Shown here one piece after another: positions 1 to 64,000 of a stretch of 64,000 nucleotides of DNA (within the stretch, counting starts at the first letter, position 1; each line of letters opens with the position of its first letter). Below the pieces are notes generated by a model. It made no database searches and was not told the origin of the DNA. It worked only from the letters and a program-made list of their open reading frames with translations. The position numbers were made by a program, and so were the translations under genes. This stretch comes from Xylogone sp. PMI_703 (taxonomy: Eukaryota > Ascomycota > Leotiomycetes). Where the stretch lies: positions 2,108,001 through 2,172,000 of the forward strand of contig JAJTUQ010000003.1 in assembly GCA_021399445.1 (NCBI GenBank), given 5' to 3'.

Positions 1-747
1 CGATATCACAACCGCAACCACCACCCACATCACATCTAATCCAGCACCTCTCGCTAGGCTACCGCTGGACCACTGTGTCACATAGATATCCGACTGATAA
101 GCAACATTTACAAACGCTTGCACACTATGCGTACTTATATCCGTGATAGTAGGTAGAATAGTCATACTGCTTGCAGCCGGTGTTGTGATCCAACTCTTCG
201 TGAGATTCGCCACCTCGGATGACGGGTAGCTGCCCACCGTCCAAGCACAAGCCGCAGTCTGCGGCGACTGCGAGATCGAGCAGTCAAGCTGCCCGAGGAT
301 ATTCCTGGGATGCAAATATTAGTTTGTGAGTCTGTACCACTACGTGAGTTGCGGTCACAGCCTGCTTACCAGGAATCTGATCCGTTAAAGATGTAGGTGC
401 TTGGAGCTGCGGTGAAGGTGATGGGCTCGACGAAGACACATGTGCTGGCAGACGTTGTACAGTCGCTGGCTGCGAATATGGTCGTATCGGAATTCTGCTG
501 GAGGTATTAGGTCTTGGAAGTTGGCTCTGGATGTGAACACACTCGCCGTGGAAAGGATTTCTGCCGTGAGAGGCATGTTGCCTGCAATGGGCAGCGGTAG
601 CCTCGTTGTCATGGCTATTTTCAGCGTTTCAGTCGCCGTTGGCACAGGTTTAGGTTTACTGCCGCCGGATCCCATTGCTTCGGAATTTATTGCCGCAACT
701 GCTTTTGATGGGCCAGGATATCCGCAGCACAGGCATGCTGTATGTCT
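1..747 (-). CDS. Putative cell-surface protein, C-terminal part, runs off the left edge
   Basis: I do not recognise this gene. The minus strand keeps an open, Ser/Thr-rich reading frame across at least two introns. The clearest is 305-369 (GTAAGC donor, CCCAG acceptor), joining a Cys-containing exon (…DCTTSASTCVFVEP…) to one rich in Ser and Thr (…TTPAASSMTIL…). A second intron of about 43-46 bp lies near 498-540. The last visible residues are strongly hydrophobic (DVMWVVVAVVIS), which suits a C-terminal membrane or GPI anchor, but the stop codon is beyond base 1. The first exon is uncertain: an ATG sits at 675 and an open frame reaches back to about 747 through a short Cys-rich stretch. No signal peptide was located, so the true start is probably further upstream on another exon. 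A secreted or anchored wall protein is an inference from composition only. Confidence 0.4.
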
Positions 748-1107
748 GCTGAAGGTTATACAATGTCCTCATCTACCGAGGTAGAGGCAGACTACAGTTA
801 TACGAGTGAATGATTATCGCTGGCGCTGCCAGTTGCCTGGATATATATTTCAGGGCTTCAGCAGGTTGCAGCTTGCTTGATATGGGCGTTTCGGGCCTAG
901 TATATCGCAAGTCTTGCAGGTGAAATGAGGCGTGTCTGCCTTGCTGGGCGTGCATCCATGAGGCTTCTGCACATACTGTAGGCCAAGCGGCGCGTCAGGT
1001 AATTACGGGCGGGTAAGCCGAGGGGAAGCTTGTGTTCTGGATAAGGATCAACTATGCTATTGCCTCTTCAGCACTGGGTGTCCGGTAGATGGCTGATAAA
1101 GCAGATC
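748..1107. other. Intergenic gap
   Basis: I see no convincing gene, RNA or repeat in these 360 bases. The first exon of the gene to the left may lie here. It also holds the sequence downstream of the HET gene. Confidence 0.5.
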
Positions 1108-2835
1108 TCATTGGTCAAGGTTGACCCAAGTCATCAGCTCATGCAGTCCCTTCAGATCAACGCTGATAACTGGTGTGGCCGTTGGATGGTTTGTGCCGTC
1201 CCTAATCCATACTATTTCATCTTCCAATCGCGACCAGCTGTTTTGAGATTCCGCCCTGAGGTCACGGATAAGGAAAGCTCGTCCTACCAACGCGTAGCCT
1301 TGAAGAGTCTTTCGTGCTATAACAGCCAAGGGGGTGCGATCAAATTGCCAGATCTCATCGCCAAGATTAACTCTCGTGGACGCAAGTCCAGCAAAGAGAG
1401 GGCCATTGGTAGGGCCATTGATTGCCGTGTATCTAGGTGGTGATTCACGGTCGACAGTCGAGTTCCTTGATTCTCCAGGTTCATGGCCTCTAAAGGAAAA
1501 TAGACATTGGTCAATCCCGGGAATCCCGACCGTTGCGCGCAGTTCTGTGTCCGCCAAAGTCTCCAGATCGATTTCAAGTGGCATTGAAGGTCCTTTCTCA
1601 TTCAGTGAAAGTTGGGGACGCGGGAAAAGGGCGGGCAACCTGTTACGGATTCGTAGAGCTACTTCTTCCACATCACGACCGGGATGGAGAGTTTCAATCC
1701 AACCACGGACGGTACCACAGACCGCGAAGTTGGTAAAGAGCATTGGGGTCCCCAGATTGAGGATACTCTTGCGCAGCTCATCCCTCCTAACTTCAAGATG
1801 TTGTCGAAGGAAGGACATGAAACTCAGGGTTCGGAAAGCTGACAAGTTTTGGTAGGTGTGAGAGAAATTCAGTACCGTTAGCATAAGTTGTACCCGATCG
1901 ATATCATAATCAACTGGTAGATGAGCCTGTGCATCTGGGGTCAGTGAAATCAATGCATAGATCTTGTCGCGAAAATCCGAGCACTCCGCCATTTCGTGCA
2001 AGTACAGGAGATCTTCCATAGAGGTGGAAGAACTTTGAATTTGCGGTTCAGTGGAACAAAGCTGTATAGCCCGACTTTCCGCCATTCTCTCTGCCTCAGA
2101 AGAATATGAGCGGCCCTGCGTAGTGTCATGCCTAGTCTCTAGACTAAAGTCTTTGATAGAATCCTTGAGGATGCTCATCGGTAATAGGTGTCCTTCACAG
2201 CAGAATATGACTGCTCGGGCTTGAGTAATCTCTTGGATTATCCAACGGCGGGTGAAGTATTGATTCCCAAAGAAGTGACGGTATAGGCTGGTGTTTGTAG
2301 AGTATCGCCGTTCTAGCAATATCCTATGTAAATCCTCAGCCTCACGTTTGAGGTGCTTGCTGTCTCTTGGCCGGGCAGCGTTCAAACAAGCAACGACATA
2401 ATTGGCGTTTCTGTAGATTTTGCCCATCATTTGCACTTGATGATTACGTTCCTGTATGTTCTTCTGATCAATGCAGATAGCGTCGATCCATACTCGACGG
2501 GTTTGATAGTCATCTCGTAAGTGTTCAATGACCTTTCTCAAGTTTCGCTGTATTATCAGAGTGTAACCATCAACTTCAAAGTCGATCAGATCTCCAGGAA
2601 TGCCCCACATCCACGATATAGCAGTATATAATGGCGAAGCTGAGAGAAGAACATGCTGAATACTGTCCTTTAGTATCCTACTGCCAGCTGTGGTATGCCG
2701 CGGTGCAATATTGAGGAGACGTATCTCATCGACGTCATGGAGTGGCATATAGGTGAAAGAATTCAACCCAGTTCTGGAGAGACGGCTCCTTCTTGAAGGT
2801 TCTGTTCTGGGAGGTATACTGAACCTTCGGCGCAT
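1108..2835 (-). CDS. HET-domain (heterokaryon incompatibility) protein
   Basis: This is an intronless 575-residue protein with a full HET domain in its N-terminal half. The family hallmarks are visible: YTAISWMWG near residue 70, RRVWIDAICIDQKN near 113-128, then ER-x-x-QV-x-MM-x-KIYRNA. HET domains are related to TIR folds and act in non-self recognition and programmed cell death after hyphal fusion. The region after about residue 220 is not recognisable beyond the long variable C-terminal part usual in the family. The ATG at 2835 precedes the domain by about 60 residues and no in-frame lesion is seen, so the gene appears intact. It stands alone, with a small membrane-protein gene diverging to the right. 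Which partner it senses cannot be told from sequence. Confidence 0.93.
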   Translation of the reverse strand: MRRRFSIPPRTEPSRRSRLSRTGLNSFTYMPLHDVDEIRLLNIAPRHTTAGSRILKDSIQHVLLSASPLYTAISWMWGIPGDLIDFEVDGYTLIIQRNLRKVIEHLRDDYQTRRVWIDAICIDQKNIQERNHQVQMMGKIYRNANYVVACLNAARPRDSKHLKREAEDLHRILLERRYSTNTSLYRHFFGNQYFTRRWIIQEITQARAVIFCCEGHLLPMSILKDSIKDFSLETRHDTTQGRSYSSEAERMAESRAIQLCSTEPQIQSSSTSMEDLLYLHEMAECSDFRDKIYALISLTPDAQAHLPVDYDIDRVQLMLTVLNFSHTYQNLSAFRTLSFMSFLRQHLEVRRDELRKSILNLGTPMLFTNFAVCGTVRGWIETLHPGRDVEEVALRIRNRLPALFPRPQLSLNEKGPSMPLEIDLETLADTELRATVGIPGIDQCLFSFRGHEPGESRNSTVDRESPPRYTAINGPTNGPLFAGLASTRVNLGDEIWQFDRTPLAVIARKTLQGYALVGRAFLIRDLRAESQNSWSRLEDEIVWIRDGTNHPTATPVISVDLKGLHELMTWVNLDQ

Positions 2836-3567
2836 GGTAGTACTAGAGCTTCTAAGCTGATAACTATGTCGTAGGCTCGGAAAATATTTATGAGCTATTA
2901 GTAACTTGTGCCCTGGAGGTCCCCATATGGTCCTTGGTGCACCAGAACTCTTCCATGAAATTGTCCTTGTCGTCTATGAACTAAACTTAGACCATGAGGT
3001 TACCCAGCTTGACGTGCAGATACAATCGCTCAGACGTTTAGTGCAGGAGGGTATCCTGGCAAGAGAATAATCCTACCTGCTGAGCCTGCTTATACGCCTC
3101 GTCGTTGAAATCGGCCGTGTTTGCCTTGACACGCCCTGATTGTACCAATCGAAAGTTCCCTGCACAGAAACCCCGCTTTTGTTGCCTCTCGTTGCCCTAC
3201 AGAGATGCGCTCGGATAGGTGTTTTGTAACTCTTCTCATCCTTCGCTCGAGGCTGACAGACGAATCAGTCAGTCGTGTTTGTGCTTCCTGGCGCCCGCCT
3301 CGAGCACGGCTGCGGCACACGGCATACTTTGACGATTGGGTCTCAACTTACATCCATGCACAGCTCTGTCTGGTTTTGGATGGCTCGAAGAAGTCCGGCG
3401 TGGCCGAACGACTGTATTTACTGGTCAGAGTCTATCTCAAACAGTAGCTTGGTCTTATCCACATCCTCTTCTCATCACCCTTGTTTCCAACACATTCTTG
3501 CTTTTGAAGTTTGGCCGTGTGGCTCGTAAGTACAGACACAAGCTTGAAATTACCTGGCAGACATATA
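2836..3567. other. Divergent intergenic region between HET gene and membrane-protein gene
   Basis: Several short overlapping frames exist here but none has recognisable content. The stretch 3200-3567 could hold the 5' leader or an extra upstream exon of the gene starting at 3568, because the same frame is open from 3511. Confidence 0.4.
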
Positions 3568-4401
3568 ATGGAGTTTCCAATACCACCTGAAATACAGACG
3601 GCGGCACCTCGCCAGCCTCGGCCTCAGAAGAAACTTCGGAGAAACTTCCACGTTCTGTTGAGTCCGCTGCAGATTCTGGTGATTTTAACACTAATCACAA
3701 GCTTCTCCTGCACAGTTGCGAGGCTTGCCCTTATTGTACGGCTGAGGGCTTACTGGAATGAGGGAGTACCAACTTTATGCAACGGAGTCATCGCCGTACT
3801 ACCCTACGGAATCCTTGATACTGAGACAGCCTTCATGTTTGAAGCCATATCTAATGCTATTGCGGTACGGACCGATGACGATAACTATATGAGTGCGTGC
3901 CATACAACAAATTATTCACTCGGTCTTTCAGGCAACGTAATGAATTCAATATACGCATCTTTGATTGCTATTTCAGCCTTCGAGATTTTCGGAACAATCA
4001 TTATTCAGGGGTTCTGTTGGGGGAGGTTATGGGTGGGATGCTGCAAGGTGTACATATTTAGATGGTCCCTGGGCTGGAGCTTGATTGTCCTAGGTCTTGA
4101 TGCTGTAGCAATCTATAAGGGTAGTCGTACAGGGAGGGCCAATATATTAGCGCTGTCTGCGGTAATTCTGTGAGCTCCGTCATCTATATGAGAAGAAATG
4201 CCACTAACGATAGACTTTAGAACATGCACTCTCGTCGTTTTTATCCTTACTTTACGTGTTCTACAGAGCAGAATCAACCGTCATAAATTTCGAGGAGATA
4301 ATTTGGAGATGCCAGATGCCGTTTTCAGGAGGCAGACGGCGGTATCTTCTACAGGACAGATTCCTAACATGGTCACGATGTTCAATCCACAGAATACCTA
4401 G
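3568..4401 (+). CDS. Small multi-pass membrane protein of unknown function
   Basis: Two exons, 3568-4169 and 4221-4401, join across a 51-bp intron (GTGAGC donor, CTAAC branch, TTTAG acceptor). The unspliced frame stops inside the intron, while splicing continues it in frame and completes a membrane helix, which supports the model. The product is about 260 residues: a Pro-rich basic cytosolic start (MEFPIPPEIQ), a helix near residues 32-55, further helices near 110-150 and 165-185, then a final one spanning the splice junction, and a hydrophilic tail. The frame is open back to 3511, so an ATG there would add 19 residues; I prefer 3568 because the added residues look like leader sequence. I do not recognise the family. 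No neighbour suggests a role. Confidence 0.6.
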
Positions 4402-5529
4402 GTCAAATCAATACAGAGGCGCCTCGCATGTATAGTTGTGCACAGTACTATGACTTGCTATTAAATAAATCTCTAACTACGCTTCCTGTCATGGGGTCAT
4501 AAAGTTACACTTATCATTTAACTGCTTATCGCTGTCTTGGATAGGGACTTTGCTAGCTTGTTCATCGACTTAGCTGTGGTTTGGTCTCTGCGACGTTCTG
4601 AATTTCAGATAGCCACCTTCAGCCTTCAGGCGTCTCAGTCCTAGGTCCATGCTTGGTCTTGACTTCAAGTGCCAGATGCTGAACCCTTTTGGCAACCTTG
4701 AGTGGCTTAAACAAGGCGAATGCTGCGACCCATCCCCTGCGTGAGTCCTGTGGCTGTCCTGTGGTTATGATTTTCTATTTGTTTTCACTATCTAATTGAG
4801 ACTAGGTTTACGTATAGCTGCTTGTGTGTGGTGGAGGGAAGCCTGTAAGCCTGTATGAAGCAGCGGTCTAGGCAATTGTTCAAAGGCGTAATCAAGACTA
4901 AACGGCTCCAAATTTCATGTTTACTCCAAAATTTACAACTAGTTATATCATTTACCAGCTATTCACATTGGAACATTTCTTTTGCAAATCAATGTACACT
5001 TATTTACGTCGCACATGTTTATCTGTGTATTTACTTATAGGTTGGCTTACTGTATTCGCTATTGCAAAACACCATGTGTGTGGCCCGAACCATCCATAAT
5101 TCTTAGGTAATTCTAAGCTGAATTGAGCGCGACCGTTATTCTCTGTTGAGAGATTGCTTGTAATAAATTAGATCGAAACAATGACACCGAAATGTAGCAG
5201 GATCCTACTTTTGTCGACGCCATGGATCTTTACATAGCATGACAGGAAATGTACTACTGCGCAACGATTCTCGTCACTAAAACCGACGTTAGTTAGATAC
5301 TTTGAAGTAAGATTAACCCAACTAGGTTTGAAGTAGTTTTAAACGCCAATAAAAGAGAAATATTGCTGTTTATTCCAAGCTACGCATATAGTTGTCAGCA
5401 TGAGACATCGCTACAGTTCTGCCGCTGACTTTGTATCCCAGTTTTATTAGGTCGTGATTAGACTCTTGGCTCATCTCATAGAGTAGTAAAAACGAATGCA
5501 GCGCCACAATAAGGGCTCGGCTAGGCGGA
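4402..5529. other. AT-rich gene-poor gap left of the 650-bp element
   Basis: Short frames around 4855-5100 have no recognisable content and a composition typical of non-coding AT-rich DNA. I see no gene, tRNA or repeat family apart from the element that begins at 5538. Confidence 0.5.
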
Positions 5530-6195
5530 TTTATTTAGGCCTGAGCTAAAGGCACCAACGGTTTATCTATTAGCACCCAAAATCTCCGGTTATCGGATAG
5601 CGCGTAACTTATTTTGCACAATTTTCTTAGTAACCGCTATTTAATAAGGAACAGTTAATACTGTATATAATACAGTAGGAATATAATAGATAATAACTGA
5701 TAATTCAAAAGTGAAAGCTGAGAAAGAGAGGTCTTAATTATTATAACGGCTAATATCCCGTAACTATAAACAGTTATAACAGTTAGTAGCCGCTAGTTAT
5801 AGACTGGTTATAGGCGGTTATAGTGATCAGTTGCCTATAATTACGGGCAATTATAGTGTACACAGCCTAGAATTATAGGCTAGTATAGTGGTTGATAGCC
5901 TGTAATTAGAGGTAAGTATAATGACCGATAACCTAAAATTAAAGGCTAGCATAGTAACTAACAGCTTATATTATACACAGTTAGAATAGTTGATAGCTCA
6001 GAATGCAAAAATTAACTAAATTTACTCAAGTTGTACGGATTCAATTAATTATTCTATTGCACTGTTGGACCTCTTTGCACAGTATTAATTTGTATGCGAC
6101 CATGAGGCGAAATTATGCTGGGTCAAGTCCGGTAACCGGAGATTTTGGGTGCCAATAGGTAAACCATTGGTGCGTTTAGCTCAGGCCTTTATTTA
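5530..6195. mobile_element. Non-autonomous DNA transposon (MITE-like), 650 bp with 60-bp inverted ends and 8-bp target duplication
   Basis: Bases 5538-5597 and 6128-6187 are inverted copies of each other with 5 mismatches in 60 (ends GGCCTGAGCTAAA…). Directly outside, both flanks read TTTATTTA (5530-5537 and 6188-6195), a perfect 8-bp target-site duplication. The body has no open frame of note and is filled with AT-rich sequence including a 33-bp tandem repeat. An 8-bp duplication is typical of hAT-type elements, but the long inverted ends and the GGCC terminus are not the classic hAT terminus, so the superfamily is left open. A diverged end of the same type lies near 37.9 kb. Confidence 0.85.
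5833..5995. repeat. Degenerate 32-33-bp tandem repeat inside the transposon
   Basis: Five units begin at 5833, 5865, 5898, 5931 and 5964. Each starts with a GCCTRNAATT-like word and ends with a TATAGTGRYYGATA-like word. A partial unit follows at 5996, and looser copies precede it from about 5789. Units differ at several positions, so the array is old. It forms the internal part of the 5538-6187 element. Confidence 0.75.
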
Positions 6196-6330
6196 CTTTC
6201 AACGTTGACCTCCGCCTTGGTCGATGTCTAGTTATTAATAATAGCTGCAATCATCCTTTATTGGGAGGCGATAGCAGGAATCTACTTCAGAGCCCATTCC
6301 GTGCAAAAGTCTCCTGTGCTACACACAACG

Positions 6331-7310
6331 ATGCCCTCAACACCATCAATCGCTCCCTCCGATGCGCCTCCGTCTTACAATGCCGCTACTTCATCGCTTC
6401 ATCAAAATGATAATGCTCAATTGGCGGAGTTAAGCTCCCAAGAAGATGATATTCCGGAGTCTACTCCTCCTCCATTCACCTATCCTCCTCAAACTCTGGC
6501 GCTACCATATAGTTCGCATCTGATAACCCCTCTTCCAACGAGCATAAACCCTTCACCTCGACCACTTTATGAGCTGAACCGTCCACTAAATATATACTCA
6601 AGTTCAATTGGGCTGTACTCTATTGAGCCATATACCAGGCTTCGCGACGATGGACGCTGCGTCTCGCTGTCCGAGCGAAATTATTTGTTCAAAATTTACG
6701 AATCGATCCAGCTTCCTAGGGATGGTAAGCATACGCGCGTGAGCGCACAGCGTCGATCGCTCGGCGACGGCTTTATCCTGAAAAAGGACTCCAGCATCAC
6801 AGGCCCAAAATGGGAGGCACGGAAATGTGATGAGAATGAGAAGTGTGAGGACACGTGCCTTTTTATGGCGAAGGAAGGGACAGGAAAACGAAGGCAGTGT
6901 CTAGCATGGAAAGATGCGAGTGGTAGAACGATTGCAATTGATGAAAAGGTAGAGAATATGAGTGAATGGGAGAGGAGGTTGAACGTGACTGTGGATCTGG
7001 GAAGAAGGGAACTGGATACATTAGTAGCAATTTGGGTTGCAAGCGTATGGCAAGACAAGAGAAGAGAGTGGAAGAACGAGGATAAGGTGGAAAAGAAGAT
7101 GGAGCAACAAAAGAGAAGGGAAGAGGAGGGCCAATTACGTACTCGACTACATGATGGTAAGTAGTGCACATCGTAGTTGACCTGCGGTGAAAAACTAATT
7201 TGATTCTTTTAGTGAAGGAGGCATTAGGGATTGGTTATGGAGTAAAGCCAGGCCCGAGAAATAGGGGACCTCCAACAATCGGTGAGAATGGGAGGATTAA
7301 ATGGTCATGA
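6331..7310 (+). CDS. Conserved-type fungal protein, Pro-rich N-terminus, possible tubby-like C-terminal fold
   Basis: Exons 6331-7156 and 7213-7310 join across a 56-bp intron (GTAAGT donor, CTTTTAG acceptor); the sum is 308 codons in frame, giving 307 residues. The frame is open from 6301 but without an earlier ATG, so 6331 is the start. The first 90 residues are Ser/Pro-rich with a PPSY motif (PPxY type, a WW-domain ligand). The middle (PLNIYSSSIGLYSIEPYTR and onward) and a later ELDTLVAIWVASVW stretch resemble fungal proteins of unknown function with a tubby-C-terminal-like fold; this link is tentative. The C-terminus is a charged Lys/Glu/Arg helix followed by a basic Gly/Pro tail. The gene starts only 136 bp from the right end of the transposon. 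Confidence 0.65.
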
Positions 7311-7715
7311 GAGTACAGCCCTATTTGCGGAATTTTAAAGACACAGTTAGAAGCAGAACGAGGGATGCTAAGGAGCATACCCTTTACTTACCGTCAATGA
7401 GGTTCATATTACCTTATCTCTAAGTATTATGACCGTCTTTACCTGATAGTGCGATAGCATATGCACTATATTTATCAGATTGAAATCTTAGAATTACTAA
7501 ATTTCTAATTAGAAAGTTGGCTTCCTCTGCAGAAAACCTAAATCATATGCCAACAATAATACATTCTGTCGTATAAGTTACGGTCATATTCAGTAATAAC
7601 TGAGTGATCTGTGTATTGGCAAAGGTGTATGGAAGGTGGTCAATATATACAGCAAAGTAAGGGGTTCGGTGATTACCGGCGCTACCGCATGACCACCATA
7701 TTATGCAACACATTC
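7311..7715. other. Convergent intergenic region
   Basis: AT-rich sequence between the ends of two convergent genes; it probably holds both 3' ends. No other feature seen. Confidence 0.5.
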
Positions 7716-9822
7716 TTACTCAAGATTTCTCTCCTTAACCCACATTGGAAGTCCATCTTTAGGTTTAGCCGTAGATGACAAAATCTGATACGCCCTGCCG
7801 CCATAATTTTTAAGCTCCTTCCCAACCTTTTGCGGCTGCCTCCTAGATCTTCGATCCAACTCCTCGTATGCATCACCGAAGTCAAAATTGCGCATGATGA
7901 TGGCAAGCACGACACGAGATTCTAACATAGCGAGCTCCTGTCCGATACAGTCACGAGATCCTTTTTCAAATGGACGGAAGGCATTCTTTTCCACTTGCGA
8001 GAAAGGGGAACTTGGGAGCCAACGCTCAGGTATGAACTTGTATGGTTCTGGGTAGTGGGTTCTGTCATGCATCATTAAGCTATTTCCTAGCCAAATAAGA
8101 CAGTTATCCGTAGGATAAAGCTTCCCATCACTGCCTCTCAGCATAGTCCTATGCAGAATTGTTAAAAAGGCTGGGCAAAGTGACTACGCGCACGAAGCAT
8201 ATGAAATAGAACACAAACCCAGGTGGTGCCTCCCTCACTGAGCTTGCGGGGAGGTATAATCTCAGGGTCTCTTTCACCACCGCGGTAGTGTAAACCAAAT
8301 CATTGGCTAATCGAGGATTTTCTGTTAATCGGTGCGCCGCATCCCTAGGATCCGTTCCCAGTACAGTATCATGCTCTGTTCGAAGTTTTTGAAGAACCTC
8401 GGGATTACGGGAGAGTTCAAAGAAGGCATACTAAAGAGTGTAATATCTATGTTAGTATGCGAACGTAAGTGATCTTGTAGTGGTTGCATCAGAACTAACA
8501 CTGAGTGTAGAAGAAGTAGTATCATGGCCAGCGAAGATGAAAGTTTTGACACTGCATGCAATTAATTATGGGCAAGTCTAATAATAGTTGAAAAGATGAG
8601 GGATACTACTCACTTATCTCTTAGTAGTTCTAGGAAATCCCTTGTTGCTTCAGAAATTTTTCCACCCCTCTTCATATGCTTTGCCATTGCGAGATCAAAA
8701 ATTGCATGGCTTTCGCTCGCTTTGGTAGGGTTATTTTTCAATTCTTCATATTTTTTATTTAGAATCTTGGTGATCGCCAAGTTTGATGCCCAGTCGTAAT
8801 ATCTGTATTTTGCAATTCTCCATGGATTCAAGCGCTCGGGAGATAGATCCGCCATGCTGCGGGTTTGCCTAGCTCCTTGGATTATGTTAGTAACCACAGG
8901 GTGTGGAGAGTCTGTCTGTGCTCTAAAGTCGACTCCTAGGAGGGCATGACCAATAATATCAACAGTAACAGCAGCAGCAAGAGATTCCATACTCGGAATG
9001 AATCCTCCTTCTTGTGCCAATTTCGATAATCGTTCAGCAAATTTCTTGGACTCCTCTACCATCATTGGGACCATGCTGAAGAGGTTCGTTTGCGAGAATC
9101 CTGCATTAAACATTGTCCTGAGCTCCTTCCACTCATTGCCTTCCAGGGATACTAAACCCCTCAGTCCAATACTTCTCCCGAAATCCCTTGTTAGGATAGA
9201 GTGCTTTTTAAAATATGTGCTTGTTGATTGAGCAACTTGTGTTGTTACGTCTGCACCAAATACGACAAGCAGGGTCTCAAACTGAAGCGGGTAGAGATCG
9301 ACATAAAAGAGACCATATTTATTGAGGTTGTAGGTCTCAGCAAGGTGGTTCATTGTCACTTGGTTGTGAGCGTCGATTGGAATTTTGCTTGCTACTTCTG
9401 CTAAGATAGGAATGTGACCCAGGAGCATACTATGTGGAAAGCCTGGCTATAATTTATGGTCAGTACCTTTTTATAAATAATCGGTCACTAGATAGAAAGC
9501 TTACAAGTCGATGCAATAAAATTCTGCGACTGATAAACCTATATACAAACGTTGCAACCCAAGTGCCAGCGAGGACAAATGCTGTGTACCCGGCTGTGCA
9601 GCTCCCACCTTCAGTGTAGAGTGTCCACTCGTAGTAGCTCGCGAATGCAAGAGCCGGAATTGACAACGGAAGATAAATAACTCGTAGCCACAAAAGCAGA
9701 GTAAATAGTGCTCCAACTGTGAAATGCGACTGTACCAATGGATGGACATATACCGGCATCGGTACACCAAGCACAATCAGGGGCTGGCCATCGGGGGTGG
9801 CGAGGATATTTGTGGAATTCAT
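7716..9822 (-). CDS. Cytochrome P450 monooxygenase with long membrane N-terminus
   Basis: Five exons (9505-9822, 8614-9446, 8500-8551, 8219-8430, 7716-8148) sum to 616 codons in frame, giving 615 residues. All P450 landmarks are present: the I-helix FIFAGHDTT, the K-helix ExxR in VVKETLRLY, FIPERW, and the heme loop FRPFEKGSRDCIG with the cysteine ligand. Introns are 58-70 bp with normal signals, and the tiny 52-bp exon carries the oxygen-binding motif. The first exon is unusual: about 100 residues with several hydrophobic segments before the Pro-rich hinge (HRLPGFPHS), where most microsomal P450s have one anchor. It acts at the ER membrane, oxidising a substrate that cannot be named; sequence style suggests a CYP59-like or CYP3/CYP4-clan secondary-metabolism enzyme. 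A GMC oxidoreductase lies 2.7 kb away on the same strand. Confidence 0.9.
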
Positions 9823-10247
9823 GGTCCCTAAATCTTGACCATAAATGCGTGCACTGAAGCGCGCGTTGTGTGGTGTGGCAGGCTCTGCCCTAGCAATCTA
9901 GGACAACTTCTATTACTATACCTGTAGCACCAAGATACTGTACAGTAGCTGGAAGCTCTAGATCTGTAAGCAGCGGTACCTAGTTTTGTTGGGGGGAGGT
10001 GTTGTGTAAGAGAAAGTAGCTAGTTATTAACGCAGTAAAGTAACCGGGGAGTTATTTAGTTACGGCATCGTATGAACTTGGATATACGGAGTAATATAGT
10101 GGAGCTAATACATAGTTGATTACTGCGGCACTTCGTCTTCGTTACGTGTAATAATCTATGTTGTCTCGAGTAAGCAGAACCCCTAATCGAGTAAGGGCCC
10201 GATCACCATTTTCTCACACGTCTGTAAATGTAGCAATCGTCGGCTCG
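9823..10247. other. Upstream region of the P450 gene
   Basis: Contains the presumed promoter of the P450 gene. I see no further gene; the right edge is a transposon end. Confidence 0.45.
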
Positions 10248-10574
10248 CTTGGCCTTCATTTCTAGTCGTTTCCTCCTGGTCGGCGGACGCGAGTGTGACA
10301 TGAAGTGAGTGTGACCATACAAATTTTGTATGTATTTCGCATACAAAAAAGATCAATTTCATCAAAATACAACAATAAAATCATCCTTAAGCTACCACAA
10401 CAATGCTTATTTCACATTGAATAATATACTATTACTGAATAATAATTAATCATTATATTATTTAAATGAAATAAACATAAGATGTATTGTTATAGTGATT
10501 TGAAGGTAGAATTATAGTAATAGCCACACTCGTGTCCGCCGACCAGGAGGAAACGACTAGAAATGAAGGCCAAG
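10248..10574. mobile_element. MITE-like element, 327 bp with 52-bp inverted ends
   Basis: Bases 10248-10299 and 10523-10574 are inverted copies with only two differences (ends CTTGGCCTTCATTTCTAGTC). The interior of about 220 bp is very AT-rich with no coding frame. The near-identity of the ends suggests recent activity or a fold-back origin. I could not see a clear target duplication at either flank, so exact boundaries are uncertain by a few bases. Its ends differ from those of the 5538-6187 element, so it is a separate family. Confidence 0.75.
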
Positions 10575-12531
10575 ATTATCTGTGGCTGAAGCTACCTAAT
10601 ACGTGAGCAATAATGGGGCACCAACGATGCATTATCTGAGCTCGCTGATTCACTACACCAGTTCTCTAATAATAGTTGGCGAGCGATTTCAAAGCTACCG
10701 AGCGAGCCAACCATTAGCCCGTAAAGAACCTGACATGTCGTTGACTTGTCCCAAAGGAGGGTAAGAGTGCGATTGGCGCCAAGAACTGGGACTCTCCTCT
10801 GTGGCTGTCTCCACCAATTTTTGATAGGTATCTCGAGGGACATTTACCATAGTAACCTCTATAAATACCGTCGGCATTGGATCATGATTAGCTTGGTCTT
10901 AATGTACTTAATATGAGCAACCTTTCCCAAAGCTTATCAGTCAAGGCGCTGTAATCCCTCCCCCAGCTAATCCACATGAGCTCCTGGTCATTGTAATGCT
11001 TCTAATATTGAGCTCGGCACAATTCGCCTTAACTGTGAGATTACTGTATATATTGAAGACAGTTGGTATGACTACAACAGGCAATGTAGCTCTCAACTCT
11101 TACAAGAGTTAGGAGTCCAGCCAATTTCCGGGAAGCTATGGCATGTGTATTTACCAGTTAAATTTATAGGACCGCTTGAGAGCACACCAATACAGCCACA
11201 TGCCAAAATCCGTGCCACTTTATTACAGGATGTTGCAATTATCAGCATTGATAATAAGAAATGAGTGCGATCAATATACCGAGTATTACTAGATAATCTT
11301 GCAAGACATAAAGCGACAATAATTTCCCAGCCATCCAACAACTACCAAGGCATCTACTTATTTAGATAAGAGGATGTTCAGCCAGACAAGAAGAACATCT
11401 GCAAACGCTACCCAAAGAAACAATGATTCCATCCTCTCTCCAGTGATACAAACGCGAGCGAAGCATCCAGTCAAGTGTGCTGTCCTCGTCACACAAAACT
11501 TGAAGAGCCTATAATTCCAACAGGAGTTGTATCCGAACATCCATTCGAAAAGTTTTACCGCGAGCAAGATGGTTATAGTGATTTGGGAGAGCATGATTAA
11601 GCTGCGGATCCAGGAACGATATGGGAAGAGAGTAATCTTGAGGCGAAGTAGATAAAGTTGCGGGGATAGGTGGCTGCCCCCAGAGGTGGGGCGCGTAGGA
11701 GATGCGGATTTGCGCTGTCCTGCCATTCTGGTGAAGCTACGGGCGCAGCAATGATGTTGGAGTGTCTATGCAGTACTTAGCTGCTTGTATAGGTATTTTT
11801 GTTTGGAAGAGATGAAATGGAAGTGGAGACATTACTTACATTTAAATACGACCAGGCACACACAATGAATTCCTCTGCACGATACGGAGGTATTCGATCG
11901 AGATATTCATTGAGAGGCAATTTCTGTAGCAGAGAATGGGTACAAAGATACGCATCCTACCCAGGTCTGCGCCACGCAATATTTGAAGTTATGAATAGAT
12001 GAAAATATAAAGAACCCGCATGCGCCACAGTTCAGTTGTGGCTTTGAGATATAATTGAAATATGAGAGCCTTTGTTGAACATCCCGAGGTACCGTACAGC
12101 AGACACTTCAAAGAAAACCTCTAAACAAAGGAGTTCTTGCCATCCGAGAGTAGTCCGACCTAAACTATTATTCTTTCTTCCCCACAGTCTAAGGCATAAT
12201 TCCCTCTTGTCGCTCATATGAGAATCTAATACTAGTGATGCCGATTTGAGCCCAGGAAATATGCTACGTACTTTTCCATAAAAGCCTCCTACTATCTTTA
12301 GTCTTATATTTATTCGTAACAATCTAATTGATTGAGTCAAGGGATAAATTATTGGTTCATAATCAAATATGAGCTTCACTTGGATAGGGATTAGCACCCC
12401 CAGTAAGAAGTTACTTCAGCAACACAGTTCAAGCAATTTCGTAGTACCATATTCAAATCTGACTTAACTATAGATTTGCTAATTCTACTAACTATCCATT
12501 GCATAACTTTTACTTCTAGCATTGCCTCTAA
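10575..12531. other. Long gene-poor interval between transposon and GMC gene
   Basis: Nearly 2 kb without a recognisable gene. A minus-strand frame at 11358-11726 is listed separately as doubtful. The other short frames have no family features. Confidence 0.4.
11358..11726 (-). CDS. Doubtful small membrane protein
   Basis: A 122-residue frame from ATG 11726 with a basic Ser-rich start (MAGQRKSASPTRPTSGG) and two strongly hydrophobic segments (LIMLSQITITILLAV and SLFLWVAFADVLLVWL). Overall design recalls the membrane protein at 3568-4401, but I see no real sequence match. A second frame at 11093-11341 lies just downstream, yet I could not find a splice joining them. It may be a real orphan gene, a decayed one, or chance. 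Confidence 0.25.
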   Translation of the reverse strand: MAGQRKSASPTRPTSGGSHLSPQLYLLRLKITLFPYRSWIRSLIMLSQITITILLAVKLFEWMFGYNSCWNYRLFKFCVTRTAHLTGCFARVCITGERMESLFLWVAFADVLLVWLNILLSK

Positions 12532-14564
12532 TTAATTGCCCAAGATTAACTGCGCAGCCTATTCACAATCAGTGTGAAATTCATTAATCACTACGTACTC
12601 ATCTTACCTGCTCTGCTAGCGCATAAGTGCTAGCTTGGTAATGAGCTCCTAGTGGAGTAGGAAAAACACTCGCATCAACAACTCTTAGGTTGTCTACTCC
12701 TTTCACTCGACATTCCGAGTCGACTACGCTGCCCATTGCACAGGTTCCGGAAAAGTGGAAAACAGAACTGCCTCCCTGCTTAATGCGAGCATTGATTGCC
12801 GCTTCGGACAGATCACTCTGAAATCCCTCATCGACTGTGTATTCAACTGCTCCAAGATTCTTTAAGCTCTGTACTGCAATAGTAGTCGAACGGATAGCAT
12901 TATGAAGTATTTCCTTGTCGATTGGGGATTTGAGGAATGCAGGATCAATCAAGGGTGGGTCATCGGGATTGCTTGAACGCAACTTTAATGTGCCTCTAGA
13001 TAAAGGAGACACAAGCACATTGAATACACTTATGACTGATTTGCCTTCGGGTGGGTCTATCTTGATTTGCCGTTCGGAAGTATCAAATGGTCCATACCTA
13101 TATCAGAGAGTTAGTACCTTCTCCACGACGGACAATCGGGTTAAGTTCACATCACAAAAGACTCCCAGTGTGCCTTCTCTTTCGACAGAAAATAAGTGCG
13201 GAATTTGTTGTCTAGTTCTTTAAAGGCTTTTTCCAATATCGAATCATCCGCCTGATGAAATGATATCCAATCCATGGGTGGTCCCGCGAGCCAGTTGCAT
13301 TCTTCTGTGACCATTGGGCCGACACCAATGCTAGCATCTGGTTTCGTAATAGTCCATTTGGAAGTAACACAAGGATGGTCAGATAGATTCTTCCCTACCG
13401 GTAAGTCGTGTACGAGAGGGATATTGTGTGCCGCAAGCTCATCTGCTGGACCAATTCCACTGTATGGAAGATCAGATACAGCTCACCAGAGCATTGTAAA
13501 GTGCCACATACCTTAGCATGAGCAACTTAGGAGAGGACAGTGCGCCCGCGGAAAGAATAACTTCAATGTTAGCAGTGACCCGAATCCTAGAGGTTCCTGG
13601 TGACTTCTCGTCGGATGCTTGCTTGCGTACGATCACGCCTGTAACTTTGCTCTCTGCTATCTCAAGCTTCTCTGCTTGAGTTTCAGACCATAAGGTCACG
13701 TTCGGACCAAAAGTGTAGCCTAGTGCAGCAAACTGCCTTTGACCATCGTAGTTTGACGATGCACATTCAGAGTACCCAATAATATTTCCTGAATTGATAT
13801 CAAGTATATTTTCAGCTCCCAGGGCTTTGTGAAAACTCTCAATGTCGTCGCGGAGGGGGTACTTCCGAGGTTGCCCTGAATTGCTGGAATGTGAAACCTA
13901 TCTTTGTTACCCATCATAGTTCCGTACGATAGACAGATAATACAGAGACATACTTTGATTGGTCCATCTTTTCCATGGATCGACTCAATTCTAGCTTGGC
14001 TCACATGTTCCTGTTGGATCTTCGACGGGAAAAAGGATTCGGTAGCTTTGAAGTATGGCAACAGTTTGTCCCACGACCATCGGTCACTGCCAGCAATTTC
14101 TGCCCACTCTTTACTGTTCGATCGTTTACGATTAGCAGGCTGTACTGCATCTAGGAGTGGTATATAACGAACAAATCAACAGCAGCTCCTCTGGTCCAGA
14201 CCTCATAGTTGATAGCAGATGAGCCTCCGAGTAGCTTCCCTGAAGTTTGAGACACAGTGATGCCTGCAAAATTCGTCTGCGGGACAGTTCGGTAGTTGGT
14301 CTCAATTGTTGAAGTAAACCCCGGCGCAAATCCTAAGGCTGGGAGGACTCGGGGGTCATCCTTCACCCCCTTTTCAAGAAGGAGAATGGATGCATCGGGA
14401 CGGGCCGCAGAGATACGACTTGCGAGTACGCAGCCTGCCCGAGGGGCTTATTTAGACTCCATTATCGACATCATGCCTCAAGTTGACGTACCTGCTGTGC
14501 CTCCTCCTACGATGACATAGTCGAATGACTGGTCCGGTACAGCTTGGTCTGTTCCTTGGCTCAT
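12532..14564 (-). CDS. GMC-family FAD-dependent oxidoreductase
   Basis: Seven exons (14492-14564, 14173-14434, 13954-14113, 13512-13897, 13151-13459, 12608-13097, 12532-12558) sum to 569 codons in frame, a 568-residue protein of normal length for glucose-methanol-choline oxidoreductases. The FAD-binding DYVIVGGGTAG is split by the first intron and continues CVLASR…LLEKG. The GMC signature KLLGGSSAINYEVWTRG, a second AGALSSPKLLMLSGIGP, and the catalytic His region FHFSGTCAMG with AHYQAS are all present. The last exon is only 27 bp. It should oxidise an alcohol-type substrate with O2 or another acceptor. No clear signal peptide is visible, so an intracellular tailoring enzyme partnered with the nearby P450 is plausible, but this is inference. 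Confidence 0.9.
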
Positions 14565-16203
14565 ATTTTAGTTAGCCAGTTACTTCTCTATCTGTGAAAA
14601 TCTCAATGATAATTTCCAATTTGAATTCAAGACCCATATGCGTAAGAATGAAAAGAAGGGAGATATACACATATATAATTTAACACATGTCAAAGACCCT
14701 TTGCACATCTGGGGTAGCTTATTACGTACAACAGCACCACTGCAGGTTCCACAGCAAAGATGCAACCTATTATCGCTTAAATCTTGTTTGCTTATCTGAG
14801 TATAGTCTTAGCGGTCAGCAGTCAACGGGCGTTACAGTATTACCGTGCTGACTACGGGATTATGGCTTTGTTTGATCCGGATCCAATCGGATTTTGGGTA
14901 TTCCCAAATCCGATTCCATACGTGGCTTAAAAGGGTCAAATATGCGAGAGCCGGATTTAGTCCATTATCAGCTCAGACCCAAGAAATTGAATTCAAGCTC
15001 CCAGCAACCTCGAATCAGAATCCGTAGCTTCGAACAGCCCGGTAAAGTTTGAGGCAGAGTTGGAATGGAATTGAATTGGTTTTATTTTTAGATTATAATC
15101 TAATCAAATCAAATAGCCAAAATTTTTTTATCAAAGCTAATCTATCATAAAACTTCATCCTCGAGGCAACACTATCAGATTTTGTCATTCAACATATTAG
15201 TATTATGATTTGTAATCAAATATTATAAATCACAATAATTTACATGAAAAAAAGCATAAGGACATTTTTTTTATAATTAATCAAATTTATTCAATCTCGG
15301 AAATCTATGAAACAAGCCAAATCAAATCAAAATTTAATCGAATCAGTTATATGATTGATTCGTTTGAATTTTTGTAAGATTGGGGACAGAGGGATGACAA
15401 TACCAAGCATTCTGAGCCCCAAAACTTTTGAGCCACAAAGCGTTTACTTACGAAATATGGCATACAGTGTTGTCGGACGCTGCAGAATGCATGCATTAGC
15501 TGTACCCGCTCCAGTGTGGAAGTAAGCGCGGTAGCTTCTTTTAACCTCAATTTGTCTCAACTCACACTTACTGTATTTGGAGTAGGCTTTCCTGCATCTG
15601 ATTCAAATATTGATGAATAACAGTAAATAGAGATCATACGCGGTCTCAACTTGATCTAGTGGATCGAGAGGCAAAGATTCAATAACAACTTGGCAACCTA
15701 ACTCTTATCTGGGCTCACTATTGACAGTAGATCAGTATTACCGGATCTACTAGTATAGGATTGTGATTATATAGTGTTTGCTTTTGCCACTTAAATAGTT
15801 ATTCAAATATTCCATGCCGTTGACATGCCACGACTAATTAAACAGCCCCGTGAATCACAATTCCCATGGTGAACTTATCAATGTCAAGCATAAAACACAG
15901 GTTAATAACACCAAAATCCTCGCACCGGATATTGAATATGTTAAAAGTAGTCTCTACCTCTTCCTTTGAGGAACCATCTCTTCCTACCAACATTTTAATA
16001 CTCTCTCTAACACACCATCTCTTTACCTATCCACCACAGTGACACAAAAGACCCCTACATCAACACAAAATCTCATAACCAAATAACCATAATAGCCTTT
16101 ACCTCCCAGTACGTTCTATCTCAAAAACCCAACCCCCAAACACAACTAACACCCACTCACCACCAGTTCAGTCCACCACATAACACACCACAACATCAAA
16201 ACA
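14565..16203. other. AT-rich gene-poor interval
   Basis: More than 1.6 kb without a recognisable gene. 15060-15380 is extremely AT-rich with repeated AATCAAAT words and may be a mutated repeat (RIP-like). A near-perfect palindrome is listed at 14885-14915. The part from about 16000 is C/A-rich and looks like the 5' leader of the gene at 16204. Confidence 0.45.
14885..14915. repeat. Near-perfect 31-base palindrome
   Basis: The arms AATCGGATTTTGGG and CCCAAATCCGATT are inverted copies around a short ATT centre, so either strand could fold into a hairpin. The function is unknown; it may be part of a degenerate repeat. Confidence 0.6.
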
Positions 16204-16674
16204 ATGCAAAACCGCAGAACCCCAATGTCCCCCTTCGCACAATACCCCTGCGGCCCCTGCGACGACGCCATGGACTACGATCCCGATACCATCCCACCAC
16301 ATTGCGAGCATAACTGCCCACGGGGTAGATTCCAACCCGAGCCCGGACTCAGAGGTCCAATGTTTCCTCAAGGCCGATACCCCAGTGCTCCTCCTCCAGC
16401 TGGAGCTCTCCGAGTCGATCCAATACAAGTTCTTATGCAACTACGTGCGCAGCCTCTGCCACCGATGATGGAGAGGCGCCCCATGCCGTTGGGACTTCGT
16501 CGCTCAGCACTGGACCCTCGTGGGCTTGGGCTTCCTGGGGAGTTCCGTGGGCCGAGGGCGGGTGAGATGCGTTTTGGAGGGCAGGAGGGTGGTGATTCGG
16601 CGGAGCTGGAGAGGGAGATGTTGATACAGAGTATTTTGAGGGCGCGGAAGGCGAGAGGGCTGGGTGGGTTTTGA
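16204..16674 (+). CDS. Short Pro/Arg/Gly-rich protein of unknown function
   Basis: An intronless 156-residue frame. The N-terminus has five Cys in about 35 residues (YPCGPCDD, HCEHNC). The middle is rich in Pro, Arg and Met (PPMMERRPMPLGLRR), and the C-terminus forms a charged helix (ELEREMLIQSILRARKARG). The long C/A-rich leader before the ATG is typical of expressed fungal genes and the frame has coding-like composition. I do not recognise a domain. The minus-strand frame across the same bases looks like a shadow. Confidence 0.5.
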   Translation: MQNRRTPMSPFAQYPCGPCDDAMDYDPDTIPPHCEHNCPRGRFQPEPGLRGPMFPQGRYPSAPPPAGALRVDPIQVLMQLRAQPLPPMMERRPMPLGLRRSALDPRGLGLPGEFRGPRAGEMRFGGQEGGDSAELEREMLIQSILRARKARGLGGF

Positions 16675-17360
16675 GTGAATAGGTGATTGGATACGGTGGG
16701 AGGGTTCCGTTTGAGGTGAGAGGGTTGGTCTGATGGCGGTGGTTTGGCAGGGCGCTGTTTATCGAGAGCGATATCTATGGAGGTTCTTGCTTGCTCGGTG
16801 ATTAGGTGCGATGCATTCTGTCTGCGTGTCTACGTTGGGTTGGTTTAGTATCTCTTTGGGGTTATTTCGGAAATGCCTTGATTTATCTACCGGAATTGAT
16901 GTGAAGTCCTGATTCTATCTCGCTTTGATGTTGATAGGACCAGACATTTTATGGATGCCGCTGCCACTAGAATTGTAAGGTTGGTACTATAATCCAATAA
17001 ATACTAAGTAAGCTGTATGTCAGTTCAGATAAGAGTATTTCACCAGCCCAGCAACTGAGATCCTCGTTAAAGACATGAGACTAGCGTTGTAGTTCCTACA
17101 AGGAAGTTCAGTAATGTTTATCTATTATTCTAGGAAAGGCCGTTGATGCTCATAGTTAATCTATATATACATATGGGGAATCTCGTTTTGAAAACCACAT
17201 TGAAATTGAAGAAAAAGAAGAAGAGAAAATGAGCACAGACAGAAGAAACAGAATAAGAATGTACTCCACATCTCTAACACAGTTCTTGTAACCACTCCCA
17301 GAATTTCCAAAAGGTATCACAACAGAAGAAGACAAAGAAGTGAAGCAACAGCAATCCCTC
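16675..17360. other. Convergent intergenic region
   Basis: Holds the 3' ends of two convergent genes. No further gene or repeat seen. Confidence 0.5.
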
Positions 17361-18557
17361 CTAAAGCAATAAATGCACATTACTAAACCTCCTCTGCCTT
17401 GCTCTCCTCCGGCTCAACTCCACAACCGCGGCCCAGGTCAGCAGAACCATCTCCTCCCAGTGCTCTCCCAGGGCCTCGATGTTCCTCAACCGCAACTTCC
17501 CGCGCTTCTTCCACTTCAACAGCCCTCGGCCAAAATACTCGGCCAGCACCAAGCTCTCCTTCCCCTCCTCAATCAGCACCAAATCACCCTGATCATCCAG
17601 CAGCATATTCCGCGTCCGGATCCACAGGAACCGGCGGCGCTCACCATCAGGTAGCTCCCACTCGAAGACATAGCGCATGTGCGTCCAAAAGGTAGTGCGC
17701 TCGAGCTTCTCCCACTGCACGGCGGTGGGGTTGTTCTTGTGGTCGCCGATGCCGATGCTGTTGGTTCCGGAGAGCAGCGGCAGGTGGGCAACGCCGAGGA
17801 TAGGTCCCTCCTTGTCGACGCCGCCGTGCAGGATGGCGCCGGGAGTGTTGGGCAGGAAGGAGCGGTGCTCGACGTAGAAGTAGCGGCCGCTGAGGTCGAC
17901 GGGGCAGATGCGCAGGTTGGTCAGGAAGGCGTTGTAGATCTTGTAGTCGGTGTAGCTGGAGAGGCTGTCGATGCGGTTGAGGCCGAGTTGGGCGCCAATG
18001 CTGTCTTCGTCCTTGAGGTTCAACTTCTCCATGCGCTCCTCGAGGGGCGGCAGGGCTTCGAGAGGCGGTGGTGGGGATGTGGGCTTTTCGGGCGCAGAAA
18101 AGGAGGATTGCGAGTCCAGGCCCAGGACTGGCGAGGAGTCTCTGATGATATCATACTGATTGTTGTTGTTGTTGGTAGTAAGAAAAGGATTATTACTGTT
18201 GATGGTGGTATTGGTGGTGGTGGTGTTGTTGATGGTGACACTGGTAACGTCGATGTCGGTGGTAACAGTACTCGTGCTGGTGAGTCTCTCCGAGTCGATC
18301 CGGGGCAGAGGACTGGGCCGCTTGGAGCGTGAAGCCAGCGACTTGAGCGACGAAGTCCTGCTGGGCGCATTGCTCTTCGTTCGAGGCCGACCACTGCCAC
18401 TGTCGATGCTGGAACGAGGAGTGCTGTCGACGCGGTAGTCCAGACTGTGACGCATCGGCAGCTTCTCCTCGTCGGGAGGATCTAGCACGCGAAAATCGAT
18501 CTCGCTGCTGTTGCGGATGGCATACTCGACGTTGGCGATGCGGTCGTAGATTGACAT
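17361..18557 (-). CDS. Conserved fungal protein with tubby-like C-terminal domain
   Basis: An intronless 398-residue protein. Residues 1-60 are conserved-looking (MSIYDRIANVEYAIRNSSE). About 60-200 is a low-complexity Ser/Thr/Asn/Pro region with a Thr/Asn-rich run encoded by GTT/GGT microsatellite-like DNA. From about 200 a globular domain follows (SSYTDYKIYNAFL, RYFYVEHRSFLPNTPG, WTHMRYVFEWELP, RRFLWIRTR), the pattern of ascomycete proteins assigned a tubby-C-terminal-like fold. It ends with a helix after WEEMVLLTWAAVVEL. Function in fungi is unknown. The frame is uninterrupted and the ATG is well placed. Confidence 0.75.
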   Translation of the reverse strand: MSIYDRIANVEYAIRNSSEIDFRVLDPPDEEKLPMRHSLDYRVDSTPRSSIDSGSGRPRTKSNAPSRTSSLKSLASRSKRPSPLPRIDSERLTSTSTVTTDIDVTSVTINNTTTTNTTINSNNPFLTTNNNNNQYDIIRDSSPVLGLDSQSSFSAPEKPTSPPPPLEALPPLEERMEKLNLKDEDSIGAQLGLNRIDSLSSYTDYKIYNAFLTNLRICPVDLSGRYFYVEHRSFLPNTPGAILHGGVDKEGPILGVAHLPLLSGTNSIGIGDHKNNPTAVQWEKLERTTFWTHMRYVFEWELPDGERRRFLWIRTRNMLLDDQGDLVLIEEGKESLVLAEYFGRGLLKWKKRGKLRLRNIEALGEHWEEMVLLTWAAVVELSRRRARQRRFSNVHLLL

Positions 18558-20020
18558 GGTGGCGACGATTCAGGTTCCAGGTCCCAAATTCCAGGTCCCA
18601 GGTTCAAGGTCCCCCAATCGTAGCGGCAGACTAGCCTGTTTGCCTGTTGCTTATTGCTTATTGCTTGTTCTCTACCAGATCGGAGGAGAGGAAAGGGTTG
18701 AGGTAAAGGTGGAAGTGTCCAATTGATGGGCCGGGACATGTCATCGCGAAAACCCCGCGGGAGCAGCCGATTTATATGGGTGTCGCCATGTCCCGCGATC
18801 CCGGTGCCCCTGAGTACCTGAGTACCTGAGTACCTGATCAGCTAAGTCTCTTGCTCGAGCTTATCTCTCTGGATCTTTGGGCTCCAATGGCCCCTGGGCT
18901 GGTTGCCGCTGAGGTCATCGCCAACAGTTTCCTTTTGGTCTTCAAACCAGCTGCCAAGTACTGAAAGCACTGTATCATTGTGGAGCACGTGCCCGGACAT
19001 GCCCTATCAGTCGCGGGGCCGTGCCCAAAGAGGAAGGCGGTGCACAACCGAGCAGATTGGTGCTGCACTGCGATTACGTCACCTCCAGTCTCTTGAGAAC
19101 CTCAGGCATCTACCGTGTTTCTGGTCCCTGATCCGATGTTTTTGGTCCCTTCCAAAGGCACGTCAGCAGGATCAGGATGGTTACTGAATTACGGAGATAG
19201 TCCCGCACAGATCTCAGTCGCGCGTCATGGTCCCTGGTGCTGCTGCTGAAGATCAAACAAGCTCTACTTCAGCGGTTCAGCTCTGCAGGGCAATGCCACC
19301 GTCACAATCCGAGCGTGAATGCACTCAATGAGAAGCTTGGCTCAAGCCTAATTTTGCGTATGGCCACCACTGTATCCATCTTGCATCTAATCTGATCCGT
19401 TAATGCCTCACGCGTGAGTAAAGGGCTACTTCTCCAAGGTTCGGTCTTCTAACATCTTCTAATGCTACCTTATACCTGAGTGCTATCCCAGGCACTGCCA
19501 GGGACCTCTCTCGCTTAATAACCTGGTTACTTAACGAGGTATCAACGCAAGCTACATAGCTGTATATTCATTCGACTGGGTTACGGTCTTCTAGCTATAA
19601 AAAGTAACATCCTCGGTTTTTATTAAGTTAGATATGCACCAAGCCAATTCATGAAGCTAATACTTCATCAACTACTATAGAAAGTGGCTTTAGAATATCT
19701 GTGCATCGTTTCACTATACCGAGGTAGATTTTATTTTTATGCCGTTCCTTCCTATTTGAAGGAAAGCTAATCTAACATGAGTCAATTTTTTTATTTTGAG
19801 GTATTACACATATATTAGAGAGGTAAATCCAGTAGCATTGGAAATAAGAAAGGCTCTAATAATATCTGGATGTAGTAGTAATATTAAATTTAATACAAGT
19901 TTACATCGAAAATAATATAACACCGCATTCCGGGTTATCGGACTACTGATGACTACAGATTGATCATCCATCTTCAGAGAAGACTTCCATTTCAACTTCT
20001 TTTCAGTTAGCACAATTGGT
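18558..20020. other. Intergenic region with short direct repeats
   Basis: The first 280 bases are the likely promoter of the tubby-like gene and contain short repeated words (TTCCAGGTCCCA-like units at 18571-18612, ATTGCTT units near 18649-18665, and the array at 18811). The rest (about 19200-20020) shows no recognisable gene and is increasingly AT-rich. Confidence 0.45.
18811..18834. repeat. 8-bp tandem repeat, three copies
   Basis: TGAGTACC is repeated three times head to tail, followed by a partial TGA. It lies about 260 bp upstream of the tubby-like gene; possibly a simple slippage array. Confidence 0.8.
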
Positions 20021-21634
20021 TCATAGATTCACCACCGATACCTTCCTCTCGGAGCACACGTAAGACTTCGCATCATTTGGATCACCCTTCCGGTACTGCG
20101 GGACAAGTGGCCACTGACATAGATTGAGAGACTTCGTCCGTCCATCCTTGCCGGTCCCTTGTGCGTTCAGAGTATCGGGTGCTTTACCATGCTCAACCCA
20201 ATCAATCAACTGGTCCACAACATTCCCAGGGAAAGCACCGAGTCCCCCTCCGCAATGGTTCACTCCTGGGGCCTCGTAAAACCGGTAGAAGCTGCGGATG
20301 TCAGGATTTAGGCCCTGGACCCTGGAGTAATAATTGACCGTACCTTGTGGGAAGATTAGTTGATCGGCCAGGCCGTGCCATGTGATCATCCTGCCTCCTG
20401 CTCGCTGAAATGCGGACAGATCTGGATCATCGGTGCTAATAATAGAGGTAAACTGCTGGATGGACTCGTGAAAGACGTTGACGAATTGTTGAAGAGTAAG
20501 ATTAGAAGTATCAAAAGTGCTATTCTTCTCAACAAAAAGAGTTACCCACTGCTCTGAAATTGAAAAGGGAACACTTTCACAGACTCCGTTTGAACAACTA
20601 GTCGCTGCTATATCACTGAAAGGCGACCCCGGGTTTAACCCGTACCACAGTAGATCTCCTGTCGTGCCGACCATACCTTTCCATATAGCTTGGGCCACTT
20701 TGGCGCCTTTGGAGGTGATCGTTGTCGTCGTCCCTTCCAGACAGGGGAACCTTTCTCCAACCACCGAATGGGGGTCAAACTTGCAAAGATCCGGCCGAGC
20801 AATGATTCCATCAGTGACGCCGTCAAGTCCATCGCAAGCTCTGATAGCCGCCGCTTGAAGAGCTTCAAACTCACACGGGCTCGGATAATAATTGAGCTGT
20901 CTCATAGTGAACTGCGGCCACAGCCCTGCTACAACAAATTTGGCCCAATTGATAGCCGGCGAAGCTGCGACAATCCCATCGTAAGCTGCCGGATAACGCT
21001 GTGCCATCATTAATCCCTGGCGGCCTCCAGTCGAGCAACCATTCCAGTACGAGTATTTCGGTGCCTGGCCGTAGAAGGTTTCAGAGAGTTGCTTGCCAAG
21101 GATTGTCATGTCGTTAAGCGCCACTGAAGCAAAATCTTGTAGAAGATAAAGATTGACGTTGCCTGGCGAGATATCTGCCCAGGTGTAGGCGTTATATGGG
21201 TCGTCGACGTGGCCTCCGTCTGTTCCCCCTGCTGCGAACCCCCGAGAGACAGCAAGTGCCAAAGAGCTTTCCAGAGCACCAGTTGCGAAACCACCGCCTC
21301 CGTTCCCCATGAAGCGTCCATTCCACTTTGAAGGCAGCCAGAAATTTGCATTGATTGTGTCACCCTCTCCAGGATGGGTATAAGTGACCGTAACATTGCA
21401 GAAATCAACATCTCTAATATCCTCCGCGTAATAGTTATTGGCCGGTGCAGTGATGTTACTCTCATAGTTCTTGACTTGAAACGCTGTAACAGACAGGACT
21501 TCGGCACCTGGGAGGGAGGGAAATGGTATGGCTGCAGTTGTACACGGCAGTGTCGTGGCCATGGTTCGCAATATCAAGAAGGATGACTGCAAAGCAGCTA
21601 CAGCTGTATGTGATGAGCACCTGATAGACAGCAT
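20021..21634 (-). CDS. Tannase/feruloyl esterase family protein
   Basis: An intronless serine esterase of the tannase and feruloyl esterase (FAEB) family, 537 residues from the ATG at 21634. The catalytic set is visible: GCSTGGRQG (Ser nucleophile, preceded by the family Cys), ITWHGLADQLI (Asp) and GVNHCGGG (His followed by its partner Cys). These fit the family's CS-D-HC arrangement, in which the two Cys next to Ser and His form a disulfide. The substrate would be feruloyl or galloyl esters of plant cell walls or tannins. The frame extends to an earlier ATG at 21775 (584 residues), but the extra residues are not signal-like; the region after 21634 has a hydrophobic AVAALQSSFLIL segment that could serve as one. 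The protein should be secreted. Confidence 0.9.
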   Translation of the reverse strand: MLSIRCSSHTAVAALQSSFLILRTMATTLPCTTAAIPFPSLPGAEVLSVTAFQVKNYESNITAPANNYYAEDIRDVDFCNVTVTYTHPGEGDTINANFWLPSKWNGRFMGNGGGGFATGALESSLALAVSRGFAAGGTDGGHVDDPYNAYTWADISPGNVNLYLLQDFASVALNDMTILGKQLSETFYGQAPKYSYWNGCSTGGRQGLMMAQRYPAAYDGIVAASPAINWAKFVVAGLWPQFTMRQLNYYPSPCEFEALQAAAIRACDGLDGVTDGIIARPDLCKFDPHSVVGERFPCLEGTTTTITSKGAKVAQAIWKGMVGTTGDLLWYGLNPGSPFSDIAATSCSNGVCESVPFSISEQWVTLFVEKNSTFDTSNLTLQQFVNVFHESIQQFTSIISTDDPDLSAFQRAGGRMITWHGLADQLIFPQGTVNYYSRVQGLNPDIRSFYRFYEAPGVNHCGGGLGAFPGNVVDQLIDWVEHGKAPDTLNAQGTGKDGRTKSLNLCQWPLVPQYRKGDPNDAKSYVCSERKVSVVNL

Positions 21635-22499
21635 GGTGATAATTGATGACAATGATCGATGAATGTTCCTTTGCACAAGGCTTGGAGCAGCAAAGGTATT
21701 CCATCTAGGATCATGTAGAACAGTAGCATGAAGTTTTATACTCCATGTCGATCTCCAAGCAATCCCAAGGCGCAAGACGCGGCCGCAGATACTGCATCAT
21801 ATGGAATAGGAGGCGGCCGCTGGGAATAGTGCTGTACTACTAAATTTTGATGCCGTGCAGGATTGCCGTGGCCTTGATGCTGACAAAAGGCGGAGATTAC
21901 ATGCTATAATGATGTGTGCGAGCTATACGGAGTAAAGGCTCTTGAGCTTGGTTTGATCGCGCGAGTATAACGTTATAAGAGGCTGTAGCTGATTACATGG
22001 TCAGCTAGTTGCAGCTCCTTTGCACTTGCTAGGGTGTATATCCTTGCAATCAGGTACAGTACAACCCCGACACCTGCCAAGGCCGAACACCGGGCTGACC
22101 AAGCACAATGGCTCAGGATCTAATGGAGGAGCGCAGAAAATGTCCAGTTCTTCTTACACACGCGTAGTCTATGACGGCATATTGTAGATGTTTCAGTAGC
22201 AATAGTTAGAGCGGTAGAATGCCGTATTGCGGTGATATGGCTGAGATGGATAGCAAGCTCGACAAAAGTCTGTTGGCCAGCTTCAATGGAACTTATATGT
22301 TACGATCCTGGATTCCGGGTTGACGGACTGGACAGAAGGATGAAAACCATTCTTCGCAGGCGGATATTCTTAAACAATCTATGAGTGCTTTGCAGTTTAA
22401 ATATTGTTACTATTCTTGATAATAACACTGATCAGCTCTTACCTTCAACCCAACCTTACTCACTCCTCTGAACAGAAATAGATTCACTCGGTTTATTGA
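21635..22499. other. Intergenic region upstream of the esterase gene
   Basis: Presumed promoter and 5' leader of the esterase gene, and the 3' side of the MmgE/PrpD gene's neighbourhood. No other gene seen. Confidence 0.5.
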
Positions 22500-23990
22500 C
22501 TAACATATGAACAATCTAACAAATTCACTAATATCCTCAAATGAATCAATCTCCCAACAAGCCTGTATAGCACTATGTGCTTCATTCACATCCATACACT
22601 TAATAGCTTGCTCTAGGAACTTCGTCTCGAGCTGGTGCCTACTCATAGGTTTTGCGAGTGAACCCGTCGCGTGCGAGATGTGAATACGCTTTTCAAGTGG
22701 TGAATCGTTCCATTTGAAGTACAAGAATGCCTCATCATCGTGTACTTCATCATCAGTCTCAACTTGAATAATTTCTCTTACACGGGCAACGATCGGGTCC
22801 TTCGCGATGTTATCCGAGAACTCTGCTGGCCCTGCGCGTCCGTATACAAGTGCAACAGCACAGCCATGATATAGTGAGAAGATAGTCTCAAGCCCGCTAC
22901 GCGGATGGCGCACATTGCACAACCTCACACACTGTGGATTAACCACTACGCGAATATCAGAAATATTATCGAGATCTATTTTCTGCCCCTGACTAGTTGC
23001 CACATCACTATCTCGCTCGTTGCTTGTCAAAGAGTTACAGACTTCGAGGCAGCCATCGATGAGAGGATGTATCACAATGCCACACGGATAAGGCTTGAAC
23101 GTATTCTCAAGGATTTGCCATGGCCCGCCTCGGGCTTTTGCAGAGAGGAGGGACTCATTCACGGTTGAAGATACAAGGCGTGCCCAGGCCTCTATAGGAG
23201 CTGGACAACTGGAAAAGTCGCTACGGGCTAATGATGCAGCAAGGATGCCATTTTGTGCTCCACGTCCCATATGTAGCGTCTTTGTATCTGTCCCAAACAT
23301 GGCACGAATTCCCGATGCCATGCTAGCAGAATGACCCAAGGCGGCTGCAAATTGCTTGGGTGGTAGACGCATAAGCTTTGCAACACCTCCTGCTGCACCA
23401 AAAGTGCCCGTCGTACCAGTGATATGCCTACGTTTGCGGCTATTAGCAAGATCTTAACGTACTTTGCGACCGACCTGGGGTTCATACCATCCATTAGCAT
23501 AGTGAGAAGGAGATATTGCATTTCCCACGGCACATTGAATTTCCACAGCGACAACGAAAGCCAGTATGACTTCCTTCCCGGACACGTGATGAGACTCAGC
23601 CCATGCAAGAATAGCTGCTAGAGCTGCTCCAGAGGGGTGAATTACTGTTTGGAGATGCGTATCGTCATAATCCGCTGTTGTGATAGCTATGCCATTGAGA
23701 AATGCGGCGGTGTTCACATCGGTCCGTTGGGAATGTCCAAGAATCGTAGCTCCATCAGCTCCATTGATGGTACTATTTTCGGATATGAGTGCTGCAAATG
23801 CTTTACGATGCGGCTCGGCATTTGCAGAACCTAATGCGCAACCAAGTGCGTTCAAGATGCATGCTTTAGCATGGGAGATGACATCTTCAGGGAGGTCATC
23901 GTAGGATAGCTGTGAGAAAAAGGTAGCTAAAGCAAGGGTCTCGTCACGATCTGGCCTTTGAGGATCTGAATCCAAAGTTGATTCTACCAT
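22500..23990 (-). CDS. MmgE/PrpD family protein (2-methylcitrate dehydratase/cis-aconitate decarboxylase-like)
   Basis: Exons 23488-23990 and 22500-23427 join across a 60-bp intron (GTATGA donor, CGTAG acceptor), giving 477 codons in frame and 476 residues, the usual family length. The splice restores the core motif GWHITGTTGTFGAA. Other family features are the start ATFFSQLSYDDLP, ADYDDTHLQTVIHPSG and MASGIRAMFGT. Members dehydrate 2-methylcitrate or decarboxylate cis-aconitate; which applies here cannot be read from sequence. The absence of an obvious mitochondrial presequence argues for a cytosolic, cluster-type enzyme rather than the housekeeping methylcitrate cycle. It sits in a series of catabolic-type genes. 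Confidence 0.88.
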
Positions 23991-24442
23991 CGTAAGTGCG
24001 CTTATTTACCATACTTCAACAGTCTAGGGGGATTAACATTATTACACAAACTCCCATATGAGAAATGGCCCGAGCATGTCCAAATGAGGGGGTAAGCCTC
24101 CCCCAACTACCCCACAGCGTAGAGTGGGCTGGGGAAGGATACATGCAAAGGGGAAACTATGAAGATATCAACAATTTCATGCATCTAAGTGCATATAACC
24201 GATACTTTACAACTGACGTGTGGATATTCACGGACGTTGTAATGTGACGATCCTCTTAGTTATTAACCTATGCAAACTTTATTATCATAATATCTCCTAT
24301 CTAAAAACGTCAAGGAATACCCCAATTGAAGGATCAGAGACATCTTGTAGGTATCAATCAAGGTTAGTAAAGCGGCCTTTTCCTTTCACTCCAAAAATCT
24401 CGTGGCCATTCGGATGCAACAGACAATCAGACTAGATCGTAG
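23991..24442. other. Intergenic region
   Basis: Promoter side of the MmgE/PrpD gene and 3' side of the next gene. No further feature seen. Confidence 0.5.
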
Positions 24443-24851
24443 TTATATTGGCACAACAGTAGTTTCTGAGTGCTTGAAGTTTCTTGTACCAGTCCTTATA
24501 ATCCTTAGCTGTGATGGGCAATTGGGATCCGGACAAGCTATCAGCGCATCCGAGGTCATCCAGTCATTAGCATGAGTTGTGCGTTGCTTTGCAGCCAGAA
24601 GAGGCAGAACAGCGGCTAGATAGCGGAGTCTCGAATTAATTTTCCAGTTTGACTATCTTATGCCACTCAAACTTACCTAAACTATATATACTGATGCCTT
24701 GACCTGGTGGTAGATACAGCATTTCCCCTTCTAGGGTAAAGAAATCACCTTCTTTTGCCCCGCACATGATTCGCTTTCCTGGTGGGCATACCACTTCAAC
24801 CTTCAAGTCATAAAGTGAAAAGGAATCGTCTGCTTGTTTATTTTCTGCCAT
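24443..24851 (-). CDS. Small TIGR04076-like protein
   Basis: Exons 24677-24851 and 24443-24615 join across a 61-bp intron (GTAAGT donor, ATCTAG acceptor), giving 116 codons and 115 residues. The motifs KRIMCGAKEGD, GEMLYLPPGQGISIYSL and, after the splice, AVLPLLAAKQR and CPDPNCP match the small TIGR04076 family of bacteria and fungi, whose biochemical function is unknown. I chose the ATG at 24851; the frame is open to 24899, where another ATG would add 16 residues that look like leader. The two Cys in the C-terminal part and the conserved Cys-Gly suggest metal or redox binding, which is only inference. Confidence 0.75.
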
Positions 24852-25505
24852 TGTCCTTAGAGTATGCCAGGTCTTGTCCTTGCTGTGCAAAGAAAACAAA
24901 CTTATTTACTCTATCATTTGCTCGATCTTATAATTGATCAAATATATTAGCTACTTTCTTCAATTCGATATTTGGAAAGCTTCAACTCTAGGCTAGTAAG
25001 CTATCGAATTTCACCGGAAGATATCGGCTGTCTACTGAATCACCGGCAGGTGCCACTATAAGCCGCTTCAAGCTCTACAGGCTCTACCTAATTTGAACAC
25101 AGCCACCGAGACCTGATTCTTTTTGCCCCTAGGCGAAAAATATTGACTACCGTATACCAAAAATGGGGACCACATCAATTACATAAAACTAATCGCTTAG
25201 CCGGTGACTTTTGTTCGCTTTATTACGTTGAACACCGGCCACTTTAGTGTACCTCATGGAATAATTTTCGGTAAATGAACACTAGAATGCCGGTCTGAGG
25301 TGAGCACCATACATGATACATCGATACATCCTACGTGATAGGTTATTACCTATCCTCATAGAACCTTGAAGATTAGAAAAGGTAAAGGAAAATCTCTTAT
25401 ATAGATCCCCAAAATCACTTGTCCACATAGTCCCGAGAGTACCGACATCGGGATCGATGACTTGGTCCTTATATGTACCTCCCACTTTGAATATACTTAC
25501 CTAAC
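24852..25505. other. Divergent promoter region
   Basis: Lies between the starts of two divergent genes, so they may share regulation. No gene or repeat recognised. Confidence 0.45.
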
Positions 25506-27420
25506 ATGGCGATATCTCAGGACACGATGGCGCATGTGAATATGATGACGGATACCATCATTGCTAATTTAGCAACTGATGGTCTACGTTCCGTCATTCG
25601 AGGTATCCTCGCTTCTGATCCCGGAATAACGCCAATATTTGAAAAGCAAACCAGATTATACCTTCAAAAGAGCAGTTCTCGGAGTCTAGGGCCCATATTT
25701 AAAGTTGATGACAAGGGGAGGACTATTATCACGGATGATTTTACAAGCACGCAAAATCGTGTTCGTTGTATGTTAGGTTGTGGGCTTTGTTGGGACAGTC
25801 TGCCCATCCTTAAAAGCATAGTCGATAGAGTAACTGAGCTTAATTCGTCTTCACAAGTATTATATGATGACAAGCTACTAGATATATTAGGTTCACTTGA
25901 TGGAGATATTATTCAGACTATTACAGCTTTGAACAAGACACTATTGGGCTCGAAAGGCACTCGGGATCTCTCGAAAAATGAACGAGAGTCTCTCGGGGTA
26001 CTCCTTAATTCACTTATAATGTGCAGCTCGAAGTCCAAACAGGCTGGACTGTCTTTCCCCTTCGAGCGCGGCCTCGGAGCACTCCTCAGGTTGTTAGTTA
26101 TACCAAATGTCGATTCCAGAGAAACTGTGACGCCCAAGTTTCAGACTTTGAAAAAGACGCAGAACTGGCCACCTGTTGATATTGAGACTTTTCAATTACA
26201 GGGGATAACCTTACCGCGTCTCTTCTGCGGACTATGGCAACTTTCTAGCCCGGCATGGGGAAGTGCCTCGCACTCTAACATCATCAACCAGTTTTTACAG
26301 CATGTTAACGCTGGGTTCTGGGCTTTCGATATGGCTGATCACTATGGTGATGCCGAGATTTTATTTGTATACACCCACATCTCTGTTGCATGCAATATTT
26401 GACTCACTATTATAGGGAGAATTCCGCTCGTCATACGAAGACCCCGGCTCGGTTTTTGGCGCAACAAAGTATTGCATCTTTCAACCTACTACGATCACAC
26501 GGGAGATTGTTCGACAAAACGTTACAGAACGATGTCAGCGACTCAATACGGATCGGGTAGACCTATTGCAGTTTCATTGGCAGTTCGTATGTGCAAATTC
26601 AAATTCTTGTGTTCATAGTTGGCACTGACTTTATTTGGAAGTATGATGATCCTCATTATATCGATGCATTACGCTTTTTACAGGAAGATGACCGCGTAAA
26701 GGCTCTTGGACTTTGCAATTTTAATACCGAACATATGAAGAATGTGCTCGATAGTGGCATCAATATCGTAACTAATCAAGTTCAGGTAAACTTTTCTGTG
26801 AATCCTTGACATTCACTGTGGTTGACGGAATAGTTCTCTCTTATTGATTCCCGGCCTACCATTAATATGGGTAAGGTCTGCCGGGAACATAATATTAAAC
26901 TTCTAACATACGGCACATTGGTATGTACTATCTTGACTCTATGAAAATCTACTAATGTATAATAGTGTGGGGGGTTCTTAGCTGAAAAGTGGCTTGATAA
27001 GCCTGAGCCTGAGCTGTTCCTCGATACTATCACTCCAAGTCAACGGAAGGTAAGTTGAATAAATCGGTTATTGTCATGAGAGCGTTACTAACATATATCT
27101 TTCAGTACTACGAGGTCATACGAATCTGGGGAGGTTGGGAATTGTTCCAAGAACTCCTTCATACACTGAAACATATTGCAAAGAGTCATAGAGTATCTAT
27201 CTCTAACGTTGCTACTCGCTGGGTCTTAGACTTTCCATATGTTGGTGCTGTAATTGTTGGGGTACGAATGGGTGTTAATGAGCATACGACTGAGAATAAA
27301 GCAAGCCTTGGATGGGAGCTTACGCAACAGGATCGGGACTGCATAGAAGAAGTACTGGAGAAAAGTCAACGTTCGAGAATGTTCGAGCTAATGGGAGACT
27401 GTGGTGGGGAATACAGATAA
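25506..27420 (+). CDS. Aldo/keto reductase with extra N-terminal helical domain
   Basis: Six exons (25506-26366, 26416-26586, 26642-26785, 26834-26920, 26966-27049, 27106-27420) are each a whole number of codons and sum to 554, giving 553 residues. From about residue 225 it is an aldo/keto reductase barrel with the usual tetrad: Asp and Tyr in FDMADHYGD, Lys in GATKY, His in LLQFHWQF. The barrel continues with VKALGLCNFN, NIVTNQVQ, and the NADPH-side SISNVATRWVL and GAVIVGVR. The first 220 residues are not part of this family; they look all-helical and soluble (LRSVIRGILASDPGITPIF, MLGCGLCWDSLPILKSIV) and I do not recognise them. The exon-1 frame runs unbroken from this domain into the barrel, so the fusion is real at the DNA level. 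It likely reduces a carbonyl in the pathway of its neighbours. Confidence 0.85.
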
Positions 27421-27727
27421 CAATTACTGAGCAAACGGAACCCCGACAAACCGTTAGTCATATTTCCGGATCTTTCGGGTCGGATGCGGAACTATTGAAG
27501 GTGGATGGAGCGCGGAATGCTCCCAGATTTATAACATTGGAGCAGTTGATCTAGAGGAGACAATTTATCTGTCAAAGCCATTTGACTGTTAGGTTTTCGG
27601 TTGCTGTTATACAGATTATTCAAGAGGAGATAACCTTAATATTAAGCTAGACGTGTATTTAAACAAATACCATTTATGTTTCAAGGAGCGCGCTAGATGC
27701 TCTTAGTGAAGCCTCACTATTCTCTGC

Positions 27728-28552
27728 TCATTTTGCGGCATTATTTCTCTTTTCCCATCTTTCCGTAAAGGGATCCCAGTTAGGATCTTCGTGACGATCA
27801 TACTCCAACCGATCAGTAACCAGATCTACTATCTCACGTCCGTAGATCTCTTCAATGAAGGCCAGCGTAACATCAACTCCAGCACTGACACCCGCACTAG
27901 ACCATATATTCCCATCACGAACCCACCTCGCCTTTTTAATCCAGTTAACACTTGGCCGCAAGGCAACGACACCATCAAAAGCAGCCTTATTCGTTGTGGC
28001 TTTCTTGCCATCAAGAAATCCCGTGCGTGCTAAAACGCCAGATCCCGTACACACGGTAATTATGTGCTGCAGGTCAGGATAGACCTTTGCGACATATTCG
28101 ATGACCGGTTTAATAGACTCGATCTGAGGTCGAGTTCCGAGCCCTCCGGGAACTATGAGGACATCAAGTTTCTCTGCAGGAGGGTTATCGAAAGTGTGAG
28201 TAGGATTGACAGTTTGGTGGAATTGCGTGCTCTGTACTTTGAGGCCCAAGGCAGCCGGAATTTCTGTAGAAACAGGCTCAAGTGTCTCAGCAAGAATGAA
28301 CAGTTTCATGTGTCGTTGCCGAGAGAGTGTGTTCAGAGCGTCAATAGGGCCAAACACGTCTAAGGCCTGAAACCCCGGAAATAGAACTAAGCCATAGTTG
28401 ATTGGCAGTGTAGCTGCTATTAGGATATGTTAGTCTGGCATTCCATTAACAGTAATGTAACTCCGCCATTCTCAACGAAGCATACAAATATGTTTTTCTC
28501 GCAGTGGAGCCTACGAAGTAGGGACTAGAGTTAAGAAAGGCTTCTTACCCAT
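27728..28552 (-). CDS. DJ-1/PfpI family protein
   Basis: The main exon 27728-28416 encodes the DJ-1/PfpI fold: INYGLVLFPGFQALDVFGP at the start, VLIVPGGLGTRP, and the nucleophile elbow TVCTGSGVLARTG with its Cys. No ATG opens this frame, but a 4-base first exon (28549-28552, ATGG) spliced over a 132-bp intron (GTAAGA donor, CTAATAG acceptor) adds Met-Ala and gives 231 codons in frame, 230 residues. That micro-exon is inferred and should be confirmed. Fungal members include isonitrile hydratase-like and glyoxalase-like enzymes, so the exact reaction is open. It converges on the aldo/keto reductase gene, 307 bases away. Confidence 0.82.
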
Positions 28553-29273
28553 CTTGGATGCTTTCGCCGGGATCGTATTTCTCTTAGAACTATAAGTCGT
28601 ATAGTTCTAATATATCAAACCGGAGTTTACAGGGCGATAGATCAGTGTAATATTATCTCGTATAGAATATATTTGTCTCATAAAGTACTAGCCTTGAGTG
28701 GTTTTGAGCATGAATCATTCCAAAGTGGGGCAACTTATTAATCTGATGCCAAGCACCGCTTTAGCTGTCTTATTACGGTAATTCCGTGCGACGCTTATGT
28801 ACGTACAACAATTGCGTTTCCGTTTTGGAATCACAGCCTGGACTTTAATTAGGTACTTCTAATGAGTAAAATCCAAGATGGTTTACAATAATCATAACCG
28901 CATCATCGAAACAGGTTTACTAAACTTACTAAATGAAAAATTATCAAGGAACATAATAATACGTAAAAGAGTAAATCAGTTTTCTAGATTTCTACTGCCA
29001 ATCTATGAGAGATTATATTTTATCTAATAATAGTCTATAAAGAGATTATAGCACCATGAAAATATACATTGATACATGAAGACAACACGCTTCCCTCCAA
29101 GCGTCTACGACAATAGATCAAGCCTGTTGGCTCTTGCAACAAATATGATATACAAATCCAGGATAATCCCGAGAAAAAGGCCAAACTGTGCCTAAAGAAG
29201 AAACATCTCTCTAACCTTACATATGTGCAGTGTTCTGTTTGTGAGACATTTGCATTCCGACTAAATGTCTACC
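28553..29273. other. AT-rich intergenic region
   Basis: Upstream of the DJ-1 gene and downstream of the 29274-30566 gene. 28880-29060 is very AT-rich. No gene or clear repeat seen. Confidence 0.45.
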
Positions 29274-30566
29274 TCAACCTTCCAAGTTGAGTGGAATTAC
29301 CTCCTCATCGCTCCTAGCATATGCAATTTGTTCAGGAGTTAATGCACCCCGCTCTTCCAGCAGATTGATAAATGTAGCATTCCGCGGAACAGGGCAATAC
29401 CAGCTGTCTAAGTATCTAACGCTGATAATATGCCGGAGTTCATGCATCTGTTGCTTGAAAGAAGAGGATTCGAATTTCACAAGCGGATTAGACGTAGTAT
29501 TTGTTGAATTTCGATTTGGAAAGAGATGGTTTTCCATCGTCTCTCGATTGGGCCAGCCTGATTTCTCATAGAGATTTCTCACCCAGCCTTCCCACTTCGG
29601 AGGAGACAGCTCCGGGGTATAATAGGGATCAGGGCGAACAGAACCCGGAACAAACCCTGACTGTAGGCTCGCTGTAGAAATGATAAAGTCGCGAAGTAGG
29701 TCAGGCACAAGCCTACCGTAGCAATCATCATTCCCATAAAACATACCAGGAACCTTGTATTGTCTAGGAAATCTATCCGATTCAAACTGGTTAAAAAATG
29801 GATCCTGATATTTACATCCAGACCCCTGTGTATCAAGCACGACGATTCGATTGCTTGCTGTGTCGAGAACCAAGACAATGCCGTACGGGTCAAAATTGGG
29901 CAGAATGATGGAAAGGGGTATCGCACTCTTTGGTAGAGCCTCAGATTCCAACATAGCTTTCTCCAAAAAGCTCTTTCCCTGTAATTGGGCAAACCTTTCG
30001 CGTGATAAAGGATCTCGGCTCCACCACAGATAGTCATCCTTTCGATAATCAACAAATCGTCCATCTCGCCAAAAGACAAAGCGATCCCCAGTGGCCCATC
30101 CATCTAATCCATTACTGGATCCCAGAATGTCAGTTGGTGAATTGATATAAGGCATTTTTTGAATTGTCTCGATGACCAATTCATCCAGCCCTAGGCGGCT
30201 AGCTAATGATATGTTTATCGCATGTCCTCCTTCCGGTGCAAAAGTTATTGACTGGGGAGCGATGTAGTTCATGTCGCGCAGCAGCCCATAGTATTTTGAG
30301 ATTAGTGAGACGGTTTCATTGACATTATATGGCGGTGCTGGAGGAAGGGGAGGCTCGTAGTACACGAGTCTCCAGAATGCGATGCACTGGGTGGCAATTG
30401 CGAGACAGATAAAGACTGCCCAAAATGTTGCGCGATGAGCAAAAGGAACGTAGGAAAGTCTCCATCTCTGGTGCAATCGGTGGCGATAAGTTGAAAATAG
30501 TGGAAGCGAAGGGTTTGAGTGCTTTCCATCATTGCCAACAACTTTGGAAAGGTCGATTCTGACCAT
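29274..30566 (-). CDS. Membrane-anchored protein of unknown function
   Basis: An intronless 430-residue protein with a type II topology: a basic cytosolic start, one membrane segment near residues 47-68 (FWAVFICLAIATQCIAFW), a Pro-rich stalk (PPLPPAPPYN), then a large globular domain. That domain contains VFWRDGRFVDYRKDDYLWW, GIVLVLDTASNRIVVLDTQG and a C-terminal HELRHIISVRYLDSWYCP. Several N-glycosylation sequons (NVT, NIS, NST, NTT) suit a lumenal location. I believe such proteins are widespread in filamentous ascomycetes but have no assigned function. The gene is intact. Confidence 0.7.
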   Translation of the reverse strand: MVRIDLSKVVGNDGKHSNPSLPLFSTYRHRLHQRWRLSYVPFAHRATFWAVFICLAIATQCIAFWRLVYYEPPLPPAPPYNVNETVSLISKYYGLLRDMNYIAPQSITFAPEGGHAINISLASRLGLDELVIETIQKMPYINSPTDILGSSNGLDGWATGDRFVFWRDGRFVDYRKDDYLWWSRDPLSRERFAQLQGKSFLEKAMLESEALPKSAIPLSIILPNFDPYGIVLVLDTASNRIVVLDTQGSGCKYQDPFFNQFESDRFPRQYKVPGMFYGNDDCYGRLVPDLLRDFIISTASLQSGFVPGSVRPDPYYTPELSPPKWEGWVRNLYEKSGWPNRETMENHLFPNRNSTNTTSNPLVKFESSSFKQQMHELRHIISVRYLDSWYCPVPRNATFINLLEERGALTPEQIAYARSDEEVIPLNLEG

Positions 30567-30625
30567 TTCGACAACGCAGGACGAAGTTTTCGGAGGTTTG
30601 GTGGCTATAGGGGGTTACCACATCC

Positions 30626-30826
30626 ATGGCAAGTGCCCGCAATAGGCGCTATTTAGCGAAAATCGCCAAGTCGGGGGTCTCAGGGCCAGAGTACTCAACA
30701 CCTGTAGCCGCCGGGGGCACATCCCGTTCGCACTACAGTCAACAGCATCAACTCAGAGCGAAAAGGATTCAGGAGAGGCAGAACAGGCTCTACGGGGCCG
30801 TAATGAGCTCCTGGTATCAGAAATGA
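30626..30826 (+). CDS. Doubtful small basic protein
   Basis: A 66-residue Arg/Ser/Gln-rich frame with no recognised domain, beginning 59 bases from the divergent gene's start. The composition is not clearly non-coding, and a short uncharacterised gene is possible, but nothing else supports it. Confidence 0.2.
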   Translation: MASARNRRYLAKIAKSGVSGPEYSTPVAAGGTSRSHYSQQHQLRAKRIQERQNRLYGAVMSSWYQK

Positions 30827-31182
30827 TCTCCCAGTATTGTATAACCATGTTATTACCGAGATGGAGTCAGAATTCTACTTTGAAATGCACATTCTACTCT
30901 CTGCTACAATTCTTTCTGCTTAGGTTGTCTTCTCTCTCCCAATTCCTTGCTCTTCATCTTGACTATTTTGCTACGAACCATGTACCCCAGGCCTGAGGCT
31001 CAGAAACCATGTTACACAGGTTGGAGATCACTCCTATCGCATGTAATTGGTACATAAACGAATTGCGGCCATCGGATTTTGGCGCCTGAGATCTCCGCAG
31101 TTGGACTGAGACTTGGAGGAACCGCCCTTTGATGTGGATAATCTTGTACGCCCAGTGAATTCAGTTATAAATTTAGTATAAA
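30827..31182. other. Upstream region of the NLR-like gene
   Basis: Presumed promoter of the gene starting at 31183. TTTAGTATAAA just before the ATG could be a late TATA-like element. No other gene seen. Confidence 0.4.
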
Positions 31183-34100
31183 ATGGCGGACCAAGCGGGA
31201 GCCAATGCTCCGGCCCAAGCTAACCCAGATGCACCAGCTCAGGGTGACCCTGATACTGCTCCAGATCTCTGGAAAAAGGCCTATAGAAACCTCTACGATG
31301 AGAATTCTAAGCTGGTCACAGCATACTTAAATATAGTCCTCAAAGACCAGGCTGGAGATCCTTCTAGCGATGGAAATGATGACGGAACCGGTACAGGCCT
31401 CACCCAAGCTGACGCCGCTGAGGTCGACGCTTATCTCAAGCTGGACAAGGATCAAATCAGCAGCTTTCTGGCCGCAAAAGTTGAAGGAGCACATAATGCT
31501 CAGATAAGATTCGAAATCCGCGAGAAGGAAGTCGTCATCGACATCAAAGAGCAAGTTGATCGAATTGTTAAAGGTATCATATGTGCTAAGGATTTCATTG
31601 GTGCTACGTTCAGCAATGAGCCACATGCAGCGCTTGCCTGGGCCGGTGTCTGTGTGGTACTACCGGTAGGCAAATTTTTATTTGTCTTCTACTCAGTAGA
31701 GCTGAAAAGGGGCCTTTACACTGCAATATCTTTCACATGCTCATTGAAGGCGTATCACTTACAGTAGCCAGTTTGTTCTTCATGCTCATGAGCAATCCAG
31801 CGCGGCGCTCAATGGTTTCGAATACATCACCAATCTGATGCTTCAATATCTTGTTCGGGAGCAGATTTATCGCGGGGCGGACGCCGATTCCATTGACTTT
31901 AGCGGCGGAGACAACGCTGCTAAACTCAAAGAGCAGTTTGAGTCAAAGACTGTGAAATTGTACACAAGAATTCTCGAATATCAGATTCGACTAGCTCGGC
32001 AGTACAGTCGCCATCGTCTTTTTCGATACGTGCGCAATCTAGCTGCCGTTGACGGCTGGCCCGGTAAACTCGAAGAGATAAAAAGTTTCGAGAAGCAGGG
32101 AACTGGTGACCTGGCCGTGATCGATGCCATGCGACTCAAGTTTATTGCTCTCGAGCAGAAGCGATCGTTTGATGAGCTCTCAAAACGTCTGGATACCAAC
32201 CAAAGGGAGATGGTTGCCATGGTCAAGAAAATGGAGGCTCAAGCTATCCAAGCTCGGAACAAAGAGAAGGAAGAAGACCAACTGAAGGCACGCGAGGCAG
32301 CATTGCAGAAGGCATTCAGGACTATAGTCAACAAGCCACACGAAATCCCAAAGCCCCTGGATTATAGACGCAAGATTGAAAACCGAAAGGGAAAAGTGCT
32401 CAATGGAACATGCGACTGGGTCTACGGCAATTCTGAATTTGAGAAATTTGTTCACTCTAACCAACATGACCTCCTATGGATCCACGGAAATCCTGGAAAA
32501 GGCAAATCGATGTTGTCACTCTCCCTCATCGATAATATTTCGGTAACTGTTGCTTCTGGTAGTAACAATGCCCCGAAAGCAACGGTCTCGTATTATTTCT
32601 TTGCACATGACGATTACCGTTTAAAACCTGCAGTCTCCATGATGCGGTTGCTGCTCTTTCAGCTCCTAGAGAATCGACCGGGACTTGTCAGCTATATTCT
32701 CCCAGATCTCGACATTAAGGGGGACGAGCTGTTCGCGCAGCCTGAAGCGCTGCAGATCAGCTGGCGTATTTTACTGGATATGATCCGTGCATCACCACCA
32801 TCCGAAAGCTCTTATTTTATCATCGATGCTTTAGATGAATGCGATATCGACTCTCGTTCTGAATGGCTTCAGCATCTAGTTGAAGCGCTAAACTTTGAAG
32901 GACAAGAGAAAAGCTCACAGAAACAACAGCATAGGATGAAATGGATCATCACAAGTCGCTCAACTGAGTTCGACATTCGCGAGGCCATAGGAGAAAACAA
33001 GTTCAGGAACATTTGCCTCGAGGACCACGCCGATGAAATTGAAAAAAATGTTCTGAGCTACATTGATGCCCAGATGGCAACATTTACAAACCGATACCTC
33101 GAGAAAGAAAAGACTGTTATACGTACTACACTACGTGAAAACTGTGAAGGCACCTTCCTCTGGGTATGGCTCGCCTGCGAACAGATACGCAAGACACGGC
33201 CCGGCCTTGTTGCAGCTGTGCTTAAGAAACCAGTTAAAGGACTTGACGCCTTTTACCAGCGCATGCTAGAATCAATCGAGGAAGACGCACAAGACAAGAC
33301 TAAAGATATATTACAGGTTGTACTACATGCTCAACGACCTCTCAGCCTCCGAGAGCTGGCGATTGCAAGTAACGTGGTCACCGAAGTCGACGACAACACC
33401 ACCAATGCCATGGTGGCATATATTGAACTGTGTGGCTCACTTTTGATTATTGAGCAAGCAACAGCCGTAGTGACTCTTGTGCACAAATCTGCGCGGGCCT
33501 TTCTAATGCAAAGCATCAAAACGGACCCGTACAGAAGTCTTTATGCAGCTAGTTTTGCCGAGGATGAGGGACATCTAATTCTGACTGAAAGGTGTTACCA
33601 CTATCTCCATTCCGGTGCCCTTACCACCTTTGCGACTGAATACAGCACAGTGTCAGAGATTAGTACAGCCGTAGACAAAGTTGCTACAGCATATCCATTC
33701 ATCAAATATGCGACCGCGTATTGGACGCTTCATGCCCGGAAAGCCAGCAGCAGAAGCAATGAGAGCAGGATGCAAGATATATTCATTCAAGATATGGAGT
33801 TTCTAGAGCCGGGAGAATCTGTAATTCGTGGAGCTTGGGGCCTAATTTCCGAATTTGGCGCGTGGGGGAGTCAATCCTATTCTGCACTTCATGTTGCTTG
33901 CCGGGGAGGCATACCTCCTCTAGTCTCTTATCTCCTTGGGCGCGGTGATGATATTGACCAGCCAGATCGCCGTGGATGGACACCACTTCACCATGCCACT
34001 TGGAACGGCCATGAGGATGTTGTAGCTCTGCTGATCGAAAAGGGGGCGAAGACAGACGCGAAGGACAAAGAAGGCAAAAATGTTCTCCATTTTGCGGCAC

Positions 34101-35593
34101 AGCGCGGCTACGAGTCTATCACTAGGCTTTTGTGTCGAGTAGAGAATAGCGCCACACTACTCAATGGTGCTGATAAGAAGGGAAAGACTCCAATGCATCT
34201 CGCTGTGGAAAAGGTTCATGAAGCCATTGTACGGATTCTTGCACCGCTTATGGCGGCTTCGTCCATCGATCCCAGGGACGATAATGGGTACACTCCTCTG
34301 CACCACGCTGCGTGCTGGGCAGATGTCCAACACTGGCTCCATACAGCCAGATCCAGAGCCGGAGGATGTTCAGCCGGCGCTGCCAGCAGCATATCTCTCT
34401 CGAGCACGCTCAAGATACAACACGCAAAAGATGACAACATTCAGGATGAAAAATTGTTTGATTCTATAATCCGCATTCTGCTTGATCATGGGGCACGAGT
34501 TGAAGCAGTCGACTCATTCGGACAAACGCCATTGCATCTCGCTGTCTTTGCGGAGCAATTATCAGCTATTTCAGTACTCTCGAAACATGGTAAATGCAAT
34601 CTCTCGCCTCGGAATAGTGCAGGTTTCACTCCGCTGATGTGGGCTACTGACAACAGTTTATTCGAGGTTGCCGAATTGCTCCTTGGGCTCGGCGCGAATC
34701 CTTCAATTGCCACCGATGACAACCGAACACCATTGCTATTTGCAACGTATGAAAAGAATACTGAAATGATTCAGCTGTTACTCCGGTTTAATGCTGACCC
34801 ATGTTCCCAAATCGAAGGCGGTCGCGAAAATGGTGGTTCTCCGCTCTACATATCCTGCCAACATGGGCCACTCGAGGCGGCAAAGCTACTCATAGACAAG
34901 GCAACCGACTTGAACATCACCTTTAGGGAATCGGGAGACACGCCATTACTGATTTCCCTCAACTGGACAAAGCATCACAAGATCTCTGAGGCACTGATCG
35001 GCGCTGGAGCAGATATATTCCAAAGTGATAACGACAACTATACTCCACTTCATGCTGCAGCCGTGCAGGGCGGAGAGTCTCTAACTAAACTACTCCTTTC
35101 CCTGGGTGCCGATATTAATCAGCGGACAATCAAGATTGGATACACTCCCTTTATGTGCGCCGTTAGCAGTAAATGCTATCCCGTTGCCCAGCTTCTCGCC
35201 AACGCAGGTTCCGATCTACACCTGACAGATCCCCGTGGCGGTACTATGCTGCACCTAGCTGCGTATTTGGGACCACCAGAGACGATTCAACTTTTGCTGG
35301 ATGCGGGGATCGATGTCAATATGGTGGACGATCATGGGGCCACTGCACTGCACGACGCAGTAGCTTCCGGATCCGTGGCATCGGTGAAGATGCTTGTTGA
35401 TGCGGGAGCGGACTTGACTGCCGTTTGTGAGGAATACGGCGGCACGGCTTTAGAGGTGGCGATAAAGAGAAAAAATTGGCAGGAGGAGCATCGTCAGAAT
35501 ATGGAAAAGGAGGAGCAGGTGGTGCAATATTTGCAAGGCCTTGTCAGCACAAGTCTGCCAGATCGTACAGCAACTACGGCAGCGAACAATTAA
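31183..35593 (+). CDS. NLR-like STAND protein: N-terminal NACHT-associated domain, NACHT NTPase, ankyrin repeats
   Basis: Exons 31183-31665 and 31772-35593 join across a 106-bp intron (GTAGGC donor, TAGCCAG acceptor) in phase 0, giving 1435 codons and 1434 residues. Order: a disordered Ala/Asp/Pro start, an N-terminal domain of the kind found before fungal NACHT modules (LWKKAYRNLYDEN… to about residue 250), a NACHT NTPase with Walker A HGNPGKGKSML and Walker B FIIDALDECD, a winged-helix-like linker, then about fourteen ankyrin repeats (TPLHHATWNGHEDVVALL type). One stretch of about 45 residues near 34.33-34.45 kb breaks the repeat rhythm and may be an insert or a local frame disturbance. Such proteins act as intracellular sensors in non-self recognition and cell death, oligomerising on ligand binding. 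It is the immediate upstream neighbour of the decayed region at 36-42 kb. Confidence 0.92.
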
Positions 35594-36162
35594 GCTTCTC
35601 GAATGAGGTGTCAGCACAGAGTGAATATATTGAATTTTACAAATGCCAAGGTCTTTTCGAGGGTTTCTTGGCCATAATTATTTTGAGAATTAAACACTAA
35701 CATGAATCTCATACCAGTCAACTCATGAAATGATGAAATGATATTTCGGCGCCTTCCCGCCACTTGGTACGCCATAGTGGCTAAATACTGATCACTGACT
35801 AGAAATTGAAAGTTCTTGCTATTAACACACTTAAAAGTCTTGCTCAAAAACTAAAGAATCGCGTCGATGCTGAGGAACTGAAACAGGTCACCACCCCCTT
35901 CGACACATGGTCCATCCATCACTCACCTTGACTCACTAAAACCTGCTGGTAAAGCAGCCTCTGCTCACCCTTTTAAATAGTTACAGATTCTTTTTATGTT
36001 AGGATTGGTGTACGATGATGGGCCGTTATTTCATCAGACGGAAATAGGTGCTTACCGTTCCAGACCAAAACCAATCTTTCCTTTTCCACAAGCAGGGAAA
36101 CATACCACACTATAAATCTTTCAGCTTGCTCGCTAGAATCTCACTTATTCTTTGATTCCAAA
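35594..36162. other. Convergent intergenic region
   Basis: Between the NLR-like gene and the end of a decayed minus-strand gene. No feature recognised. Confidence 0.5.
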
Positions 36163-37218
36163 TTATTTATCTAACTGTTTCTTAATATATTCATGCTCAT
36201 TATTTAACATCTTGTGGGTAGGAGCTGGAAGCAAAAGCTCTACGATGCGCTTACGGAATGTAGCATATGGTGTGCGTGAGATAACTGTATGACGGATCGA
36301 GATACTCGGCGACGGCGTGGTTGGATGTGGATGGGCAGGCAAATCAAGTTTTTGAAGAAAAGAAGAAGAAACTTCTGCCGTGAAGAGGTGAACGTGTTTT
36401 TATCGTTTATACTAGTGAGCAACACTTGAGCCTAAATAATAAAATTAGCGGACGAAAGTTTGCAAATGAAAAGGATTGTACCAAGAAAGTAGACGAATTT
36501 GCTTCATTTTCTTGTTGTCTTAGAACATGCCGCTGTTGGTATGCTATAGCTATCAAAAGAGCTACTATATATGGATCGTGTAATGGTTCCACAGGAGTGA
36601 GTTGCTTCCACCTAATTCGATATAAAGCGTTTGTGGCTTCACTATGCTGTTTACTTCGACCTCGGTATGCCGGTAGGCTCTTGAGTCATTGTTCAACAAT
36701 ACATGACTGGTCAACAAATGCCACAACAGGAGGTACATGCCCATTAGCTGCAGCACTTCTGTTATTTCCGAGATAAAAAACAACACATGGAAGTGTTTTA
36801 ATGTAACGTTCATTGAAATAAAAATAAAGATCATCTCTATATAAGCTAGAAGATTAGAAGAATACTTTAAAGATCCAAAAGTTCCTACTGACAAAGGTAC
36901 GAATGGACATTCAGGAGATGCGAGTATATTTCGCATCATGCGATTTCGCCAGCCATAACTATCTCGAGAAAAGAGGCTTCTAACATAACCCGAACCAGTT
37001 TCTCCGTTAGATTCTGTATCATTAGCTTCTCGTGGTACTTTCGATAAGCCCGAGGTGGGATTTTCGAAAGAGCATTGAAGAAGCGAAATATGGCGATCAG
37101 TCCACTCCAGAGGGTCAACAAGTAATCGCTCTCTGCAATGAAGCCGAGCAAGTTGGTATATGGACAGATTCGCAAGAGATGACGGTTCTGATACTCGCGA
37201 TGGAGCTGGTGACTGCAT
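36163..37218 (-). pseudogene. Decayed gene of a conserved fungal family of unknown function
   Basis: Read on the minus strand, several stretches of one protein appear in changing frames. A Ser-rich start runs from ATG 37218 (ANLSIYQLARLHCRERLL, NRMMRNILASPECPF). It is followed by DDLYFYFNERYIKTLPCVV, NGHVPPVVAFVDQSC and LTPVEPLHDPYIVALLIA. After a credible 50-bp intron come QVLLTSINDK and HLFTAEVSSSFLQKLDLP, then the stop at 36163-36165. Two lesions interrupt this reading: an in-frame TGA at 36686-36688, and a one-base frame change at the T-run 36397-36401 (A-run on the coding strand). The HDPYIVALLIA block is familiar from ascomycete proteins of unknown role, from memory only. Assembly errors could explain the one-base shift but not the TGA. 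Confidence 0.5.
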
Positions 37219-37461
37219 TAAGGGGAAGCGCTGAAGTGTATGTTTAACAGTAACGATCGAAGACACGGCCTGTTGTACGCACCGACACGACGGGTCTGGT
37301 ATACCCAGCCGGACTAAGTTCAGCCGAGTCTCCGAATATCCCGGTAATTAGAAGGAAGTATCGGGACTCACCTAGAGAAGTGATACTTGAGGTATTAATG
37401 AGAGCATTAGAAAATTAAGAAAAGGATCAAATCACTCCTTTTACTCCGGTAATCAAAGAGT

Positions 37462-37934
37462 TTGAGCTGCTCAACTGAAGTTGCTTTGGGTTGTCGGTAA
37501 TTTTACAGTAATGGGGCCATCCTGGAAAAATGTAAAAGTGGCCCAGTTAGTGCCTCGCGCAAAACAAGGGGCCCCCTTTAGCTACCGCCTTCTGGATAAG
37601 TTATAGCATTGTTGTTTATGCTATGAGGATTGAATACTATAAGCATTCCAGTGAGCTCAATGCCTAGAAGTCGCTAAACTTACAGTGCATTATAGTGATG
37701 GAAAGCCTGAAGGTTACTATGACTACAGGGCAGTCATAGGCCTCTATCGCTAACGAAAGCCTAACGTTTCAGTGGTGTTTCTGCCCGTTAATAATGACGA
37801 GTCTTTATGATGCATTGTTAACCGTTGTCTTAATCTCAGGCATCCATGGCCCACTTTTTAACAGTTTTCTGGGTCAGACACTGTATCCACTTGGGAGTGC
37901 CCATAGGTAAACGGTGAGTGCCTTTAGCTCAAGT
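37462..37934. mobile_element. Diverged inverted-repeat transposon remnant
   Basis: The right end (about 37889-37934, CCATAGGTAAACGG…CCTTTAGCTCAAG) clearly resembles the right terminal repeat of the element at 5538-6187. Just inside it, 37848-37882 is a diverged inverted match of 37505-37543 (words AAAATG/CTGTTAAAAAGTGG and GGCCCA). The far left end, TTGAGCT at 37462, mirrors AGCTCAA at 37928. No intact target duplication or coding frame is visible. I read it as an old, heavily mutated relative of the first element. Confidence 0.5.
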
Positions 37935-38207
37935 CAATATTATTCGTACTTATGCATTAATATGCTTATATTTTAGTTATCTATAGTTATACCAGAGGGT
38001 CAAACGCGCTGTGGTGCCGGATGTCGGTGGTGGTAGTCTGTGAAGTGAAAATAAGAAAACGACTAAGTGGATTTAGGTATTCCCTACTTTTATCTATATC
38101 CTCCTATTCTCCGATGCCCAATCACTCGAGGGCTTCTCCATCTGGTGTCGTGTCTTCAACTGACAAACTATTTAATAATATCGGATCTTCTACTCTAGGC
38201 AATATCC

Positions 38208-38974
38208 TCAATCAACGCTATGCTCTGTCGGGTAGAAACAGTACTCCTCATCTCCAACGGTCATAGTCGCCAATTCAGCCATTTCTTCCAAATCCTCGTC
38301 AACTTCTTCCTTAGTTGCCTCTACTAAGACGATGGGCTCTTCGCTCTTTCCGTCACTCGTCAAGAAAGCACCCATGTTACTAAATAGCTCCGTCTCAAAA
38401 CCGGCCCTCTTCGGCCTGATGACATGCATTCGATATGCAAAAACAATATCCGGCGCCGTGTTATACGAGCCTGTTATCATCTTTTTTTGATGTGCAATGC
38501 CGCCGCCGACTTCCACAGGAACAGTGCCGGCTGGCGGCCCTGAACCACAAATATTTCCACTGAAGCTGCTACCGGCTTCCTTCGTCACCGAGAAGGACGA
38601 CTTTGCGATGCGGAGTCCAGAAATGATATAAACTGGAGACTTCCCGAAAATGCCGGGATTGATATGATCACGAACTTCATGTATAGCAGTGATTGCAGAA
38701 ACAGTAGTTGCTGACAGCGGCTCTGCAAAGGCCGGGATTTCGTGATCTACCTTTCCATATTTCAGAGTGGAATGGCGCTTGGCATCGCTTTTTATCGATG
38801 ACGATGCTGAGCTTTCATGATGGTGGTTTCGTTCGAGGAGAACGCTGGTTCTAGGAAGAGCAATACCGGTATCGCCGGGGAGAGATGCGAGAATTGCTGT
38901 AGGTCGAGCAGGATGTGCAATTACGGTTCCGAGTTGAAAGTGAAGTCGGGTGGGAGAAACCAAGTTTTTGGCAT
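38208..38974 (-). pseudogene. Gasdermin-like gene (HET-Q1/RCD-1 type), apparently frame-broken at its N-terminus
   Basis: The long minus frame ending at 38208 covers about 250 residues of the fungal gasdermin-like family (pore-forming proteins of allorecognition cell death). Supporting stretches are LGTVIAHPARPT, KVDHEIPAF, SPVYIISGLRIAKSSFSV, DIVFAYRMHVIRPKR and an acidic tail (EEVDEDLEEM). That frame has no ATG: a stop lies upstream at 38982-38984 and only late Met codons follow. The only well-placed ATG, at 38972-38974, opens another frame (MPKTWFLPPDFTF) that fits the family's N-terminus but ends at a TAA after 17 codons, beside the start of the conserved frame. Only a few bases separate the two, too few for an intron, so a small deletion is the simplest reading. 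The protease gene follows upstream on the same strand. Confidence 0.72.
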
Positions 38975-39502
38975 AGCGACTTTAGAGTAAATACAACTGT
39001 TTCGAAGAAAGATATTTATCAAGCTTGAATATATTCTTCAATCTTTACAAAGTTTCAAGAAATATCTGCACCGTTTTTCTATGCCTGGAGTTGCCTAGAA
39101 GACTTCAAAGTTGTGTTCGTTGAAGGTGTGAGAACCAATTGAATAAATACCTCGTAATGGCTGATGGGCTCCAAGGGATGCTTGGGCTGAGATTTACGCA
39201 GCATGCATTGCATCTGCAGCTGTTGCATGAAGCGGTCCAGGGCCAGGCTTTGACAACAATTGATTAGATTCCTCTCACCGGCCTGAAAATCGAGAAACAG
39301 AGCCCCGCGAGGCCACGGGGACTTATTTGTATCTAGAATTTCGATGAGAAGTAATAAGTCGAGAAATTGTTAAGCTGAACTCCAGTATATGTGAGCTCGT
39401 GAAGAGTTGTCTCCATGTGGTATTTGTTTTAAATTGCCTCAAGTAAAAGAAAAAGGTAAATCAAGAGCTGTATATGGAATGTTCTTTACTCTCAAGTGTC
39501 TA
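38975..39502. other. Spacer between protease and gasdermin-like genes
   Basis: 528 bases on the promoter side of the gasdermin-like gene. No other gene or repeat seen. Confidence 0.5.
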
Positions 39503-42400
39503 TCATGAACGAAGGCCGGAAATAGCTGTAAATATTGCAGCCAAAATCTCTACGTCCTTTGATCTTTCACTCCAGAAACCAATAGGATTGATGAAATCGC
39601 CTTGGTAGTCCCTGTTTACTGCCATCACTTTAAGCATGCGAGCCATCCCGTCGCTGGTTTTAAGCTTATCATTGATCTCGTTGAACCATTTGGCTTGGAG
39701 TAATTCTGGGAGAGTGGCGGTATAGGACAGCGTGATGGCGACAATTCCGGCAGCAATTGCAGTAGCAATCGAAGTTCCGGGACTGAAATCTCCTTCGGGG
39801 AAAAATTTCTGGACTTCTTCGATGATTGTGGTAGGAATGTTGTCTCCGTACGTTCCAATGAGTCGAGGCGCGTCGGCGGATTTCGTCGGATTGGTCTTCA
39901 GGTATGTTCCTTGATAATCGGTGGCGTAGATCGAAATGACAGAAGGATGACGAGCGGGAAAGGCTTCTCCACGATCGGTTGAAGAATTCCCAGCGCTAGC
40001 TAGGAATATAATTGAGTTTGCTCGCTCCTTCCTGACTTTGTCGATGGCATCTGATATAATTGTACTAGTCTTTGGAAAGCCAAATGACATGGATATTAGA
40101 TCAACTCTCCAATCTAATCCCGCGTATTCGATTGCTTGGGCCACATTTTCCTCGTTCTGTTCTAGCTGGTCTTGAGTCTCCGCAACATGGGCAACATAGA
40201 GATCCACGAATGGGGCAACTTGTAGGACTAGGCGTACCATGAACGATCCATGTCCAAAATTGTCGATGTAGAATTGTGAGTCAGCAGCGAAGTCTTTCCA
40301 GCCTCTGAAGCAGCTCGCTACTCGAATGTTCTGGAAAAAATTAAGATCCTTATTGCAACCCGTATCCAAAATTGCAACTCGAATTGGAGTTGTTGTCTTT
40401 GTACGCCTTCGACAGCGAAACACATGGCTGCAGATGACGTTGAGTCGATCCACCCAGCCATCAATTCGACTCGCGGTGCCACCATCGAAGGTAGGCGTTT
40501 GCATCTCACACCAGAATTTTCCAAAGTCCTCGTCTTTGGCAACAGTTGATTTGTGTTGTTCAACTCTCCGCATTGTGATAAACTGAACGTCGGTCAATGG
40601 GTTGAAGCCGACATTTGCCAGCCAAAGCAATGGAGCGACAACCTTTCTGTACAGAGAATCCTTTCTTTCTTCAAGAACTCGGATTTTTGCATCATTTAAA
40701 TCCTGACAGGCCGTTTGATTCCGTCCATGTTGTTTCCTTATCAATCTCCGCGTCTCCTTGAAATTTCGAGACTCTAAGCAGTTTTCGACAGCTTCAACGA
40801 AGACATTTTTGTACGAAAAACTGTCCCATTTAGCCTTTTTAAACTCGTCCAAATGCATCTTGGCCTTTGCATGCGCTTTATTGGTGTGAGCGACGGGACT
40901 AAGCTTGGAGACATTTGGATCAAAAGGTTCCAATCCAAGTGCCTTGCCGAAGCCAATTTCAAGCAAGATAATACCCAAAAAGAGAATTCGGGGGTATCGG
41001 TGAGTGTAATCACCCATCTCGAGGTACTCATTAGGTGAACGGCTGTATGGAATGAGAGGGAATGAAACAAAAGCCTTCAGTGGAACTGGGCTGTCAGGTT
41101 GGCTGTCCACTGGCATGAACCAAATGTCGTTACTGCTCCATCTCACATCCATCAGGTCCGAGCTATAAAACTGCCAACAGGCGCGGGCCACAGCATGAGC
41201 CAAGTTAATTTTGTGCTCGACGGTGAGATCGCTGAACTTGAGTAAGCTGGAAAGTTGGATCCCGTCGCCAGGACAAGTGAAATGCTCAAGAACTTCTGGA
41301 TTAGGGTATTTGCGAAGCTGGTAGTTTTCGTCCAACTGAAGACGAACTAGGTTATAATTCGGTTCATCTAGCATTCGGCATATAGTTCCTTGTTTGATTC
41401 GGACCATCTTACGATCGGGTTCATCATCTGAATCTGAGCTTTCCGGATCCGAATCCAAGTCCGAATTACCGTTACCGTCCCCCAATTTCCTAGTCACGAT
41501 CAGTTTGAGACTGGAGTTTCGTAGCGAACGTACAAGGAGATGTCAAGAGAAATCTCTTGCCAAAACTTCATTCCTTCTGCAGCAACGATTAGTTCAACAT
41601 GAGCAAGTTCCTCTCTCATCCGCACTCCATTGTTTAGACAAATTCTGGTGTGATGCCATGCACCTTGCATATTGTCCCGGATTTGAACGGTGTGTGTCGT
41701 TGGATCACAAGTGGAGTGCTTCTTAATGGTATCAATTAAACATCGATTGATTCGCTCTGGGTATATATCTTCTTCTCGAGGATTTAGATGACGATCATAA
41801 GGATTACTTTGATCACTATCGCTTTAGTCGGTTCGATTGAGCTTGCCCCAGAGGTTTTCAAATCGTTGTCGATACGGTTCAATGCGATCCGCCTTTTGCA
41901 TTAAGAATTTCTCGATTGACTTATTCATTTGATCTTTGTCGGACTGAAACTTTTGAACTAGAATATTGTAGAGGCTTTGAGGATTTAACCTGATCAAATC
42001 CTGAACTGGATAAAGAGACCACTGTCGGTATGTTGTTAGAAATACATCATAGCTGAATGAATATATTAGGAAATCTCCGCGATGATATTGAACGACATAA
42101 GAAGTATCCTGTGATGACGACAGCGCTTCTTTACTTTTTGTAAATCGTGGAGATTTGGAGTAGTAGAGAAACACATACCGTGCATATTTCTAGAAGATCT
42201 CGTAGAGCCCCATGAGATAGCCTTTGAATCTCCGAGGAAAGTTGATAGATGGGTTGAGATTCCAAAGCGTTTGAGACAAAATGAAGGTGGACGGCGATGT
42301 TGGCGCCAACCGGGGATTGGCATTTCCGCGCGAGGCCGAACATTACCTCCCAGGCCACGACGGCAACTGAGGCCAACAGCTCAGAATTCTTCGAAGTCAT
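39503..42400 (-). CDS. Subtilisin-like (S8) serine protease of the HET-Q2 type, with an in-frame TAA
   Basis: Exons 42179-42400, 41534-42108 and 39503-41489 join across introns of 70 and 44 bp and sum to 928 codons in frame. The last third is an S8 subtilase with all three catalytic residues: Asp in VAILDTG (near 40365), His in DNFGHGSFM (near 40249) and Ser in SPGTSIATA (near 39770). Upstream is a large N-terminal region (about 560 residues) of the DUF7580-like type seen in fungal allorecognition proteins (CDPTTHTVQIR, EELAHVELIV, KINLAHAVARACWQFY). There is no signal peptide, so the protein is cytosolic. A TAA at 41824-41826 (codon 169) interrupts the frame although similarity-like sequence continues on both sides. 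A 54-bp intron at 41822-41875 (GTATCG…AAAG) would remove it in frame, but its signals are poor. Known relatives cut and activate a neighbouring gasdermin-like protein. Confidence 0.82.
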
Positions 42401-42738
42401 AGCCGGCAAGTTGTGGATGAGAGCATGGTATCGCGGCAAGCAGGATCGTTTGTGATGCTGTTTGACGGTGACGAGGCTGGCTGTGGATGCATTCTGCTCA
42501 TGGAACAACCTCCACCTGATCAACCCCACATCGAGGCACCAAGTGGAACAAAAGCCTCGCGCGGCCCTCTTGAGCTGTGTGCTGACAGTTTGAGCCTGCT
42601 CTTTAGATATCAATCTACTTTGAGTTAGTCGGACCTGATGCGGAACTCCATAGCTCGATGATAGCACTACCGAGCTGTCAAATGGCATTCAACTACGGAA
42701 CTATGCAACTGGTATGAGGCACCAGGCGGATCGTTCAA
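42401..42738. promoter_or_regulatory. Bidirectional promoter region
   Basis: The 338 bases between the divergent starts of the protease gene and the zinc-finger gene. Shared control is possible. No specific site recognised. Confidence 0.4.
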
Positions 42739-44679
42739 ATGGCCACCGCGGACATGCCAGAGGCGTCAACGGCGGAATTAACGCAATCATGTTTTGACCA
42801 GTTCGCTTTCTGCATTGATAAACTGAATGGAACAACCAAAACCCACATCGGTAACCGCCATGCTGACTTCAAGCTCTGGGCGGATAGCGTTGGAGTTGTT
42901 GCACAAGGAGAGGCATCTCTGGACAGGAGGTTCCACGGTCGACACAGTGATATCTTCCTTATTAAAGGTCTTCTGTCCATACTGGAGGGGTGTTTGAAAG
43001 CTTGTGCCTCTGCAGCCAACAATGAACATAGTATCCAGGAGCATCTTGGAAGGATCGACTCTATGGTACAGAACCTGGTCTTGGTTGGTGTCGCTATTCG
43101 CCGGAGTGGTAAAAAGTCTCGGCTCCAGAAAGCAGATGCCTCGTTCGATCGGGACAAATATCTCGACCTTAGAGCACATCTTGCCAGCTTGATCGTGTCA
43201 AAGCCTACTGAAGGTCCCAGAGTGATCGACGAGAATACAGGGAGCTCAGAATACTTCGCCAAATTAGAGCTAGACCCTATCCAAGACCGGTTGGTTGAGG
43301 CCAACTTGAGGCGTCGACACAGACTCATGGAAGCTCAGAGACATTCATACTTGTTGAAAGGCCCAATATCATTTCCCCATCCTCAAACACCGATACCTGA
43401 AGCGCACACCGTAGCTTCAGGCTCTACTCAACCTACGCCTGAGGATTTAGAGAGTCAGGTAAACAAGATGACGTTGAAGGAAAAAGAGCCGAAGCCTGGT
43501 GTCATCAGAGCTGCGAGTAACACCTTGACAACGCCCGGAACAATTGCATCAGCTCCAGAGACCGGGTTTAAAGGACTTCAACAGAAGGGTCCAGCCGGGT
43601 CAACGGTCACTAGAATCACCGCTATCACTGCAGGAGCTCAGTATCCCAAGGTAAAGGCCGCGAATACTAATCAACTTTCTTTTAAATGCCCATGCTGTTG
43701 TCAAGCTATTCCCGCAAGAGAAGGGGAAGACAGCCAGTTTAGGAAACATTTAGCATACGATATATGCCCTTATACGTGCATTCTCGACAACTGCCCAACT
43801 CCTTACAAACTCTTTGTCACAGAGAAAGAATGGTATGAACATTTTATGAGTGTCCATCCACCTCGATGGCAATGTCCTTGTTGTCCCGGAGATCCTCCCA
43901 TCTTCATCTCGCTAGCAGACATTATGGCACATCTCCAAATAGATCATTCGAATGACGTGTCCGATGATGAGCTTGCCGATGTCTTGTCTGAATCCGTAAT
44001 CCATGTCATGAGTATAACAAAATGCCCACTCTGCGATTCGGATGGACCTCCGGATTCCCCAGAGCTGGTAGAGCATGTCTTAGAACACATCCACGACTTT
44101 TCACTACGTTCGCTTCCTTGGCCCAAAGACCCCCTACTGAACCTCAACAGGTCTACGGGGACATTCAACGTTAGCCTGAGACACGCCGATTATATCGCTC
44201 GGTGGATAGACGAAACTGCTCCCGAGGAAGAGCGTTTACTGCAGCTCTGCGCCTTCGACCACAATTCAGCAGCGAACGCTGAGGGGAAAAGTTTAAAGGA
44301 ATCAGAAAAAGACTACTTTGCTCAGAATGACTACTTCTTAGACGAATCAAGCGACGGCAGATACCTGTTTCAATCCGGACAATTGTCGGATGTTACTGAT
44401 CACACTAGATCAAAAGTTTCGAACACTCTCTCTTCCTTTGAATCCCAACCTGTCAGCTTGTCCCCCTCACTCGCTGGTTCAGATTACCTCAAAGGCTTAC
44501 CCCCGGGGGGCATGAGGGCGCTGTTCGAGAGGACGCACGTATGGTATTGCGGGTGGTGCGAGGAGGGACCACATTCAGACTTCAATGATTTCTGTATTCA
44601 ATGTAACCGCCGAATAGATAGCTCTGCACGCGTAGAGTACAGAGTGCCCCATGAACCATACCAAAATGAAAAGAAATAG
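42739..44679 (+). CDS. C2H2-type zinc-finger protein of the fungal STAND/allorecognition-linked type
   Basis: An intronless 646-residue protein. Residues 1-200 form a helical N-terminal domain (CFDQFAFCIDKLNGT, LKACASAANNEHSIQEHL) of the type found at the front of fungal NLR-like and ankyrin proteins. A Ser/Thr/Pro linker follows. From about 310 comes a Cys/His-rich block: CPCCCQAIPAREGEDSQFRKH, CILDNCPTPYKLFVTEKEW and WQCPCCPGDPP, then further C2H2-like pairs to about 470. Near the C-terminus, HVWYCGWCEEGPH and FCIQCNRR add another Cys cluster. The zinc-binding block is characteristic of a fungal family often encoded near death effectors. The role is unknown; nucleic acid or partner binding is inferred. 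It shares a promoter region with the protease gene. Confidence 0.8.
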   Translation: MATADMPEASTAELTQSCFDQFAFCIDKLNGTTKTHIGNRHADFKLWADSVGVVAQGEASLDRRFHGRHSDIFLIKGLLSILEGCLKACASAANNEHSIQEHLGRIDSMVQNLVLVGVAIRRSGKKSRLQKADASFDRDKYLDLRAHLASLIVSKPTEGPRVIDENTGSSEYFAKLELDPIQDRLVEANLRRRHRLMEAQRHSYLLKGPISFPHPQTPIPEAHTVASGSTQPTPEDLESQVNKMTLKEKEPKPGVIRAASNTLTTPGTIASAPETGFKGLQQKGPAGSTVTRITAITAGAQYPKVKAANTNQLSFKCPCCCQAIPAREGEDSQFRKHLAYDICPYTCILDNCPTPYKLFVTEKEWYEHFMSVHPPRWQCPCCPGDPPIFISLADIMAHLQIDHSNDVSDDELADVLSESVIHVMSITKCPLCDSDGPPDSPELVEHVLEHIHDFSLRSLPWPKDPLLNLNRSTGTFNVSLRHADYIARWIDETAPEEERLLQLCAFDHNSAANAEGKSLKESEKDYFAQNDYFLDESSDGRYLFQSGQLSDVTDHTRSKVSNTLSSFESQPVSLSPSLAGSDYLKGLPPGGMRALFERTHVWYCGWCEEGPHSDFNDFCIQCNRRIDSSARVEYRVPHEPYQNEKK

Positions 44680-45859
44680 TCCTTGTGAGAAACAAGAGGG
44701 CTCCTTCAGGAGACGACTCCGATTTTGGATCAAGATTGAGGAACGAGGCAACAAAGAAGCAGCAAGGATGAAGCAAAAGAGAAGTGCTGGCCAATAAGAC
44801 GCGGCGAATGAGTTGTAACCATAGCGCTGCATCTGCACTTTCACATCTTAGAACCCTCCGGATTATGTCACTCGGAATTGACTTGACAGATGTACGTCAT
44901 CGCTAATTATAACCGATTTAATAAAAGTTATATCAACGCGAATATTCCCATGATCTAATATTCCTTCAGATCTCTGGTTTTCACATTTTCTAGTTCTCTA
45001 AGCTATGAACTACAATAATTATAGTTTACACCTATTATCTTCTTTTTACCTTCCATGTGCATTGTTATCCTCACTTCCGTGTCACGGATCGTGGCCTAAT
45101 AGTTATCCACGAAGAGTATGAATATTTCCATACCGCACAGAGCACACCGTATATCAAATCTATTGACTAGAATAATCAATGGAGTAGGAAGAGGGGGCTG
45201 CGGGGACCCCATCGTGTATACAACGAAACTGAACCTCACCAAAGTCCATTTCCGTCTTCAGACCTGAGTATTCACTATTCTAACCTGAGTTGAGACTATA
45301 AGTCCTGAGCATGCTGATGAATCAGCTAGGGCATGCAGAAGTAATCTTCTTTTAGCGCCCTTGAGAGTCGGTTATAGTTTTCTGTGTTATCTTATATAAA
45401 TTTCGCTAGTGCCATCCAATAACTAACTTCCACCTTCAGAGCAAGTGATAGAAGTAAATATTTTGTCACAAAACCTCTATCATGTAAAGCATTATATACC
45501 GAGAAATTTATGGTAGTCAGTTCTTGATTTGACTCCACTGCGAGATATCTAATTCGAAACATAAATCCGTCCTTATTCCAACTCAAGTGTACCCTGCGTC
45601 TCTGATTGTCTCTTGAGTAGGAATGAATTTCGATAGATTTTTACCAGTATGCGTCAGTAGGTACACCACCACGCCAAGTCTGTAGGAATTAAATATTAGC
45701 TTTGTATTTCAAGAAGAGATTGAGAGCACAAGCAAAACTGTTGCCGCTTTTTTCATGGATTTCGCATAAGAAAGCTGAGAAGACTGACACATGAGAAGCT
45801 ACATGACAAAATCCGCATCTACAATATGCTTAATCAGTATTGAATCAGGTTTTCAGGTT
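44680..45859. other. Convergent intergenic region
   Basis: Nearly 1.2 kb between the ends of two convergent genes. AT-rich, no gene or repeat recognised. Confidence 0.5.
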
Positions 45860-48800
45860 TCAGAGCAGGCTCACCCATCGATCGCCAGGCTGATCACAAT
45901 TCAGAGCTACAGGATCCCAGCCAAGACCAGAACAAGAGCCGTCATTCGAAGTGAACGTAGCTCCGCCTGCAACCGAAAAGTGAAGCTCTTGATTAGAATC
46001 CATAGTCATTGAAATTAAATTATCGATTTTGCTCCCCATAACAACAGGATGTACATCGCCAGTCTGCCATTTACCAGACAGTGCTCCTATCTGAGCACCA
46101 GAGTTATCTGTGATGGTGATATCGCTGAGGAATTGGTTTCGATCTGAGGCAGCGCAAGTCCGCCATTGTGTAACGCCGATGTGGCAAGTGCCTTGATTGA
46201 ATGGCGGGGAGTTGGGTGTAATAAGCTGTTGTATTCCTGGGATATTGTCCGCGCGCATCTGTGCAATGAGAGTTCGCGCAACTGCAGAAAATCCTGCAGC
46301 TTTAGGATGGAAAGCCCTCATCTGCCACGGTTGAAGTCCGCTGGAGGTTAATTCGACTTGGCTGTCAAAATTGTCGATGCTGGAACTTATGACAATAGGA
46401 TTTCCGCCTGCGTCTTCACCTTGCAGCTGTTCTAGGTCCTGCATTTGCTGCGATGGATTGTTATCAGGATCGTTAGCAACAATGTTCAAATTCCACAGCC
46501 AGATATCGTTGTGGTACCATTGCTGGTACGTGGTATGACCCTCTTCGCAGAAGCGATGACCCTCGAAGGCAGGGTTGATATCAACAAACTTAATACGAGG
46601 ATCCTAAGAAATGTTAGAGGGAGTCACTGCTTCATTAAACCAAAAATGGAGTATTCTGAATGGGCTCAATATAACAATACCGAGTATCATATTTGTTAGA
46701 GAACATCGATAAGGACGCGTAACTTACTCCAATCTGCGCAATCACGTCTCTATAGATTTGGTGAACCATATCCATGGCGTTGTTAAAATCACCTCGGATT
46801 TGCTGTGTTAAATACTGTCTTTGCAATGGAGTGGGAAGGTAACGGAAGAGGACCGAATTGCACCAATCTGTATCCGCATTGAAGAAATGTGCATAGCCAA
46901 TCTGGTAAATATGAATGTCAGGATTACCGGCAACCGCTACGTTAACATTAGGTTCATGGCCATCTTAACCAAACAGCGTGGAGTTGCCTACCTGGGTGCT
47001 TAAACAAGTCTATTAATGTGTTGTAGTATTTTTGATAAAAGCCATCCTGCGTTGTGCGGTCTAGGATTTGATTCATCGTACTCTGGAAGGCACCACCGCA
47101 TTCTCCCGAAGGATCAGGATACGCATTTCCATAGCTGTGCGTAGGGAACGGCTGCAGGAAGCAAACTTCAACAATGTGTCCAAATCCAAGGTTATTACCA
47201 CCAATCTGCATTGTCAACACGTCCGGATTTCCGATATCGCCAGCTTGTGGTTCTGGGTGGTCCGGAGCAGCTCGGTCGACAAACATTTGTACCAACTGCG
47301 CACCTGAGCATGAAGCCCAATTCAATTGATGCGGTTTCACGGTCCATCTTGTGTCTGCTTCCATTTGTGGTTCATAAGCAGTTTTGATTCTTAAGCAACC
47401 GAAAGCATTGCCATCATAATCGGTGTTGGCTCCATCATAGGATACTCCAGAGGACCAAGAATCTCCCATGGAGGCGAAGGTAAATGTTTGTTCACTTGGT
47501 GTGTAGGCGGGGAGATCGGGATCCGGACAGCAGCCAGGATCATCTCCAGCTGCTCCACCCGTTGAAGCTGGACAGATATTAAACCACGTACGAGCCTAGC
47601 TGTGTTAGCTTGTGGCATAACGTATTCCAGAAAATCTAAAGAGCTGGACACTTACCGAGTTAACGCGTGGATCAACTTTGTGCATATCAGCACGGCCAAG
47701 CCCACCAAGATTCGGGAAATGGAAGTTCTGCCCTCTATCAAGGAAAGCTGACCCTCTCCAGACTACTCCAGCGTTGTCCCATGTGAATGAACTTCCAGAC
47801 GCGGGGAATTCTCCAACATTATAGAAAACAGTCGTATCACCGAAGAATTTATCAGTCCAATGAAAGTCTGCCGACCCGTCGCCTACAGTACCAAGCTATC
47901 AGTCAGCTACCTAAGACACATGGATGTCTAGAGCAGAGTAACTGAGGAAAGAATAAGAGACGAGAAGGAAAACTTGCCATTGGCATCAGCAAAATGAATA
48001 TTAGCACGATCCCATCCCTCAGTCTTTTTGACCTGGCCTACATCCACCCAATTATTGACACCTTTATTTAAAAATCCGGTCGTACGGCCATCTTTCTCCA
48101 TACATAGATAATCCGGTCTCCCGTCGCCGCTGAATTGTTCATCGTCAGACCATATCTCATCGTAGCAAAAAGAATAATAATAATAATACTGTATTATAAC
48201 TTACTCGATATCCGCAAATCGAACCGCAAGATCACGTAGGCCAACACCACCCCAACCTTCAGCACAGACGGGCCCGCTGACTGTACCCATGTCTGTGAAA
48301 CTAAATACACCGGTGCCAGAATCATAGTTTGTTTTTCTCCAAGTCATAGCCCCGTTGTTTCGATCTAGCAGAACAACATCGCATTTCCCGTCGCCATCGA
48401 TATCAGCTAGACGGATTCCTCTTCGATCGAAAATATGACCATTAAATAGGTCTTCTGATCCTATAATCCATCTTGATGGATCCCATAAATGCTGGTTTCC
48501 AAAGAAATATCCCTGGCCGTCAGGGGAGACCCTAGGCCCAAGAAGTTAATAGGTGCTTTGAGCATGTGGAGCTTATCACAAAAAAGCTGGCCCTAAGTTC
48601 TAGTGAAGATTCTACAGGAGGGAGGAACCATTATCAAAAGCAGAGCATAACTTACCAGACATAATCATCACTCCCAGTCCCACGCATATCACAGTACATA
48701 ACCCCATCACCTTTAAGATGTTGTCCACCAACATCTTGGTTTTCCCAAACACCCATACAGATATAGTAAAGATCAAAACTCCCTGTACACGGTTGCAAGT

Positions 48801-51779
48801 AAATGTACTAATAATGAAGAGGTCAGCATTATTCTCAATTGTGTGTTTTGCTTGGAACTGAGTCAAATTGACATTAAAGGCAGTGGAAATTTTGACGGTA
48901 ACAGGATAGTTTTTGAATATAAGTGACAGATTGAATGTAATTGAAAAGGAAAACAGCAGACTTACGTCCATCCGCCCCGAACCAAAAAGCCTCCCAAACC
49001 GAATAAACGGCTTCGCACCATCGACTCCCATACCCGCATGTGTATGTCCAGCATTCTGCCAATCAGGTCCCAGACCGTATCCAGTACCACGATTGTTGAT
49101 GAAAGTGTCGACGCCACCTTGCGTATTTAACCAGAGCCAATCTGTACGGAAACTGACCAACCATTAGTTTAAATCCGCGAAGAGTGAACTGATTGTAGTT
49201 TCGAGTCACTTACTCGCCATTAAGATCCTCTAAAGAGTCATCACGTTAACGATGTGATTCCAAATTGAGAATTGAACTTATGAGGATAGGGGCAGGACTT
49301 ACTTAGTACAACACCCGTCTTATCACCTTTGTTTTGCCCGGGGAAAATATAGGTGCCGGAACCTGACATCTCCTGCCAGTATGCCGGTGCATCACCTACG
49401 CCGCCGTTACGCCAACAGTGGATGTCGCCGTTATCATAGACGAGACAGTAGTCATGTCGGCCATCTCCGTCGATATCTGCTCTAAAATCAGTTTATGACT
49501 ATAAAAACCGAAAATAGAAGGGTTAAAAAAAGTACCGGCGAAGCGCACATCCGCCATGGCGAATCCGGATGGAGCAGTGAAGATCTAATTCCGTTAGTAA
49601 CATCACATCATATTGTCTTAGAAACGGATAAAAGGGGTTTAAAGTACCGTTCCCAAATCTGCGAAAGTCCCATCTCCGTTGTTCTTGGCGGCACGTATAT
49701 TTGCATTATTGTCGATGCAAATCATATCATCTTGCCTAATAGTTAGCGCTTATTGATGTTGTATGGTTCTTGAACTTTCAGATACATACCTAACCCATCA
49801 TTATTCTAAGAAATTTAACATCTATGTTAGCACTTTTCGAATGTACTATTACATAATAGATAGACGACATACGATATCAGCCCATCTAGTAGCTACACAA
49901 AGTAGTTATATTAGCCGCATCGTTCCTCTTCAACGCGGGATTTAAGTCAGCAGACTTACCAACAGGATCGCAGTCAAAAGGCGGAAATATCGACTTTGGC
50001 CCACTGAACTGAGGGGGATTCCCTCCCTCGTTAAGGAAATAAGTATAGGACCGCGACGTAATGCCATCATTGCTCGTAATAGCAGTAACAATAACCAGCT
50101 CATCCAACTCGCCCCCCCTCGGTGCCCCCCCAGCATTGATAATCTGAGCAAACGCAACACCCGTAACATCAAATCCCCCTTCCGTCCCACCCACATACCC
50201 CAACGTATCCGGGATACTCACTGTCCCGATGCTATTCCCAGTATGATGATAAGCACCATCATCATACCCACTCCCAGCTTGCGTCTGATGTCCACTCCCG
50301 TCACCGCCATCCGAGAACCCGTAGATTTTCGGACAGACGTTAGTAGTATTTTCATCATCAGGCGTGCCGTTATCTTCAGGAGGGGAGATTTGATCTACGA
50401 AACCTGGGGAGGAGAAGGCGGCGAACCAGACGGAGGCCATTTTCTCGTAGCCGAAGTCGTTGGGGTGCGTGCCGTCTGCTGTATTCATGTCGGCAGCGGT
50501 AAGGAAACCGTCATTCATGTCGGCGAGGATTACCCTTGGGTTGTTGAGGTTTTTTACCATGATTCTAATTCCTGGGTTGACGGAGTTCACGCACTGGGAT
50601 GCATGGTTAGGTATTATCTCTTTCTAGAAGGGGAAGAAGTCAATCTCACGTCGTTATCAGCAGCGTCTAGATTTACGAGGATAGTTGAGACAATAATTGC
50701 AACGTTGGGCATTCCATCTAAACAAGTCTATTCAAGAAGTCAGCATTACATAAACTACGAGGCTACTTGGAGATAGAAATAGAAGGACCTTAGCAAATGA
50801 GCAATATATAAACAAGTAAACGGGAGAGATATTAAAAGAAATTCGTAAACTGGGCAATATGTATATAAACCTGGTAAAGAGAAGCTACTAAAATGCAGTC
50901 TCAAAGAGTCCGCATGATATAAACCAGAAACCAGGATCCAACAAAGAGGGAAAAGAAAAAGATATAAGTTCACGATTTACCCATCTTCCACATAGTTACT
51001 CACGGGACGCTCTTGAGTTGAAATTTCAAGATTCCTTGAATTATAATAACAACAAAAAATAATTAAATACAACATACCTGAACAAGGCTCTGAAGTCTAT
51101 TGGGAAGTGTAGCCGGATCATTAGCAGGATTGGACCTCCCCAAGCAATCATTCGTCCCAGCATTAATTAGCACCAGATTGGGTTTGATGCCCAAATTGAC
51201 AATGTTAGTAGCAGCACCTTGAACCTGAGCGATAACCCAGCCGGGATGTCCTTCATTGTCCTATTTTATATATTAGCAACCCTTTCTCCAAACCCTAGAA
51301 GCTGAGTACAATTCAACACAGTCTGAAACTAGGTAGAGACCCCTAATCCCATAGCCATACCAGTCTCTTCAATAAAATCACGAATCCAAGAATGATAAGC
51401 AACGCACATTATCAACCATACTCCCATCCCTCTTTGTCCCCACCATATTAACCTTCCACCCCAGACTCCTCAACTTATCCCTCAACGGCTTGCGATACCC
51501 GTTCCCTGTGGTAGAATCCACGCCCTGCGTGATGGATGCCCCGAGCGGCAGTATCCGAAGATAGTCATCTTGAGTAATCCTCCGCAAAAGCTTCCCGGCA
51601 TGGGTTGTTGATTCTGTGCGGTTCAGGGAGGGGAGCGTGTAGATTGTAGTGTTGAGCACATCGTCGGCTAGGATTGGGGAAGGTTCGCCTGTGATTATTG
51701 GTGGGACGCGTCCGAATACGTAGAGAGGAAGCGAGAGGGAAAGGAAGAGGGTTAGAAGAAGGGTGAGGAGAGGTGCCAT
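45860..51779 (-). CDS. Large secreted protein: SGNH hydrolase - FG-GAP/VCBS repeats - second SGNH hydrolase
   Basis: A multi-exon gene; I resolved the first four exons (51408-51779, 51078-51260, 50650-50727, 49960-50593) and approximated the rest. A signal peptide (MAPLLTLLLTLFLSLSLPLY) leads to an SGNH/GDSL domain: Ser in LPLGASITQG, INAGTNDC, and Asp/His in ADGTHPNDFG. A middle section split among many short exons (about 47.65-49.9 kb) encodes FG-GAP-like repeats with calcium-type DxDxDG motifs (ADIDGDGRHDY, DLNGDFRTDWLWLN). A second SGNH domain follows: GDSWSSG, MQIGGNNLGFG and AFHPKAAGF (His). The total is well over 1,200 residues. The first domain resembles CE3-type acetyl esterases, the second SEST-like lipases. 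The likely role is extracellular deacylation of plant polymers or lipids, with the propeller-like repeats for binding. No stop breaks the readable exons. Confidence 0.82.
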
Positions 51780-52790
51780 GTTGGGGTATTATTTATTAGG
51801 CGTAGTTTGAGGCAAGCAAGGCAAATTGGAGTCAGATGTTGGAATGCTTCTCCCTTGGCGGGAGGCCAAGATCGGATGGTGGAGAGGGCCATGTTGATAT
51901 ATTAATTACGGCTTTTGATTTTCTGAGCCCTTGCAGTTAAGTTAGAACAAGATTGATTGTTTTTTGGCAAGGACGGATTGTACCCATGGGAATCGCTAAG
52001 AAGTCCACCTGCCAAGACCGCTGGGATGTTACGCCCTTTATAATCCGCGAGGGTGTGATAAATCTGACGGCCCAGACTCTTTGCGTGATTGAAGGTATAG
52101 CAAGGGCCGATATTGCTCCTCTTAGGAGAGAGAAGAGGCACAGCTAGCGGGGCCTACTTGTACTATGGGCCGCATGTAAAGCCGTGTAAATTAACATTCT
52201 GAATTCACCGAGTAAGCTTAATATAAAAACCCCGTACGGAGGTAATCACAGCCCTGTAGTAGCCAATGCTAGTGACCCAGTGCCCCGTTTGCTTGTACCC
52301 GAGGATTCTTGGCGGGCTATCCCGTCTGTGGCGCAGGGGGCGCGGTAGGGCACGAGCTGGGCGGGGAGCGGCGGGGCGGGTATAGGCGATATATTAATTA
52401 CAAGTAGTCCGTGTCGATATTGACTGCAGTCCCAACTCCATCGGATGGAGGATCAGGCACAGTACAGTATCTCTGCGGCACCGGCCAGTAGGTTCATCTC
52501 CATCCATCCGCAGAGGGATAAGCTCTCCTGTCGAGAGAGACACTGCGTACGTACATCGTCTAGGGACGTCTCGTCGGGACCGGCGGCGCCGTTGGTCTGT
52601 ACGTCAACTTTGGCTGCTGGCTGGCAAGGCTGGCTCGCTGATACTGAGGCAGAGCGGCACGGTGGTTGTGGTACCAACTTTCCATCACCCCATCACCCCA
52701 TTCCTCCCTCTACCCACGCCTTGATAGATCTTTGAACCTTCTGATCTCGAAAGCTGAGGGCTAGAAGCTGGAAGCTAAAGGGAGTACACG
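51780..52790. other. Divergent intergenic region
   Basis: About 1 kb between divergent starts. The part from 52300 is GC-rich with short frames on both strands that look like chance. Presumed promoters of both genes. Confidence 0.5.
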
Positions 52791-54114
52791 ATGGTGAAAG
52801 CTTCACATCTGCAACAACGGCAACAGCAGGCCGAGAACACGCCGCTGTTGGAAGAAGATGCTAGACCTTCTGATATCCCGCGCCAAAGCAGACAACGGAA
52901 GACGAGCGTGATGTATTCGATTCTCAAAGGTGTTCTCGCAATACTTGTTGTATTCTTCATAATAGTTGTGGTATTTTTGGTGGTAGTGGCTTCCAAGGCG
53001 CCGAGATCAACGAGGAAGCTACCAGACGATGGGCCGTCGGGTGGAGAGTTGGGGATCGGATTGCATTTGACTACGAGTTATGCGTAGGTGAAATGTCTTT
53101 TGATTATTTATTGATTAATTGAATTCATGTATGAACCGCGGCTAATGATCTGAATGATGATTAGAACCGCCGCCCTCGCCTACGCAAACGGTACAACAAT
53201 TCCAATATTCAGAGCAGAAGTCAGCGGCGAGTACAGGGAGATGATGTCGCGCCTCTCCCTTCTTTCGTCAGAACACCTCCAGTACGTTCCTTCTCCCCCC
53301 TCTCCTTCCCCATCCAAACCATCCCATCATCAAAAACCTGAAATCTAAAATCTTCACCAGCCTGCCCTACAACAACGTCGCCGAATCAATCTCAGACTAC
53401 ACGCGCCAACTTCACCGCCGCGCCCGCGAAACCCTCGGTCTCCCGGCCTCCCCAGACGTCGGCCGTCTCTCACAAGTCATCTCCGAACTACGCTCAGAAG
53501 TAGAACTCATCCTCGGACAAAAAATAACCTCCGCTGCAATCACAATCCCCAGCATCGTCGCCTTGTATGAAGAAGACCTGCGGGATGCCTTCGCTCACTC
53601 GGAGTTAACCTACGTCGAGATATTCCCCTACAACAACCACCGACGGATTCACGACACGGGCGCCCTTTATGCAGGGTTAGGTCTCCCGCCCTCGGAGCCT
53701 AGCGAAAGGGAGTTTTATCTCGTGGTGCAATATACGAGGAATTGTCTAATTACGAGCCAAGCGGAAGTAAGCACCACGTACGACGCGGAAGAACATCCGC
53801 ATTTCGAGAATTTCAGTCTCGGGTTTAATCATGTGCGCGTCGAAGAGAAGTACTGGGAGCGAGTGGCTGTTGCTATACAGAGGCCGGTGAAGGAGAGTTA
53901 TATCCCGAGGAGGATTGCGAGGGTGTTGGTTCATGGGGAGAGTTCTGGGGATCCGGTGTTTAGAGAGGTAGTTGAGAGAGCCGTGAGGGAGCTTGAGGGG
54001 GTCGAGGAGGGAGTTGTGCCGGTTTATGCACAAGATGGGGTGTTTGTTGCGGCGAGGGGGGTGGCGGAGTTGGGGAGGAGAGCTCTGGCGGGAGGAGGGG
54101 GAGTTGTGAGTTGA
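52791..54114 (+). CDS. Membrane-anchored protein with Hsp70/actin-like ATPase-fold traces
   Basis: Exons 52791-53083, 53165-53281 and 53361-54114 sum to 388 codons in frame, giving 387 residues. A cytosolic Gln/Arg-rich start is followed by a membrane segment (VLAILVVFFIIVVVFLVVVA, residues about 46-65). Then LGIGLHLTTSYATAALAYANG matches the shape of the N-terminal phosphate loop of actin/Hsp70 ATPases, split by the first intron. The C-terminus (VYAQDGVFVAARGVAELGRR) recalls the closing element of the same fold. The Asp/Gly/Thr pattern of the loop is degenerate and the protein is short, so ATPase activity is doubtful. Function is unknown. Confidence 0.7.
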
Positions 54115-55310
54115 GGGATTTGAAGATATTGATTTGTGATTTTTTAATAAAAGGCTGGATACAATTATATACCTAGGTTCGAAGTTATCCTTGGAGCCAG
54201 CCGATGTGATAAAACAACTTCACTCACTACACGCTCGCACCCGTATTGATACTAACAACGTACAACCACATGCTACACCGACGGAAGCTGAGAAGGTGCT
54301 TGCGATAACAAGAAAACATGAACACCTATCTACACATTATGGTTTTCATAATATATGACTTTAACAATGTGGTTTTTTTTAAAAATCCATCTACACTAGC
54401 ATCATCCAGGGACACGATCTACTTACTATGCATTTACAGCCCTCAGGATTCTGATTCGCGGCAACGAATAATTCAAGCTTCGATTTAGATGTAATATACC
54501 AGTGTGCAGAAAACCCAATATAATCTCTGGAATGGCGTGTATTCGCTATCTCGTTCTATTTCTAGAAAGAGTCAGACATACACCCGCATAGAGAGAAGTT
54601 GAAACTATCACCCATAGTAGGAAATACGAATAGTGTTTATACAGCCCTGGTATCGACCAGTGAAATCAGTATAAGAATTTAATCATGGAGTTGGAGCTTC
54701 TAGACACTGCTGTAACTAGGTTGTAGCTATGCTGAAAGTGCTCTTTTATCATCGTCGGAGTCTGATTTATCTACTGTAGTTTAGGCTCCATGCGTGCCAG
54801 GTGAAAGCTGTATCTCGTCTAACACGTTATGAACGAGTAATAATTAAGGAATGTTTCACATGTCCATCTTTATCCATATTGAAATTACTTAAGACCTATG
54901 GTCTGATGAATATGAACGAATAAGGTAGATCAACCACGCGAGCTGAGTCTAGTATCTCAAAGATGGGGATAATCGTCAACAGCAGTGAGGAGATTTTATC
55001 CAGGCGTTACACAACACGTTGGACAACGAATTATAAAAGTTGTTACTATTCGTTAATCTATGTTACATGCTGATGTTGTGATATGTACTGGACTTTTGTT
55101 GTGGTTGGGAATCACTTCTACTAATTTCATGTGATGGGCCCTGTTACCGTCTATGATGTCATAATTAACCAGCCGTCCCGAGCCACCTGCTCATAGGTAC
55201 TCTCCACATAGGTACTCTCGAGGCACAGTACTTATATATAAACACCGTGCCGTCTTTATTCATCTTCGTGATCTGGATGTAAGAATAACTACTAAGTGAA
55301 CCAATCACTA
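54115..55310. other. AT-rich intergenic region
   Basis: About 1.2 kb with no recognisable gene. The last 80 bases carry a TATA-like element for the next gene. Confidence 0.5.
55234..55242 (+). promoter_or_regulatory. TATA-like box
   Basis: TATATATAA lies about 70 bases before the ATG at 55311, in a normal position for a fungal core promoter. Confidence 0.45.
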
Positions 55311-55796
55311 ATGGCCCCAATGTCTAACAACATTGCTTTCACTGCTCCTATCAATCCTCCCGGAGCAACGCCAGTTCTGACAAGATCTCAGATCTGGGCC
55401 GGTCTGCTTCTCAAGATCCGCTCCGGAGAGACTTTCGTGCCCAACGCCATAGAATCAACCACCGTTGTAACGGAGGGGACAGATCCATTTGAGAACCCCG
55501 TCACAACGCGAGATGTTATCTTCATCGAGGGCAAGCGCAAAGTAAGAGAGGTTGTCACTGCATATGCAGATGCCCGGGTGGATTTCCTTCAACCAGACGG
55601 GAGTAAGGTTAGCAACATCATCAGCGAGGGTGCTGAGGGAGAACTCTACATGACATACGTATTCGAATGGAGACATAGTGGAGTATCATCTGAAGAGTTG
55701 GCGGTTCATCGCGTTAAGGAGAAGACGATGGCTCAGATGGCAGTCCAAGATACGATTAAGATTATGAGGGAGCTGGCAAAAACTGGGTCTCTTTAA
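55311..55796 (+). CDS. DUF1857/AtaL-like (SRPBCC) protein
   Basis: An intronless 161-residue protein. The frame is open from 55296, but the first ATG is at 55311 (MAPMSNNIAFTAPIN). The pattern of an N-terminal TAPINPPG, LTRSQIWAGLLLKIRSGE and the ending AQDT/AVQDTIKIMRELAKTG matches the AtaL-like DUF1857 family, which has the SRPBCC (Bet v1-like) ligand-binding fold. Some members are encoded in fungal secondary-metabolite clusters; a ligand or cyclase role is possible but unproven. No biosynthetic backbone gene is nearby. Confidence 0.82.
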   Translation: MAPMSNNIAFTAPINPPGATPVLTRSQIWAGLLLKIRSGETFVPNAIESTTVVTEGTDPFENPVTTRDVIFIEGKRKVREVVTAYADARVDFLQPDGSKVSNIISEGAEGELYMTYVFEWRHSGVSSEELAVHRVKEKTMAQMAVQDTIKIMRELAKTGSL

Positions 55797-55920
55797 TTCT
55801 CTTATCAAGCTGAGGATTGCGATATTGTGACCGAATGCTGCTGGATTGCTAGCTACGAGTGTACGTTTAATAATGAGCTTATAAAAGTCTATTATAAAGG
55901 TTGGGCCAATGATTTACAAT

Positions 55921-57838
55921 TTAGGCTGTTGTTCTTCCCAATCCTACCTTGTACCTGGCTAGACACCTATCCCTACTCTCTTTATGATCTACTATTGGCT
56001 TCGGATAGCCGTTCCTCTGAGCCTCGTTACCCCTTTCCCTGTTGTATGGATCGTGAATAGCCTTCCCCTCGATACCACTTAACTCCGGCACCCACTTTCT
56101 AATATAATCTCCCTTGGGGTCAAATCTTTCGCTCTGCAATATCGGATTGAATATTCTGAAATATGGCTGGGGATCCACTCCTGTCGATGCACTAAACCCC
56201 CAACCACCGTTGTTCGATGCAAAGTCTCCGTCAATTAGGTGTTCCATAAAATATCGCTCCCCCATGCGCCAGTCAATGAGAAGATCCTTTGCTAAGAAGG
56301 ATGCTACAACCATTCTGCAGCGATTGTGCATCCATCCGCACGACCCCAACTGGCGCATGGCTGCATCAACCAACGGATAGCCTGTTTTGCCTTGACACCA
56401 TGCTGCAAACTGATCTTGATCGTACTCCCATTCAATATTACTATATTCGATCTTGAAAGGCTTGTTCATACTAGAATTTGTGAGAAGATTTTCTCGGAAA
56501 TAACGCTTTGAGGTACTCCTTAACTTACCAGATGTACGGCGAGTGGCACAAGACGTGCTTATAGAAATCTCGCCACGCGACTTCGCTGATCCAGGTCTCA
56601 ATACCTTCATGCCCGCCATCCAGCTTTTTTGGAGTATTGTGGTCTCGAGCTGTTCTAACTGCAGTTCTTGCACTAAGAGCCCCGCTTGCCAAGTAGACAC
56701 TGATTGACGCTGTTCCATCTTGTGCAGGAAAGTCTCGGTGTGCATGGTATTCTTGAATACGACTTCGTGCGAAGTTCTTCAGACGCTGATGCGCTTCCTC
56801 TTCTCCTGATGGCCACAAGGATCTGAATTTGTCTCTTTCCTCTTCACTCAATTCTTTATCTTTGACACTGCTTGGAATAATACTCTGGAATAACTCGCCA
56901 TACTTTTCCCTGGTGTTCTCAGGATTCCTGTGTGGCGCATCAAATAGATCAAGCACTTCTGGATTCTTGTAAATATATGTAACCCAAGAACGGTACCATG
57001 GAGTATACACCGAGTACGGCGCTCCAGACCCGCTCACAAGTACTCCGGGCTTCACGACGCAGGTGTCGTGCAAGACATCCATCGCGATATCCTTCTCAAG
57101 ACATGCTCTAACCAGGCCTGCATCCCTTCTCAGTTCATCGACTTCATATTCCGCGTTCGCAAAGAAGTGGCTGGCTCCCCATTCATCCAATAGTTGTAGT
57201 ATTCTCTGAGGAATTTCCCTCCTCTTCTCAACGACCTCCACGTATAGTGGGATATTCATCTTGTCCAAATCACTCCTCAGATCCCGTAATTGCCGCAGAA
57301 TGAAATCAACTCTCGCTGGTGAGGTCAAATGTGCCTTGAAATCTTGCGAACTGATGATATACATAGTAATCAACGGCACTCCTGCCTTCTTCGCTTTCTC
57401 GCTCGCAGTATAAAGGGATGTATTATCTCTCGTTCGCAAGTCGCACTTAAACCAGTGAACCACGGCGTGTCGAGTCTTAATTTTATCCCTATTTGACTTG
57501 GTATCTGAAAGCGCAGTGTGTAGAACTTCTATTGGCCGAGGAAGTTCGCCGTTCTTGTATGCCAGAGCGCGCTCGTTAGACATCTCAGGAGCATAGAAGG
57601 CGCGCAAAACAATTCCATTCTCTGCTGTTTGTTGTGCATCTGGATGACTCTCTCTTATGGGGGTTTTTGATCCATTCGATCTTGTCTTCTTTGCATTATT
57701 ATTCGTAAGACTTGAGTCTGGTGATGATGGTGATTTGCGCTTATTTTGAAGGAGTGATTGTCGCTTCGGTGGCATTGTGAATAGTCCTGAGTTCAATCGA
57801 ACCCTCCCAAGCCTCCAGCTTGAGTTTAGCTTTATCAT
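55921..57838 (-). CDS. phr1: CPD photolyase (class I deoxyribodipyrimidine photolyase)
   Basis: Exons 56529-57838 and 55921-56470 join across a 58-bp intron (GTAAGT donor, TTCTAG acceptor), giving 620 codons and 619 residues. The N-terminal antenna domain begins at HAVVHWFKCDLRTRDNTSL. The FAD-binding catalytic part shows WISEVAWRDFYKHVL, WMHNRCRMVVASFLAKDLL, GDFASNNGGWGFSASTG and PYFRIFNP, typical of class I CPD photolyases rather than cryptochromes. The splice joins HSPYI to CMNKPFK. The enzyme uses blue light to split cyclobutane pyrimidine dimers. A first ATG at 57838 adds 21 basic residues before the ATG at 57775 (MPPKRQSLLQ, with a nuclear-signal-like KRKSP), so alternative starts could send it to mitochondria and nucleus. 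Confidence 0.95.
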
Positions 57839-58353
57839 AAGATTCAGTGGAGAGACTGGTCCATAGTATCGCTATGTATTTCTTTCATATACCTATACGA
57901 ATACGATACTGCGGCAGAGAATATTAGTGAGGCGGGAGAGAGCTACGTCATTATACGCAGTTGCCTTGATGCAAGCGGTACACTAATAGTTACGGTGGCT
58001 TGAACCCTATGCTCCTTTAAGTATCTGCAAAGAGTCGAGAAGTAAAAATACCTATTATTGTGGCCTTAAATAACAATTAGCTTATCATGGCTTGTTCAGC
58101 TTGAAAGTAGATCTCTATCGGTTATATAATCGCATGATGTAAATGGCGAGCAGCTTTGGAGGGGTATTATGTAGTAGTCATCGACAGCTTAATTTAAATG
58201 TGCAAAAGTAACAAAATAATTGTACCTGAGGAAGGCGTGGTATCATACTCCTAACTAAATCAAAATCACTGTCCTTGAAATCTAATTAATTCAATCTCCA
58301 GGCGAAGAACCTATTCGCCTTTAGGTATCGAATAGTGAGAAAAAGAAAACTAT
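57839..58353. other. Upstream region of the photolyase gene
   Basis: Presumed photolyase promoter and the 3' side of the vWA gene. No further feature recognised. Confidence 0.5.
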
Positions 58354-60655
58354 TCATTGTCCGCCTGGAAGTATCGCTTTCCTTCTGATAACCGGAGGTG
58401 GTGAGCCTGCCAATTCAGACCTTGTCATTCCATCAAGTTCAGATGGCAAGCTTCTACCAGATAGTTCAGATCTCATAATTCCATCTATCTCTGATACTGC
58501 GGATATTGTTGCCCCGTCAACTTCTGATGGTACAGATATTCCTCTTCCATCAGCCTCTACGATTGGGGATGAATCGACTTCCGGAGGTAGCTGTCTATCT
58601 GACCGGCCCCTGACTAGAACACACCTACCATCACATTGACAACTTTCCCCACTACAAGTATGCCCAATCTCATTAAGCGGGCATCTCTCATCGATGCATA
58701 TACATTGCTCCCCTTTACAGTTTGCTGCATGAACAGGGGATCTAAGTGGACATCCAGCTATACTTGCGCAGGGATGGTTCGGACTTAAGTGGTGGTGGTG
58801 ATGATTCTTGTCTATGCCCAGTGGGATTTGGCTAGGAGAAATAATGATTGGGCTGTCATCTGATATATCAGAAACACCATCATCATTGATATTTGTCGTG
58901 CCGTTTTTGCCTGGTGGAGGAGCGATCGGTGGTGGAAATATTTCATATCCTGTTGGCGACGATGGTATTGTCGATCCGGGAGTTGGAGATGAAGGAGTCG
59001 GCTTACCATATGTAGGATTGGAAGGAGTTGTTGAACCTGCTGCCGCTGTACCGGCAGCTAATGCGCCTCCTAAAACGGCCACACCAGCTGAAGCACCTGC
59101 ACTCAATCCTGTTGGAATGGCAGACCCGGCGCTCATTCCTGGAACGATTGTCCCAACTGCTCCACCTCCAACGGCAGATGGGATGGTAGATCCAACGGCA
59201 GCTGTTCCCAGCGATGTCGGGACTGTAGAACCCACAGCGGTACCAACTGATGTTGGTACGGTGGAACCAGCCCCAGCTCCAGCACCAGCCAGTGAGGATG
59301 GAATAGTGGTCGTGGTACTTGTAAAGCCCAATTTCTCGATCTCTGGATCTGTTGCTCCCGGGGCAGCTGAGTTTGCAACTGCTGGTGCTGAAGATCCTAC
59401 GGCTCCATGAAGGAGATTTGGATAGAGTTTGAAGAGGGCAAACAATCCAGCAGCAATCAAACCAACTAGGATAGGTATTCCGATACCGAGTCCAACTTTG
59501 CCACCGGTACTGAGACCGCCACCATGAGAATTTGGCGGAGCCCCAACAGCTATAGTGCAATTCTGGATTGGCATATTTGATACCGCGCCGATTGTGAACA
59601 TATTGTCCTCCTGTGCATCCGGTGCAGCAATCTTAACATCGATAGGACCGTCAGATTGTGCTTTTACCGTGAGATTTGTTGTTGAATAGTATGAGGTTAT
59701 GGTTTTGTTCAAGACAGTAGATCCAGAAAGAGCCTCCACACTTAAAACCTCACCATCAACGCTGCCAACTACAAAGACAATATGTTCATCTTTTCGGGCA
59801 ATGTAGGTGATTGTAACAGTCTTGTTCTGTGGAATGACAGGGGCAATGCTAAGGCCAGCAAGGAGGGTGGAGTTGTTTCCGCCGGGATTATCTTGCTGCG
59901 TTAGACCGTTCAGAATAGCGAAATTGATGAAATTGTTAGATGCATCTTCCGTTGTTATGGTTGCGTATACGCCTCCGGAGGCTATTATCGCGGCGAGAAC
60001 AGACTGGTCCTGAAGACTATTTGTAGCGTCTAGGAAACCGAAGGAGACACGCACTCCTTGAGAAGAGGCATCATTAATCGAATCGACGAGAGTTTGAGGG
60101 GTAAAGTCCTATCCAGCCTAATATTAGCAAATATCTAGAAGAAGGAAGTTCATATGGACATACCTGGCCATCTGTGAATACGATTATAGAGCTCCTTCCA
60201 GATGTAGTTCCACTGCTGCTTCCGTTCAATTGCTGCATCCCCATATCGATGCCACCAGCAATAAAGGTCCCAGAGATAACCTCCATCTGCGCGAACGAAG
60301 CATCTGCGCCCGCTGGATCACCTAGTGGATAATCCAAATGAGGAGTGTCTCCAAAATCGACCACTGTGACCTGATCAGGGCTTTTGTTATGCGCCTTTGC
60401 ATCCGCATCTGTAATCAGCCAACCATTAAGAGCCTTGCCTGCTGCGATTCGCAAGTTATAAGGGTCGGAATCTTCCATTGAAGGAGAGCTATCGATAACA
60501 ATGGCTACTTTTCGGTTGCCATTGTTCGATTTCACGCTGATGCCGCTGCATTGTGGTGCTGCGCTCGAAGTTGCTCGAGGGTAAAGGACGGATGCGGAGA
60601 CCTGTGATATGGCGGCAAGAAGAGCAGTGAACAAGATGAAACGTTTAGAGGCCAT
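58354..60655 (-). CDS. Secreted/membrane protein with vWA domain, TM segment and Cys-rich tail
   Basis: Exons 60164-60655 and 58354-60108 join across a 55-bp intron in phase 0, giving 749 codons and 748 residues. A signal peptide (MASKRFILFTALLAAISQVSA) precedes a von Willebrand A domain with a MIDAS-like DSSPSM and VFTDGQ; the intron falls just after it. A beta-rich stretch follows, then one membrane segment (VGLGIGIPILVGLIAAGLFA). The long tail is low-complexity Gly/Ala/Val/Thr/Pro, followed by a Cys-rich block (CICIDERCPL, CQCDGRCVLV) and repeats of SEVDG/SELDG. A cell-surface adhesion or matrix-binding role is inferred from vWA proteins in general. The tail should be cytosolic if topology is type I, which is odd for a Cys-rich block. 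Confidence 0.82.
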
Positions 60656-62609
60656 GGTTGAGCCTCTTGAAACCCTTCGATTGTACTCTCAGATTCCCTT
60701 TCTCGAAAACAATACAATGACTGCTTCCCAACTCCCAGAAGGTTCCCCAGAAAAGGGACCCGCGAGAGCCATGGTCTATTTTAATTAAATGGGGAGCTCT
60801 GTTGAGCCTCATTCAATGGACTGGCAGAGCTCTCAGCCCCCAGCCATCAACTCTGCACATTATCGGTGATAGCGAACCATGGCGTGCATACTACAGAACT
60901 GTGGTTGCGATAAATACCATCGTGGCTTTATTGGGTGAGCCATAGATAGAAACATCAACCTTTTTCTGTTGGTCAGGGGTTCCCGTGCCAAGGAGAGCTG
61001 AAAGCCACATCGCAATACGCACTGGGGTAAAGATCCTTCAGGGGGCAAATCCAGGGACTTTTGCGGAATCTAGATTGACTCTTGGCCTGAGACTAAGACT
61101 ACAGGACCCTGGGTCAAGTCATTTGATCTTGGTGTTTCCAGCTCGAAAATCAGATGGCGCCAGATAAGGTATCGATTGTGGTATAGAAGTTTGTAGACTT
61201 CGCAAATATTGACCTGGGCGCCCAGATATAATTATTGGATTTTGCCACCACGGCCTGGTTCACGACTCCCTAAGGTAAGTGCGATTCATCTCTTCAATTG
61301 AATCTATTAAGAAGACCCTGAAACCTGTCCACGCTATCGCACTCCCTTTATGGACGGCAAGTATGTTTCGATACGGAGGGAGGTACCTTTATTGAGAGTC
61401 ATCAGAACCATGCACACCTTAAGCTGTGAACTTGTGAAGCGCAAAAGGATCCAAGCATATCAGCTCGCTATTGTTGACGCTCTATCGAAACTTTACTACA
61501 AGGCTTAGAGAGACTGTCTCGAATATGAAGGCTTTAACTGGATGTAATACTGATATAGCGGCTGTTCCCACCAGTTAGATCGCTAAAATTGCTCCACAGT
61601 TCGAATGAGCGACGCTTGCCCAGCAATCGGCATTCAATATTAAGGTGCTGATGAGGGCAGAGTCTGGGCACTTGACTGCCTGATTTATGGGAAAGCTGGG
61701 CTCGCCGGGCTGATAGGACAGCCTGCCAAGCCTAGGGAGTCCCTGTGTGGCTTACAATACAGGCCCATAGAGTATTAACTTCCCACCATTGTCCACTTGG
61801 CGATGTCTCAGTCACATGATGAGTGTGTTGAATGTCCATGGGAATAACAATAGTTATGCCAGGAACTAAGTAGGAAAGAATATCTTCAACTCAACGCGCA
61901 TTTATCCAGGCGAAGCTTCATGCCTGACTGTGCATAATTTTACCGTTCTCCGCATACCCCTTGGTCGGCACTTCGAAGAGGGGTCCTTGGCGACCGGGCC
62001 GCTGAACCACCAGGCGGGAACAAGTGAAGAATGCTAAGCGGCCTACGGCAGTCATTTGACAGATGTCAATTCCATGCTTTGTAAAATTACTTAGTGAGAG
62101 GATGAGTGGGCGATAGCACGGAGCAATACACCCGGGGCCTCTATGTAATGTTAATGGCGCCGTGTCCGCCAGTGGATGATCACAATGCCGTCTCCCCAGA
62201 CTTCTGCTTCGTGTAAATTAAATGCATCTCGGCTCTATAGCTGCCCCTGGTACGCGTTTGGACTGGGCACGAATGGTAGCTCTCAAGTCTTCAGCAACCT
62301 TCCCTATTGGCATATTCAAGGTCTCTTCTACAGGGCCTTTTCTTTAACCGGCATAACCACAGTCAAGCACTAAGCCAAGGTGCAAGGACCCGTCCAACTT
62401 CAGCATGGGTTTCCGATGATGACGAAGTCGTAAGCAATATATCACGGTTCGTTGATCCGAAAAGTACCATGACATCCTATTTGCTGTCGGATGTCTTCCT
62501 GAAAATATATAAGTGCAACGATGCCTTCACTTCTTTGTACGCCCACGCTGCATTGTTATCGCATCCCGTGCTCCATTGTAAGCTGCGTTACTAGTCTAGC
62601 ACTATCAAT
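60656..62609. other. Long intergenic region upstream of the xylanase gene
   Basis: Almost 2 kb without a recognisable gene. It contains the divergent promoters of the vWA gene and the xylanase gene. I found no clear XlnR-type GGCTAA site by eye; a CCGGGG (CreA-like) word occurs near 62131. Confidence 0.45.
62506..62513 (+). promoter_or_regulatory. TATA-like box of the xylanase gene
   Basis: ATATATAAG-like sequence about 100 bases before the ATG at 62610, a normal spacing for fungal TATA elements. Confidence 0.45.
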
Positions 62610-63871
<1,262 letters not shown>

Positions 63872-64000
63872 ATAATGAAGAAAGAGATCAATCCTACTGT
63901 AAAATTAGTAGATAAATTATTACGGAAAGAAACCAGTCTCACACTTCACTTCGTTGATTAGGAAATGGCCGTTTGTAATATTATCTAATCAGGGTCAATC

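What the first reader, a model, noticed from the sequence alone, without database searches (positions are those of the whole stretch)
38208..42400. Gasdermin/subtilisin cell-death pair (HET-Q type) on one strand
A gasdermin-like coding region and an S8 protease with a complete Asp-His-Ser triad lie side by side, same strand, 528 bp apart. In Podospora anserina the gasdermin-like het-Q1 and the subtilisin-like het-Q2 form an allorecognition pair in which the protease trims and activates the pore-former; Neurospora rcd-1 is a related gasdermin. The protease here has a long DUF7580-like N-terminus, no signal peptide, and an NLR-like gene nearby. This looks like an immune-type module, and its N-terminal sensor region may be a previously undescribed variant.
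Basis: partly seen in the sequence, partly recalled or inferred. Interest (0 to 1): 0.92.

Follow-up and report, generated by a model that had tools for sequence, protein, structure and literature searches.

The report
Broken gasdermin in three-gene death module
A fungal genome carries a pore-forming suicide gene next to the protease that probably triggers it, as in other fungi, but here the pore gene looks broken and a third, receptor-like zinc-finger gene turns out to travel with the pair.

The parts
38211..38939 (-). Gasdermin, part still in frame with relatives (pore-forming domain and acidic C-terminal tail)
   Evidence: orthologue model has gasdermin fold. About 16 codons are missing in frame relative to P0004 residues ~67-82, at the modelled hairpin tip.
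38936..38974 (-). First 13 codons of the gasdermin (conserved N-terminus), in a different frame from the rest
   Evidence: a profile of relatives finds it as a separate piece, E 2e-4.
38845..38924 (-). Intron of the deposited gasdermin model (P0003) that spans the frame break; doubtful, removes a conserved stretch
   Evidence: 80 nt, 5' site GTAATT, no CTRAY branch motif; of the 17 rows of alignment A1 only P0003 itself lacks this stretch.
39503..41489 (-). Protease gene, last exon: DUF7580 domain and S8 subtilase domain with Asp-His-Asn-Ser
41534..42021 (-). Protease gene, middle exon (helical region upstream of DUF7580), interrupted by an in-frame stop at 41824-41826
   Evidence: The deposited model P0054 skips it with a 54-nt intron (41822-41875) lacking a CTRAY motif; Scytalidium P0055 has this stretch as coding.
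42179..42400 (-). Protease gene, first exon (helical N-terminus)
   Evidence: intron 42022-42178 has GTATGT, CTAAC and CAG.
42401..42738 (.). 338-bp gap between divergent 5' ends of protease and zinc-finger gene (353 bp at the paralogous locus)
42739..44679 (+). Zinc-finger, receptor-like gene (646 aa, one open exon): conserved core residues ~1-550, C-terminal RanBP2-like finger module (label recalled)

Best explanation
The locus is a copy of a three-gene cell-death module of ascomycete fungi. A zinc-finger protein with an exchangeable C-terminal module (receptor or bait) is transcribed divergently from a multidomain protease (helical N-terminus, DUF7580 domain that may be a dead kinase, S8 subtilase). 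The protease gene lies beside a gasdermin gene. In an intact module the zinc-finger protein would sense a stimulus and signal to the DUF7580 protein. Its protease would then cut the short C-terminal tail off the gasdermin, which would form pores and kill the cell. In this strain (Xylogone sp. PMI_703) this copy has probably lost its gasdermin recently, and its protease gene carries a stop that only a doubtful intron removes. A second copy on the same contig (C19, 6.368-6.375 Mb) has full-length gene models. Shown: gene content, fold of the gasdermin orthologue and of the S8 part, conserved linkage, lesions in the assembly, module swapping. Inferred: direction of signalling, cleavage, trigger, loss of function.
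Against: No expression, cleavage or phenotype data. After the out-of-frame part is removed, the gasdermin shows no significant excess of changes over its Scytalidium orthologue (11 against 5, p=0.21), so decay is recent at most, or the gene may work in a way not seen here. The protease bridge intron has a length divisible by three, so a slightly shortened protease is possible. One accepted intron (in P0189) also lacks a CTRAY motif, and one in P0066 has an odd 5' site with its only motif 8 nt from the end. Linkage in other species rests on gene numbers and contig lengths, not on DNA; 62 of 84 zinc-finger hits and 39 of 51 gasdermin hits showed no protease hit on a contig of the same length. 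Some zinc-finger fusions may be gene-prediction errors. At the C22 locus the zinc-finger gene is on the far side of the gasdermin and not divergent. At the C12 locus the neighbouring gasdermin candidate was not confirmed. Two of 14 zinc-finger loci and 6 of 17 DUF7580 loci stand alone.
Confidence: 0.62

Rival explanations
1. Ordinary intact two-gene fungal gasdermin/Q2-like protease cluster; the deposited gene models are right (both odd introns are real) and the zinc-finger gene is just a neighbour.
For: Deposited models P0003 and P0054 fit the DNA exactly; the two-gene cluster is the published norm, about 80% of fungal gasdermin genes being clustered with a protease gene (PMC12881547, PMC10197012, passages).
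Against: The deposited gasdermin lacks a conserved stretch that the other relatives aligned in A1 keep. Both bridging introns lack a CTRAY motif, whereas 6 of the 7 other introns fitted have one; that their 5' sites are weak by the usual fungal consensus is recalled. Both also remove residues that relatives have, which the motif-less intron of P0189 does not (compare P0189 and P0190). Zinc-finger linkage is about 160 times chance in this genome and recurs by gene number in other genera.
Confidence: 0.2
2. A het-Q2-like haplotype in the making: the executioner of the pair is dead while protease and receptor are kept, so the strain would carry a protease able to set off the gasdermin of a fusion partner, the situation that the pseudogenization model predicts for the birth of an allorecognition locus.
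For: Gasdermin broken but S8 triad and domain intact in 679 open codons; the model is published for het-Q1/het-Q2 (PMC10197012, figure legend).
Against: The protease gene also carries a stop; one strain only, so no evidence for segregating haplotypes; the second, intact gasdermin in the same genome might be hit by such a protease (not tested).
Confidence: 0.1
3. Assembly or consensus errors created the frame break, the internal gap and the stop, and the locus is intact in the living strain.
For: Only one assembly was available; the remaining codons show no clear relaxation.
Against: The gasdermin differences are multi-base deletions rather than single-base slips, and the internal one is in frame; three separate errors in 4 kb would be needed.
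Confidence: 0.08

Closest known systems
HET-Q1/HET-Q2 of Podospora anserina (Clave et al. 2022, not held; known here through passages of the reviews PMC12881547 and PMC10989679)
   Same: Fungal gasdermin plus S8 subtilase; proteolytic activation is the working model.
   Different: het-Q1 and het-Q2 are different genes at the same locus and HET-Q2 is 388 aa; here both genes are together, the deposited protease is 880 aa with DUF7580, and a zinc-finger gene is attached.
Two-gene fungal gasdermin / Q2-like protease clusters (about 80% of fungal gasdermins)
   Same: Adjacent multidomain protease and gasdermin; kinase-like domains fused to proteases are already mentioned in PMC12881547.
   Different: A third, divergently transcribed zinc-finger gene with exchangeable C-terminus is linked; not mentioned in the passages read, and not found by the searches.
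RCD-1 of Neurospora crassa
   Different: RCD-1 is triggered by a partner allele; sequence similarity is weak (best phmmer E 0.12).
Fungal NLR receptors
   Same: Exchangeable repeat domains (WD40, TPR, ankyrin) and shared effector domains (S8, PNP_UDP_1).
   Different: No nucleotide-binding domain found in the zinc-finger or DUF7580 proteins scanned.

Membership tests
Fungal gasdermin (fGSDM) | Gasdermin pore-forming fold | tested here: met
Fungal gasdermin (fGSDM) | Continuous coding frame from start to stop | tested here: not met
   First 13 codons in another frame, about 16 codons missing inside; deposited model joins them by a doubtful intron. It is filed as a gasdermin-family gene copy, probably non-functional.
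Fungal gasdermin (fGSDM) | Short C-terminal inhibitory tail removed by a protease | tested here: inconclusive
   About 50-residue low-confidence tail after the pore domain in the model; no cut site could be assigned.
Fungal gasdermin (fGSDM) | Gene clustered with a protease gene | tested here: met
HET-Q2-like (Q2L) protease | S8 domain with intact catalytic residues beside a gasdermin gene | tested here: met
HET-Q2-like (Q2L) protease | Continuous coding frame from start to stop | tested here: inconclusive
   In-frame stop at 41824-41826, removed in the deposited model by a 54-nt intron without CTRAY motif.
HET-Q2-like (Q2L) protease | Cleaves the neighbouring gasdermin | not testable with these tools
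   Needs a bench assay.
het-Q allorecognition system | Gasdermin and protease are alternative genes (idiomorphs) at one locus | tested here: not met
   Both genes lie side by side here, at the second locus, and by gene number in five named relatives.
NLR receptor | NACHT or NB-ARC domain | tested here: not met
   None in the protease or zinc-finger protein. The separate NACHT-ankyrin gene at 31748-35593 is an NLR but no NACHT was found among the 12 ORFs scanned at the other loci.
Kinase-like fold (DUF7580 as pseudokinase) | Profile or structural match to protein kinases | tested here: inconclusive
   hhalign P 0.0014, probability 17%, over 113 columns with what look like helices E and F in order, controls P 0.56 and 0.15; an earlier, smaller kinase alignment gave probability 1.3%; no PDB sequence hit; structure searches listed only the S8 part.

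The most novel reading that the evidence does not exclude
DUF7580 proteins and their divergently transcribed zinc-finger partners form an undescribed family of NLR-free fungal immune receptor pairs. The zinc-finger gene carries exchangeable baits or sensors (WD40, TPR, ankyrin, kinase, PI-PLC, annexin, much like integrated decoys). The DUF7580 gene is a pseudokinase-like relay fused to different NLR-type effectors (S8 protease acting on gasdermin, or PNP_UDP_1). The window is a copy in which the executioner has been lost.
Probability: 0.4. Interest if true: 0.85.

Novelty: new variant of a known kind. Interest (0 to 1): 0.62.

Why it matters
What activates the proteases that switch on fungal gasdermins is stated to be an open question (PMC12881547, passages). 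A conserved third gene with a swappable, receptor-like C-terminus is a concrete candidate for the missing sensor, and it can be tested by deletion or by exchange between paralogous modules in saprobic laboratory fungi. The broken copy is also a natural case for asking how such modules decay or turn into allorecognition loci.

Tried and rejected
HET-Q idiomorph reading: rejected because both genes are side by side here and in relatives. NLR as third member: no NACHT in 12 ORFs scanned by Pfam at the other three S8-DUF7580 loci (ten, two; one search listed 29 ORFs of 230 aa or more there), so not supported.

Relative-rate test: a first run gave 22 against 5 changes (p=0.002) for the gasdermin, but this came from the out-of-frame N-terminus. 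With that part removed it is 11 against 5 (p=0.21), or 9 against 4 away from gaps, and gives no support for relaxed selection. Protease 26 against 22 (p=0.67) and zinc-finger 23 against 11 (p=0.06) are not significant either.

DUF7580 as kinase fold: a small kinase alignment gave nothing (probability 1.3%), a larger one a suggestive match, PDB sequence search nothing; left open. The structure searches of the 908-residue model listed subtilisin-type proteases only, so the DUF7580 and N-terminal parts are untested by fold. The gasdermin candidate P0174 at C12 was not confirmed. The shared promoter gaps of window and second locus show no blastn similarity. Clave et al. 2022 is not held, so its list of 18 Q2L architectures (number from PMC10197012) could not be checked. 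Literature searches for a third gene: DUF7580, no paper; no paper; PMC13304501, PMC9950082 and PMC3942035 came up there and were seen in the listing only.

Full report
What the sequence is. The window lies on C19 of a 50-Mb genome in 25 contigs; C19 is 8,055,043 bases long. Deposited proteins from a contig of that length in Xylogone sp. PMI_703 (genus in Leotiomycetes) match at 100% over 82% (P0003) and 99% over 98% (P0054), so this is taken to be that fungus.

It looks broken. In relatives the protein starts with a conserved 13-residue motif that runs on into the next strand. In the window that motif (ATG at 38974) is in a different frame from everything after it. A profile of relatives finds two separate pieces, 1-17 and 18-279. 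In addition about 16 codons are missing in frame at the tip of the modelled first hairpin (P0004 residues about 67-82). The deposited model P0003 bridges the break with an 80-nt intron that deletes a stretch the other relatives aligned in A1 keep. That intron has no CTRAY branch motif and a 5' site (GTAATT) that is weak by the recalled fungal consensus. Intact copies exist in relatives and at the second locus of this genome (P0023).

The protease. The gene runs from 42400 to 39503 (minus). Exons are 42400-42179, 42021-41534 and 41489-39503, separated by introns with good signals. It encodes a helical N-terminus (by the model of paralogue P0066), DUF7580 and an S8 domain. The catalytic Asp, His, oxyanion Asn and Ser are present and are the same residue in 72, 71, 72 and 73 of the 74 proteins of A3 (74 of the 119 hits were aligned). 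The middle exon contains an in-frame stop (41824-41826). The Scytalidium, Talaromyces, Cladophialophora and paralogous proteins have coding sequence there. The deposited P0054 removes it with a 54-nt intron without a CTRAY motif. Of the seven other introns fitted, six have a CTRAY motif (one of them, in P0066, only 8 nt from its end) and one, in P0189, has none; that one removes no residue that its relative P0190 has. Whether the protease is made is therefore open.

How old is the damage. Counting changes peculiar to Xylogone or to Scytalidium gives 11 against 5 for the in-frame gasdermin, 26 against 22 for the protease and 23 against 11 for the zinc-finger core, none significant at 0.05. An earlier run looked significant only because of the out-of-frame residues. 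So the loss is recent, or unproven.

Pair conservation. Of 51 gasdermin hits, 20 carry a named source. Of these, 12 share a contig length with an S8-DUF7580 hit, counting both Xylogone genes. Five have consecutive gene numbers (Scytalidium g5279/5278, P. frequentans N7494_009401/009402, Conoideocrella QQS21_009054/009053, Cladophialophora PV07_09761/09762, Clarireedia 005251/005252), one is two numbers apart (T. aggressivum), and one (Gaeumannomyces) has far-apart numbers on the same contig. Eight named ones and all 31 unnamed, mostly short metagenome contigs showed no such match. In this genome a second pair lies at C19:6.370-6.375 Mb, tail to tail, with full-length models. A third lies at C22:2.7329-2.736 Mb (gasdermin profile E about 1e-12). 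A fourth S8-DUF7580 gene (C12) has a neighbour of gasdermin-like size (P0174) that could not be confirmed.

The third gene. The ORF at 42739-44679 (plus) encodes a 646-aa protein (P0175) with many conserved Cys and His between residues 317 and 452, transcribed away from the protease across 338 bp (353 bp at the second locus). Its 84 homologues include proteins numbered next to the protease in six annotated genomes (Scytalidium, T. pinophilus, T. amestolkiae, P. frequentans N7513, Cladophialophora, X. bambusicola). One is numbered next to a gasdermin (X. hypoxylon). In Scytalidium and Cladophialophora all three genes are consecutive. In total 22 of 84 share a contig length with a protease hit, on 21 distinct contigs, and 62 do not; absence says little, since both searches scored only the best-sharing candidates. 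In this genome, genome-wide searches plus one search give 14 core loci; 22 matches that cover only a C-terminal module (RanBP2-like, annexin, TPR or a repeated end) were left out. Of the 14, 12 lie within 7.5 kb of one of 17 DUF7580 loci, 0.074 expected under uniform placing, 11 of them divergent; 11 of 17 DUF7580 loci have such a neighbour. Inherited duplication of the pair may explain part of this, but the linkage has been kept.

Exchangeable ends. Of 42 zinc-finger proteins compared with P0175 (of 84), homology ends between its residues 533 and 587 in 40, the others being P0175 itself and a short protein, and what follows differs. By the precomputed domain column, tallied by eye and leaving out PF26082 and PF26118, 38 of 84 have another domain (WD40-type 15, kinase 9, TPR 4, ankyrin 2, PI-PLC 2, six others). 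hmmscan found such a module in 14 of 17 proteins checked, the BAR domain of P0243 being the weakest case. Two fusions are seen directly in uninterrupted frames of this genome: zinc finger plus annexin (C19:6567564-6569045), whose annexin part is 75% identical to another gene at C22:770547, and zinc finger plus ankyrins (C22 locus, L023:1451-3697). One Trichoderma protein (P0222) joins the core to an S8 protease. DUF7580 in turn is fused in this genome to PNP_UDP_1 at C24, and S8 and PNP_UDP_1 are both among the listed NLR N-terminal domains (PMC9815663, passages). The RanBP2-like label for the window's C-terminal finger is recalled, not from a call.

Mechanism. By analogy with HET-Q2 and HET-Q1, where the protease removes about 5 kDa from the gasdermin's C-terminus (PMC12881547 and PMC10989679, passages), the S8 domain would cut the acidic tail. 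The conserved zinc-finger partner with variable ends is the likeliest sensor, and DUF7580 the relay. A kinase-like nature of DUF7580 is suggested but not shown; PMC12881547 already mentions kinase-like domains fused to such proteases. The NACHT-ankyrin gene at 31748-35593 has no counterpart among the 12 ORFs scanned at the other loci.

Novelty. Gasdermin/protease clusters are published as two-gene units (PMC10197012, passages). PMC12881547 speaks of two- or three-gene clusters without naming a zinc-finger member ('zinc finger' does not occur in it, nor in PMC10197012). Searches found no paper on a zinc-finger partner. Clave et al. 2022 itself was not held.

Noticed in passing
window 38123-38188 (+): 22 codons just 3' of the gasdermin resemble residues 565-586 of the Scytalidium zinc-finger protein g5277 (68%, E 0.004), directly following the part that matches at 42739-44499; possibly a relic of a rearrangement or an alternative C-terminal piece.
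   Followed up: no
window 31748-35593 (+): NACHT-ankyrin NLR gene (NACHT_N, NPHP3_N, ankyrins), opposite strand to the pair.
   Followed up: partly
G000:C12:6871020-6871976 (-) = L022:3021-3977: 319-aa single-copy frame (P0174) beside the fourth S8-DUF7580 gene; size and place suggest a divergent gasdermin, but no sequence match was found.
   Followed up: partly
L058:270-2159 (-) (G000:C24): DUF7580 fused to PNP_UDP_1 in one 630-codon frame, with a divergent zinc-finger gene.
   Followed up: partly
L058:4444-5442 (+), C-terminal 60 codons: This end recurs at 89-100% identity at C5:76670, C24:254581, C25:67068 and C11:130261, as if it were a repeat or mobile piece.
   Followed up: no
G000:C25:560569/563533 and C12:5438716/5441239: Two DUF7580 genes without a zinc-finger neighbour have a kinase match a few kb away in divergent orientation.
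   Followed up: no
G000:C12:6863170-6867308 (-): Two zinc-finger copies in tandem upstream of the fourth S8-DUF7580 gene.
   Followed up: no
deposited models P0003 and P0054: Both deposited gene models contain an intron that seems to have been placed only to pass a frame break or stop; annotation at such loci may hide pseudogenes.
   Followed up: partly
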